Notes: generated by a model not told the origin, from the letters alone. A DNA stretch of 44,219 nt from a candidate division FCPU426 bacterium (GCA_003152075.1 PLZG01000019.1:68957-113175); one strand, 5' to 3'. Shown: positions 1-44,219, numbered from the stretch's first letter. Numbers and translations: made by a program.

Positions 1-641
1 AAGGTCCGTTGGGCGACCGACAGGGCTCGCTTGGCCTGGTCGACCTCGAAGACCGATTCCTGGTAAGTGGCCTGGGCCTGCAGGAGGGAACCCTTGTTGT
101 CAGTTCCACCCTTGAAGTTCATTTCCACTAGGTCCTGGTTGGCCTTGTTGCGGTCAGCGATGACTTGCAAAAGGTCGATTTGTTTTTGGGAGTAAAGCAA
201 GGTATAGAAGGCTACCTTCAAGTCGTGGGAAAGTTGGGACTTGGCCTGGGTGAGTTGGGCTTTTGCCAAGTCGAGTTGTGCGTTGGAGGAGTCTACGGAA
301 GCGACGTCCTTGAGCCCTGAAAAAATGTTTTCGGAAGCGGAAAGGGAAAGGCTGGCGTTGGATTTGTAGTTGAGATCGGTCAGGGCGTTTTCAATGGAAT
401 TATCCGAGCCCTCGCGGCCGAGGGAGGCGCCGAAATTAACCTGAGGCAAAAACTGTCCCAGGCTGGCCAGCTTGGAATTTTCGGAGGCTTTGACCGACTG
501 CTCAGCGGAGAGCAGGTCCAGGTTGTGGGTGGATGCTTCTTTGATACAGGCATCCCATGTAATGACCTCGTCGGCCCATTGGGGAGCCGGCAGGGCCGCG
601 AACAGAGAGAAGAGAAGGAGAAGTGTCTTGGCGTTTTTCAT
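1..641 (-). CDS. TolC-like outer membrane efflux protein (N-terminal part)
   Basis: The gene runs off the left edge, so only about 213 N-terminal residues are seen. The minus-strand start at 641 gives a signal peptide (MKNAKTLLLLFSLFAALPAP) and then a TolC-type helical region: 'ITWDACIKEASTHNLDLLSAEQSV', split here as an N-terminal helix rich in Ala, Ser and Gln, followed by the typical 'FLPQVNFGASLG' turn into the barrel strands and a second long helix pair. Outer membrane efflux proteins form trimeric periplasmic tunnels for RND or ABC exporters and type I secretion. The partner pump would lie beyond the edge. No strong Shine-Dalgarno is visible. The family call is firm from the pattern; the substrate is unknown. 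Confidence 0.85.
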   Translation of the reverse strand, partial: MKNAKTLLLLFSLFAALPAPQWADEVITWDACIKEASTHNLDLLSAEQSVKASENSKLASLGQFLPQVNFGASLGREGSDNSIENALTDLNYKSNASLSLSASENIFSGLKDVASVDSSNAQLDLAKAQLTQAKSQLSHDLKVAFYTLLYSQKQIDLLQVIADRNKANQDLVEMNFKGGTDNKGSLLQAQATYQESVFEVDQAKRALSVAQRT

Positions 642-814
642 GGTTCGCTTTTTTTATCATGGTCTTTTTCATCGACATATGACCAGCATCAGCCCCTTCA
701 CTTTCTATGGGGATTAGGTAAGAATCAATACTCTATAGACGTTATATGCCAGTTAGCTGTGTTGATTGTCAGCCGGACAGATGGGGGTCAAATAGGGCCT
801 AAATAGCCAATTCT

Positions 815-843
815 TCCCTTTATACACTCTTTTGGGGTATACT
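815..843 (+). promoter_or_regulatory. Possible promoter of typA
   Basis: A good -10 hexamer TATACT lies at 838-843. The matching -35 at about 815-820 is weak. The site is 62 nt before the typA start. Call by eye only. Confidence 0.3.
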
Positions 844-854
844 CCCGCCTCCCT

Positions 855-884
855 GAAGCCGGTTGGCTTATGCCCGCCGGCTTC
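855..884 (+). promoter_or_regulatory. Leader hairpin before typA
   Basis: A perfect 8-bp stem, GAAGCCGG at 855-862 and CCGGCTTC at 877-884, with a 14-nt loop, is followed by TTATTTT. It lies between the possible promoter and the ribosome site of typA, so it would be in the leader RNA. It may be an attenuator or a weak terminator; no plus-strand gene lies upstream for it to end. Confidence 0.4.
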
Positions 885-905
885 TTATTTTAAATAGAGG
901 TTCAA

Positions 906-2777
906 ATGACACTCAGAAACGATTTACGCAATATCGCCATTATTGCCCACGTTGACCATGGCAAAACCACGCTGGTGGATGCTTTGTTCCGCCAATCGGG
1001 CGTGTTCCGTGCCAATGAGCATATGGAAGAACGGGTCATGGATTCCAACGACCTGGAAAAGGAACGCGGCATCACCATCTTCTCAAAAAACGCCTCAGTG
1101 GTTTGGAACGGCACGCGTATCAACATCGTCGACACTCCCGGTCACGCGGACTTTGGCGGGGAAGTGGAACGTATTCTTTCCATGGTGGACGGCGTCCTCC
1201 TATTAGTGGACGCGGCTGAAGGGCCTTTGCCCCAGACCAAGTTTGTTCTCCGGAAGAGCTTGGAACAAAACCTGGACGCCATTGTGGTCATTAATAAAAT
1301 CGACCGCAAGGACGCCCGTCCACATGAAGTGGTGGACGCGGTGTTGGACCTCTTTATCGCCCTGGGCGCCAACGAGCACCAGATTAGCTATCCGGTGGTT
1401 TACGCCGTCGCCCGTGAAGGCAAAGCCTCGATGAGCCTCGAAACACCCGGCACCGACTTGAAACCCCTCTTTGACACCATTGTGAGCCATTTCAAACCAG
1501 TCGAGGTGGATTTGGAATCCCCTTTTCAGATGCTGGTGACCACCACTTCATATAATGAATACTTGGGCCGCATGGCGGTCGGCCGCGTCAAGCGTGGCAA
1601 GATCAAGTTGAACGATCCCATCACCCTCATCAAGCTGGATGGCCGAAAGGTCACCAGCAACGCCACCAAACTTTTTACTTACAACGGCATCAAACAGGTC
1701 GAGTGCCCGGAAGCCATGGCGGGGGATATTATCCTTCTGGCGGGGTTGGAAGACGTTCAAATCGGTGAAACCGTCGCCTCTGCTTTGGATCCCACCCCCC
1801 TGCCGTCAATCGCTATCGATGAACCCACCATGTCCATGGTTTTTTCCGTCAACAATAGCCCCTTCGCCGGGAAGGAAGGAAAATTCGTGACGTCCCGCCA
1901 CTTGCGGGATCGTGTGTATAAAGAGGCGGAAGCCAACCCCACTTTGAAAATTAGCGATACCGAAAGCCCCGATGCTTATAAGGTTGCGGGCCGCGGTGAA
2001 TTGCACTTAGGCATTTTGATCGAGACCATGCGCCGTGAGGGTTACGAGTTCCAGGTTTCCCGTCCCCAGGTTATTTACAAGATGGTGGATGGAAAATTGC
2101 AGGAACCCTATGAGAACCTGATCGTGGACGTTCCAAACAATTGCGTGGGTATTGCCATGGAAAAGTTAGGCGCCCGCAAAGGTGAGATGAAGAATATGGT
2201 GCCCTTGTCCGAGGTAACGACCCGCATCGAATTTTTAATTCCTTCCCGCTGCTTGTTGGGTTTCCGTACTGAGTTTATGACCGACACCAAGGGCGAGGGT
2301 GTTCTGCATCACGTCTTCGCGGGTTATGGCGAGTTCAAGGGTGATATCGGCGGAAGAAGCCGGGGCGTGTTGGTGGCTTTTGAGGCTGGCGTTACCGCCG
2401 CTTATGGAATGTTCCAATTGGCCGATCGGGGCAAGTTTTTTATCAATCCTCGCTTGGAAGTTTATGAGGGAATGATTGTGGGGGAGCATACCCGGGAAAA
2501 TGACATCGCCGTCAATCCTTGTAAAACCAAGCACTTGAGCAACATGCGGAGCAAATCTTCCGACGAAGCCTTAACCATGGAGCCGCCAACCATTTTTTCC
2601 TTGGAACAATGTTTGGAGTATATCCAGGACGATGAGTTGCTCGAAGTGACTCCCTTAAATTTGCGCATGCGCAAGAAGATCCTCAATAATAACGAACGCA
2701 TGAAGACCGAAAAACAGACCGCAAAGAGCTCTGCCAAGCAAATCTTGGAGTCTATGGCCCAAAATCCTAGGGCCTGA
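906..2777 (+). CDS. typA: Translational GTPase TypA/BipA
   Basis: 623 residues, close to the family length of about 605-615 with a short basic C-terminal tail. The GTPase motifs are all present: G1 AHVDHGKT at residues 14-21, RGITI at 54-58, DTPGHADF at 76-83 and NKID at 130-133. The EF-G-like domains II and III and the TypA-specific C-terminal domain follow (for example the '[15 protein letters not shown]' stretch). TypA binds the 70S ribosome, and in known bacteria it helps 50S assembly and growth under cold or stress. AGAGG at 896-900 sits just before the ATG. It appears to be a single-gene unit with a leader hairpin. Confidence 0.97.
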
Positions 2778-3084
2778 GTTTTCGCCTTCCTCCAAAACTT
2801 CAACCCCGGCCTAAAGCGCTTCTGGCTCTGGGTGGTAAGGCCGGACTTATGGGGAGGCGGAGGGTCTTTTCCGGCCCTTGAAAAGGTTAGTCGTGAAACC
2901 TTTAGGCAAGGTGGGCAAATGGTCCAAATTAAAGGGCCTGGCAATTTAATTCTCTCGACTTTTGCACCAGTTAGAATAAAATTTCAACTCATTCAGCTGT
3001 TGCTTTTAAGCCTGTTTTTGTTGGGTTTTTAACGAGGCGCATTAACCTTGCGTCCGCCTGTAATTAATTTAAGGAGAAAGAATC
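2778..3084. other. Intergenic gap typA to TPR gene
   Basis: I see no convincing gene, RNA or repeat here. Short open frames on both strands have no ribosome site and no domain-like composition. The right end carries an AAGGAG ribosome site at about 3072-3077 for the next gene. Confidence 0.5.
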
Positions 3085-3696
3085 ATGATTCAGACCAAAC
3101 GTGCCTTTTTGTTAATCCCGGCTTTGATTTTTGTGTTTGCCGGAAAGGTTTCGGCTGATGATAAGGCTCCCGCCTCAACGACGCCCACGGCCAAACCCGC
3201 TGGCGCTACCAAGTCAGCCAAGGCTGATAGCCCGGCTGTGTCGGCCATGAAAGCGGCCATTGCCTTGGCGGAAGCCGGCAAGACCGATGAGGCTGTCGCG
3301 GCTTACGAGAAGATGGGAGTTTTGAAAACCAAGAAGATGGAAGCCTGGAGACTCAATAACGAGGGCTTGGCTTATTTGACCGCCAAGGAACCCAAATACG
3401 ACAAGGCCCTTCCCCTGTTCGAGAAAGCCACCGAAACCGACGATAGCAACTATGTGGCCTGGAACAACTTGGGAAGCACCTATGAGCAAAACGGTGATCT
3501 CGATAAGGCCAAGGACGCTTACCAAAAGTCCATCGACGCGGCTAAAGCGGCGGACGGCAGTTCGGCCAAGGCGCAAGGTAATCTAGACGCCCTTCAAGCT
3601 CGGTTGGACAAGGCCCAAGCCAAGAAAGACAAAGCGGACAAGAAGGCTGGAAAGAAACCCGCGGCAACCCCAGAGGCTGGCGGGGACAAGAAGTAA
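3085..3696 (+). CDS. Exported TPR-repeat protein
   Basis: 203 residues. A signal peptide (about 1-24, cleavage after KVSA) is followed by an Ala/Pro/Thr/Lys linker. Two tetratricopeptide repeats follow: about 83-120 ('AWRLNNEGLAYLTAKEPKYD' region) and about 121-156 ('AWNNLGSTYEQNGDLDKAKD'), with a shorter TPR-like helix before them. The C-terminal tail is Lys/Ala rich and ends in a Pro/Gly stretch. TPRs are protein-binding scaffolds; the partner is unknown. AAGGAG precedes the ATG at good distance. The gene stands alone and ends at a strong terminator shared with the convergent gene on the other strand. Confidence 0.85.
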   Translation: MIQTKRAFLLIPALIFVFAGKVSADDKAPASTTPTAKPAGATKSAKADSPAVSAMKAAIALAEAGKTDEAVAAYEKMGVLKTKKMEAWRLNNEGLAYLTAKEPKYDKALPLFEKATETDDSNYVAWNNLGSTYEQNGDLDKAKDAYQKSIDAAKAADGSSAKAQGNLDALQARLDKAQAKKDKADKKAGKKPAATPEAGGDKK

Positions 3697-3716
3697 GATT
3701 CTCCGAAAGTTAGATT

Positions 3717-3763
3717 GAAAAAAGCCCTGCCCACGAAAAAGTGGGTTGGGGCTTTTTTATTTT
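3717..3763 (+). terminator. Strong bidirectional intrinsic terminator
   Basis: AAAGCCCtgCCCAC (3721-3734) pairs with GTGGGttGGGGCTTT (3741-3755) around a GAAAAA loop. A run of T follows on the plus strand and a run of A precedes the stem, so it works in both directions. It separates the convergent genes ending at 3696 (+) and 3771 (-). Confidence 0.92.
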
Positions 3764-3770
3764 CCAGCCC

Positions 3771-4820
3771 CTATTTCGCCAGGTGAAGCCCGTGAATCGG
3801 CCCCCCAGTGAGGGGAGGCGCGGGAGTGGGGGTTGGTTTGGCTTTGGGATGTTTAGCCAGCTTTTGGCCCGGAATGATAATGCCCATTTGGGCGGCGGTT
3901 GTCCCCATCGTGCCCTTCATTGGAATAAAATAAACCGGGATGTACTTTTTGGAATGGACCCTGCCTCTTTTGTCCATCCGATAGACATAAAGAACCTGGT
4001 TGTGCTTAAAAGGCTGGCCAATGGGAATGATGATCCGGCCGCCGGGCTTGAGCTGTTTGAAAAGCGGTGGCGGAACGAACTGAGCCACGCAGGTGAACAT
4101 GATAATGTCGAAGCCCGCCGCTTCCTTCCATCCGTAATAGCCGTCTCCCACCCGGGTATGGACATTCGAATAACCTAAAGGCTTGAAAATATTCGACACG
4201 GCCTCGCCCAAGGGCTTGATGATCTCAATTGAATAAGCTTCCTTGGCCAAACGCGAGAGCAGGGAAATATTGAAGCCGCTCCCGGTTCCGATTTCCAACA
4301 CTTTGTCCTTCGCGCGGGGATGGGCCAATTGGGCCATATAGGCTTGACCCTCGTAGTCGCTTAGTGCCGAACCCCAGCCCAGCGCCCAGGTTCTTGGCGG
4401 GTATTCATAAGCGGACTTCGAAAAATCTTGCCTGTCCTGGTATTCGTAATGGAAATACTCACGGGGTAGATCCTGAAAAGCCTTCAAGAGCCGGGGATCG
4501 GCCTCCCCAAATTTTCGGTACAGGTAGTGTCGAATATCCGTAATCATTGCTGGCTTACGATCCTGGACCTTGGCGAATTCCTGGGTCGTCAGGTGAGTCA
4601 CACGGTGGCTCTTCTTAAAAGCCTTGAGATAGTTCCTATAGGTCCATCCTTGTTCGGTCTTAGTTTTCTCCGCTGGTTTATCGGTTGGAAGGTCCGAGGG
4701 TTTGGCAGCGGGCACTTCCGTCGGCACAACTGGCGGCAGGTCCTGTCCCACTGAGGGAGGCGCAGGCAAAAGAGAAAGCGACAAAATTAGGAGGACAATG
4801 AGGGTTTTGGGTCGGTTCAT
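3771..4820 (-). CDS. Exported PCMT-like SAM-dependent methyltransferase
   Basis: 349 residues. It has a signal peptide (about 1-25) and a Pro/Lys/Glu-rich linker to about 60. The core resembles protein-L-isoaspartate O-methyltransferase: 'DPRLLKAFQDLPREYF', then the SAM-binding loop VLEIGTGSGF near residue 167, 'RVGDGYYGW', and 'LKPGGRIIIPIG'. A Pro/Thr-rich tail follows. Classical PCMT is cytoplasmic and repairs damaged Asp/Asn, so an exported version is odd because SAM is not expected outside the cytoplasm; the leader might instead be a membrane anchor. The start overlaps the stop of the upstream gene by 4 nt (ATGA), so the two are probably translationally coupled. It ends at the shared terminator. 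Confidence 0.82.
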   Translation of the reverse strand: MNRPKTLIVLLILSLSLLPAPPSVGQDLPPVVPTEVPAAKPSDLPTDKPAEKTKTEQGWTYRNYLKAFKKSHRVTHLTTQEFAKVQDRKPAMITDIRHYLYRKFGEADPRLLKAFQDLPREYFHYEYQDRQDFSKSAYEYPPRTWALGWGSALSDYEGQAYMAQLAHPRAKDKVLEIGTGSGFNISLLSRLAKEAYSIEIIKPLGEAVSNIFKPLGYSNVHTRVGDGYYGWKEAAGFDIIMFTCVAQFVPPPLFKQLKPGGRIIIPIGQPFKHNQVLYVYRMDKRGRVHSKKYIPVYFIPMKGTMGTTAAQMGIIIPGQKLAKHPKAKPTPTPAPPLTGGPIHGLHLAK

Positions 4821-7327
4821 GAGCGCCTCCCTGGTTGGCTAAGTTTAGAAAGGCCAGGGGGAAAGGATATGAAGGCCAAGCCATAAAGGCCGAGGGCCAA
4901 CAATATGAGCCAGTGGTATCCCTCCCCAATGGCCACTAAGTTGGCGAGCGGGGTGGCTACCACCGAAAAGGCTCCATTCAAGGCCCAGGCCCAGGGTATC
5001 AATCCGCTTTCCCGGGGAAGGCGGCTTAAGCCTAAGGGAAAGAAGAAACCCAGGGGGAATGAAACCAAAGCCGCCCAAGCCCCGAGGAAAAGGCATTTGG
5101 CTGGGAGGGACCAGGAAAGCAAAGCTCCCAGCGCCCAATCCTGCAAACCTAAACTCAAAAGCAGCCAGACTCCCACCCCAAAAGCTGCGGGCCTTAGGAG
5201 GTCCTGGGGTTGGCGCAGGAAACTCCCGGAAAACCAGCTGCCCAAGCCTGAAAAAACCAACATGGCGCAGAGGATGAGGGAAAAGGCTATGGTTCGATCC
5301 CCCAGGAAATAGGCGCCCTTCTCAATCAACACGATCTCAATGAAAAGAAAACCCAGGCCAAGGGAGGAAAAATACACCAGCGTTTTGCCCAACTGGGGCA
5401 GGGGAACGGTTCCACGGGCGTGTTTTACCAAGGGCAGGAGAAGGACCACCATGGCCCAAAGTAGGGATTGGGGCAGGACGGCAAGGTTAATCAGGTAGCC
5501 AATTTCCTCGCGTGGAATCTGAGAAAGGTTGTTGAGGATTTCCCGCAGGTTGGACGGGCGCAATACGGAATAAAAGAAGGGCCGGTCATGGGTGGTTGGC
5601 CGAAGATTGAAAAAATGGTATTTCAGGAAGTCTCCTCCCTTGGGCGAAAGTAGTTGAAGGGCGTCGTCTCTCAGCGCGTCGCTGGCCTCCTCGGGCGCGG
5701 CTACCTCTTCCCCCACCTTCCAGACGGTGGGGGGCAGATCGTTGAAGATTTCCCAGGACCCGGTCGTCATGCCGGGGAAATAGGAAATATCGAAGGAACG
5801 TTTGTCACAGAAGGATTTAAGCGAGGAGAGCTGTTCCTCGGTCCAGGGGTCCTTGGATATCAGGAGCCGGACGTTCCAGGCGGAGCGGTACAGGACAAGG
5901 TGGGTTTCGGGGTCCTTGATGCCCAAGCCTTGCAGGGCCTCCCGGGCGGTTTCCAAAAGCTTGAGGGCATAGACTGTGAACTCCCGCATGCTCACGGGCA
6001 GGGAGACTAGCCCCCCCGAATTCAAGGCAAGGAAGTAACCCTGCAAGGCTTCCAGGGTAAAGGAATATTTATTGGCGTCGGCCTGGTCCAGGTATTGGGA
6101 AGAAAGGTCAATGATGTCGAACCCCTTTTTATCGGCCGCCAAATAGGATTCGGGGGCTTGGCGAAGCAGGTGGACATTCGGCTTTTTGAGCCAACGCTTT
6201 TCGTTTTCGGCCATGGACCCATTGATTAAGCCCAATATATTTGGGTCGCTTTCCAGCGCCACCAATTCGGAAGCGTCGTTGGCCAGGGCTTCGCCTACCC
6301 GGAACCCGCCCCTCGTTCCCACCAAGAGGGCCCGGCTTTTTGGTTTGAGCACATAGGGAAAGATATCCAGACTGCCTTGGGCGTAGGAATAATCGCTCCG
6401 GGCAACCTTGGGGAATGACCCGATCCGGTTGCCGTCCAGATAGAGGCCATAGGCTTGAGGAGGCCCGTCTACCTTCAATAATACATAATTGTTGGAAAGG
6501 TCGATATCCAAGCGCTCGGTGAAGTTGTCCAAGAGCATGTAATAGCCGTAGGGAGAATAGATCTTTTGTTTCACATGGGCGTCGGCAACGTTCAAGGCGG
6601 GCGTGATCATTTTGTATTGGCAGAAATGGGCCCGGTTGAATTTCACCGCGGCCACCTCGCTCAACACAAAAACCAGGACGACGACGGCTGTCCATTTCCA
6701 CCATTTGGCCTGGAAGCGGGCCCGGTATTGGGCTAGCAGCGAGCCAAGCGCCCAAAAGGGGATCAGGGTGCAAAGCAGATAGTAGGGGTGGATCCAGAAC
6801 ATGGTCGCGAGAATGAACAGGGCTCCCGCTCCCGCGCCCACCAGGTCAGCGGCGTAAACCGCCCCGATCTTCTCGTTGGTGAGGGCCAAGAAACTAAGAC
6901 TGATATAGATGCCCGAAAGAAAAAAGAAAGGGAAAAGGGCGGCATAGTATTGGGCGATATTTTGGAACTGGTCCATCCAAAGATTGGGATCCTGTAGTTC
7001 AAGGGGGTTGAAGGGGTTCAGGGTTACCAGGTAAAAGCCTACGCAGGCCGAGATGGGCAATAAAATCGGGATGAAGAAGAAAAAACGGTGGGCGTGACGG
7101 AAGAAAAAATCACGGAAAAGGCTGAGGAATACCCCGCTGGCGGAATAGCCAGCCATCGCGATGGAAATGACCCAGTAGCCGTACTCGGACCAGCTGGCGA
7201 TGGCGAAGTAGCGGGTAAGCATGATCTCGAATCCGATGCTGGCCGCTGACACCGCGAAGAGCGCGCCCAGCAACTGGCGGTTGGGTTTGGAAAGCTGGTA
7301 ACGGTCTTCTGAGAAGGTGTTTTTCAT
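4817..7327 (-). CDS. Membrane protein with spermidine-synthase-like domain
   Basis: 836 residues. About six transmembrane helices (about 15-225) precede a soluble region of about 350 residues with the polyamine-aminopropyltransferase (Rossmann) fold. About six more helices follow at the C-terminus (about 600-825), including 'WAWALNGAFSVVATPLAN', a hallmark of membrane-fused spermidine synthase homologues. The SAM-type loop reads LLVGTRGGF instead of the usual GGGDGG, and the catalytic region reads 'DIIDLSSQYLD', so normal aminopropyl transfer is doubtful. It is first in a two-gene operon with the exported PCMT-like methyltransferase. The true substrate is unknown. The fold assignment is firm, the activity is not. 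Confidence 0.8.
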   Translation of the reverse strand: MKNTFSEDRYQLSKPNRQLLGALFAVSAASIGFEIMLTRYFAIASWSEYGYWVISIAMAGYSASGVFLSLFRDFFFRHAHRFFFFIPILLPISACVGFYLVTLNPFNPLELQDPNLWMDQFQNIAQYYAALFPFFFLSGIYISLSFLALTNEKIGAVYAADLVGAGAGALFILATMFWIHPYYLLCTLIPFWALGSLLAQYRARFQAKWWKWTAVVVLVFVLSEVAAVKFNRAHFCQYKMITPALNVADAHVKQKIYSPYGYYMLLDNFTERLDIDLSNNYVLLKVDGPPQAYGLYLDGNRIGSFPKVARSDYSYAQGSLDIFPYVLKPKSRALLVGTRGGFRVGEALANDASELVALESDPNILGLINGSMAENEKRWLKKPNVHLLRQAPESYLAADKKGFDIIDLSSQYLDQADANKYSFTLEALQGYFLALNSGGLVSLPVSMREFTVYALKLLETAREALQGLGIKDPETHLVLYRSAWNVRLLISKDPWTEEQLSSLKSFCDKRSFDISYFPGMTTGSWEIFNDLPPTVWKVGEEVAAPEEASDALRDDALQLLSPKGGDFLKYHFFNLRPTTHDRPFFYSVLRPSNLREILNNLSQIPREEIGYLINLAVLPQSLLWAMVVLLLPLVKHARGTVPLPQLGKTLVYFSSLGLGFLFIEIVLIEKGAYFLGDRTIAFSLILCAMLVFSGLGSWFSGSFLRQPQDLLRPAAFGVGVWLLLSLGLQDWALGALLSWSLPAKCLFLGAWAALVSFPLGFFFPLGLSRLPRESGLIPWAWALNGAFSVVATPLANLVAIGEGYHWLILLALGLYGLAFISFPPGLSKLSQPGRRS

Positions 7328-7356
7328 TTCAAAACCTCACGGAAACCAACGGCTAA

Positions 7357-7440
7357 CACAAAGCCACTAAGCCACAAAGCGCGACTTTTTTGGGGGAAAA
7401 GGTTTTTCAAAAAAATTATGTCTTCCTTAGAGTCTTTGTG
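7357..7440. repeat. Inverted repeat of CACAAAG/CTAAG type
   Basis: CACAAAGCCACTAAG at 7357-7371 faces CTTAGAGTCTTTGTG at 7426-7440, with a T/A-rich centre. It resembles short dispersed repeats found between genes in many bacteria. It lies between two minus-strand genes and may act as a weak transcription stop. Confidence 0.5.
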
Positions 7441-7475
7441 ACTTCTTGTTGGAATTTGGTTTTCTTTTATTCGTT

Positions 7476-9758
7476 TCATTTTGGGTTCTCCAAATAAGAA
7501 TGTGCTGGCACTTGCCCGTCAGCCCCCGATTTGGGGGCGGGGTGGGCCCATCCCGCTGGATAAAGGGCGGCTTGCCGAAGGAAATCCCTCATCACGGTGT
7601 TGAAATGGTCCGCTTCATCGTAAAACAACGCGTGGCCGGATGACTTGAAAAATTCAACCCGCGCCAGCGGGTCCACCGAAGTCAGGTAAGCGGCCTGGGT
7701 AGTGTATTTCGGGGTGACGGCGTAAAGCAGGGGTATCTGGCGCATGGTGGGCAGATTGGGCTGGTAGCTATCCCCCGGGAAGGCGTTGTTCATCAGGGCC
7801 AAGGCGATATCGGTAGGGGTCCTTTGGGCAGCCGTAATGAGCCTTCGGTAAAAATCCATAGGGGGATGTTTTTTGAACAGGCCCCACACAAAGCCTTTGG
7901 TGGCGTTGATCCGGTCCTTTTGGAACTGCTCCAGAAAACGCGCCCTGGGGGCTGAACTAATGGCGTTGGAGGAGGCACCTAGGGCTGAATCCACTAAGGC
8001 CGCGGCGTAAAGCCTGTCCGTGCCAAACTGGCCCATGTAAGCCAGCAATTGAAAACCCCCGTGGGACCAGCCCACCAGAACCACGGAAGAAAGTTGAAGA
8101 TGGTCCAGTAGTTCCTGAATGTCCTGGGCCTGGCGGATAGGTTCATCCCCCTTGGTGGTCATGTCGGAATCGCCCTGTGAGCGGGGATCCAACGCGATTA
8201 CGCGGAAATCGTCCGAGAGTCCATCCAGTTGGGGTTTCCAAATTTCGGCGGGCAAAAGCCAACCCGGAATAAACACAAGAGGCAGGCCCTGCCCGGTCTC
8301 CAGGTAGTGGAGCTTCACGTGATCGCTGGTCACAAAATAACCATCCTGAATTGCGCTCGCGTTGAGATAGGTTTGATGCGGTGACTCGAGTCGTGGGACT
8401 TCCGTGGGCGAGGCCGTTACCCGGGGACTCGGGATGGCTGGTTCACCCCTTAACTTAGCCATGGTTTTGGAGAGCCAGTTGCCGATGGAAGCCGGTGGGG
8501 TGGGAGTTACCTTGGAAGCTTGGATCAGGATCCTAGCCGGGGATGGAGTTAGGGTTAATTCGGACGAAAGGGCAGGGGTTTCCTTGGGGGTTATCAAAAC
8601 TATAGGAGTGGTAGTGGCTAGAGGCGTGCAGGTCATCGTGTCTGTAACGCTGATCGGTGGTGATGGCAGGGGAGTTATCTCAACTGTGGGGGAATTAGTT
8701 GGGACCAAGGGGGCGGCTGGAAGGGGGGTGAGAGTTTCGACCGGGAGCGGGGTTGAAACAGGACTGGTTACCGAGGTGGCTTGGGGTGAAACTATAGGAG
8801 TTGTGGAAACTGTTGGGGCCGTTGGACTAACGGCAAGTGGGGCGGGATGGGCCCGGTTTGTATTGGGCAGGCCCCCCGGGTAGAGGGAGGCTTTTCGCAG
8901 GAAACCCCTGACCAAACTGTTGAAATGTTTGGCCTCGTCGACGAACAGGGCGTGACCGGCCGTCGGGAAGATTTCCACTTGGGCTTTGGGATCAATCTGC
9001 ATGAGATAAGCCGCTTGAGTTGTATATTTCGGAGTGACCGCGTAAAGAATCGGTACCTGACGCAGGGCGGGGTACCCCGGCCCCCAAATATCTCCCGGCA
9101 TGGTGTTGTCCAGGGATGCCAAGGCGATATTGGTGGGGATAAGGGCAGCCGATTGGATCAAACTCTTGCTTAAGCCCTTAGGCGGGGATTTTTTAAATAG
9201 GCTCCAAACATATCTTTGGTTGGCCTCTGCCCGGTCATTTTCTAAAAGTTTCAGGAAGGCGCCTCGCTTGGTGGGGGCCTGTCCAGAAGCGGTCCCCAGG
9301 GGACTGTCCACCAGGACCATTGCGTAGATTTTGTCGGGGCCGAATTGTCGCAGGTAGGCGAGGCTGTCGAAGGCGCCTAAGGACCAACCCACCAGGACCA
9401 CGGAGTTCAGGTGGAGATAATCCAGGAGTTCTTGGATGTCCTTGGAACGCCGCAGAGGATCGTTTCCTGTTTTTGTCATGTCCGATTGACCCTGGGAGCG
9501 GGGGTCTAAGGCGATGACATGGTAGTCCTTGGAAAGCTCCCGGATTTGAAGTTCCCAGATATCCACCGGCATCAACCAGCCGGGAATTAGCAAGACCGCT
9601 TGCCCCTGGCCTGCCTCAATATAGTGCAGCTTCACCTGGTCGCTGGTGGTAAAAAAATCTGAGGTGGGGTCCTCTTGGGCGAAAGAGGGTAAGACTATTG
9701 TGATAGAGAGGACCAAGAAGGGAAGGGCGGTTTTTTTAAGCCGGGCGCTAAAAGACAT
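7476..9758 (-). CDS. Exported tandem alpha/beta-hydrolase fusion
   Basis: 760 residues: signal peptide (1-28), hydrolase domain 1 (about 35-290), a long Pro/Thr/Ser/Val linker (about 300-470), and hydrolase domain 2 (about 485-735). The two domains are clear duplicates: 'GWLxPxxIWxxQ', 'ALDPRSQGxSDMT', nucleophile elbows GWSLG (Ser126) and GWSHG (Ser565), and base histidines His269 and His709 in 'GHALF'. The loop after strand 7, where the acid often lies, reads 'AVTPKYTTQ' in both halves with no Asp, so the acid must come from elsewhere or is absent. Likely a periplasmic or secreted esterase or peptidase of the proline-iminopeptidase/haloperoxidase-like group; substrate unknown. Confidence 0.85.
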   Translation of the reverse strand: MSFSARLKKTALPFLVLSITIVLPSFAQEDPTSDFFTTSDQVKLHYIEAGQGQAVLLIPGWLMPVDIWELQIRELSKDYHVIALDPRSQGQSDMTKTGNDPLRRSKDIQELLDYLHLNSVVLVGWSLGAFDSLAYLRQFGPDKIYAMVLVDSPLGTASGQAPTKRGAFLKLLENDRAEANQRYVWSLFKKSPPKGLSKSLIQSAALIPTNIALASLDNTMPGDIWGPGYPALRQVPILYAVTPKYTTQAAYLMQIDPKAQVEIFPTAGHALFVDEAKHFNSLVRGFLRKASLYPGGLPNTNRAHPAPLAVSPTAPTVSTTPIVSPQATSVTSPVSTPLPVETLTPLPAAPLVPTNSPTVEITPLPSPPISVTDTMTCTPLATTTPIVLITPKETPALSSELTLTPSPARILIQASKVTPTPPASIGNWLSKTMAKLRGEPAIPSPRVTASPTEVPRLESPHQTYLNASAIQDGYFVTSDHVKLHYLETGQGLPLVFIPGWLLPAEIWKPQLDGLSDDFRVIALDPRSQGDSDMTTKGDEPIRQAQDIQELLDHLQLSSVVLVGWSHGGFQLLAYMGQFGTDRLYAAALVDSALGASSNAISSAPRARFLEQFQKDRINATKGFVWGLFKKHPPMDFYRRLITAAQRTPTDIALALMNNAFPGDSYQPNLPTMRQIPLLYAVTPKYTTQAAYLTSVDPLARVEFFKSSGHALFYDEADHFNTVMRDFLRQAALYPAGWAHPAPKSGADGQVPAHSYLENPK

Positions 9759-9955
9759 GGTGCTTGTCCCTGTGCGGCTTGTAATGGTTCGGAAGAGTGG
9801 TAGGGAATGAGTTTACCCATTAGTTGTTAAAACGGAAAGCAAAGTTTTATGCTTAAGAAATTAAGGTCCGTTAAACGAAAAACTGTTTAAAATGTTTTCA
9901 GCCGCAAATTAAAACGAGATGATTTTGAGACGGGGCCTAGAATTGACATTGAAGT
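9759..9955. promoter_or_regulatory. Divergent intergenic region
   Basis: AT-rich spacer between the minus-strand hydrolase and the plus-strand gene at 10029. It must hold both promoters, but I cannot fix hexamers with confidence. Confidence 0.3.
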
Positions 9956-9985
9956 TTGCCCACGACGGGAACCCGGATTGGACAA
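9956..9985 (+). repeat. 30-bp palindromic repeat, copy 1
   Basis: TTGCCCA-N16-TGGACAA, a slightly degenerate copy (GCC for GTC on the left, GGGAACCC in the centre). It lies 43 nt before the ATG of the exported protein at 10029. See the finding on the repeat family. Confidence 0.85.
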
Positions 9986-10028
9986 AGGGAAAACCGAATA
10001 AACATTTTTCTGTTTTGAAAGGAATCAT

Positions 10029-10592
10029 ATGAAGAAGTTCGTTTTTTCGGTATTTTTTTGTATGTCCATCCCAAATCTTTTCGCTGACGGAATTTCCACT
10101 CCAACCCCGATTTCGTTTCAAAAACCGGAAACAGTCAAACAACAGGTGGCCGATGATTTCATCCTATATGCAGAGATTGAACAGGAAGTCCGGGACGGGA
10201 AACTCATAAAAAAACACAAAACGGAGGAATCTGACCGGTTCCCGTTGGAGTGGACTTTATACCTGGATCACTCGGAAAAGGTCAGGGAATACATTGAGGA
10301 AGGCGGATCGGAGGATAATGCCGAGACTGTAAAATATTATTACGACGAATCAGGCCGTTTAAGGGTTGTCGCCAACGATTACGGGGACGTCTATGGAACC
10401 GATGACGAGCAAATAATTCTTTTGGACTTGAGGGGACAAATCCTCCAGGTGAATGTTGAGGAGAACTTCGTAAACAAGGAAATGGGTCGGAACGAACATC
10501 AAAAGAAAGTCCTGAAAGAACCCGTGGATTTTAATAGTACAAAAGTTGAGTTCGTCCATGACCCGCTTAAAAGATTCAAGAAACAAAAGTAA
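10029..10592 (+). CDS. Exported protein of unknown function
   Basis: 187 residues. A signal peptide (about 1-19, ending NLFA) is followed by a hydrophilic beta-rich protein. Features are 'YYYDESGRLRVVANDYGDVY', which resembles single YD-type beta strands, and a Lys-rich C-terminus. No known domain is recognised with certainty. AAAGGA at 10017-10022 supports the ATG. A copy of the 30-bp palindromic repeat lies just upstream. The next gene follows after 54 nt and may be cotranscribed. Confidence 0.75.
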   Translation: MKKFVFSVFFCMSIPNLFADGISTPTPISFQKPETVKQQVADDFILYAEIEQEVRDGKLIKKHKTEESDRFPLEWTLYLDHSEKVREYIEEGGSEDNAETVKYYYDESGRLRVVANDYGDVYGTDDEQIILLDLRGQILQVNVEENFVNKEMGRNEHQKKVLKEPVDFNSTKVEFVHDPLKRFKKQK

Positions 10593-10646
10593 ATCTCGCT
10601 GGGTTTTTGATAGGATTTTAGGTTTCCGCGATGGGGAGGCATTTAC

Positions 10647-11615
10647 TTGCTTAAGCGATCAATGGGAATATTCGTCTTCTCGTTTCTGTTGCTATGTCAA
10701 ACGGCATTGGCCACGAATTATCCGGTGGGGACCGCCGAACTCACCCTGCGTGATACGGCCCGCAACCGGGACGTTCCCCTCAAAATCTACTACCCCAAGA
10801 CCTCCGACGCGGAGCGGTTTCCCATCCTTATCTTTTCCCACGGGGCGGGAGGTTCCCAAGACGGTTATGGTTACTTGGGCCGTTACTGGGCAGCCAATGG
10901 TTACGTGGTCTTGCATCCAACCCACTTGGAGAGCGACAGGTCCCTTCTGAAGCGGGGGAGGCCTCTTTATAATTTGCGGGCCGTAGGCCGAATGGTTAAG
11001 GAAAAGTCGAACCTGGTGAACCGTCCGAAGGATATTTCTCTTATCCTGGATACATTGCCCAAACTAGAGGAACTCGTGCCCGCTTTAGCTGGCCACTTGG
11101 ACCCAACTAAGGTGGGGGTAGGCGGCCATTCCTTCGGTGCCTACACCAGCATGGTAGTGTCCGGGGCCAAGGTTTATTCCTTAGGCAGAGAACCATTAAA
11201 CTTTGAGGACACCCGGGTGAAAGCCTTTCTGGCTTTATCGCCCCAAGGCCCGGGGGGATGGGCTTTTAAAAATGATTCTTGGGATTTAATTCATCGCCCC
11301 ATGTTCATGATGACCGGAACCCAGGATAAAGGGCTGGAGAACGGGGAACCCTACCAATGGCGTCTCAAAGCTTTCGGGTATTTAAGGCCGGGCCACAAGT
11401 ATTTGGCGGTTATCCAGGGCGCCAACCACATGGATTTCGCCGACGCCCAATTCAACGGCAAGATCCGAGACCCGAGGGTTCAGGAATGGATAAAGAAGGC
11501 CACCCTTCTTTATTGGGACGCCTATGTCAAAAGTGACCGCGAACTTCAGCAAACCTTAAAAGCGGGGGGATTTCCCAAAGTCAAGGGAGTCCGGGTTAGG
11601 ACGGAATCGAAATAA
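10647..11615 (+). CDS. Exported alpha/beta hydrolase (PAF-acetylhydrolase/dienelactone-like)
   Basis: 322 residues. A signal peptide (about 1-22) is followed by an alpha/beta-hydrolase fold: oxyanion motif 'IFSHGAGG', nucleophile elbow GGHSFGA, acid candidate in 'MMTGTQDKG', and base His in 'GANHMDF'. This pattern matches the platelet-activating-factor acetylhydrolase/dienelactone-hydrolase-like group, which cleaves esters of varied substrates. The start chosen is TTG at 10647, because GGGGAGG at 10633-10639 is 7 nt away; the ATG at 10662 would be too far. It probably follows the previous gene in one transcript. Confidence 0.85.
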   Translation: MLKRSMGIFVFSFLLLCQTALATNYPVGTAELTLRDTARNRDVPLKIYYPKTSDAERFPILIFSHGAGGSQDGYGYLGRYWAANGYVVLHPTHLESDRSLLKRGRPLYNLRAVGRMVKEKSNLVNRPKDISLILDTLPKLEELVPALAGHLDPTKVGVGGHSFGAYTSMVVSGAKVYSLGREPLNFEDTRVKAFLALSPQGPGGWAFKNDSWDLIHRPMFMMTGTQDKGLENGEPYQWRLKAFGYLRPGHKYLAVIQGANHMDFADAQFNGKIRDPRVQEWIKKATLLYWDAYVKSDRELQQTLKAGGFPKVKGVRVRTESK

Positions 11616-11656
11616 AGGACTACATTTTTACGAAGCCCCAACGATACAATAACCTC

Positions 11657-12142
11657 ATGTTCACAAGAATATTCCTCATCCTAATTTTTTTGGGTTTGGT
11701 CTCAAGCTTCGCCAAAGTTGAGGCTCAGACCAATTCCTCCAAACCTTTCCAGGATGTAAGCGATGAACCGGTGACGGGCGGATTTGAAAAGCCCTACGAA
11801 TATGAGCGGCAGGCTTATGGCTATGACCCGGAGGGCGTCCAATATAAGGAAAACCAGGGGGAGGATTTCCAAGTGATCTTTATTTCCGCGTTACCCTTTA
11901 CGGCCGGGGCCAGTTTTTTGATTACCAGCACCATTTCCCTGGTGGCCGTAAATAACTTTGGTGTGGGAGGGGATTTTTTCCTTCCCTTTATGGCCAGCAC
12001 GGTCGTGGGAGCCACCACCATCGCCTGTGTTTCCACCTTAACCAATCGTTACCCTCCTCCGGCCTCCCAATCGTATGTTGAATCGCAACCCATGCTGCGG
12101 CCTTTGGCCTTTAATGTGCCTATAATTACAGCGAAATTTTGA
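11657..12142 (+). CDS. Small exported membrane protein, unknown
   Basis: 161 residues. A signal peptide (about 1-23, 'KVEA' end) precedes an acidic, Tyr-rich stretch with 'YEYERQAYGYDPEG', then two hydrophobic segments (about 74-98 and 107-127) and a Pro-rich tail. No domain is recognised. No clear Shine-Dalgarno lies before the ATG. The gene is in line with neighbours of the same strand. Coding is likely from the amino acid composition. Confidence 0.65.
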   Translation: MFTRIFLILIFLGLVSSFAKVEAQTNSSKPFQDVSDEPVTGGFEKPYEYERQAYGYDPEGVQYKENQGEDFQVIFISALPFTAGASFLITSTISLVAVNNFGVGGDFFLPFMASTVVGATTIACVSTLTNRYPPPASQSYVESQPMLRPLAFNVPIITAKF

Positions 12143-12224
12143 TTTTTTCCTGGGTTAAATTTCCGTTTCTAGGGTTAAAATGAGGGCCTTCAAGAGCCTT
12201 TATTCCCTGTAAGGAGTCTCTGGC

Positions 12225-13169
12225 ATGGTGAAACGATTCTTGGCCTCCCTTTTATTTTTCGTGACCGCTGGTCTTTTAGCCGCCCAGGATATGCCGCCCC
12301 TTCCTCCTATGAACAACGACGCCACGGTCTCCCCCAGCTCCAACACCTCTGCCCCGGCATTGCCGCCTCTTCCGGACCAGCAAGCCGCCCCGGCAAGTTC
12401 GGCCTCACCCGCTTTGCCACCGCTCCCGGACAATTCCGCAAGTTCAACGCCAGCCAACAGTGCCTCGCCGGCTTTGCCACCTCTTCCGGACCAACAGGCT
12501 GCCCCGGCAAATTCGGCCTCACCCGCTTTGCCACCGCTCCCAGGTCAACCAGCCGCACCCGCCGCTTCTTCCGCTGCCCCGGCTCTTCCGCCTGTACCCG
12601 GCGAGGCAGCACCAGCCGCTCCCGTGGCAAGCACGGAACCCGCCGCGTCCCCTGAAGGGGCTCCCGCCGCGAAGCCCGCGAAGAAAGCCGCGAAGCAAGC
12701 TTGGTGGACCAAAACCAAAAAGCGCGCCAATGTGATTTTCGGCGGTTGGGTAACACCCAAGGGCGGAAACGAATCCTCACGTATCGCTTGGACCTCACAG
12801 GAAGTTCTCAATGCCCTCGTCTTCAAGGGATACAAGGTTGTCAAAGAAGACGGAAAATATGACGGCCAGGCGGGAGCGGGAGGCAACCAATGGAGGGAAT
12901 TTACCTTTAGGGTGCCCAAGTCGAAACTCACCACCCAGGTTTATCTCAAGCAAGTCGGTAAGAAGGTTTGGCTAAGGGTTGGGCCCAGCGAGCCGCCAGC
13001 CTTCGCTAATGAAGAAAATTCCGTTACCCATGTTAAAAAAATGAGGGATGCCAACATGAAGGCCCTGCATTTGGTCCAGAAAAAATTTGGACGGAGGCTT
13101 TCGCCGCATCGCATTATCCGCTCCTGGGAAGTCCCCTACAGCTTCGCGCAGGATACGGTTGTCGAGTAA
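12225..13169 (+). CDS. Exported Pro/Ala-repeat protein with C-terminal domain
   Basis: 314 residues. Signal peptide (1-20), then five copies of a unit built on 'PALPPLP' with Gln/Ala/Ser spacers (about 43-130), an Ala/Pro/Lys linker (to about 163), and a globular C-terminal domain (about 164-314) starting 'QAWWTKTKKRANVIFGGW'. The repeat region looks like a flexible, rigid-rod spacer that could span the periplasm or wall. The C-terminal domain is not recognised; it is basic with conserved-looking Trp and Lys. AAGGAG 8 nt before the ATG supports the start. Near-identical DNA repeats in the linker mean copy number may vary between strains. Confidence 0.75.
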   Translation: MVKRFLASLLFFVTAGLLAAQDMPPLPPMNNDATVSPSSNTSAPALPPLPDQQAAPASSASPALPPLPDNSASSTPANSASPALPPLPDQQAAPANSASPALPPLPGQPAAPAASSAAPALPPVPGEAAPAAPVASTEPAASPEGAPAAKPAKKAAKQAWWTKTKKRANVIFGGWVTPKGGNESSRIAWTSQEVLNALVFKGYKVVKEDGKYDGQAGAGGNQWREFTFRVPKSKLTTQVYLKQVGKKVWLRVGPSEPPAFANEENSVTHVKKMRDANMKALHLVQKKFGRRLSPHRIIRSWEVPYSFAQDTVVE

Positions 13170-13189
13170 TCACGGATTTAATACTAAGG

Positions 13190-13324
13190 ATGTTCCAGCA
13201 TAAGATTTCTTATTTCTTCTTTGGAGTAGGTATCACGGGCCTGCTGTTCTCACTGGTCAGGACTTATTACATGGTTTGGAAGTTGAAGAAGGATAGGGAA
13301 TCGCCAAGAAAAAAGAAGTACTAA
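13190..13324 (+). CDS. Small single-pass membrane protein (44 aa)
   Basis: ATG at 13190 opens a 44-residue frame: 'MFQHKISYFFFGVGITGLLF' then 'SLVRTYYMVWKLKKDRESPR' and a KKKY end. It has one transmembrane helix with a strongly basic cytoplasmic tail, as in real small membrane proteins. It lies 20 nt after the previous stop. The nearest AAGGA overlaps the start codon, which weakens the call. Confidence 0.45.
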   Translation: MFQHKISYFFFGVGITGLLFSLVRTYYMVWKLKKDRESPRKKKY

Positions 13325-13377
13325 GCTTTGAGTAAGTTTAAAAATTCAGAATTCAAAATTGCTTATTGGGGGGGATC

Positions 13378-13851
13378 ATGAGGACCAAACGCGAAGAAGG
13401 CGGTACGGATTTTTTAAGAGAAGTCAGCCTTTTTGACGGTATGCAGGATAAGACCTTGACCCAGATTTTCAAGCTGGGAAAGGTTCAGAATTTCAAATCG
13501 GGCGAGTGGATTATCCAGGAAGGCGAGAAGGGCGGCAATCTCCACGTGATTATCACCGGCCGGGCCGAGGTCTCCAAATCTGGCAAGGAACCGAATGAAA
13601 AGAAGTACCTGGCGGATATCAATCGGGGGTCCATTTTTGGGGAAATGAGCGTGTTTGATGACGCCCCCTACTCAGCCTCCATCAAGGCCCGGGAAGATTG
13701 CTCGGTTCATGTGATCAAGGGCGAGGACTTCAAGAAATTTCTCAAGAAAAACCCCGACGTGGCTTACGAGGTTTTTTGCACCCTGATCAGCCTCATTTCC
13801 AGCCGCTTGCGCCGGACCAACCTGGCTTTTTCATTGTTGGAATTCAATTAA
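13378..13851 (+). CDS. Stand-alone cyclic-nucleotide-binding-fold protein
   Basis: 157 residues from the ATG at 13378, chosen because a GGGGGG run lies 4 nt upstream; an in-frame TTG at 13366 is less likely. The protein is a single Crp-like cNMP-binding domain: 'FKSGEWIIQEGEKGGNLHVI', 'ITGRAEVSK', then the phosphate-binding cassette 'GSIFGEMSVFDDAPYSASIKA', and a C-terminal helix. There is no HTH domain. The Arg that binds the cyclic phosphate in classical cassettes (PR-x-A-T/S) is Tyr here, so cAMP or cGMP binding is doubtful. It may act as a protein-protein switch. Confidence 0.85.
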   Translation: MRTKREEGGTDFLREVSLFDGMQDKTLTQIFKLGKVQNFKSGEWIIQEGEKGGNLHVIITGRAEVSKSGKEPNEKKYLADINRGSIFGEMSVFDDAPYSASIKAREDCSVHVIKGEDFKKFLKKNPDVAYEVFCTLISLISSRLRRTNLAFSLLEFN

Positions 13852-13877
13852 AGACAGCCACTCAAGTGCCTCGAAGT

Positions 13878-13895
13878 CCTGAGTTTGTCGAAGGG
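13878..13895. repeat. CCTGAG..GTCGAAGGG short repeat
   Basis: CCTGAGTTTGTCGAAGGG lies just after the cNMP-fold gene. It belongs to the widespread CTGAG/TCGAAGG intergenic repeat type and is related to the arms of the larger elements at 20304 and 23741. Confidence 0.5.
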
Positions 13896-13943
13896 CTCTC
13901 GGTTAACGGCTGAACCCTATTATTAAGTTGAGCGAGGGCTACT

Positions 13944-15062
13944 ATTTCCTCAAAAAGAATAGGGTCGAAAAGAAAGGTCGAAAATTCCCCTTCCGACAAA
14001 CTCCAAGTCATCGATCTTACCAGGACCTTTTCCATCCTGACGGTCCTGGCTTATCACATGTACGGAACCACCCCCCCGGGGCCCGCCTTCGACTGGTTTT
14101 GGAAGCCTTTCTCCGGCAACGGGGTATATGGGGTCTGCGTTTTTTTCGTCATTTCCGGCTTTCTCATTACCCGCCTGATCGATGGAAAAAAGGACTTGCT
14201 TTTCACCCCCCGGTTCAAGGAATTTTATGTAAGGCGCGCGGCCAGGATCTTGCCGCTCTTGATCCTACATATTTCCATCGGCGCCTATATCGTTCATAAC
14301 GTCACCCATTTCGAGCCGCTCTTTTGGGTTTCCATCCTGACCTTTACCTTCAATTGGTACCAGGCTCTGCACCCCAACCCGGTGCCGGGACTCTATTGGG
14401 GTCTGCTTTGGTCCCTCGCCGTGGAAGAACAGTTTTACCTTTTTTATCCCATGGCCTTGAAAAGCTTGGGAGCTTTTAGGCGTCTTATCTATTTCGGTTT
14501 AGGAATCGTTCTTTTAGGAATTTTTTGGAGGGGAACCTTCCTGTTTTTTCCCGGGGAGAACGCGATTTTCTTTTACAAGACTTCTTTCGGGGCATTTGAC
14601 CAAATTGCCCTTGGGGTTCTTCTTTATTTGGCCTCAAAAAGGTACCGGTACTACCTTTTAACCCATAAGAATGCCAGCGCTTTGCTATGCGCGGCGGGAG
14701 CGCTAACCGTGGTGGCCACCTATTTATTCACCAACTCCAACGTGCAGTCGGACGATATCTATAGCCCGACCCTAATAGCTCTGGGCGCCTTCTTATTTAT
14801 CCTTGGCGGGCTTCATTTGTCCCTTTTTGAATCGAAATTTTGGACTCCGCTGACTTGGCCGGGGAAATACAGCTACGGGATTTACCTCTTTCATAGCTTG
14901 ATTTATTTTTTCATTTATTCCCAACTGCTTCAACACCTCAACACCTTGCTGGCTTTTTTCCTTTTCGCCGCTATCGCTACGGCGGTCATGGCTCTTTCCT
15001 ATCGCTTGTTTGAAATGCCAACGAACAAGCTCGTGCGGAAGCTTTTTGGGGTTAAAACCTAA
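13944..15062 (+). CDS. Acyltransferase family 3 membrane protein
   Basis: About 372 residues. An integral membrane O-acyltransferase with about ten helices, such as those that acetylate sugars or peptidoglycan. The family's conserved Arg and His of helix 1 lie in 'LTRTFSILTVLAYH', upstream of the first ATG (14058). That ATG cannot be the real start. The frame is open from 13932 with no ATG, GTG or TTG; an ATT codon at 13944 has GAGGG at 13934-13938 at good spacing and is the best candidate. A frameshift from a TTG frame at 13928 is the alternative. Later motifs include 'FFVISGFLITRLI', 'RRAARILPLL' and 'LLWSLAVEEQFYLFYP'. The substrate is unknown. Confidence 0.82.
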   Translation: MSSKRIGSKRKVENSPSDKLQVIDLTRTFSILTVLAYHMYGTTPPGPAFDWFWKPFSGNGVYGVCVFFVISGFLITRLIDGKKDLLFTPRFKEFYVRRAARILPLLILHISIGAYIVHNVTHFEPLFWVSILTFTFNWYQALHPNPVPGLYWGLLWSLAVEEQFYLFYPMALKSLGAFRRLIYFGLGIVLLGIFWRGTFLFFPGENAIFFYKTSFGAFDQIALGVLLYLASKRYRYYLLTHKNASALLCAAGALTVVATYLFTNSNVQSDDIYSPTLIALGAFLFILGGLHLSLFESKFWTPLTWPGKYSYGIYLFHSLIYFFIYSQLLQHLNTLLAFFLFAAIATAVMALSYRLFEMPTNKLVRKLFGVKT

Positions 15063-15067
15063 AAGTT

Positions 15068-15138
15068 GTCGACAGTCGAGGGTCCGCAGTTGGCAGTTAA
15101 AGCTCAAAAGCACCAGCTGCGGACTGCCGACTGTGGAC
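15068..15138. repeat. Imperfect 25-bp inverted repeat
   Basis: Arms at 15068-15092 and 15114-15138 share about 20 of 25 positions (GTCCGCAG core) around a 21-nt loop. It resembles the CGGACTG-type palindromes found dispersed in many genomes. It sits between the acyltransferase and smc. Confidence 0.6.
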
Positions 15139-15273
15139 TGGTGTTTTACCCTATATTTAGTGGGTCGAAAGCCCTTGCCATCCCACCCCTGGTAATGTTA
15201 AAGTCATCCGAAATAAGCCAATTCCACGCCTTTCCCACACTTCTCCGGCTTTATCCCAATATCGGAGATCCGT

Positions 15274-18200
15274 TTGTATCTCAAGAAGCTCGAAATCAAC
15301 GGTTTCAAATCCTTCGCCGACAAAACCGAACTCCTCTTCGAACCGGGCATCACTTCCGTGGTGGGCCCCAACGGTTGCGGCAAGACCAACGTGGCCGACA
15401 GCGTGCGCTGGGTCATGGGGGAACAATCGGCCAAGGGGTTGCGCGCTTCCGAAATGACCGATGTCATTTTCAACGGCACCGACAGCCGCAAGGCCTCCAG
15501 CATGGCTGAAGTCACCCTTACCCTTTCCAACGAGGACAAGTCCCTCCCCTTGGAGTACGACGAAATTTCCATCACCCGTCGGGTCTACCGTTCGGGCGAG
15601 TCCGAGTACCTCATCAACAAAGCCATCGCGCGCCTGAAGGACGTCAAGGAACTTTTTATGGGCACGGGGTTGGGCATCAGCGCCTATTCGGTCATGGCCC
15701 AGGGCCAGATGGATCAGATCGTCACCTCCAAGCCGGTGGAACGCCGGGCCATTTTCGAGGAAGCAGCGGGTATCACCCGTTACAAGGCCCGCAAGGTGGA
15801 AGCTCTTCGGAAGCTGGACGCCACCGAGCAAAACTTGGTGCGCATTTCCGACATCATAGCCGAAATTAAACGGCAGATTTCCTCCTTGGAACGCCAGGCC
15901 AAGCAGGCGGAAAAGTACCGGGAGTATAAAGAAGAGCTAGGCAAGCTCCAGGTCCAGATCCACCTGGACAAGGCTGAGAAGCTCAAAAACAAACTGAAGG
16001 ACGTGCACCACAAGATGGGCCAGGTGAAGGAGAAATTGGGTGAGGCCCAAAGCACCACCCGCGACCTGGAACAGGAAGAGCGCAACCAAAGGGCTCAGCT
16101 TAACGAGATCGACGAGGAACTAGCCGCTATCCGCGAGCAGGCCTACAAGGCCGGAAGTGAAGTGGAAGTCACCGTGGGCCGCATGGACGGAGCCCGCCGC
16201 CACAAGGGAATGCTGGAAGACCAAAAGAAACGCAATGAGCAGGAAGTAATCGAGTCCCTGGCCCGCATCGAGCAATTGAAAGTTTGGGTCAAGGAACGCC
16301 TGGAGCTTCTGCGCAATAAAGGGGAACAGAAAAAAGAAAAAGACTCCTTGAAATCCGAATTGGATCAGAAGCTCATCGTCATCGAGGATGAACTCTCCGC
16401 CAAAAATAAGGACCTGGAAAACAAAAACGTGGCCGCCATCGACCTGGTCACCCAAGCCGCCCAAATGAAGGCCGAGTTGGAATCGCTCAAGTCCCAGGAT
16501 GAGGAAACCTTCCGTCGGGTCCAGGACCTGGCCGCTCAAGTGGACCGTCTTCAGAATGAAATCGCCAGCGCCGCCGGGCGGCTATCTAATATTCAAACCG
16601 AGAAAAAAAACGCCCAAGACGAAGTGACCCAAACGGACGAGACCATCCTCAGCTTGCAAAGTGATCTCTCGGCCCATGAGACCCAAATCGAGGAAACCAA
16701 CAATAGCCTCAAACAGCTCAACAACCGCTACTCGGAAGCCCGGTCCCGGTTGAGCGTGTTGGAAGAATTGCAAAGCAAGCTCACGGGCTATGACTCGGGC
16801 GTGAAGACCATCCTACAGGCCCGGCAGGTCGAGCCCCTCATGTGGCAGGAAGTCCTCGGCGTGGTCGCCGACCTCCTTTTCGTGGACCAACAGCATGAGA
16901 CCGCCGTGGAAAGCCTCTTGGGCAGCCAGCTCCAGTCCCTAGTCGTGCAGACCCGGGCCATGGCGCAAAAGGTCGTCGCCCATTTGAAGGCCGAGGGTCA
17001 GGGCAAGGTCTCCCTCTTCGTGCTGGAAGACCTGGTGAACCTGGACAAACAAAGCTTTCCCGAGCAGGTCCTATCTGAGGCGGGAGTCGAGGCCTCGGTC
17101 TTGTCCCAGCTGAAATTCGACGCCAAACTGGAGCCGGTTGTCCGGTACTTGTTTGAGCAGGATGTTTTTGTGGCCGATTGGGCCGCAGCTGAGCGGTTAA
17201 GCCTCCTCTATCCCCGCACCCGTTTTGTCACTAAAGAAGGGGACCGCCTGGGTCCATTGGGCTGCGTGAAGGCCGGCTCAGTTTCCTCAGGCGTCTCGCT
17301 CCTGGGCCGTCACCGAGAAATGACCGAGCTTTCCGACCATATCAAGGCCGTTGAAGGGCAGATACAACAGGCCGAAGCCGCATTGGGCGAGAGCAAAAAA
17401 CAACGCAAAGACACCGAAGACCGGCTCATTGCCGGGGAATCCCGCCGCCAACAGCTCAAAATCCGACTGGCCGAGATGGAAAAGGAAATCACCCAGCTCA
17501 ACGAAACCCTCGCGCGCCTCAAGGCTGAAAAGGCCGCCGAGGAAAAGGAAAAAATCACCCTGGAAGAGCATTGGAACGCCGACAAGACCCGCATCCAGGA
17601 ACTGTCCCAGCTCCTCTCCCAAAGCGAGCAAGCCCACCATTTGACCCAAGAGGAAATTTCCGAGGCCCGTAAAAACCTACAGGACCTCCAGGCCCGTAAG
17701 GAGGACATGTCCAAGCAGGTTATGCAGGTGGTCATGGAACTTTCCGCCCTGGACGAGGTGGCCGCCCGGTCCAAGGAAGAGGCCGAGCGCTACCAGGCCG
17801 AACAAGACCATTTGACCCAGTCGGTGGCCCAGAAGAAACATGAGAACCAGGAATTGGAAAGCCAGGGGGAACAGCTGACCCTGGACTTGAGCGACCTGGA
17901 AAAGAGGGTTGGGGGACTTTCCGAGGCCAAGAAGGAAGCGGACGGGAAAGTGAAGGCAATCGTCGACAAGAGGGAAAAGATCGCGGCCCAAACCGAGGAA
18001 AGAACCGAAAAAGTCCGGCATGCCCGGTCCAAGTTCGAGGATATCCAGAGGGATCTCCATGCCCTCGAGCTTCAGGAAGCCCAGATGAACGTGGAAGTCC
18101 GCAACATCGAGGAAAAACTGCAGGTGGAATACCGGGTGGACCTGGAAAACGCACCGGTCGCCATTGAAAAGGATTTTGACGGGGATTCGGCCGAGAAGGA

Positions 18201-18855
18201 ATGTATCGAGCTTCGGGCCAAGATCGAGCGCCTGGGGCTGGTGAACATGGTGGCCGTGGAGGAATATGACGAATTGTCCCAGCGCTATAAGTTCCTCACC
18301 GAACAAAGGGAAGACCTCTTAAAGGCCAAGGATGATTTACAGAAGGCCATCAACAAGATCAATATGACCTCCAAAGAACTGTTCACTTCCACCTTCGCCA
18401 CGGTTCAGGAAAATTTCAAGGATGTTTTCCAACGCCTCTTCGAGGGCGGCAGGGCCGAACTCATTTTGATCGATGAAGGCGACGTGCTGGAATCGGGCAT
18501 CGAGATCGTGGCCCGGCCCCCTGGCAAGCGGCTTCAGTCGGTTTCCCTCTTGTCGGGCGGCGAAAAGGCCCTCACGGCCATCGCCCTCCTGTTCGCCCTT
18601 TTCATGGTCAAGCCCAGCCCCTTCTGCCTGCTGGATGAGATCGACGCGCCTTTGGATGACGTGAACACGGGCCGTTTCATCCACTTGTTGAAGGAATTCG
18701 CCAAGCGCACCCAATTCATCATGATAACCCACAGCAAAGTCAGCATGGAAATCGCGGACGTGATTTACGGGGTGACGATGCAGGAAGCGGGCGTCTCCAA
18801 GATCATCTCCACCAAGTTCAAGGAAGGCGCCCCCGAAGGCGCTCCGGTCTCCTAA
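15274..18855 (+). CDS. smc: Chromosome segregation protein SMC
   Basis: 1193 residues, the normal SMC length. The Walker A GPNGCGKT is at about 31-38, followed by two long coiled coils (about 170-500 and 670-1010) around a hinge domain (about 510-660). The ABC signature 'LSGGEKALTA' is near 1093 and the Walker B 'FCLLDEIDAPLDD' near 1117. SMC forms a dimeric ring with ScpA and ScpB that organises and separates chromosomes. The start is TTG at 15274 (MYLKKLEINGFKSF), with GGAG just upstream, which matches the family N-terminus exactly. No scp genes are in the window. The gene is isolated. Confidence 0.97.
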   Translation: MYLKKLEINGFKSFADKTELLFEPGITSVVGPNGCGKTNVADSVRWVMGEQSAKGLRASEMTDVIFNGTDSRKASSMAEVTLTLSNEDKSLPLEYDEISITRRVYRSGESEYLINKAIARLKDVKELFMGTGLGISAYSVMAQGQMDQIVTSKPVERRAIFEEAAGITRYKARKVEALRKLDATEQNLVRISDIIAEIKRQISSLERQAKQAEKYREYKEELGKLQVQIHLDKAEKLKNKLKDVHHKMGQVKEKLGEAQSTTRDLEQEERNQRAQLNEIDEELAAIREQAYKAGSEVEVTVGRMDGARRHKGMLEDQKKRNEQEVIESLARIEQLKVWVKERLELLRNKGEQKKEKDSLKSELDQKLIVIEDELSAKNKDLENKNVAAIDLVTQAAQMKAELESLKSQDEETFRRVQDLAAQVDRLQNEIASAAGRLSNIQTEKKNAQDEVTQTDETILSLQSDLSAHETQIEETNNSLKQLNNRYSEARSRLSVLEELQSKLTGYDSGVKTILQARQVEPLMWQEVLGVVADLLFVDQQHETAVESLLGSQLQSLVVQTRAMAQKVVAHLKAEGQGKVSLFVLEDLVNLDKQSFPEQVLSEAGVEASVLSQLKFDAKLEPVVRYLFEQDVFVADWAAAERLSLLYPRTRFVTKEGDRLGPLGCVKAGSVSSGVSLLGRHREMTELSDHIKAVEGQIQQAEAALGESKKQRKDTEDRLIAGESRRQQLKIRLAEMEKEITQLNETLARLKAEKAAEEKEKITLEEHWNADKTRIQELSQLLSQSEQAHHLTQEEISEARKNLQDLQARKEDMSKQVMQVVMELSALDEVAARSKEEAERYQAEQDHLTQSVAQKKHENQELESQGEQLTLDLSDLEKRVGGLSEAKKEADGKVKAIVDKREKIAAQTEERTEKVRHARSKFEDIQRDLHALELQEAQMNVEVRNIEEKLQVEYRVDLENAPVAIEKDFDGDSAEKECIELRAKIERLGLVNMVAVEEYDELSQRYKFLTEQREDLLKAKDDLQKAINKINMTSKELFTSTFATVQENFKDVFQRLFEGGRAELILIDEGDVLESGIEIVARPPGKRLQSVSLLSGGEKALTAIALLFALFMVKPSPFCLLDEIDAPLDDVNTGRFIHLLKEFAKRTQFIMITHSKVSMEIADVIYGVTMQEAGVSKIISTKFKEGAPEGAPVS

Positions 18856-18998
18856 GCAAAACTACTCTAAGAGTCCAATATCTGTGCTGGAACCCTTTGT
18901 CCGAGCCCTTTTTCCTATCCACCGGCCCTCCCGCAAATTTACCCCAGCCTGGTATGGAATATTAGGGTTATGTCGGGATTTGTCGGGAGATAATTTAT
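18856..18998. other. Spacer after smc
   Basis: No terminator hairpin is obvious after smc. A small direct repeat (TGTCGGGA-T-TTGTCGGGA) lies at about 18971-18988. Nothing else is seen. Confidence 0.35.
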
Positions 18999-19166
18999 AT
19001 GAACCCTTTTTCTAACGTTCTGTTTTTCTACTTGGGCGACCTCGCCCTATCCCTCTTTTTTCCCCAAGCTTCTATCGCCTCAACCTGTTGTCCCGGCGAG
19101 AACCCGTTGGTCAGTGCAGCCATGGGAACGGACGCGGCGAGTTATACCGGGGACGGAGTTGCGTGA
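18999..19166 (+). CDS. Possible 55-aa small protein
   Basis: ATG at 18999 with GGGAGA 8 nt upstream opens a frame of 55 codons with a hydrophobic N-terminus ('MNPFSNVLFFYLGDLALSLF') and a Cys pair ('STCCPGENP'). It ends 41 nt before the TPM gene. It could be a small exported peptide or chance. No family is known. Confidence 0.25.
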   Translation: MNPFSNVLFFYLGDLALSLFFPQASIASTCCPGENPLVSAAMGTDAASYTGDGVA

Positions 19167-19207
19167 GCCGGGTTTGAGGTTCATCCAGATCGGGATATAA
19201 TCGATCC

Positions 19208-20137
19208 ATGCGATCCAAAATCCTTTTCCTTTGCGCCCTTCTTTCCCTGGTCCTATCCGCATTCCCCTCTTTCGCCGAATTACCCGCGCCCCAGGGCCGG
19301 GTCAGCGACTTCGCCGGGGTTTTGAAACCAGGGGCCCTGGTCCACTTGCTCCAAACCATCCAGCAGGTGGAATCCAAAACAACCGCCGAGATCGCGGTGG
19401 TGACCGTTTCATCCCTGGACGGGTTGACGGTGGAGGATTACGCCGTCAAACTCTTTAAAAAATGGGGAATCGGCAAAAAGAATAAAGACAACGGCCTGTT
19501 GGTATTGGTTTGCCCTTCCGAACACAAGGCGCGCATTGAGGTGGGTTACGGGTTGGAGCCTACGATTACGGACGGCCTAGCTGGCAATGTCATCCGGGCT
19601 TATTTCGTGCCCGCCTTTAAAAAAGGGGATTACTCCGGGGGCCTCACGGCCGGGGTGGACCATCTTGCCAATTTTATCACCGGCGCCGAATCGCCCGAAA
19701 AGGGGTTTCCTCCGGATATGCTTCCGCCGGAAAACCAGGTGGATTTTTCGGAACAGTTGGCTCTCACCGCTTTCTTGTCCATTTTCATCTGGATCGGCTT
19801 TGTATTCCTGGGTCATGGATTAAGCTCCAAGTCGGCCTTCGGCCTGTTCTTTGGTTTAGCCTTCGGCGGAATCCCCCTGTTTTTCCTCCTGATGCCCGAC
19901 CTGGCGGGCTGGCCCCGTTCTACCGTCCTGGGGGAAGCCGCGGCGGCGGTTCTCCTGGGTATATGGTTGGGGATCAAATATCCCAAGGGCCTGAAGGGTA
20001 AATCGGGAAAAGGCGGAAGCGGATGGATTTCGGGCGGGTTTAGCTCCAGTAGCAGCTCAAGCGACAGTTCCTCCTCTAGCGATGATTCCTTCGGCGGCGG
20101 AAGTTCGGGCGGCGGCGGGGCCAGCGGAAGCTGGTAG
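19208..20137 (+). CDS. TPM-domain membrane protein (YgcG type)
   Basis: 309 residues. A signal peptide (1-23), a TPM domain (about 30-150; 'VSDFAGVLKP', 'TTAEIAVVTVSSLDG', 'NGLLVLVCPSEHKARIEVGY'), two or three transmembrane segments (about 182-255), and a Ser-rich then Gly-rich tail ending GGGASGSW. This is the standard layout of the TPM_phosphatase/YgcG family. Plant TPM proteins repair photosystem II or act as acid phosphatases; the bacterial role is unclear. It appears to be a single-gene unit. Confidence 0.92.
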   Translation: MRSKILFLCALLSLVLSAFPSFAELPAPQGRVSDFAGVLKPGALVHLLQTIQQVESKTTAEIAVVTVSSLDGLTVEDYAVKLFKKWGIGKKNKDNGLLVLVCPSEHKARIEVGYGLEPTITDGLAGNVIRAYFVPAFKKGDYSGGLTAGVDHLANFITGAESPEKGFPPDMLPPENQVDFSEQLALTAFLSIFIWIGFVFLGHGLSSKSAFGLFFGLAFGGIPLFFLLMPDLAGWPRSTVLGEAAAAVLLGIWLGIKYPKGLKGKSGKGGSGWISGGFSSSSSSSDSSSSSDDSFGGGSSGGGGASGSW

Positions 20138-20303
20138 CCGGTTGCCACCTGCCGTGAGGCCTCCGAGGTAGTGGGGAGTTGATGTGACTGCGCGCAGGCA
20201 CTTTGTGCCAACTGTTGAACAAAAAGTTGGCGTGGCTTTTCTAAGTACTTTTAAAAACTTACAAAAAATCTCCGGTGCCTAAAACCCAATATTGAGGCCT
20301 GTT

Positions 20304-20441
20304 TTGCCCTGAGTGGTTCGAGAACCCCACCACAGGTAAGCCAAGCGCATAGGTGGTGAGCGACTAAAGGGAGTCGAATCCATCGAAAGTTTATGGGCAA
20401 AATAGTTTGAGGTTTTGAACCCTTCGAGTACCTCAGGGCAA
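20304..20441. repeat. MITE-like palindromic element A (138 bp)
   Basis: The ends are inverted: TTGCCCTGAG at 20304-20313 and CTCAGGGCAA at 20432-20441, with further partial match inward (TCGA and GAACCC). Its right 46 bp match element B (23767-23812) at about 40 positions. It lies directly before the SBBP gene, with B directly after it. Confidence 0.75.
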
Positions 20442-20488
20442 GATGGGAATGGGGAGGGAAAGGGAGTAGAATTGATCGGGATTATGGT

Positions 20489-23400
20489 ATGTTTTTAATG
20501 TTATTTGTTGGCTTGAACCTTTTTTTATTTGGATGGGACCATATTAAATTCCTGAAAACGCGCTTATTCATTTCCTGTCTTTTTATCCTGGGAACACCCT
20601 TGTTTCTTTTTGGCTTCGGGCCATCCGGGCACGCCAAAACAGGGGGGATTCAACAACCTTTGTCCGCAGAGCAACAAATCCAACTCAACTCAAGCTACGG
20701 CAAATTACCGCTGGCCTTCGAGCCCAACCAGGGCCAAGCTGATCCTTCGGTAAAATTCCTGGCCCGGGGAAGCGGCTATACCCTCTTTGTAACGTCCCAA
20801 GAAGCAGTTCTTTCTCTGAAGAAACCTCATGACCCATCGCGTCCCATACCTGGCAGAGGGCCGCGCTCCAAAATTTCCCCGGCCCCCACTCCTAACATCG
20901 GCCACCCTACAATTCTTCGGTTGAAGCTGGAAGGGGCCCAGGCCAACCCGTCTTCCGAGGGTTTAGAACAACTACCCGGTATAAGCAATTATTTTATCGG
21001 GAATGATCCTACTAAGTGGCACACGAACATCCCTCAGTTTTCAAAAGTGGCTGTGCGCGGCCTTTACCCGGGCGTGGATATGGTTTATTACGGCAACCAG
21101 GGAAAACTGGAATATGACTTCGTCGTCCAGCCGGGCGCGGACCCGGCTTCCATCCATATGAAAGTCGAGGGTGCCCAAAGCGTGCGGGTGAACAGCCAGG
21201 GCGATATGGAACTGACGACAGCCCAGGGAAAATTAGTTTTCAAGGCGCCGACGGTATATCAGGAAGTTAAGGGACAGAAAAATTCCCTGGAAGGGAATTA
21301 CAAGATCGAGGAAGGGAACCGGGTGGGTTTCGAGGTGATGGATTACGACCGCTCAAAACCCCTGGTGATTGACCCAGTGTTGGATTATTCGACCTATCTT
21401 GGAGGAACCCAGCAGGATGACGGCGCCGGAATAGTCGCGGACGTGAGCGGTAACGCCTATGTGACCGGTTTTGGGGGTTCGGCCTTCCCGACGACGGCCG
21501 GGGCATACCAAACCATTTATGGAGGCGTATGGATCGATGCCTTTGTGTCCAAGCTAAGTCCGGATGGATCGACCCTTCTTTATTCCACCTATTTGGGGGG
21601 AAGCGACAATGACCGGGGAACGGCCATCGCCCTGGATTCGAGCGGGGATGCTTTTGTGACCGGATTGACCGCTTCCACGAATTTCCCCACCACCGCGGGC
21701 GCTTATCAAACCACCAACAGCGGAGGTAACGACGCCTTCGTGGCCGAACTCAATCCGAGCGGATCATCGCTGCTTTATTCAACTTATTTGGGCGGCACTG
21801 GCGATGATGGTGGTGGCGGAATCGCCGTGGACGCAAGCGGCGGGGTTTATGTAACGGGGTATGCCAACGCCGGTTTTCCCACTACCGCGGGAGCCTACCT
21901 AAGGATTTACCCGGGATCTTACTCCGTTTTCGCGGCTAAATTGAAACCCATCGGTTCCGGAAACGGGGACTTGATTTACTCGACCTATTTGGGGGTGTCC
22001 TATTACCAGTATGGCGGTATTGGCATCGGGGTAGACGCCAGCGGCAACGCTCTTATCGGGGGAACCTGTAACGCGGGTTATCCCACCACCGCGGGCGCCT
22101 ATCAATCGTCCTTTGGGACAAATACTTCCGGCCCTTTTGTGACCAAGCTGAACGCCGCCGGATCGGCTTTACTTTATTCCACCTACGTGGGGTACTTTTT
22201 TTGTCTTGGCTTTGCGATGGACGGGAACGGAAATGCTTACCTAACCGGATATACCGGAACGGGTTTTCCCACGACGCCGGGGGCTCTCCAAACGGTCACT
22301 AGCGGTTTCAACGTGGCTTATGTGGCCAAGGTCCACCCCGCGGGGGGCGGAAACGCGGACTTAGTTTATTCGACTTATATGGAAGCGGCCGGTTTTTCGG
22401 TGGGTAATGCCATCGCGGTGGACTCTAGCGGGAACGCCTTTGTGACCGGAATGGCGGGCACGGGTTTCCCCGTGACACCCGGGGCTTTCCAATCGGCCCC
22501 TTGTGGCGGTGCTTATGACTCCTTTATCTCCGAGTTGAACCCGAGCGGATCGGCCCTCCTCTATTCGACTTATTTTTGTGGGACCGTTGATACGGTCAGT
22601 AGCGGTATCGCGCTGGACCCCAATGGCGGGATCTATGTGACGGGATACACTGATTCGGGTTTTCCCATAACCGCGGGAGTTGTTCAAACGGTTTATGCCG
22701 GTACTCTCGACGCTTTTGTGGCTAAATTTTTATTTTCCAACACCAGGACACCTACCATGACGCCCACGGTTACTTCGAGCTATACGCCAGCTAACACCGC
22801 TACCCCAACTCAGACCCGTACCCCCTCCAACACGGCCACCAACAGTCCAACCGCCACACTCACCAATTCCGCGACCAATTCTCCAACCTCCACTCCCACG
22901 AAAACCCCAACCCAAACACCCGCCAATACCGGAACCCCGTCCCCAACCAATACGGCTACCGACACTCCAACCCAAACTCCTACCAGCACTTCGACCAATA
23001 CCGCGACTCAGACCCCCACCAGCTCCCCTTCCTCTTCGGCCACCAACAGTCCAACTTTCACGCCCAGCAGTACGCCCACCGATTCGCCAACGGTCACTCC
23101 CACTTCTACGCCCACGAACAGCCCCACTATTACCAATACACCGACCATCACCTTTACTCCAACTCAAACCTACACCCCCACCGACACCAACAGCGCCACC
23201 AATTCACCCACGAACACTCCGACGAAGACCCCAACCAACACCCCCACTTGGACCTACACTTTTACGGTTACAAACACACCCACCAATACCTTTACCCCGA
23301 CCAACACTTTCACGTCCACCTGGACCCCAACCCCCACTTACACCTTCACCATTACCTGGACGCCGACAAAAACCTACACGCCCACCATTACTTTCACCCC

Positions 23401-23719
23401 GACCAACACACCCACCTTTCCACTCGATTGCGACACCTTTTATGTCTCAAAAAACTTTTTCAACCCCAACCAAGGGCCTGTTTCGATTTACGTGGAATAT
23501 TGCAGCGATTTAGGGGGTGATTTTGCCATGAACGTTTACAACACGGCTGGGGAGCATATCCGCACCCTGGATTCACGCCGTCTGACCGGACCCTTCTATG
23601 CCTCTTACTTATGGGACGGAATCAACAAGTATGGTGACCCCTGCGCCAGTGGGGTTTACCTATTGCAAGAGGTGAATCCCTTTAAACAGAAAATCAAAAG
23701 GGTTCTTTTAATAAGGTAA
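20489..23719 (+). CDS. Giant secreted SBBP beta-propeller protein
   Basis: 1076 residues. Hydrophobic leader with the signal segment (to about 50); a conserved N-terminal domain often paired with SBBP repeats (about 65-290, 'LAFEPNQGQADPSVKFLARG'); eight or so SBBP beta-propeller repeats (about 295-745) built on 'LLYSTYLGG', 'GNAYVTG' and 'FPTTAGAYQ'; a Thr/Pro/Asn/Ser linker (about 750-977); and a FlgD-like Ig C-terminal domain (979-1076, 'FAMNVYNTAGEHIRTLD'). Such C-terminal domains can act as sorting or anchoring modules. Probable cell-surface or secreted adhesin or carbohydrate-binding protein. The gene is flanked by a pair of related palindromic elements. The linker is encoded by degenerate ACN-CCN repeats. 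Confidence 0.9.
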   Translation: MFLMLFVGLNLFLFGWDHIKFLKTRLFISCLFILGTPLFLFGFGPSGHAKTGGIQQPLSAEQQIQLNSSYGKLPLAFEPNQGQADPSVKFLARGSGYTLFVTSQEAVLSLKKPHDPSRPIPGRGPRSKISPAPTPNIGHPTILRLKLEGAQANPSSEGLEQLPGISNYFIGNDPTKWHTNIPQFSKVAVRGLYPGVDMVYYGNQGKLEYDFVVQPGADPASIHMKVEGAQSVRVNSQGDMELTTAQGKLVFKAPTVYQEVKGQKNSLEGNYKIEEGNRVGFEVMDYDRSKPLVIDPVLDYSTYLGGTQQDDGAGIVADVSGNAYVTGFGGSAFPTTAGAYQTIYGGVWIDAFVSKLSPDGSTLLYSTYLGGSDNDRGTAIALDSSGDAFVTGLTASTNFPTTAGAYQTTNSGGNDAFVAELNPSGSSLLYSTYLGGTGDDGGGGIAVDASGGVYVTGYANAGFPTTAGAYLRIYPGSYSVFAAKLKPIGSGNGDLIYSTYLGVSYYQYGGIGIGVDASGNALIGGTCNAGYPTTAGAYQSSFGTNTSGPFVTKLNAAGSALLYSTYVGYFFCLGFAMDGNGNAYLTGYTGTGFPTTPGALQTVTSGFNVAYVAKVHPAGGGNADLVYSTYMEAAGFSVGNAIAVDSSGNAFVTGMAGTGFPVTPGAFQSAPCGGAYDSFISELNPSGSALLYSTYFCGTVDTVSSGIALDPNGGIYVTGYTDSGFPITAGVVQTVYAGTLDAFVAKFLFSNTRTPTMTPTVTSSYTPANTATPTQTRTPSNTATNSPTATLTNSATNSPTSTPTKTPTQTPANTGTPSPTNTATDTPTQTPTSTSTNTATQTPTSSPSSSATNSPTFTPSSTPTDSPTVTPTSTPTNSPTITNTPTITFTPTQTYTPTDTNSATNSPTNTPTKTPTNTPTWTYTFTVTNTPTNTFTPTNTFTSTWTPTPTYTFTITWTPTKTYTPTITFTPTNTPTFPLDCDTFYVSKNFFNPNQGPVSIYVEYCSDLGGDFAMNVYNTAGEHIRTLDSRRLTGPFYASYLWDGINKYGDPCASGVYLLQEVNPFKQKIKRVLLIR

Positions 23720-23740
23720 TTCAATTATTTCAGCCCGTTC

Positions 23741-23812
23741 TGCCCTGAGCAAAGTCGAAGGTTGGTGGGCAAAATAGTTTGCGGATTTGAACCCCTCGAC
23801 TAGCTCAGGGCA
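23741..23812. repeat. MITE-like palindromic element B (72 bp)
   Basis: TGCCCTGAG at 23741-23749 faces CTCAGGGCA at 23804-23812; the inner arms carry GTCGAAGG and CCCCTCGAC. It shares the GGGCAAAATAGTTTG block with element A but lacks about 66 bp present there. Confidence 0.75.
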
Positions 23813-23854
23813 GGCTGGGGAAAGGGGGGCGGCCCGTCCTGAGGGGCTGGCGTC

Positions 23855-24590
23855 TTAATTCCTGTTGCATTTCACCTCGTAATAAATAGCGACGGTGACC
23901 GTGGTATCGGTTGCCGACCAGGTCGCGTAAGTCACCTTGAATGGAACCAAGTGACATGTGTTCCCCTGAGGGCAGACGGCGAAAGTGGAAAAATAATCTT
24001 CGGCTTGCCGGACCGCGATCTCGTAAAACTGTCCGAACCCATTGACCAGATTCTTGGCATCATTGTCCCCGGCCCTCAGGTGTTCAGCGAAGGGGACCCT
24101 GAAGTTGGTGGTGTAGCAAACCAAGCGAGACCGGCCGCAATCGACCGGGTAGGGGAAGACCATTGTCGTTCCTTGTCCGTCCCCCCGCTGTCCGTGGGCG
24201 CGCCTTTGGTGTAGCTCCCGTATTTTTCCAACTCTTTTTCCACCGTCTTTTCATCGGGCGGGTAAAACCCGCTGGTCAGGTTTTTATTTTCCGAGGCGCA
24301 AACCACCATGCCTTGTACCTCGACCACGGCCCTGTCGTACTTACGGCCGGTATAAATATAGGTAAACCATCTGCGTCTCCGGCAGGTTTCATCCGGGCAT
24401 TCGTGGTATCGAGCAGGTCGGAAGCCTCCCGCATGGCTTTTTGTAAAAGGGTTCCAGACCACCATGTTCCGCATTGGGTGGCGAGGGTAAGCTTGACGGA
24501 AACCTCGTAATCCTCGTCGTTGGCTTTGGATAACGCGGATGATTTGCTTGTCGCCAATTCGGGCCTATCTAACGTTTTGGAATATACCAA
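23855..24590 (-). pseudogene. Frameshifted gene, unknown function
   Basis: Three minus-strand frames join into one plausible protein of about 245 residues. Segment 1 begins at 24590 (TTG, 'VYSKTLDRPELATSK') and reads to about 24390. Segment 2 carries 'WFTYIYTGRKYDRAVVEVQG' and reads to the run of six C at 24181-24186. Segment 3 carries 'DGQGTTMVFPYPVDCGRSRL' and ends at 23855. The second break is in a homopolymer (six G on the coding strand), so a base-count error is possible. No ribosome site is seen. The protein has scattered Cys but no family I recognise. The N-terminus may also be lost. Confidence 0.6.
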
Positions 24591-24610
24591 GTGAATGAAA
24601 GCGGGGGTTC

Positions 24611-24862
24611 ATGGGAAAGTTTTTGCTCTTGGCGATGATGGTATTTTTTGTGGCCGCCCCGGCTCTATGGGCATTACCCACTTCCCGAAAGCACACCCGC
24701 CCGCCTTACACCGGACCCCGAAAGACGGTGGAGAACCCGAATCCGTCTCCCCGCCCTTCCTTCAAGAGTAGCGGCAAGCCCTCGTCCCGCCCAAAAGGCC
24801 TGTTCGAACACATCATCGTCCGATATAAATTTGGTAATGGTTGTCCACGACGGGGACCCTAA
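24611..24862 (+). CDS. Small exported Pro-rich protein
   Basis: 83 residues: signal peptide (about 1-21, 'AAPALWA' end) and a basic, Pro/Ser-rich mature part. GGGGG at 24602-24606 supports the ATG. The last codons and the stop come from the 30-bp palindromic repeat (copy 2), reading CPRRGP-stop, so the original C-terminus may have been replaced when the repeat arrived. Function unknown. Confidence 0.5.
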   Translation: MGKFLLLAMMVFFVAAPALWALPTSRKHTRPPYTGPRKTVENPNPSPRPSFKSSGKPSSRPKGLFEHIIVRYKFGNGCPRRGP

Positions 24863-24870
24863 TTGGACAA
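24841..24870 (+). repeat. 30-bp palindromic repeat, copy 2
   Basis: TTGTCCA-N16-TGGACAA with centre CGACGGGGACCC. It overlaps the end of the small exported protein gene and lies 26 nt before the ATG at 24897. Confidence 0.9.
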
Positions 24871-24896
24871 AATAAATAAAATATAAGGATGGAGTT

Positions 24897-25268
24897 ATGA
24901 AAGCGATTTACAAAGGGAAATTCGAGTGGGGGAATTCTGCTCTGGGTAAATCTGAGTGTGAACTTCGGGTTTATAAAAAAAAGATTTCGGAACAGACTGT
25001 TGTCGTTATTACCAAGGCTGTTAAATTTAGTGGATGGAATAGTGCTACTGGTTTTATTGCACTGGCTAACGCGGTCAGGGAAAAGATTGAATCTCTTGCC
25101 GAGAATACGATGTGGATTGAGTATTTCCCGCAAAGCGGCGGATATTCGGAGTCCTTTGATTTGGTAAGACTCAACTGGGAAGGAAACAGCTTTCATTCGC
25201 CGCAAAGAAGGCGAATTCTCCGAAGTCTAGCCGAAGAATTGGCTGGCAGTCTTATTAAGATGGCCTGA
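24897..25268 (+). CDS. Hypothetical protein (123 aa)
   Basis: A soluble protein of mixed alpha/beta composition with no signal peptide, starting 'MKAIYKGKFEWGNSALGKSE' and ending in a helix ('LRSLAEELAGSLIKMA'). AAGGA 7 nt before the ATG supports the start. No known family is recognised. It carries a copy of the 30-bp repeat just upstream, as do the cassette-like genes at 35-38 kb. Confidence 0.65.
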   Translation: MKAIYKGKFEWGNSALGKSECELRVYKKKISEQTVVVITKAVKFSGWNSATGFIALANAVREKIESLAENTMWIEYFPQSGGYSESFDLVRLNWEGNSFHSPQRRRILRSLAEELAGSLIKMA

Positions 25269-25283
25269 GAGATACATTAGGTT

Positions 25284-26308
25284 TTGTTCGCGAAGAGAGG
25301 CAAACTGAAACGCGCGGAAGCCGAATTGGGTGAGAAAACCCGCAAGCTGGCGGCATTGGCGAAAGTTGATGATGATCCTGGGGAACTCATGGTGCGAAAC
25401 CCCGAGATGCAAAGGTTGATGGAATTGGCCAAAACCATCGCGGGAATCGACTCGACAGTGCTCATTACGGGCGAGAGCGGCACGGGGAAGGAACGGGTGG
25501 CGCGATTTGTCCACGATTATTCCGCTAAAGCGACGGGCCCCTTTATCGCCGTGAATTGTGGGGCCATCACGGAGACCCTGCTGGAAAGCGAGCTGTTCGG
25601 CCATGCCCGAGGGGCCTTTACGGGAGCGACAGTGGACCGCCCGGGACTTTTTGAGGCGGCCCATGGGGGGACGCTTTTTTTGGATGAGGTCGGCGAGATT
25701 CCCATTCCTTTGCAGGTGAAGCCTCTGCGGGCGCTTCAGGAGAAAGAAGTACGGCGTGTAGGCGAGAATAAAAACCGTCCCGTCAACGTCCGTATCCTGA
25801 GCGCCACCAACAAAAACCTGAAAACCGAGGTCGCGGAAAAAAGATTCAGGGAGGACCTTTATTACCGCCTGAATGTCGTCGAGTTGGTTGTTCCGGCCCT
25901 GCGCAACCGCCGGGAAAATATCCTTCCCCTCGCGCGGCTCCTGCTCGCTGAAGCCACAATGCAAATGAAACGTCCCATCAACGGATTGACCGCCAGCGCG
26001 GCTGACCAACTGGTTAGTTATGGTTGGCCGGCAACGTACGCGAGCTGGCTAACGCGATGGAGCGGGCGGTGGCGGTCGCAAAAGAGAATCGGGTAGATTT
26101 AGAGGACCTTCCTCTCGAAGTCCGCCTGGTGCTGCCGGTTATTTCCGACAAGGGAATGACCCGGTTTATCAAGGATGTGGAGAAGGATTGCATCATGGCG
26201 GCCCTGAAAAGAACAGGGGGCAACCGAAGAAAAGCGTCCGAAATATTGGGTATGAGCGTGGCGACTCTTTATCGAAAACTTAAGGCCTACAAGTTGTTGG
26301 AAAAGTAA
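25284..26308 (+). pseudogene. Sigma-54 activator, N-terminally truncated and frameshifted
   Basis: The first frame (25284 to about 26030) encodes a short coiled linker and the AAA+ domain of an NtrC-type enhancer-binding protein: Walker A GESGTGKE, sigma-54 contact motif GAFTGA, Walker B '[12 protein letters not shown]', and 'FREDLYYRLNV'. At about 26030 the text reads TGGCCGGCAAC where WPGN needs TGGCCGGGCAAC; one G is missing. The next frame continues 'GNVRELANAMERAV' and the Fis-type HTH ('NRRKASEILGMSVATLYRKL') to 26308. The usual receiver or sensor domain is absent: a stop lies just before the TTG at 25284 and there is no ribosome site. Likely a decaying regulator; the frameshift alone could be an assembly error. 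Confidence 0.85.
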
Positions 26309-27026
26309 AAAACCCAGAAGACATTCACCCATGGGCCAAGGTTTCCAGCCGAGATCCGAGGTTTTAGCGCGTCGACTACTAGTTGAGTCAGCCTTATGAA
26401 TCATCGACTCAATGTCTCAAGATATAAGGCGAGCCGTACCTCCCATTGCCTATCAATCCCGAAGTAATTCAGGGTCAAAAAGGTTGTCCGCAAAGGGAGG
26501 TGAGGTTGACAGGAAAGTGAAAATAAAATTCGGGTCCGGCCCATTCGTGGTTCCCTTCATAAGCATTTATCAAGCAGGGAAGGGTGTAAACAGCTAGTTG
26601 AAAAGCCCTGTATGCCCATTCCAAGGGTTGGCAGGGCGGTCCTTTGACCGGTTCGACTTGCTCACCGCAGGCAAGCTCAGGACGGGCAGGTCCAAGAGCG
26701 GAGGTGTCATTTGATCCTCTGGTTCCCGGCTATTGGCACCCGATTTTTTATAAACAATCGGGTGCACCAAAGGCTTAATCCTTACCTGGCGAGTTCGGAA
26801 CACAAGCCAGGCCTGATTCGGAATCACCCTTTCTCACCGAACCGATCAAAACGGTAACTGTTCGAATCAAATTGATCCACTCATGAACCAATAGCCCCCA
26901 AGTTCATCCAAACTGCCGGTTTATTCATTTGTTGCCCCGGCTTTCGTGGGGCATAACACTTGCTTTAACCCTACCCGTTCCGATTTAAGATTTTTGGTTT
27001 TCAAATTTGCTTCAAGAAAGATTCCA
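26309..27026. other. Long non-coding region
   Basis: No credible gene on either strand. It holds a weak TTGAGTC/GACTCAA hairpin at 26383-26412, a CTGAG/TCGA-type palindrome at about 26654-26685, and the perfect hairpin at 26736-26765. The right end must hold the promoter of the ice-binding-like lipoprotein gene. Confidence 0.5.
26736..26765. repeat. Perfect 10-bp hairpin
   Basis: GCACCCGATT (26736-26745) pairs exactly with AATCGGGTGC (26756-26765) around a 10-nt AT-rich loop. No U-run follows, so it is not a classical terminator. It could be a regulator site or an RNA structure. Confidence 0.55.
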
Positions 27027-27827
27027 ATGAAAAAGTTTTTGGAAAACAAGATTTTGTTTTTGGTTTTATTCCTGGTAGCGATTCCCTCCCTTTATTTAAC
27101 GGGATGCTGCAATAACAGCCTGATTTCCGCGAAAGGAATGTACGGTGTCGGCTTGGGTCCGGGTCCGGTGGCTTTGGGAGAGGCGGGAAATTACGTCATC
27201 CTCGCCAAAACCGGGGTGGCGACGGTTCCCGCCTCAAAAGTGACCGGGAATATCGGCCTAAGCCCGATTTCCCGGACAGCCTTGACCGGTTTTTCCGAAA
27301 CCATGGACAGCTCCAATGTTTTTTCAACCTCAGCCCAGGTGACCGGGAAACTTTACGCGTCGGATTACACCAATCCCACGCCCTCGAACCTCACCACCGC
27401 TATCAACAACATGCAGACGGCCTATTCAAACGCGGCAGGGTTACCGGCGAAGGTCACCGAACTAGGCGCCGGAAATATCGGGGGCCTTACCCTGGCCCCG
27501 GGAGTTTACAAATGGGGGACCGGCGTTACCATTCCGACGGATTTGACACTCGCCGGTGGCGTCAATGACACCTGGGTTTTCCAAATCGCGCAAACTCTGG
27601 ACTTGGCGGCTGCCCATTCGGTGATATTGAGCGGAGGGGCCAGGGCTTCCAATATTGTCTGGCAGGTCGCGGGAATCGTGACCCTTAACACGACCTCGCA
27701 CATGGAGGGAACTATCCTGGCGGACACCAAGATCGACATGCTGGCGGGCGCCTCCATCAATGGCAGACTTTTCGCCCAAACAGCTGTCAACATCAACAGC
27801 AGCGTCGTTACCCAACCTGCCCCCTGA
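27027..27827 (+). CDS. Ice-binding-like (DUF3494) lipoprotein 1
   Basis: 266 residues from the ATG at 27027; an in-frame GTG at 26946 would spoil the signal peptide. Lipobox 'LYLTGC' makes Cys27 or so the lipidated residue. The rest is one DUF3494 domain: 'LGEAGNYVILAKTGVATVPA', 'SKVTGNIGLSPIS', 'LTTAINNMQTAYSNAAGLPA', 'GGLTLAPGVYKWGTGVTIPT', 'WVFQIAQTLDLA', 'NIVWQVAG', and 'MEGTILADTKIDMLAGASIN'. This beta-helical fold is that of bacterial ice-binding proteins, though many members have no tested ice activity. It is followed 60 nt later by a beta-barrel gene, a layout repeated at 31969-34019. Confidence 0.88.
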   Translation: MKKFLENKILFLVLFLVAIPSLYLTGCCNNSLISAKGMYGVGLGPGPVALGEAGNYVILAKTGVATVPASKVTGNIGLSPISRTALTGFSETMDSSNVFSTSAQVTGKLYASDYTNPTPSNLTTAINNMQTAYSNAAGLPAKVTELGAGNIGGLTLAPGVYKWGTGVTIPTDLTLAGGVNDTWVFQIAQTLDLAAAHSVILSGGARASNIVWQVAGIVTLNTTSHMEGTILADTKIDMLAGASINGRLFAQTAVNINSSVVTQPAP

Positions 27828-27887
27828 GTCCGGTTTTGCGAAGGGTGATTGTTGAGGGCAGTGAAAATAAAATTCAGGAGAAAGAAA

Positions 27888-28436
27888 ATGAAAAAAATAT
27901 TTGGTTTGGTAGCGGGTTTGATGCTGGTTGCCTCACTATCTTTCGCGGCGGAATCGAATCCGGTGGCGGGGGGGATGTACCTCGGTTTCGGTGTTGGCAT
28001 GGATTTTCCGGGATACAATTGGTGGCCCGGAACGCCAGTGGGTTTGGGAGGTAAGATTTTCGGGGGTTATACCCTTGATCGGGCTGCCGCCATCCAACTG
28101 GATTTGGATGGTGCGGTTTATTCCTACGCCAACGGCAACAGCACCTTTGATCTTTATATCCTGCCGGAATTTAAATACACCTTCGATAATCCCGGTTTCC
28201 AGCCCTACCTTTTGGTCGGCGCGGGGTTGAACCTATCCTTTGACTCCGGGGGTGGAATTTCAACCTCCACCGGTTATTTCGCGGGTGTCGCCGGAGGCGG
28301 GGTTCAATTTGACCTAGGGGGCAATACTTCGCTTTTTGTTGAGGGAAAATTCCACATGGCCTTCGTGAGCGTTGCGGGCGTCTCGGATGTCGCCGATGAT
28401 TATCCCTTTACCGCCGGATTAAAGTTTCCCATTTAA
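27888..28436 (+). CDS. Outer membrane beta-barrel protein
   Basis: 182 residues from the ATG at 27888, supported by CAGGAG 7 nt upstream. Signal peptide 1-20 (SFAA), then alternating strands rich in Gly, Tyr and Phe ('MYLGFGVGMDFPGYNWW', 'FDLYILPEFKYTF', 'PYLLVGAGLNLSF', 'FVEGKFHMAFVS') ending in Pro-Ile. It fits the small eight-stranded OMP group. Probably cotranscribed with the DUF3494 lipoprotein before it. Confidence 0.82.
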   Translation: MKKIFGLVAGLMLVASLSFAAESNPVAGGMYLGFGVGMDFPGYNWWPGTPVGLGGKIFGGYTLDRAAAIQLDLDGAVYSYANGNSTFDLYILPEFKYTFDNPGFQPYLLVGAGLNLSFDSGGGISTSTGYFAGVAGGGVQFDLGGNTSLFVEGKFHMAFVSVAGVSDVADDYPFTAGLKFPI

Positions 28437-28524
28437 AAGAAAGCTCGAAAAAGGTTTTATTGGGAGCGGGTTTTGACTTTTCTCCGCCAGACGACCCGCG
28501 AGACTAACTTTTCAGAGGATACAT

Positions 28525-28578
28525 ATGGGAATAGGATTGATATTTGCGACAGTGGTTATTGTTTTGATTCTTGGTTGA
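28525..28578 (+). CDS. Possible 17-aa hydrophobic peptide
   Basis: AGAGGA at 28514-28519 precedes an ATG opening MGIGLIFATVVIVLILG. It resembles single-helix microproteins seen near stress genes, but length is too small for certainty. Confidence 0.25.
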   Translation: MGIGLIFATVVIVLILG

Positions 28579-28706
28579 AAAGAAAGTAAGTAGCTAAATC
28601 CCTTTATGAATTCATGTTTTCAAATGAAAAGGGAAGCTCGGCGGTTGGTTAACATAACATTGGTTTTTTTAAATAACGGCCTTCAAAAGCTAAAAAGGAA
28701 ATGTCG

Positions 28707-28916
28707 ATGAACTCAAATAACGACAAGTTGAAAGGGTTGGTTAATGACGCTGTCGGAAGTTTAAAAGAAGGCGTTGGGAAGGCCTCTGGTAACGAAGATA
28801 TGGAACTCGAAGGTTCGATTCAAAAAACTAAAGGCCAGGTCCAGAAATTAAGTGGTGCCGTTAAAGATACGATCAATAAGGGTATGGACCTATTGAGGTC
28901 AAAATCGAAAAAATAA
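28707..28916 (+). CDS. CsbD-like stress protein
   Basis: 69 residues from the ATG at 28707 (AAGGA 7 nt upstream); an in-frame ATG at 28701 is too close to it. The protein 'MNSNNDKLKGLVNDAVGSLK' with 'GNEDMELEGSIQKTKGQVQK' is a typical CsbD family protein, short, charged and helical. In Bacillus csbD is controlled by the general stress factor sigma-B; the exact role is unknown. Confidence 0.9.
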   Translation: MNSNNDKLKGLVNDAVGSLKEGVGKASGNEDMELEGSIQKTKGQVQKLSGAVKDTINKGMDLLRSKSKK

Positions 28917-29264
28917 TAAGCTTATTTGTGAGTTAACGGGTCTTTTGGGGAACCAATTGTATGAAGACCTTTTTAATTTAAGATTTTACTTCCATCTGTA
29001 ACCAGAGGTCGGCGCGAATGAAATTTCCGTCCCATAACCACATTGAATGTTCAATGACATTAATAAAATCGGAGGATCGGCATTACGTTGATGTGAAAAA
29101 AACCGGAAAACTTTTGACACCGAAAATAAGATCCTTTCACTCCAATTTCAGTTCAAGTTTGAAAGCCGGTCAGAGAGTTTGCTGGTGGCACCCTAAAGTA
29201 CGCTGCTCATAAGAAGCATTGGGAAACTCTCCCAAGTAATTAAATTTGATCGCAAAGGAGCTTT
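28917..29264. other. Intergenic region with a doubtful 64-codon frame
   Basis: AT-rich spacer between csbD-like and the response regulator. An open frame at 29018-29212 starts at ATG but has a poorly placed ribosome site and no domain-like sequence, so I do not call it a gene. The AAGGAG at about 29255-29260 serves the next gene. Confidence 0.4.
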
Positions 29265-30212
29265 ATGCTTGCGCCATCGAAATTAAAGAAGAAAAATTTG
29301 AATAAGAAAGATGAAATTTTTCAAAAACCAAAAATCAAGGTACTTCTTGCCGAGGATAATCCGGGCGGCTCCCTTTTTTGGGAACAAATTCTCGCTGAAG
29401 TTCGGGACACGGACATAGAATTTATCCATATCAAGCAACTTTCCGATATCAATAAACACATAGGAGTTAAGGCCCCAGACATCATTCTTCTCGATTTGTC
29501 GCTGCCAAAAGGCGGGGGTCTTGATGTTTTCATGTCGGTTTACAAAATGGCCCCAACCATTCCCATTATTGTCGTGACGGGGACGGACGATCAAAAATTG
29601 GCGGTTGAAACCGCCCTGGAAGGGGCCCAGGATTCTCTTGTTAAAAGTACCATAAGCGGCTTCCTGTTGGGCCGTTCCATGCGTTATGCCATTGGGCGCC
29701 AAAAGCACTTGAAACAATTGAACTCTTTTTCGGCGATCGACGAACTGACGGGTCTTTATAACCGCCGGGGTTTTCTAACGGTTACCGATCAACAAGTCAA
29801 AATATCCAACCAGACGGGCAAATCCATGTTGATGGTATTTGCCGATATGGACGGCTTGAAGGCCATCAACGATACGCACGGGCATCATCGGGGGGACATG
29901 GCACTCATGGAAATGGCCCATGTCCTGAGAGAGGCCTTTCCTGAGACCGATATCCTGGGACGCCTGAGCGGGGATGAATTTGTGGCCCTTTTGACCAGTG
30001 GCGACGATATCAACGAGGATTATTTGACCAAACGGTTTCAGGAGGTGTTGGACGAGCATAACAATTATGGCGAAAGGAACTTTAAGCTTTCCGCCAGCAT
30101 TGGCATCGCCCCTTACGACCCCCATACACCCTGTTCCGCGGGGGAATTGTTAATAAACGCGGATTTGGCAATGTATGAGCAAAAAAAACAAAAAAAAGGA
30201 GAATTACTTTGA
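29265..30212 (+). CDS. Response regulator with GGDEF domain (probable diguanylate cyclase)
   Basis: 315 residues. A receiver domain (about 24-140) has the acidic pair 'LLAEDN', the phosphoacceptor Asp77 in 'IILLDLSLP', Thr in 'VVTGTDD', and Lys in 'SLVKSTISG'. The GGDEF domain (about 152-312) starts 'DELTGLYNRRGF', with 'FADMDGLKAIND' and the active-site loop SGDEF at 235-239 (first Gly is Ser; such variants can be active). No RxxD inhibitory site is seen before it. It likely makes cyclic di-GMP in response to an unknown kinase. AAGGAG before the ATG is strong. Its stop overlaps the TTG start of the next gene by 4 nt. Confidence 0.92.
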   Translation: MLAPSKLKKKNLNKKDEIFQKPKIKVLLAEDNPGGSLFWEQILAEVRDTDIEFIHIKQLSDINKHIGVKAPDIILLDLSLPKGGGLDVFMSVYKMAPTIPIIVVTGTDDQKLAVETALEGAQDSLVKSTISGFLLGRSMRYAIGRQKHLKQLNSFSAIDELTGLYNRRGFLTVTDQQVKISNQTGKSMLMVFADMDGLKAINDTHGHHRGDMALMEMAHVLREAFPETDILGRLSGDEFVALLTSGDDINEDYLTKRFQEVLDEHNNYGERNFKLSASIGIAPYDPHTPCSAGELLINADLAMYEQKKQKKGELL

Positions 30213-30859
30213 GATCACAAATTATCTCAATCGTTTTTTTAAGCACCCTATTCCTGGGAAGTGTCCTATTCCAGACTGGTTGCGCTACGACCGGAAATCA
30301 ACGGTCCGCCAAAACCCGCACCACAATGAAGGCCGTGGAACAGGATTATATTCAAACCATAAAGCAGGTGGATGCTACGAATAAATCACTGGAAGTTCTC
30401 GTCGACACGAATAAGTCCGATAAAAAGAAGGCTTTTGAGAAATACTCTTCCAACGTCAACAAGATGAAAAATCTGGAAAAACGGTTATTTGAACACGCGG
30501 ACAAGATGGGGACCCAGCAAAAAAATTATTTTGAGGAGTGGCGGATGCAGGGAAACACTTACACCAATCCGCAGATTCAAGCTCTTAGTGAACAACGCCG
30601 GGCTGACTTGAGCGCTGTTTTCGCCCAAATAGCCGAGGCAAGCGTGGGAGTAAACGGCTCTTTAAAAGCCTACATGTCCGACATCGGGCAAATCAGGACC
30701 TATCTCTCGACTGATCTTACGCCTAAGGGAATCGAGTCTATTACTCCGACTTCCCAGCAGGCCATTATGGACGGGAACCATTTGAAGGATGCGGTTAATC
30801 CGGTCTTAGCCGCTATCGGTAACGCAAGGGACGAGCTGGCTCAAGGGGACAATAAATAA
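30209..30859 (+). CDS. Coiled-coil lipoprotein, unknown
   Basis: 216 residues. Lipobox 'LFQTGC' near residue 25. The mature part is mostly helical with heptads ('VDATNKSLEVLVDTNKSDKK') and resembles DUF2959-type proteins, which I can suggest but not prove. The start is TTG at 30209, with AGGAG 7 nt upstream, overlapping the stop of the REC-GGDEF gene (TTGA), so translation is coupled. This suggests a link between the c-di-GMP protein and an envelope function. Confidence 0.8.
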   Translation: MRSQIISIVFLSTLFLGSVLFQTGCATTGNQRSAKTRTTMKAVEQDYIQTIKQVDATNKSLEVLVDTNKSDKKKAFEKYSSNVNKMKNLEKRLFEHADKMGTQQKNYFEEWRMQGNTYTNPQIQALSEQRRADLSAVFAQIAEASVGVNGSLKAYMSDIGQIRTYLSTDLTPKGIESITPTSQQAIMDGNHLKDAVNPVLAAIGNARDELAQGDNK

Positions 30860-30865
30860 TGGTTA

Positions 30866-31293
30866 ATGGACGTGAACCTGATAAAGGCGAATAACGGGGA
30901 AAAAGCTTTGCAAAAGTTTATTTGCGAGGATTTCGCGGTTATTCGCTTGGAAGTGAGAATTTCGGGTATGGATGGCTTTGAAACACGGATCAAGATCAGC
31001 CGAAGCAACCCAGTCATGGCACCTCCATCATTTTCCTCACGGCGGCTCAAGAATATGAGACGGAGAAGACCCGAGCCTATTACGTTGGAGTTATCGACTG
31101 CCTTTTGAAACCTTTTACTCCCTGAGTTATACGGACTAATGTATTGGTTTTAATTAATCTCTACCGAAAAACCGAAAATACGAAAAAGCTTATGGCTGAA
31201 CTCAAAAACAGGAATGAAGAACTTGAAACCCGAAATCTTTTTTTAACCGCAAAAATGAAAATAACCAACAGACCTCACAAAGCTGATTGTTAA
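30866..31293 (+). pseudogene. Decayed response-regulator receiver domain
   Basis: The frame from 30866 reads like the middle of a receiver domain ('NNGEKALQKF', 'RISGMDGFETRIKI'). The N-terminal acidic pair is missing and the phosphoacceptor Asp is Glu ('LEV'). At about 31013-31018 the frame slips by one; the other frame continues 'GTSIIFLTAAQEYETEKTRA' and 'GVIDCLLKPFTP', then a TGA, then 'VIRTNVLVLINLYRKTENTK' and a coiled end to 31293. Truncation, a frameshift, an in-frame stop and a lost active residue point to real decay, not only an assembly error. Confidence 0.8.
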
Positions 31294-31515
31294 AAATTTA
31301 TTGCGAAAATGGTCGCTTCATCGAAGTTTGCTTCCGTCCCAACTCTTTGGCTAATCTCTAGAAATGCTTCCTCATTCAACTCTTTTTGCTGGAGCCGGGT
31401 GTCTTTAATGCAAGATAAAGGGGTCAAATTACACTTTAGGTTTTGAATCAAACATTCCTACCCCGATATCCGACAATTTCACCCAAAACTTTTGCGCGAT
31501 ATTCATTTTCTCTTT
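31294..31515 (-). other. Region with a possible minus-strand gene fragment
   Basis: A minus-strand frame (about 31290-31451, TTG start) reads 'DTRLQQKELNEEAFLEISQR' then 'VGTEANFDEATIFAINF'. It has protein-like composition but no ribosome site. It may be the tail of a lost gene. Confidence 0.25.
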
Positions 31516-31815
31516 TTAAACTGCAGTACCATAACCGAGTAAGTAGGGAAGGGTGTCCGTTTTCCAGCCGTAGTACCTCTTGCCGAAACTCCAAGGCCAA
31601 ATCATTATATTTTTGGAATTGGCACACTCAAGGCTTGTCCCCCAGCTTGTGGCCTCGTTGCAGAGAATTTTGCATTCCTTGCGTATTTCCCGTTTTCGTC
31701 TTGCTGGATAAATTGAGAGAAGGTTTTGATGCAAACCGTAGGATGTGAGAAAAACAATGCCGGAAATTTTAATCAAAGCAAATGTGATCAAAATGATCGT
31801 TTTGACGATTTTCAT
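31516..31815 (-). CDS. Possible small exported protein (99 aa)
   Basis: N-terminal hydrophobic stretch ('MKIVKTIILITFALIKISGI') followed by a basic segment, three Cys and a Trp/Tyr/Gly-rich end ('WPWSFGKRYYGWKTD'). The composition looks like a real small secreted protein. No clear ribosome site is seen, and a plus-strand frame overlaps it. No family is recognised. Confidence 0.3.
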   Translation of the reverse strand: MKIVKTIILITFALIKISGIVFLTSYGLHQNLLSIYPARRKREIRKECKILCNEATSWGTSLECANSKNIMIWPWSFGKRYYGWKTDTLPYLLGYGTAV

Positions 31816-31822
31816 TTTGATC
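31786..31822. repeat. Perfect 11-bp palindrome with nested stem
   Basis: GATCAAAATGA (31786-31796) pairs exactly with TCATTTTGATC (31812-31822); inside it, ATCGT and ACGAT pair again. It covers the start of the minus-strand frame at 31815 and could regulate it, or be an operator for the genes on either side. Confidence 0.5.
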
Positions 31823-31968
31823 GATCTTATGTTGCTCGAGCCCGAAATGATAGGAAATTCTTGGCACGATAGTTGCTTTGCATTAACTCCACTTAACCCT
31901 GCATGTTTTGGTTATCAAAAGTTACGGAGCATCCGGTAATCATAAACTTGCAAATGAAAAGAGGAGTC

Positions 31969-32817
31969 ATGTTTTCAAAGACTATGAAGATGTTGCAGAT
32001 AGTGAACAAGAAGGTTTTTTTGACGATGCTTCTGGCGTCAAGCCCGGTCCTGTTCATCGCGACCGGTTGCGGAACCTGGAATAAGGGGACTACAAGTCCA
32101 ACGGGCTCGGCAACTAACACGCCCTCGGCCACCCCGAACGCGACCAGCGTGGCGGCTTGTCCCAATCCGGCGGCAGTCAGCCTGGGCACGGCCGGTAATT
32201 ACGTCATCCTGGCGGAGACGGGAATCACCGACATTCCTTCCTCGGCTGTGACAGGGAATATCGCGAACGCCGGCACGGGCGCCCAAATCACCGGCCTAAC
32301 CTGCCCCGAAGTGAACGGGGTCATTTATACGATCGACGCAACGGGTCCCGCTTGCCGCACCATTGACTCGGCTGGCATCGGTATCGCCGTCACTGACAAG
32401 GGGACAGCCTATACGACCGCCAACGGACTGGCGAATTGTGTCATAAATCAGAGCGCCGGGATCCTCAGCGGACTAACCTTGACCCGGGGAAAATATTTTT
32501 TTAACACCGGCGTTTCCATCCCCACGAATCTACATCTCGACGCTTTGGGTGATCCGACCGCGCGTTGGGTCTTCCAGGTAAATGGCACCTTAACCATGGC
32601 CTCGGCCGTAACGATTTTCCTCGACAACGGCGCATTGGCCTCGAACGTACTCTGGACGGTCACGAGTTTCTCTCAGTTTGGGACGAACGCTCATTTCGAG
32701 GGGGTTCTCATTGGTGCCGATTACATCCAGCTTTTAGCGGGCGCATCGGCACACGGAAGACTACTCACCCACACCTATGTGGCCTTGGATCAAAACGTCG
32801 TCACCCAGCTTCCTTAA
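31969..32817 (+). CDS. Ice-binding-like (DUF3494) lipoprotein 2
   Basis: 282 residues from ATG 31969; GAGGAG lies only 2 nt before it, so an ATG at 31954 or 31984 is possible. Lipobox 'FIATGC' is followed by a short Thr/Ser/Pro linker. The DUF3494 domain carries 'LGTAGNYVILAETGITDIPS', 'SAVTGNIANAG', 'GKYFFNTGVSIPTNLHLDA', 'RWVFQVNGTLTMA' and 'FEGVLIGADYIQLLAGASAH'. Four Cys in the domain could form two disulfides, unlike protein 1. The two paralogues have clearly diverged, so this is not a recent copy. An OmpA-type gene follows. Confidence 0.87.
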   Translation: MFSKTMKMLQIVNKKVFLTMLLASSPVLFIATGCGTWNKGTTSPTGSATNTPSATPNATSVAACPNPAAVSLGTAGNYVILAETGITDIPSSAVTGNIANAGTGAQITGLTCPEVNGVIYTIDATGPACRTIDSAGIGIAVTDKGTAYTTANGLANCVINQSAGILSGLTLTRGKYFFNTGVSIPTNLHLDALGDPTARWVFQVNGTLTMASAVTIFLDNGALASNVLWTVTSFSQFGTNAHFEGVLIGADYIQLLAGASAHGRLLTHTYVALDQNVVTQLP

Positions 32818-32845
32818 GTTGGGATTGAAGTAAGGGCGGAAGGGT

Positions 32846-32866
32846 GGCGGGTCTTAAGGACCCGCC
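32846..32866 (+). promoter_or_regulatory. GC-rich hairpin between lipoprotein and OmpA genes
   Basis: GGCGGGTC (32846-32853) pairs exactly with GACCCGCC (32859-32866) around TTAAG. No run of T follows, so it is at most a partial terminator or an RNA stabiliser setting unequal expression of the two genes. Confidence 0.5.
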
Positions 32867-32918
32867 CATTCAACAAGTTGGAAGCTGATCATTCAAGGCG
32901 GAAGAAAAGGGGATTTCG

Positions 32919-34019
32919 ATGAAAAGGATACTTTCGAAGGGTTCGGTCGCGCAAATAACGAAGTGGGGGTTGCTGGCCTTGGTCCTTCTCCTTCCCCAAT
33001 CCGCCCGCTCGGCGGTCCGAGGGGGAAGCTTCGAGGTAAGCCCTTTCCTGGGCTACAATTTTTTCTGTCCCCAACAAAACCTGAAGGACGGCCTGATCTA
33101 TGGCGGAAGGATCAGCTACAACTTCACGAGCCATTTCGGCTTGGAAGCCACGGTAGATATGGTCAATACCAACATCAATGACCCGACGATCACTGGCGCC
33201 GCGAAAGGGCAGTTCCGTAGCCCCGCCGATAAGGTGGACCTGTTTTTCTACCATCTGGACGCGGTCTACACCTTTAACCCGGATGATGATTTTAATATCT
33301 TCGCCGTCGCCGGTTTCGGGGCCGTCAACTACAGCCCCTCCATTGAGAGCGGAGACATGTCCACGTTCGACTTAGGGCTGGGCGCCAAATATTGGTTGGC
33401 GAAAAACTTCGCCCTGCGGCTTGACGTCAGGGACGATATGGTCACCGAAACTTTCCAAGGATCGGAATTATTAACGAATGACTACCAAAACTATAACGCC
33501 ACTTTAGGAGTGGTCTTCGCCTTCGGCGGAGAACCGGAAAAAAAGGAAGCCGCTAAGGCGACACCAGTCCCCACGGCGGTTGTTGTTTACGTTGCTGAGG
33601 AGCCGAAAGTCGAGGAGAAGATAGCTATCATTGCGACGCCGACCGACGAGGAGAAAGTCGTGGTTCTCGCGTTCGAGGACGTGCATTTCAAATTCGGCGA
33701 GTCAAAACTTTCGCCCAGTGCCAAGGCGATCATCAACAGGACCGTCGAGATCCTGAAAGCCAATCCAAAGGCCCATATTCGCATCGCTGGATATACCTCT
33801 GAGGCGGGCACCGAGGATTATAACCAAAGATTGAGCGAGAGAAGGGCGGAAGAAGTCGAGTATTACCTGATCAAGGAAGGAATCACCGCAAAAGACCGGC
33901 TTACCACCATCGGGTACGGAGATGATAAACCGGCGATTTACGAAGCCGCCCCGAAACAGCATTATTCCACGGCGGCCAAGGCCAACATGAGGGTCCTTTT
34001 TGAGGTCATCTTGAAGTAA
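32919..34019 (+). CDS. OmpA-family outer membrane protein
   Basis: 366 residues. Signal peptide (about 1-32), an N-terminal beta-barrel (about 35-205; 'SFEVSPFLGYNFFCPQQNL', 'DLFFYHLDAVYTFN', 'LDVRDDMVTETF'), a Glu/Lys/Val/Pro linker, and an OmpA-like C-terminal domain (about 250-366) with 'VHFKFGESKLSPSAK', 'HIRIAGYTSEAGTEDYNQRL' and 'SERRAEEVEYYLI'. The C-terminal domain binds peptidoglycan in the periplasm, so the protein ties the outer membrane to the wall. It is the partner of the DUF3494 lipoprotein upstream. Confidence 0.93.
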   Translation: MKRILSKGSVAQITKWGLLALVLLLPQSARSAVRGGSFEVSPFLGYNFFCPQQNLKDGLIYGGRISYNFTSHFGLEATVDMVNTNINDPTITGAAKGQFRSPADKVDLFFYHLDAVYTFNPDDDFNIFAVAGFGAVNYSPSIESGDMSTFDLGLGAKYWLAKNFALRLDVRDDMVTETFQGSELLTNDYQNYNATLGVVFAFGGEPEKKEAAKATPVPTAVVVYVAEEPKVEEKIAIIATPTDEEKVVVLAFEDVHFKFGESKLSPSAKAIINRTVEILKANPKAHIRIAGYTSEAGTEDYNQRLSERRAEEVEYYLIKEGITAKDRLTTIGYGDDKPAIYEAAPKQHYSTAAKANMRVLFEVILK

Positions 34020-34051
34020 GGCGGCAGGACGAGCAGGAGAATTCAGAGGAA

Positions 34052-34651
34052 TTGTTGAATACGGCAATGACGAAAACAAAATCAAACGTTAAAACGATAA
34101 AAATCATCGCGATTGGCGGATGCGGGTGCAATCTGGCAAACCACTTGCACTCGGTGTTGGATAAAAATCTTCAGCTTCTAGTTGTGACTTTCGACTCTCA
34201 GTCGTTGAGTCGCTCCAAGGTCCAAAGCAAAATACTCTTAACCTGCGAAGGCAAAGGGAGCGGCGGCGATCCGAATGTAGCGCGTCAGACGGCTGAGCAA
34301 TCCGAAGAATTAAAAAATTCGGTCAAAGATGTTGATGTAGTAATTTTGGTTTGTGGGCTTGGTGGCGGCACCGGAAGCGGAGTAATGCCTCATGTTGCCG
34401 AGGTCGCAAAAGAGGCGGGTGCTACCGTGTATGGAATAGTCATAACACCATTTGATACCGACGGTCCAGTCAAAAAGAAAAATGCGCAGGAAGCGTTAAC
34501 AAAGTTGAGAAAGTACACCGTCGGGCTTAAAGTTATTGAAAATGAATCGATTCATAAAAATGTCCCTGAATCAGTTGGTCTGCTTGGCACATTTAAAAAG
34601 ATCGATGAAATAGTTCAGGCAGAAGTCGAGCGGATTGTTGAGAGGGTTTGA
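34052..34651 (+). CDS. Orphan FtsZ-like GTPase domain
   Basis: 199 residues, versus about 350-400 for FtsZ. It has a T1-like loop 'IGGCGCNLANH', the T3 region 'GSGGDPNVARQTAEQ', the tubulin signature GGGTGSG at about 104-110, and 'GIVITPFDTDGPVKKKNAQE'. It ends just after the start of the long central helix ('FKKIDEIVQAEVERIVERV'), before the T7 loop that completes the GTPase site of the next subunit in a filament, and lacks the C-terminal domain and tail. It could bind GTP and cap or poison filaments, or be a remnant. AGAGGA is at 34045-34050; TTG 34055 or ATG 34067 are other starts. Confidence 0.82.
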   Translation: MLNTAMTKTKSNVKTIKIIAIGGCGCNLANHLHSVLDKNLQLLVVTFDSQSLSRSKVQSKILLTCEGKGSGGDPNVARQTAEQSEELKNSVKDVDVVILVCGLGGGTGSGVMPHVAEVAKEAGATVYGIVITPFDTDGPVKKKNAQEALTKLRKYTVGLKVIENESIHKNVPESVGLLGTFKKIDEIVQAEVERIVERV

Positions 34652-34874
34652 GCTTGGAGAGTTATTTGAAGCAATTCTACATGTGATCCAGCCGTTATAG
34701 TCATTGCGGCTTAAAAACTCCCTTAATCCCGTACTAAAAAGCGTGCCAGCGAAGAGTTTGTAAAGGCAGGCGGTGAGGGGATAGGCCGAAGAGATCTGGC
34801 GGTTATTACACCAGCAACGGTGAAATTGTTACCGTGCCCTAAATTCATTTTAAATTCACGTTTGTTAATTGAAT
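34652..34874. other. Gap before the repeat-linked genes
   Basis: No start-bearing gene. A plus-strand frame is open from about 34727 through the repeat to about 34936 ('RASEEFVKAGGEGIGRRDLA') but has no start codon; it may be a remnant of a lost gene. Confidence 0.35.
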
Positions 34875-34904
34875 CTGTCCACGACGGGGACCCAGAAGGA
34901 ACAA
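34875..34904 (+). repeat. 30-bp palindromic repeat, copy 3
   Basis: CTGTCCA-N16-GGAACAA, with a damaged right arm. 27 nt before the ATG at 34932. Confidence 0.85.
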
Positions 34905-34931
34905 AGGGAAAAACTGACAAAGGAAAACGGG

Positions 34932-35972
34932 ATGTTTAAAATAACTTTTTATTGTTTTGCTTTCATCTGTTTAACGGTACCAACTCTTTGGGCTAATAGT
35001 CAACCGGTTGATTCTCAACCCGAAGGGTCCAGTCAGATAGTCCCATTGCCCACGGAAACCTGGTGGCAACCCTGTCGGGACTGCTCCAATAATCCGGTTT
35101 CGTCTTCCTGCGCAAATAACGGAAAAGAAACGTATAAACCGGAAGTCCTGTTCGAATTTCCCTTGAGTCAATTCCATAAATCTTATATCGCTGCCATGTG
35201 CGCGGATAAGGATGGAACCATTTACCTTCTCTTGAACGGCCTGAAGCCGAAGGTCCAAATTCGAAAACCCAGCGGGGTATTGATCAGAGAATTTCCCTGG
35301 GTCAGGGACAAATTCGACGCGGTTGAGCGTGCCTATGAAATCAGGGTCGATGAAAAAGGAAATATTTTGGTGATAGGGATGACCGTACAGGGAATGGGCC
35401 GTATCTACGATCCAAAAGGCAATTTGCAGAATAGTTTTAAATACAAAGGCGATGTTGCCAACGCCTTTGAGCGAGCGAGGCTTTACAAGTCCTGGTTCAG
35501 CCATGGCATCGTTTATACGATGAAGGATGGGCTTGTCGTATTTCGACCGAAACCCCCTGAGGATTCCGGGGCCGATGATTCTGGAAATACCCTGAAGGGG
35601 TTTCAGTTCAAACGCAACGAACATCCCAAGGACGGGGTCCAACAAGTCACTTCACAGGACGGAAAGGTGTTTTCCTTTCCGGATAAACTGAATCACGGAG
35701 ATTTTTGGGGAATGACTTTTGTGGATGACGCCGGAAACCTTTACGGTTATTACGAGGCTTCTTTTGATTACGGGACTTACGTGGATGGATACGGCAGGGA
35801 CCGTCTTGAAAGTGAATTTCACGATCGTGTGTATAAATTTGACCGAAACATGAACTTGTTAACGGGTTTTCAATTTGTGCCGGCTTATATCGAGCCGTCC
35901 ACCGAAGTGGTTTATTGCTTTGTGGAGGATTTTGAGAAAAAGGTCGCGCGCATCATCCGCTGGGCCAAATAG
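34932..35972 (+). CDS. Exported protein, possible beta-propeller
   Basis: 346 residues from the ATG at 34932 (AAAGGA upstream); an in-frame ATG at 34869 would translate the repeat and is rejected. A signal peptide (about 1-20, 'PTLWA') is followed by a Cys-containing segment ('WWQPCRDCSNNPVSSSCAN') and beta-rich repeats with NHL/6-bladed features ('YIAAMCADKDGTIYLLLNG', 'IRVDEKGNILVIG', 'MTFVDDAGNLYGYY'). Function unknown. Copies of the 30-bp repeat flank the gene on both sides. Confidence 0.75.
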   Translation: MFKITFYCFAFICLTVPTLWANSQPVDSQPEGSSQIVPLPTETWWQPCRDCSNNPVSSSCANNGKETYKPEVLFEFPLSQFHKSYIAAMCADKDGTIYLLLNGLKPKVQIRKPSGVLIREFPWVRDKFDAVERAYEIRVDEKGNILVIGMTVQGMGRIYDPKGNLQNSFKYKGDVANAFERARLYKSWFSHGIVYTMKDGLVVFRPKPPEDSGADDSGNTLKGFQFKRNEHPKDGVQQVTSQDGKVFSFPDKLNHGDFWGMTFVDDAGNLYGYYEASFDYGTYVDGYGRDRLESEFHDRVYKFDRNMNLLTGFQFVPAYIEPSTEVVYCFVEDFEKKVARIIRWAK

Positions 35973-36001
35973 GTATTTAAGATATTATTGAAAGGTTATT
36001 A

Positions 36002-36031
36002 TTGTCCACGACGGGGACCCGTCGTGGACAA
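36002..36031 (+). repeat. 30-bp palindromic repeat, copy 4 (perfect palindrome)
   Basis: TTGTCCACGACGGG (36002-36015) and CCCGTCGTGGACAA (36018-36031) are exact inverted repeats around GA. It lies 29 nt after one gene and 41 nt before the next start. Confidence 0.95.
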
Positions 36032-36072
36032 GGAAAAAATGCTATAGAGCTGTCGAATAGAGAGGAAACAAA

Positions 36073-36639
36073 ATGGATCGCGAAATAACCGTATCTCTTA
36101 CGCCTCGGCTTCTTAGGTGGACTTTGTTTTACCAGTTCCGCCAAATAATTTTCATCTTTGGCATCATATTCTTCATTTTAATCATCTACATTTTTAATTT
36201 TATTTCTCGTGGCGGCGTACTGATCCCGGAAACTTGTATATCCTATTCGCCTATCTTAATCGGCCCTCTTTTAATCGGCTTCCTCCTTTTTTCTTCATAT
36301 TCCAAAAACTTAGCTCAAATCCAAAAAATGAAATCGCCTTCTATCAAATATCGAATGACGGACGAATGGCTTTATGTTCAATCCGAATTGGGTTCGGGCC
36401 AAAACGCATGGGCGGCCTATAAGGAAATTCGAAAGAACGCTAAGCTTTGGCGCGTGGTTGCTCAATCGGGTGTTTCCTATATCATTCCCGTTGAGCTTTT
36501 GGATGAAGAACTGAAGACTTTTTTGTCGGCCAAACTTCCCAAATCTCCCCGAGATTCGAACCGTCTATTTAAGACTTTGGCTTTTTGGCTCCTTGCGTCC
36601 GTTGTTGTTATGTACTTTTTGAGACAAAGTCATCATTAA
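36073..36639 (+). CDS. YcxB-like membrane protein
   Basis: 188 residues. Two N-terminal transmembrane helices (about 22-47, 58-76), a soluble part with 'YRMTDEWLYVQSELGSGQNA' and 'WAAYKEIRKNAKLWRVVAQS' like the YcxB C-terminal domain, and a last helix (about 168-184). AGAGGA 7 nt before the ATG is clear. Biological role unknown. Flanked by repeat copies 4 and 5. Confidence 0.7.
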   Translation: MDREITVSLTPRLLRWTLFYQFRQIIFIFGIIFFILIIYIFNFISRGGVLIPETCISYSPILIGPLLIGFLLFSSYSKNLAQIQKMKSPSIKYRMTDEWLYVQSELGSGQNAWAAYKEIRKNAKLWRVVAQSGVSYIIPVELLDEELKTFLSAKLPKSPRDSNRLFKTLAFWLLASVVVMYFLRQSHH

Positions 36640-36642
36640 ACT

Positions 36643-36672
36643 TTGTCCACGATGGGGACCCGGAGTGGACAG
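36643..36672 (+). repeat. 30-bp palindromic repeat, copy 5
   Basis: TTGTCCA-N16-TGGACAG, starting 3 nt after the stop of the YcxB-like gene and 19 nt before the GTG start of the HAD gene. Confidence 0.9.
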
Positions 36673-36691
36673 AGTATAAAAAGGATATGCC

Positions 36692-37369
36692 GTGATATTT
36701 TTTGACCTCGACGATACTCTTTTGGACCACAGCGCTGCGGCAGAGGCCGGGGCCACAAAGGTTTATGAAACATACCGATCTTCTTTTAAGGAAGACTTGG
36801 AAGCATTTCTTTTGCGATGGGAAACCGTTTCGGAAAAATATTTCCAGTCAAATTCACCTTACTTGCGGTTGACCACGGAAGAACGCCGCCGGGGCAGGGT
36901 GAGGGAAATTTTTTCCAATCCTCTTTCCGACAAAGAGGCGGATACCCGTTTTCAGGTGTACCTGGATACCTATGAATCTAGCTGGAAACTTTTTCCCGAC
37001 TCCATTCCCTGCTTGCGGTCCCTGAAAGGACGGCCTTTGGGGCTAATCACCAACGGCGAAAAGGAACAACACCGGTCCAAAATCCAAAAGACAGACTTGG
37101 GTGCCTATTTCTCGACCGTAATTATCAGCTGGGAGGTGGGTTGCTCCAAACCCGAACGGGCCATCTTTGAGTTGGCCGCGAAACAAGCGGGAGTTCCATT
37201 GACAGATTGTGTTTACATAGGAGATCGATTAGAAACGGATGCCAGGGGCAGTCAAAAAGCAGGGATGAAGGGCATTTGGTTGAACCGAAAAGCCAGGCGG
37301 GAACAGACAGACTTGGGAATTTCCGTTATTGGGAGTTTGATGGAATTGCCTGGGTTGATCCCATTTTGA
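36692..37369 (+). CDS. HAD-superfamily hydrolase
   Basis: 225 residues. Motif I 'FFDLDDTLLDH' (Asp5 and Asp7), motif II 'GLITNG', motif III Lys in 'GCSKPERAIF' and motif IV 'YIGDRLETDA' are complete, with a helical cap domain between motifs I and II. This is the HAD-IA group of small-molecule phosphatases such as 5'-nucleotidase YjjG or haloacid dehalogenase-like enzymes. The start is GTG at 36692 with AAGGA 7 nt away. Flanked by repeat copies 5 and 6. Confidence 0.92.
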   Translation: MIFFDLDDTLLDHSAAAEAGATKVYETYRSSFKEDLEAFLLRWETVSEKYFQSNSPYLRLTTEERRRGRVREIFSNPLSDKEADTRFQVYLDTYESSWKLFPDSIPCLRSLKGRPLGLITNGEKEQHRSKIQKTDLGAYFSTVIISWEVGCSKPERAIFELAAKQAGVPLTDCVYIGDRLETDARGSQKAGMKGIWLNRKARREQTDLGISVIGSLMELPGLIPF

Positions 37370-37378
37370 AATTTTCGG

Positions 37379-37408
37379 TTGTCCACGACGGGGACCCGCA
37401 TTGGACAA
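37379..37408 (+). repeat. 30-bp palindromic repeat, copy 6
   Basis: TTGTCCA-N16-TGGACAA, 9 nt after the HAD stop and 55 nt before the next start. Confidence 0.92.
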
Positions 37409-37463
37409 AAGAAAATGGATACTGGGGGCCTAACATCAATTTTTCGACAGGGAGGCATATATT

Positions 37464-38345
37464 TTGAATAGCTGGAAAAGGCTCATTATCGTTTCTGCCC
37501 TAACCTTGTTAGCCGGTTGTTTGGCTTGGTTAGGCGTACGAAAAATGGCTGATCGTTCTATTATTTACGTCTTTACTGACCCAAAGGTCGTTGATTGGTC
37601 ACGTTTTGGCCTGAAGGATGTTGGTCACAAGCGACAACATGCTGGTACTCTTTTCGGTCTTTTCCCTTCCTTGCTTTGTCCTGCGGCCGATCATTACATC
37701 CATGACGAGAAAAATATGGGTGAGCTTAGGGTGGTGGTCCTCAGCGGAGTCCGCGTTTTTCCCGAGATGGGGGCCCAAAAGGCTCAAGTCATGAGGATGC
37801 TGGTGAGTTGGTTAAAGAATGACGATGGCTTCGACGTTTTTGCTGCCCAAGACCTGGGCGCCTATGGGAAGGCCGCAACCCCCGCATTGATCGAGGCTTG
37901 GAATAGGAAAGGAAGCTTGGGGTTCACCTGTCAGGTCGCCGATTCCATGGTCCGTGTCGGTGATCCAAGCTTCATTCCGGTACTTCAGGAGAGTTTTGAA
38001 AAGGACAAAAGTTTTAACCCTGTTCTTTCAAAAGAGGATAAGGAAGAATCCGGGAAAGCCCTTTACGCTTGTATAGCCCTTTATGAGATCACCCGAGAGG
38101 ATCGATACAAAATTTACCTGGAAAAGGTTTTGCACCGGGGTGCTAAATCCAGCAAGCTCCTGACCATCATGTCCATGGGCAGCACCGAAGTTTTTCCGCT
38201 TGGGTTCTCCGCCAAAGAAACCATGATCCATTTTCTCCAAATGGCCCTGAAAGATAGGGATCCCCTGGTGCGGAAGTTCGCAAAAGAACACCTTGAAATG
38301 ATTGAGAAGGATCTTAAGAAACAAGCAGCAAAAGCTGGGACCTGA
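37464..38345 (+). CDS. Anchored HEAT-like helical protein
   Basis: 293 residues. One N-terminal hydrophobic segment ('LIIVSALTLLAGC', which could be a lipobox: LLAGC) and then a helical protein with HEAT-like repeats ('GKAATPALIEAWNRKGSLGF', 'DPSFIPVLQESFEKD', 'ALKDRDPLVRKFAKEHLEM'). Such scaffolds bind other proteins. The start is TTG at 37464, chosen because AGGGAGG lies 8 nt before it. Repeat copy 7 begins at the last base of its stop codon. Confidence 0.75.
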   Translation: MNSWKRLIIVSALTLLAGCLAWLGVRKMADRSIIYVFTDPKVVDWSRFGLKDVGHKRQHAGTLFGLFPSLLCPAADHYIHDEKNMGELRVVVLSGVRVFPEMGAQKAQVMRMLVSWLKNDDGFDVFAAQDLGAYGKAATPALIEAWNRKGSLGFTCQVADSMVRVGDPSFIPVLQESFEKDKSFNPVLSKEDKEESGKALYACIALYEITREDRYKIYLEKVLHRGAKSSKLLTIMSMGSTEVFPLGFSAKETMIHFLQMALKDRDPLVRKFAKEHLEMIEKDLKKQAAKAGT

Positions 38346-38374
38346 TGTCCACGACGGGGACCCTGATTGGACAA
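38345..38374 (+). repeat. 30-bp palindromic repeat, copy 7
   Basis: ATGTCCA-N16-TGGACAA; its first base is the last base of the previous stop codon. Confidence 0.9.
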
Positions 38375-38411
38375 AGAAAAGTGCTGAATTGGTTGTAAGG
38401 AAAGATCCGAA

Positions 38412-38480
38412 ATGCCCTTTTCAAGACCTAACCCCAATGTTATTTACCTTTTTGGAGGGGTAAGGGAGGGGAGGTGGTAA
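38412..38480 (+). CDS. 22-codon ORF after repeat copy 7
   Basis: ATG at 38412 has AAGGA 9 nt upstream and is 37 nt from the repeat, as in the other repeat-linked genes. It encodes MPFSRPNPNVIYLFGGVREG plus RW. It may be a tiny gene, a leader, or the remnant of a lost gene. Confidence 0.25.
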   Translation: MPFSRPNPNVIYLFGGVREGRW

Positions 38481-38584
38481 AATAAATGAAATTAAAGTCT
38501 GACTTGACCGTCTATATAGTGAAGTTTACCGCTTGGGATATTGGTTAAACCTATGTTTGAAGAGTTTCTAAAGGATCTTCTATC

Positions 38585-41500
38585 GTGAAGCCTTATTTAA
38601 AACGGGGAATTCTTAACGCTGGCGGATATTCCGGCCCTCCGAAGCCGGTCCTATCCACGCTGATGGCTGTTTTATTTTTATCCCTCCCTCTTTATTCCCA
38701 TGCCCAAGCCATTCCTCCCGTCCCCCGGGGAAACCCCGGCGATCTTTGGGCGGACAAGATCCTGGGCCAGGCGGATAACGGCATCCCCAATTACGCTTTC
38801 GGCCAGGGGAGCCTCGCGGGAGGCGAACCGGTAGCCTCCAAGATCGCGGGGTCCAGCGGCGCGGTTTGTGACACCCTCCACAACATCCTCTATTGCTGGG
38901 ACGTGGCCAACAACCGGATTATGGGGGTCAATCTCGCTACTTTACCCCCGGGACAAGGAGTCGGAACAGGGGCCCAGATCGTCCTGGGTCAACCGGACTT
39001 CAATCACACGGGTGATAACGGGGATACGAACTGGCAAAACTTTCCAACCTGGCCCGCGCCCACCGCTTCCACCTTGGGCAGCTTATGGTTCTTCCAACAT
39101 TCGATTGAGGGTGGATCCACCGCGAGCATGGCGGTTGACCCTCAAGGGAACCTTTATGTTCCCGATTATTTCAACAACCGGGTCCTTCGGTATGATTGGC
39201 CCATCACGAGCGGGCAAACCGCTTCCCACGTTTGGGGACAACCGGATTTTGGTTCCTATTGGTACAATCAAACCCCGCCCAGCAACAATAGTTTCAACGG
39301 CCCCTTTTACGCGGGCAACCTGTTTCCCCCGACCGCCTCGACCATCGGGTTTTTTCAAGGAGCCGCGGGCGGGGCCGGGGTGGCCATCGATCCCTGGGGA
39401 AATTTATGGGTTGCTGATTGCACCAACTATAGGGTAGTGCGATTTCCCGCCGACCCCGCCAATAACAATATCCCCCAAAAGAACGCCGATGTGGTTCTAG
39501 GACAAATCGATTTCACCTCCAATGACGGGCATGGTTTGGGTCCCCAGTCCGCGATCAACGCGCCCAACTCGGTGCGGGTGGACGCCCAAGGGAACGTTTA
39601 CGTGGGTGTCGGTCCCATCCTTGTTTTCCGGCCGACTCCCAATCCGTCGCCCGGCGGCCAACCCACTTACGCGAACGGACAACCCTATGTTTTGGCCTAC
39701 AACCAATATGTGGGTAATGCCATCGGCCTGGAATGGGACGCTCCGGTCGCCGCTGGTGGCACGGGCGACCTTTGGGCGACGGATTTTTCGAACAATCAAC
39801 TGGTTCTTCTTCATTTTGATTATTCGTCGGCCCCCAACCAAACCGATCCTCCCGTCGTGACGCCGATCAAGGTTTTGGGCCACGACCTCCCCAGTAATGG
39901 GACCGTAGGCAATGGATGTGCCGGGGGTACGGGAACGGCGGGGAACCCTGGGGTCGTGGTGGGAGACCACAATACGATCTTCACCGACGGCAGCGGCCTT
40001 GACAGCACCCATACCTGGCTGGTCTGCAATCCCACGGGAGGGGTGGGTGTGGACGCGTCGGGGAATGTCTATGCCTGTCCCAATGAGGGAGTAGCCGACC
40101 TTTGGCGTTATCCGGCTCCCATACCCAACCCGGTGGCGGGAATAGCCCATGACGCGAACGTCATGGTTTATAATCCAGCCCAATTCGGTTCGGGCAATTA
40201 TTCCGGCGATGTCGGTTTCGCGTCCCCCGGAGGCGTGGCAGTGGCCACGGCGGGGGGAGTTACCCAGATCATCGTGGGGGACCATCTTCGACTTCATTAT
40301 TGGGACATGCCCGCGGGGGGCCCCTCAGGCCTGACCAACGGCAATCCCGAGACCGGATACGCCGGCGCCAGTCAGCCCTATCTCTACGTCGGAAATACCT
40401 ATGGCCGCATCAAGAGTGACCGGATGGGCCATTTGTTCGCCGTTCATGGGGGGAATACGATCGAGGCATTCAACCTGCCTCTCACCAGCGGCGCGTCCGC
40501 CATCCTGACCCTTCCTACGGCCTTGCCCCTCCTGGGAGGGGGGAACGTGAGCTTCAATTTCCGCGTGGATGGCATCGCGGTCGATCCGACGGGGACTTAC
40601 CTTTGGGCGACTGATACGATCAACAGTCGGATCTTCCGTATCCGCAATCCCCTCACCAGTCCCATGGTGGATATCATCCTGGGCCAGCCGAACGCTACGG
40701 CCACGGGCTGCGATGGCAACGGAACCTACACGCCCTACGGCGGGCCCAACGGATGTGGCTGCACCGGGGGAACGGTGACGCGTTATGTCATGAACGTGCC
40801 AGGGGCGGTGGTGTTGGACCACAATGGGGACCTTTTTGTCTCGGATTATTCCCTGGAAACCCAAGGCAATGGCCGGATGCTGCGTTGGGACGCGAGTACC
40901 CTGGCGGCCGCGGCGGCCCAGGCCAATACTACTGGTGTTGTCCAATTTGGGAACCCCGGGATACCCCCCGATGGCCTTTTCGGAAGGACTTCGTTCAACG
41001 CCTTGAGCGGCAATATCCCCTCCAGCGGGGAAGCGATGAATGCGCCTTTCGAACCCGCTTTCAACTCGGATGACAGCCGGATGGTGGTGGGCATGAACGG
41101 CCAAGGGGGCTTCCGGTTCCCGGTTATTTTTCAGAATCCCAGGATCGGCGATACTCCCATCGGTAAATTACAGGACTACGGACCCCTCTCCGGTTCAGAA
41201 ACCTTCGACGACGCGGATAACCTCTACGTGGTGGAGTCGAACCGGAACCGGGTGATGATCTATTACAAACCCTTCGACATCACCCCCACCCCCACGCCCT
41301 CCATCACTCCCACCGTGATTCCTTGTTCCCAGACCAGTTACTTATCGGTGGCCCAGCCCTATGGAATCGCCCTGGATAACTTGGGCAATAGTTATGTGGC
41401 GGATGATTCCACCAACCTGCTGGATGTCTTCAACTCCTCGGGGGCCCCGCAGACGCCGATCGGAACCGGGATCCTGCTCCAACCCATGGGCGTTGCCGTG

Positions 41501-43171
41501 AACGGGACCAACCTGATTTACGTCACCGATATGCAGCAAAACCAGGTGTTTATTTTCAATCAACAGGGCCAGACCGTCGGAAACTTGGGATCGATGTATG
41601 GCGTTACCGGCGGCAGCTACGTAGGGCAATTCCTGGCCCCCGCCGGGATCGCGGTGAACAGCGCAGCCACGACAGTGGTGGTGGTGGATCAGGTGAACCA
41701 GCGGGTGGAGGTATTCAGCCAAGCCGTCGGCCCAATCCTCCAAAATGTATCCGGGACCACGACCATCTCCCTATTGAACGGGACATTTGTGGAGCCCGTG
41801 GGAGTGGCTTTGGACTCCATTGGAAACATCTATGTGGCCGATTTTGGCACGAATTTGCTCCAGGTGTTTTATCCCAATGGGAATTTGAAGACCTCCTGGG
41901 ACGTGACCCAAGGAACCTCCCTTCAAGCCGCCGAGTTCGTGGCCGTGGGCCCCAACAACCTGGTTTACGTGTCCGATGACGAGGGAGCGGTGGGGATTTT
42001 TGACGCTCAAGGGAATATCCAGGGGGTTTTACCGGGCGGGACCTTACCCTTTAACGGCGCCGAGGGAATCGCTTTTGGGAACGGAGCGATGTATATAGCG
42101 GATCTAGGGAACTCCAGGGTTGACCAATTCCCCCTTTGTCCCCTCGGCAGCCCGATCATGACGGTGACGCCAACCTTTACTCCCGTGTGTGTTAATGGCG
42201 ATACCAATGTTGAGGGCACTCATCTTCCGACCGGATACCTTTCCGCCGTCTCTGTCACACTGACTTCTCCCGGGACCATCTCCGCTATTAATTTATATAT
42301 GCTTACCTCGGGAACCACCCATGCCAACGTCGCCCTCTATGATTCGGATTCCAGCGGCCATATCACGACGATGTTGGCGGAGTCGGGAAGCCAATTCGTC
42401 TTGAACGGATGGAACGCTTTGACCATCCCGACCCAAAGCGTATCGGCGAAGGTTTATTGGCTGGCCTTTCAGTATGACAATGGTTATTCGGCCTATGGCA
42501 GTGGAAGTATCGGTCAGTATGTCCAAATAGCCCAAGGTTATGGCGGTTGGCCCAACATGACGGGTACGGGACCCAACAACCTCATTAATGATTCCATTTA
42601 TGTTTCGATTTGCTCTTCGGGGCCGACTCCGACCAATACTCCCACTAATACGTCAACGGCTACGCCGTCGAGTACTCCTACGGGCACTCCGACTCTTTCG
42701 GCCATCAACACTCCTTCGAATACCCCAACCTCCACGCCCACCCTGACACCGTCATCCAGCCCCACGAATACTCTCACCCCCACGCCAACCCCGACCATTA
42801 CGATGACCCAAACGCAGACACCCACCCAAACGGCCAGCCCGACCCCCACTATTTCACCGACTCCCACGAACAGTCCCACCCCAGTGCCGGTCACTTCCAT
42901 TTGCCCGCCTTACCCGAACCCGGCCAAAGGAGACCAGATTTCCTGCAGAATCACGGTTTCAGGCCCTTCGGTGGTTAAATGGAAAGTTTTTACCGTCGCC
43001 CTCCGTAAGATATTTGAGGACAACCTGCAAGTAACATCAACCGATACCCTGATTTGGAACTTGAAAGACCGATGGGGAACTCCCGTGGCCAATGGGCTTT
43101 ACTTTCTCAAGGTGGATATTGAAGGTTCCCAGCCCATGACCAAGATTTTAAAAGTGATTGTGATCCATTAA
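38585..43171 (+). CDS. Giant secreted NHL-repeat protein
   Basis: 1528 residues. Signal peptide (about 20-41, 'SHAQA'); a very long run of NHL-type propeller blades ('[20 protein letters not shown]', '[20 protein letters not shown]', '[14 protein letters not shown]') from about 50 to 885; a Thr/Pro linker at about 899-910; a second propeller (about 915-1190, '[18 protein letters not shown]'); a jelly-roll-like domain (about 1201-1344, '[20 protein letters not shown]'); a Thr/Pro-rich linker (about 1347-1435); and a FlgD-like C-terminal domain (1437-1528, '[18 protein letters not shown]'). GTG start with AAGGA 8 nt upstream. Probable surface or secreted protein built like the SBBP protein at 20489. 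Confidence 0.9.
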
Positions 43172-43244
43172 TAAAATTCCGGATCATATCGTTCCTAGAC
43201 CTTCTAAAAGTTAAGGTTGGAAGGAATAAGGTTTCCGGTCCTAG

Positions 43245-43274
43245 CTGTCCACGAAGGGGACCCGGATTGGACAA
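43245..43274 (+). repeat. 30-bp palindromic repeat, copy 8
   Basis: CTGTCCA-N16-TGGACAA, with AGGGG in the centre. 46 nt before the ATG at 43321. Confidence 0.88.
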
Positions 43275-43320
43275 AGAAAAATTCCAAAAAATCATTTGAA
43301 ATACTTGAGGTGTTAAAATT

Positions 43321-43592
43321 ATGAGAATGGTTTACTTAAATTCACTGACAAGCTTTTTCTAATTCGTGGTAACTTTTGCTGTCTTTTCTTTTTTCGCGTT
43401 TCATCATTGTTAAACGCCTTGGTTTGTTTTCCTCCTTTCTGCCGGATTTGTGGGATTATTATTTTTTTCATTTTAAGTTATCTTTTTAACCCCATTTGGA
43501 CTTTAAATGAAACGGGAATTCAGAGGCGGTGGGAACCTATAAAATTACCGTTTTCTTTCCTCTTTCACCCTTGGATAATCATAGGATTTTAA
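43321..43592 (+). pseudogene. Probable membrane protein gene with early frameshift
   Basis: TGAGG lies 10 nt before an ATG at 43321, which reads 13 codons and stops. The next frame is open from 43317 to 43592 and reads 'ENGLLKFTDKLFLIRGNF', hydrophobic segments ('CGIIIFFILSYLF') and 'NPIWTLNETGIQRRWEPIKL'. Adding one G (ATGGAG for ATGAG) would restore one continuous protein of about 90 residues. Either a single-base loss or a sequencing error. No family is recognised, though the size and helices fit small membrane proteins. Confidence 0.45.
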
Positions 43593-44101
43593 GAGATGGC
43601 CTGCATGTCGAATTTCACGGCAGTCGGATGGAATCAAAACTTTCCTTAAACGGTTAAGGAAAGTTTCAAGGTAACAGCTGTTTAGTTGATAAACCTAAAA
43701 TAAAACAATGAATAAAACACCCATCAATGGCTCTAACCTTTGGATGATCTTTCCATAACATCTTATAGGTTTTCTCGTGGCCATATTTGTTGCACTTACT
43801 TATTGAAATCGTGGAAATTAAAAGTGCTTACAGTCAAACTTGTAAAACTAAAATCGATTTCAATCTCTTTTTATTTTTTTTAGTCTGATTTGAATCAACC
43901 AAAAAACTAAAACCTAATTCAGCCAGCCAGGATACTCTTCTTTATCTAATCTTTACCTGTTCAACACCCATTTTTTGGGGGATGTGAGATAAAGTTATCC
44001 AAACCAACCAGACACATTTATATACCCTTGGAAGATTTGAAGAGTTGGACAAAATTGATGAGGATGCCGGAAACCGATTGAAGTCGGTTGAGAGAGAAAT
44101 A
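43593..44101. other. AT-rich non-coding region
   Basis: No gene is supported. It contains a perfect hairpin at 43637-43666. The last 110 bases run into an open frame that may belong to the gene at the window edge. Confidence 0.45.
43637..43666. terminator. Perfect 13-bp hairpin, possible terminator
   Basis: AAACTTTCCTTAA (43637-43649) pairs exactly with TTAAGGAAAGTTT (43654-43666) around ACGG. Only a short T run follows on either strand, so termination would be weak. It lies 45 nt after the small membrane gene. Confidence 0.5.
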
Positions 44102-44219
44102 ATGTACGACGAAAAGAAGATAAAAACTGTTTCCGTTGAAGGCGAAGTTTTTTCTATTTCCTTACCTGTGGCTTCTTTTTTTTCTTTTATCCCCGATAAC
44201 TTACTTCAAGGCCGAATTT
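44102..44219 (+). CDS. Partial gene at right edge
   Basis: ATG at 44102 with GAGAGAA upstream opens a frame to the window end: 'MYDEKKIKTVSVEGEVFSIS' and 'LPVASFFSFIPDNLLQGRI'. The same frame is open back to 43988 ('HLYTLGRFEELDKIDEDAGN'), so a start further upstream (TTG 44045) is possible. No family can be named from this fragment. Confidence 0.4.
   Translation, partial: MYDEKKIKTVSVEGEVFSISLPVASFFSFIPDNLLQGRI

Follow-up and report, generated by a model that had tools for sequence, protein, structure and literature searches.

The 30-bp repeat described here is, with a probability that we put at about 80%, the site at which mobile gene cassettes are exchanged in a system resembling integrons. 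It was found in a stretch of 44,219 nucleotides from a candidate division FCPU426 bacterium (the window). We observed that discrete units bounded by this repeat have been shuffled and passed between genera, and that the right arm of the site is inherited together with the downstream gene. About 100-150 genes of one genome are organized in arrays of swappable one-gene units, and we regard a second kind of gene-cassette array as the best description of the system. The source genome (G000) comprises 4.10 Mb in 114 contigs and is 99.97% complete, and the detailed work was done on stretches that were taken from several genomes and total about 1.7 Mb. Like the source genome, all genomes used here are metagenome-assembled, and short repeats can mislead assemblers.

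A first-pass annotation had recorded eight copies of the repeat in the window, and all eight were recovered at their positions on the plus strand. Two of them are isolated (9956..9985, TTGCCCACGACGGGAACCCGGATTGGACAA, and 24841..24870). As had been noted, both precede a gene (43 nt before the gene at 10029 and 26 nt before the gene at 24897, respectively), but neither has a co-directed called gene upstream. The other six copies form an array of genes that all read in plus direction. The first site (34875..34904), which carries a right-arm variant (AGAAGGAACAA), opens cassette 1 (34875..36001) with an exported protein lacking a Pfam match (34932-35972). The second site (36002..36031) is a near-perfect palindrome (TTGTCCACGACGGG-GA-CCCGTCGTGGACAA) and belongs to cassette 2 (36002..36642), which encodes a membrane protein with a sub-threshold YcxB match (36073-36639). 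Sites 3 (36643..36672) and 4 (37379..37408) introduce a HAD hydrolase (36692-37369; cassette 3, 36643..37378) and a HEAT-like protein (37464-38345; cassette 4, 37379..38344). Site 5 (38345..38374) is followed by a 22-codon ORF at 38412 and by a 1528-aa NHL/beta-propeller protein (38585-43171), which together constitute cassette 5 (38345..43244). Site 6 (43245..43274) precedes a small gene that starts at 43321 and is cut by the contig end, so that cassette 6 (43245..44219) is incomplete. Since the right end of the window is the end of contig C37, the array, which runs on to position 44219, is truncated on this side. Start codons follow the array sites at the distance noted before (19-55 nt), for the copy at 38345 that of the 22-codon ORF. 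The observation that copies begin close behind the previous stop codon holds for those at 36002, 36643, 37379 and 38345 (29, 3, 9 and -1 nt, the first base of site 5 being the last base of the stop codon) but not for that at 43245 (73 nt).

A degenerate group II intron 5' end (34741..34793), recognized by eye from its likeness to the intron starts that directly follow other sites, lies on the same strand some 80 nt upstream of the first array copy; this remnant was not reported by an Rfam search of the window at gathering threshold. A 199-aa protein consisting of a tubulin/FtsZ GTPase domain only (34052-34651; PF00091, E 3.6e-31) ends 223 bases before the array. Long Thr/Pro-rich low-complexity repeats, which are common in the genome, were seen in large exported proteins of the window (22759-23415 and 42613-42823). 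Taken by themselves, the copies in the window are only suggestive, and the palindrome excess is weak: a loose 14-base palindrome gave 8 matches compared with a shuffle mean of 2.4, and 8 matches were reached in 1 of 100 shuffles.

From an alignment of 90 sites, we obtained the consensus TTGTCCACGAC-GGGGACCC-NNNNTGGACAA, in which the left arm (TTGTCCACGAC) is conserved, the right arm (NNNNTGGACAA) loose and the centre between them (GGGGACCC) asymmetric. The inverted repeat is formed by the outer 7 bp of the site, the looseness of the right arm residing in its inner part. Positions 11-15 are nearly invariant and positions 16-18 variable, and outside the site there is little conservation except for an A-rich stretch from +2 to +5. 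The nearly perfect copy at 36002 has a strong single-strand fold, and the other copies fold weakly or not at all. When 175 distinct sites were analysed for covariation between paired arm positions, no pair went beyond shuffles. Thus, we read the site as a two-arm double-strand site and not as a conserved RNA.

A search of the whole 4.1-Mb genome with the 18-base half TGTCCACGACGGGGACCC yielded 174 matches with at most 3 mismatches, 98 of them forward and 76 reverse, whereas the reversed-pattern control gave 3+3 = 6 under the same conditions. The true number of sites is below 174 because some reverse matches are palindromic copies counted on both strands. A weight matrix recovered about 120 sites in the contigs examined, whereas the reversed sequence gave 0. 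The sites occur in clusters on about 20 contigs, have one orientation within each array and never fall inside called genes. Random orientation, copies within coding regions and a lack of any excess, which the first-pass annotation had named as arguments against its own proposal, were looked for genome-wide, and none of them was found. Sites are present throughout the nine genomes examined of one FCPU426 order; G001, which belongs to the same genus as the source genome, has at most a few (no more than 2 weak ones among the loci scored). When the exact site was searched in one genome per species (84,980 species), all high-scoring sites came from FCPU426 or from a bin matching G003; the four remaining matches lacked a proper right arm. 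In viral contigs, the exact site was not found.

The packing of the units is that of a gene cassette. For 76 site-to-site units, a median period of 1010 bp (1.0 kb) was determined, and the longest ORF runs in site direction in 70 of them, usually with one gene per unit. This ORF starts at a median of 57 nt after the site, and its stop codon lies at a median of 23.5 nt before the next site. The first-pass annotation had tied the repeat only to the gene that follows it. In arrays, the preceding stop codon is adjoined equally: the upstream gene is co-directed with the site in 94 of 105 cases (11 opposite) and the downstream gene in 79 of 93.

The cargo is integron-like and consists of functionally unrelated genes. 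PIN toxins were the commonest family (15 among 144 cassette proteins scanned in two sets), and their partners RHH, CopG, BrnT/BrnA, Phd and VapB were also found. GNAT acetyltransferases, HAD and alpha/beta hydrolases and TPR proteins came next, and there were unknowns as well. In an Rfam search, group II introns (RF02003) were found to begin directly behind four sites; the same intron start stands at a contig end behind two further sites, and one more case was seen in G002. Group IIC introns land behind hairpins, including those of attC sites and terminators (PMC7923331). The introns thus support hairpin formation by some copies but not recombination as such.

The mobility of the units can be seen from their distribution. 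Among 123 units of seven genomes, we found 19 homologous pairs at different places, including different genera. In near-full-length pairs, the homology starts 1-30 nt behind the left site and stops 0-12 nt short of the right site; the remaining pairs are partial matches or merged units. A few units are displaced by about 10 nt relative to the site. The testable 800-bp flanks of paired units had no homology except for one 29-nt stretch. For instance, C4:15029-16039 corresponds to C47:30189-31199 (92%), G002:C25:1166 to C49:81538 (94%) and C2:111-790 to both C84:5279-5958 (90%) and G002:C77:4172-4841 (86%). One unit (unit A) occurs twice in the source genome and once in another genus, with different neighbours each time. 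The HAD cassette of the window (36643..37378) is homologous to C17:7859-8592 (65% over 618 nt), the neighbours being unrelated on both sides. When pairs of sites with one-sided homology were collected (n = 54), 30 had common downstream and 24 common upstream sequence, and in 0 pairs were both sides homologous. In C11/C17 and in C43/C53 of G002, the downstream sequence is common and the upstream sequence differs, with the junction at the site.

In the clearest cases, units of G000 and G002 are 80-87% identical, whereas the chromosomes share only 64-72% at the syntenic xer locus. This difference indicates that units were transferred between the two genomes. Moreover, sites are overrepresented near contig ends in the source assembly: of 118 sites, 23 are no more than 500 bp away from an end, compared with about 3 expected. 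Such an excess would follow from variation of the arrays within the population or from repetition of units. Neither an excised circle nor a pair of empty and filled sites was seen in the assemblies, in which the sole same-genus comparison is that with G001, a genome with at most a few sites.

To locate the point of exchange, we compared the two arms of the site in pairs with one-sided homology. Pairs with common downstream sequence mismatched at positions 19-29 with a frequency of 0.19 compared with 0.32 in random pairs (P=0.001), but at positions 0-10 they were no more alike than random pairs. In pairs with common upstream sequence, the mismatch at positions 19-29 (0.33) was at the random level. 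For pairs of at least 95% identity, the effect was sharper, with a mismatch of 0.08 versus 0.55 at positions 19-22, although this set includes intron pairs that may be independent insertions. In the cleanest pair (C43/C53 of G002), the two sites match throughout from position 11 onward, and the differences fall at positions 0 and 10. Positions 16-18 were not linked to the downstream gene. Taken together, these data indicate that the right arm, unlike the left, moves together with the downstream gene, which places the exchange in or near GGGGACCC, roughly from position 10 to position 19. In older homologous units (80-93%), the right arm of the left site is often strongly different, and thus the arms may mutate or convert quickly or the exchange point may vary. 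The first-pass annotation had offered gene-cassette recombination sites as one of three readings, and this one is now strongly supported, since whole units recur with different neighbours and since the downstream gene and the right half of the site are inherited together.

We infer that the units are excised and integrated by a site-specific recombinase by way of a circular intermediate. Cassettes would be small, usually single-gene units, and neighbouring cassettes would have one 30-bp site in common. Two directly repeated sites would recombine with exchange in the centre to give a circle with one site, and this circle could enter at any other site. The asymmetric centre would fix the orientation, so that all genes of an array would be read one way behind short leaders with a ribosome site. 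At somewhat better than even odds, we favour a cassette platform that arose independently of integrons in one order of FCPU426, uses central exchange between direct repeats and an Xer-type or serine enzyme of the host acting in trans on arrays scattered over the chromosome, and trades its one-gene units between genera.

The best present candidate for the enzyme is the single 358-aa Xer-type tyrosine recombinase of the order, with a serine recombinase as the alternative candidate. That the Xer-type recombinase (G000:C90:33157-34230, which is L150:8157-9230) also moves cassettes, the 30-bp site being of the 11+8+11 Xer type like cer, is possible rather than probable. An ortholog was found in each of the nine genomes of the order (9 of 9) but in none of the 35 others of the phylum, and it is the sole Phage_integrase match in G001 and G007. 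Being, alone among the recombinases tested, present in all nine genomes and the sole tyrosine recombinase seen in two of them, it is the parsimonious candidate, and the exchange in the site centre fits an Xer enzyme. On the other hand, the gene is set among housekeeping genes and not in arrays, and its co-occurrence with the site in one lineage counts as a single evolutionary event. G001 has the gene yet at most a few sites. Furthermore, in most family genomes xer is flanked by a conserved element of its own (CGATTTTGCATTTRAANGG..), a candidate dif that is unlike the cassette site; copies of it on both sides of the gene point outward (CGATTTTGCATTTRAANGG...GTTTTTTTCRACGAT). A palindrome (ACTTCTATAATTACAGTTATAGAAGT) at the 5' end of xer has arms that change together between species.

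Several known systems resemble this arrangement. Like the cassette site, cer is 30 bp long and consists of two 11-bp arms around 8 bp of centre (11+8+11, PMC5357621), and the cer/loxP class as a whole (30-34 bp, two arms of 11-13 bp, asymmetric 8-bp centre) shares the layout of the cassette site, but cer and loxP resolve replicon dimers and are single sites that do not bound cassettes. XerS/difSL and XerH/difH likewise combine one Xer (XerS has 356 aa, the enzyme of the order 358 aa) with a conserved element beside its gene, but the element beside the xer gene of the order is not the cassette site. The pdif modules of Acinetobacter plasmids (XerCD; PMC13141974) are also small, include toxin-antitoxin genes and have short two-arm sites with central exchange. 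However, dif modules must alternate in C and D orientation, whereas all sites of one array here point the same way; the arrays are chromosomal with ten or more modules, their arms are unlike dif, and Xer is only a candidate enzyme.

That a serine recombinase is or was the enzyme, with exchange at the central GA (positions 14-15) in the symmetry centre of the site, appears rather unlikely, although the invariant positions 11-15 beside the variable positions 16-18 would fit it. Relics of the 3'-end of large serine recombinases adjoin the right arm of sites in two genera, in G000 (C2, C4, C50) and in G002 (C25, C32, C49), a further relic lies near a site in C41, and C84 and C87 encode resolvases of 229-263 aa. 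The relics at L031:4336-4774, L032:10692-10780, L039:1-20 and L100:11197-11280, like those of G002, are antisense to the array. Against this proposal, the copies adjoining sites are fragments, and PF00239 had no match in the assemblies of G001-G004 or G007, including the site-rich G002 (98% complete). Moreover, large serine integrases are not known to recombine two identical sites without a helper.

Other recombinases were considered as well. All-against-all comparison of ORFs near arrays revealed no recombinase that recurs there, and the genome-wide recombinase searches list none on contig C37; the first-pass annotation had noted neither an integrase nor a REP transposase in the window. The serine recombinases of G000 comprise two short resolvases and relics only. 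The tyrosine recombinase trio of C16 (L107:118-3385) looks RIT-like and stands beside duplicated flagellar hook-type genes, the pair on C97 lies within an Rhs/helicase region, and a family of about 370 aa looks like the integrase of an integrative element with a putative excisionase gene. Members of this family were seen at the ends of repeated elements that coincide with contig ends (L108, L099, L091, L109 and L110; C102, C41, C31, C67 and C78 of G000), the C102 copy being accompanied by genes resembling excisionase, SpoVG and a GGDEF protein. IS110-type DEDD/Tnp20 recombinases (PF02371) are absent in G000 and, among the site-bearing genomes, occur only in G002.

Three further readings were also weighed. 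The first-pass annotation had considered a REP/MITE family, and a hairpin of this kind inserting between genes would share with the present repeat the palindromic, intergenic position near gene ends and the more than 100 copies, perfect copies of which fold well as single strands. We consider it very improbable since a Y1 transposase/RAYT (PF01797) was detected neither in G000 nor in G006 or G008, and since the copies never lie in called genes, are clustered instead of dispersed, have one orientation in arrays and bound units that move with both boundaries at copies.

An ordinary integron or CALIN with drifted attC sites is likewise very improbable. The resemblance is considerable: tandem single-gene cassettes in one orientation with a common palindromic site, shuffling between arrays and between genera, toxin-antitoxin, acetyltransferase and unknown cargo, and group II introns behind the sites. 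However, the 30-bp site lacks the R-box consensus. Pairs of attC R-boxes (RYYYAAC / GTTRRRY) were found near 0 of 201 sites, compared with 0.75% of control stretches, and no integron integrase (TIGR02249) scored above the family cut-off in 11 genomes, weak matches skipping profile positions about 190-235. Exchange takes place in the site centre and not in an outer box, and the arms lack covariation. Moreover, attC is cut at R' and goes with the upstream gene, whereas here it is the downstream gene that the right half of the site accompanies. Because three defining features of integrons failed (IntI, attC boxes, site with the upstream gene), we did not class the system as an integron. Finally, a regulatory element of a dispersed regulon (operator, 5'-UTR RNA or 3' terminator), also raised by the first-pass annotation, is hardly credible: sites do lie between stop and start codons on the strand of the genes, and group IIC introns also target terminator hairpins, but such an element leaves the shuffled units and the hybrid sites unexplained, the arms lack covariation, Rfam gave no match to sites in the searched loci, and the cargo is functionally unrelated.

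Integrons, which are defined by IntI and attC, count as the principal means by which single-gene cassettes are stockpiled. The open-licence literature that we searched does not describe the present system, which given that scope is weak evidence. The cassettes described here provide a large collection of so far unstudied mobile genes from an uncultured phylum, and with them a defined 30-bp site and two concrete enzyme candidates. If our reading is true, integron finders built on attC and IntI would miss such systems. A comparable cassette economy would then exist with another site and without IntI, and the integron lifestyle would have arisen more than once.
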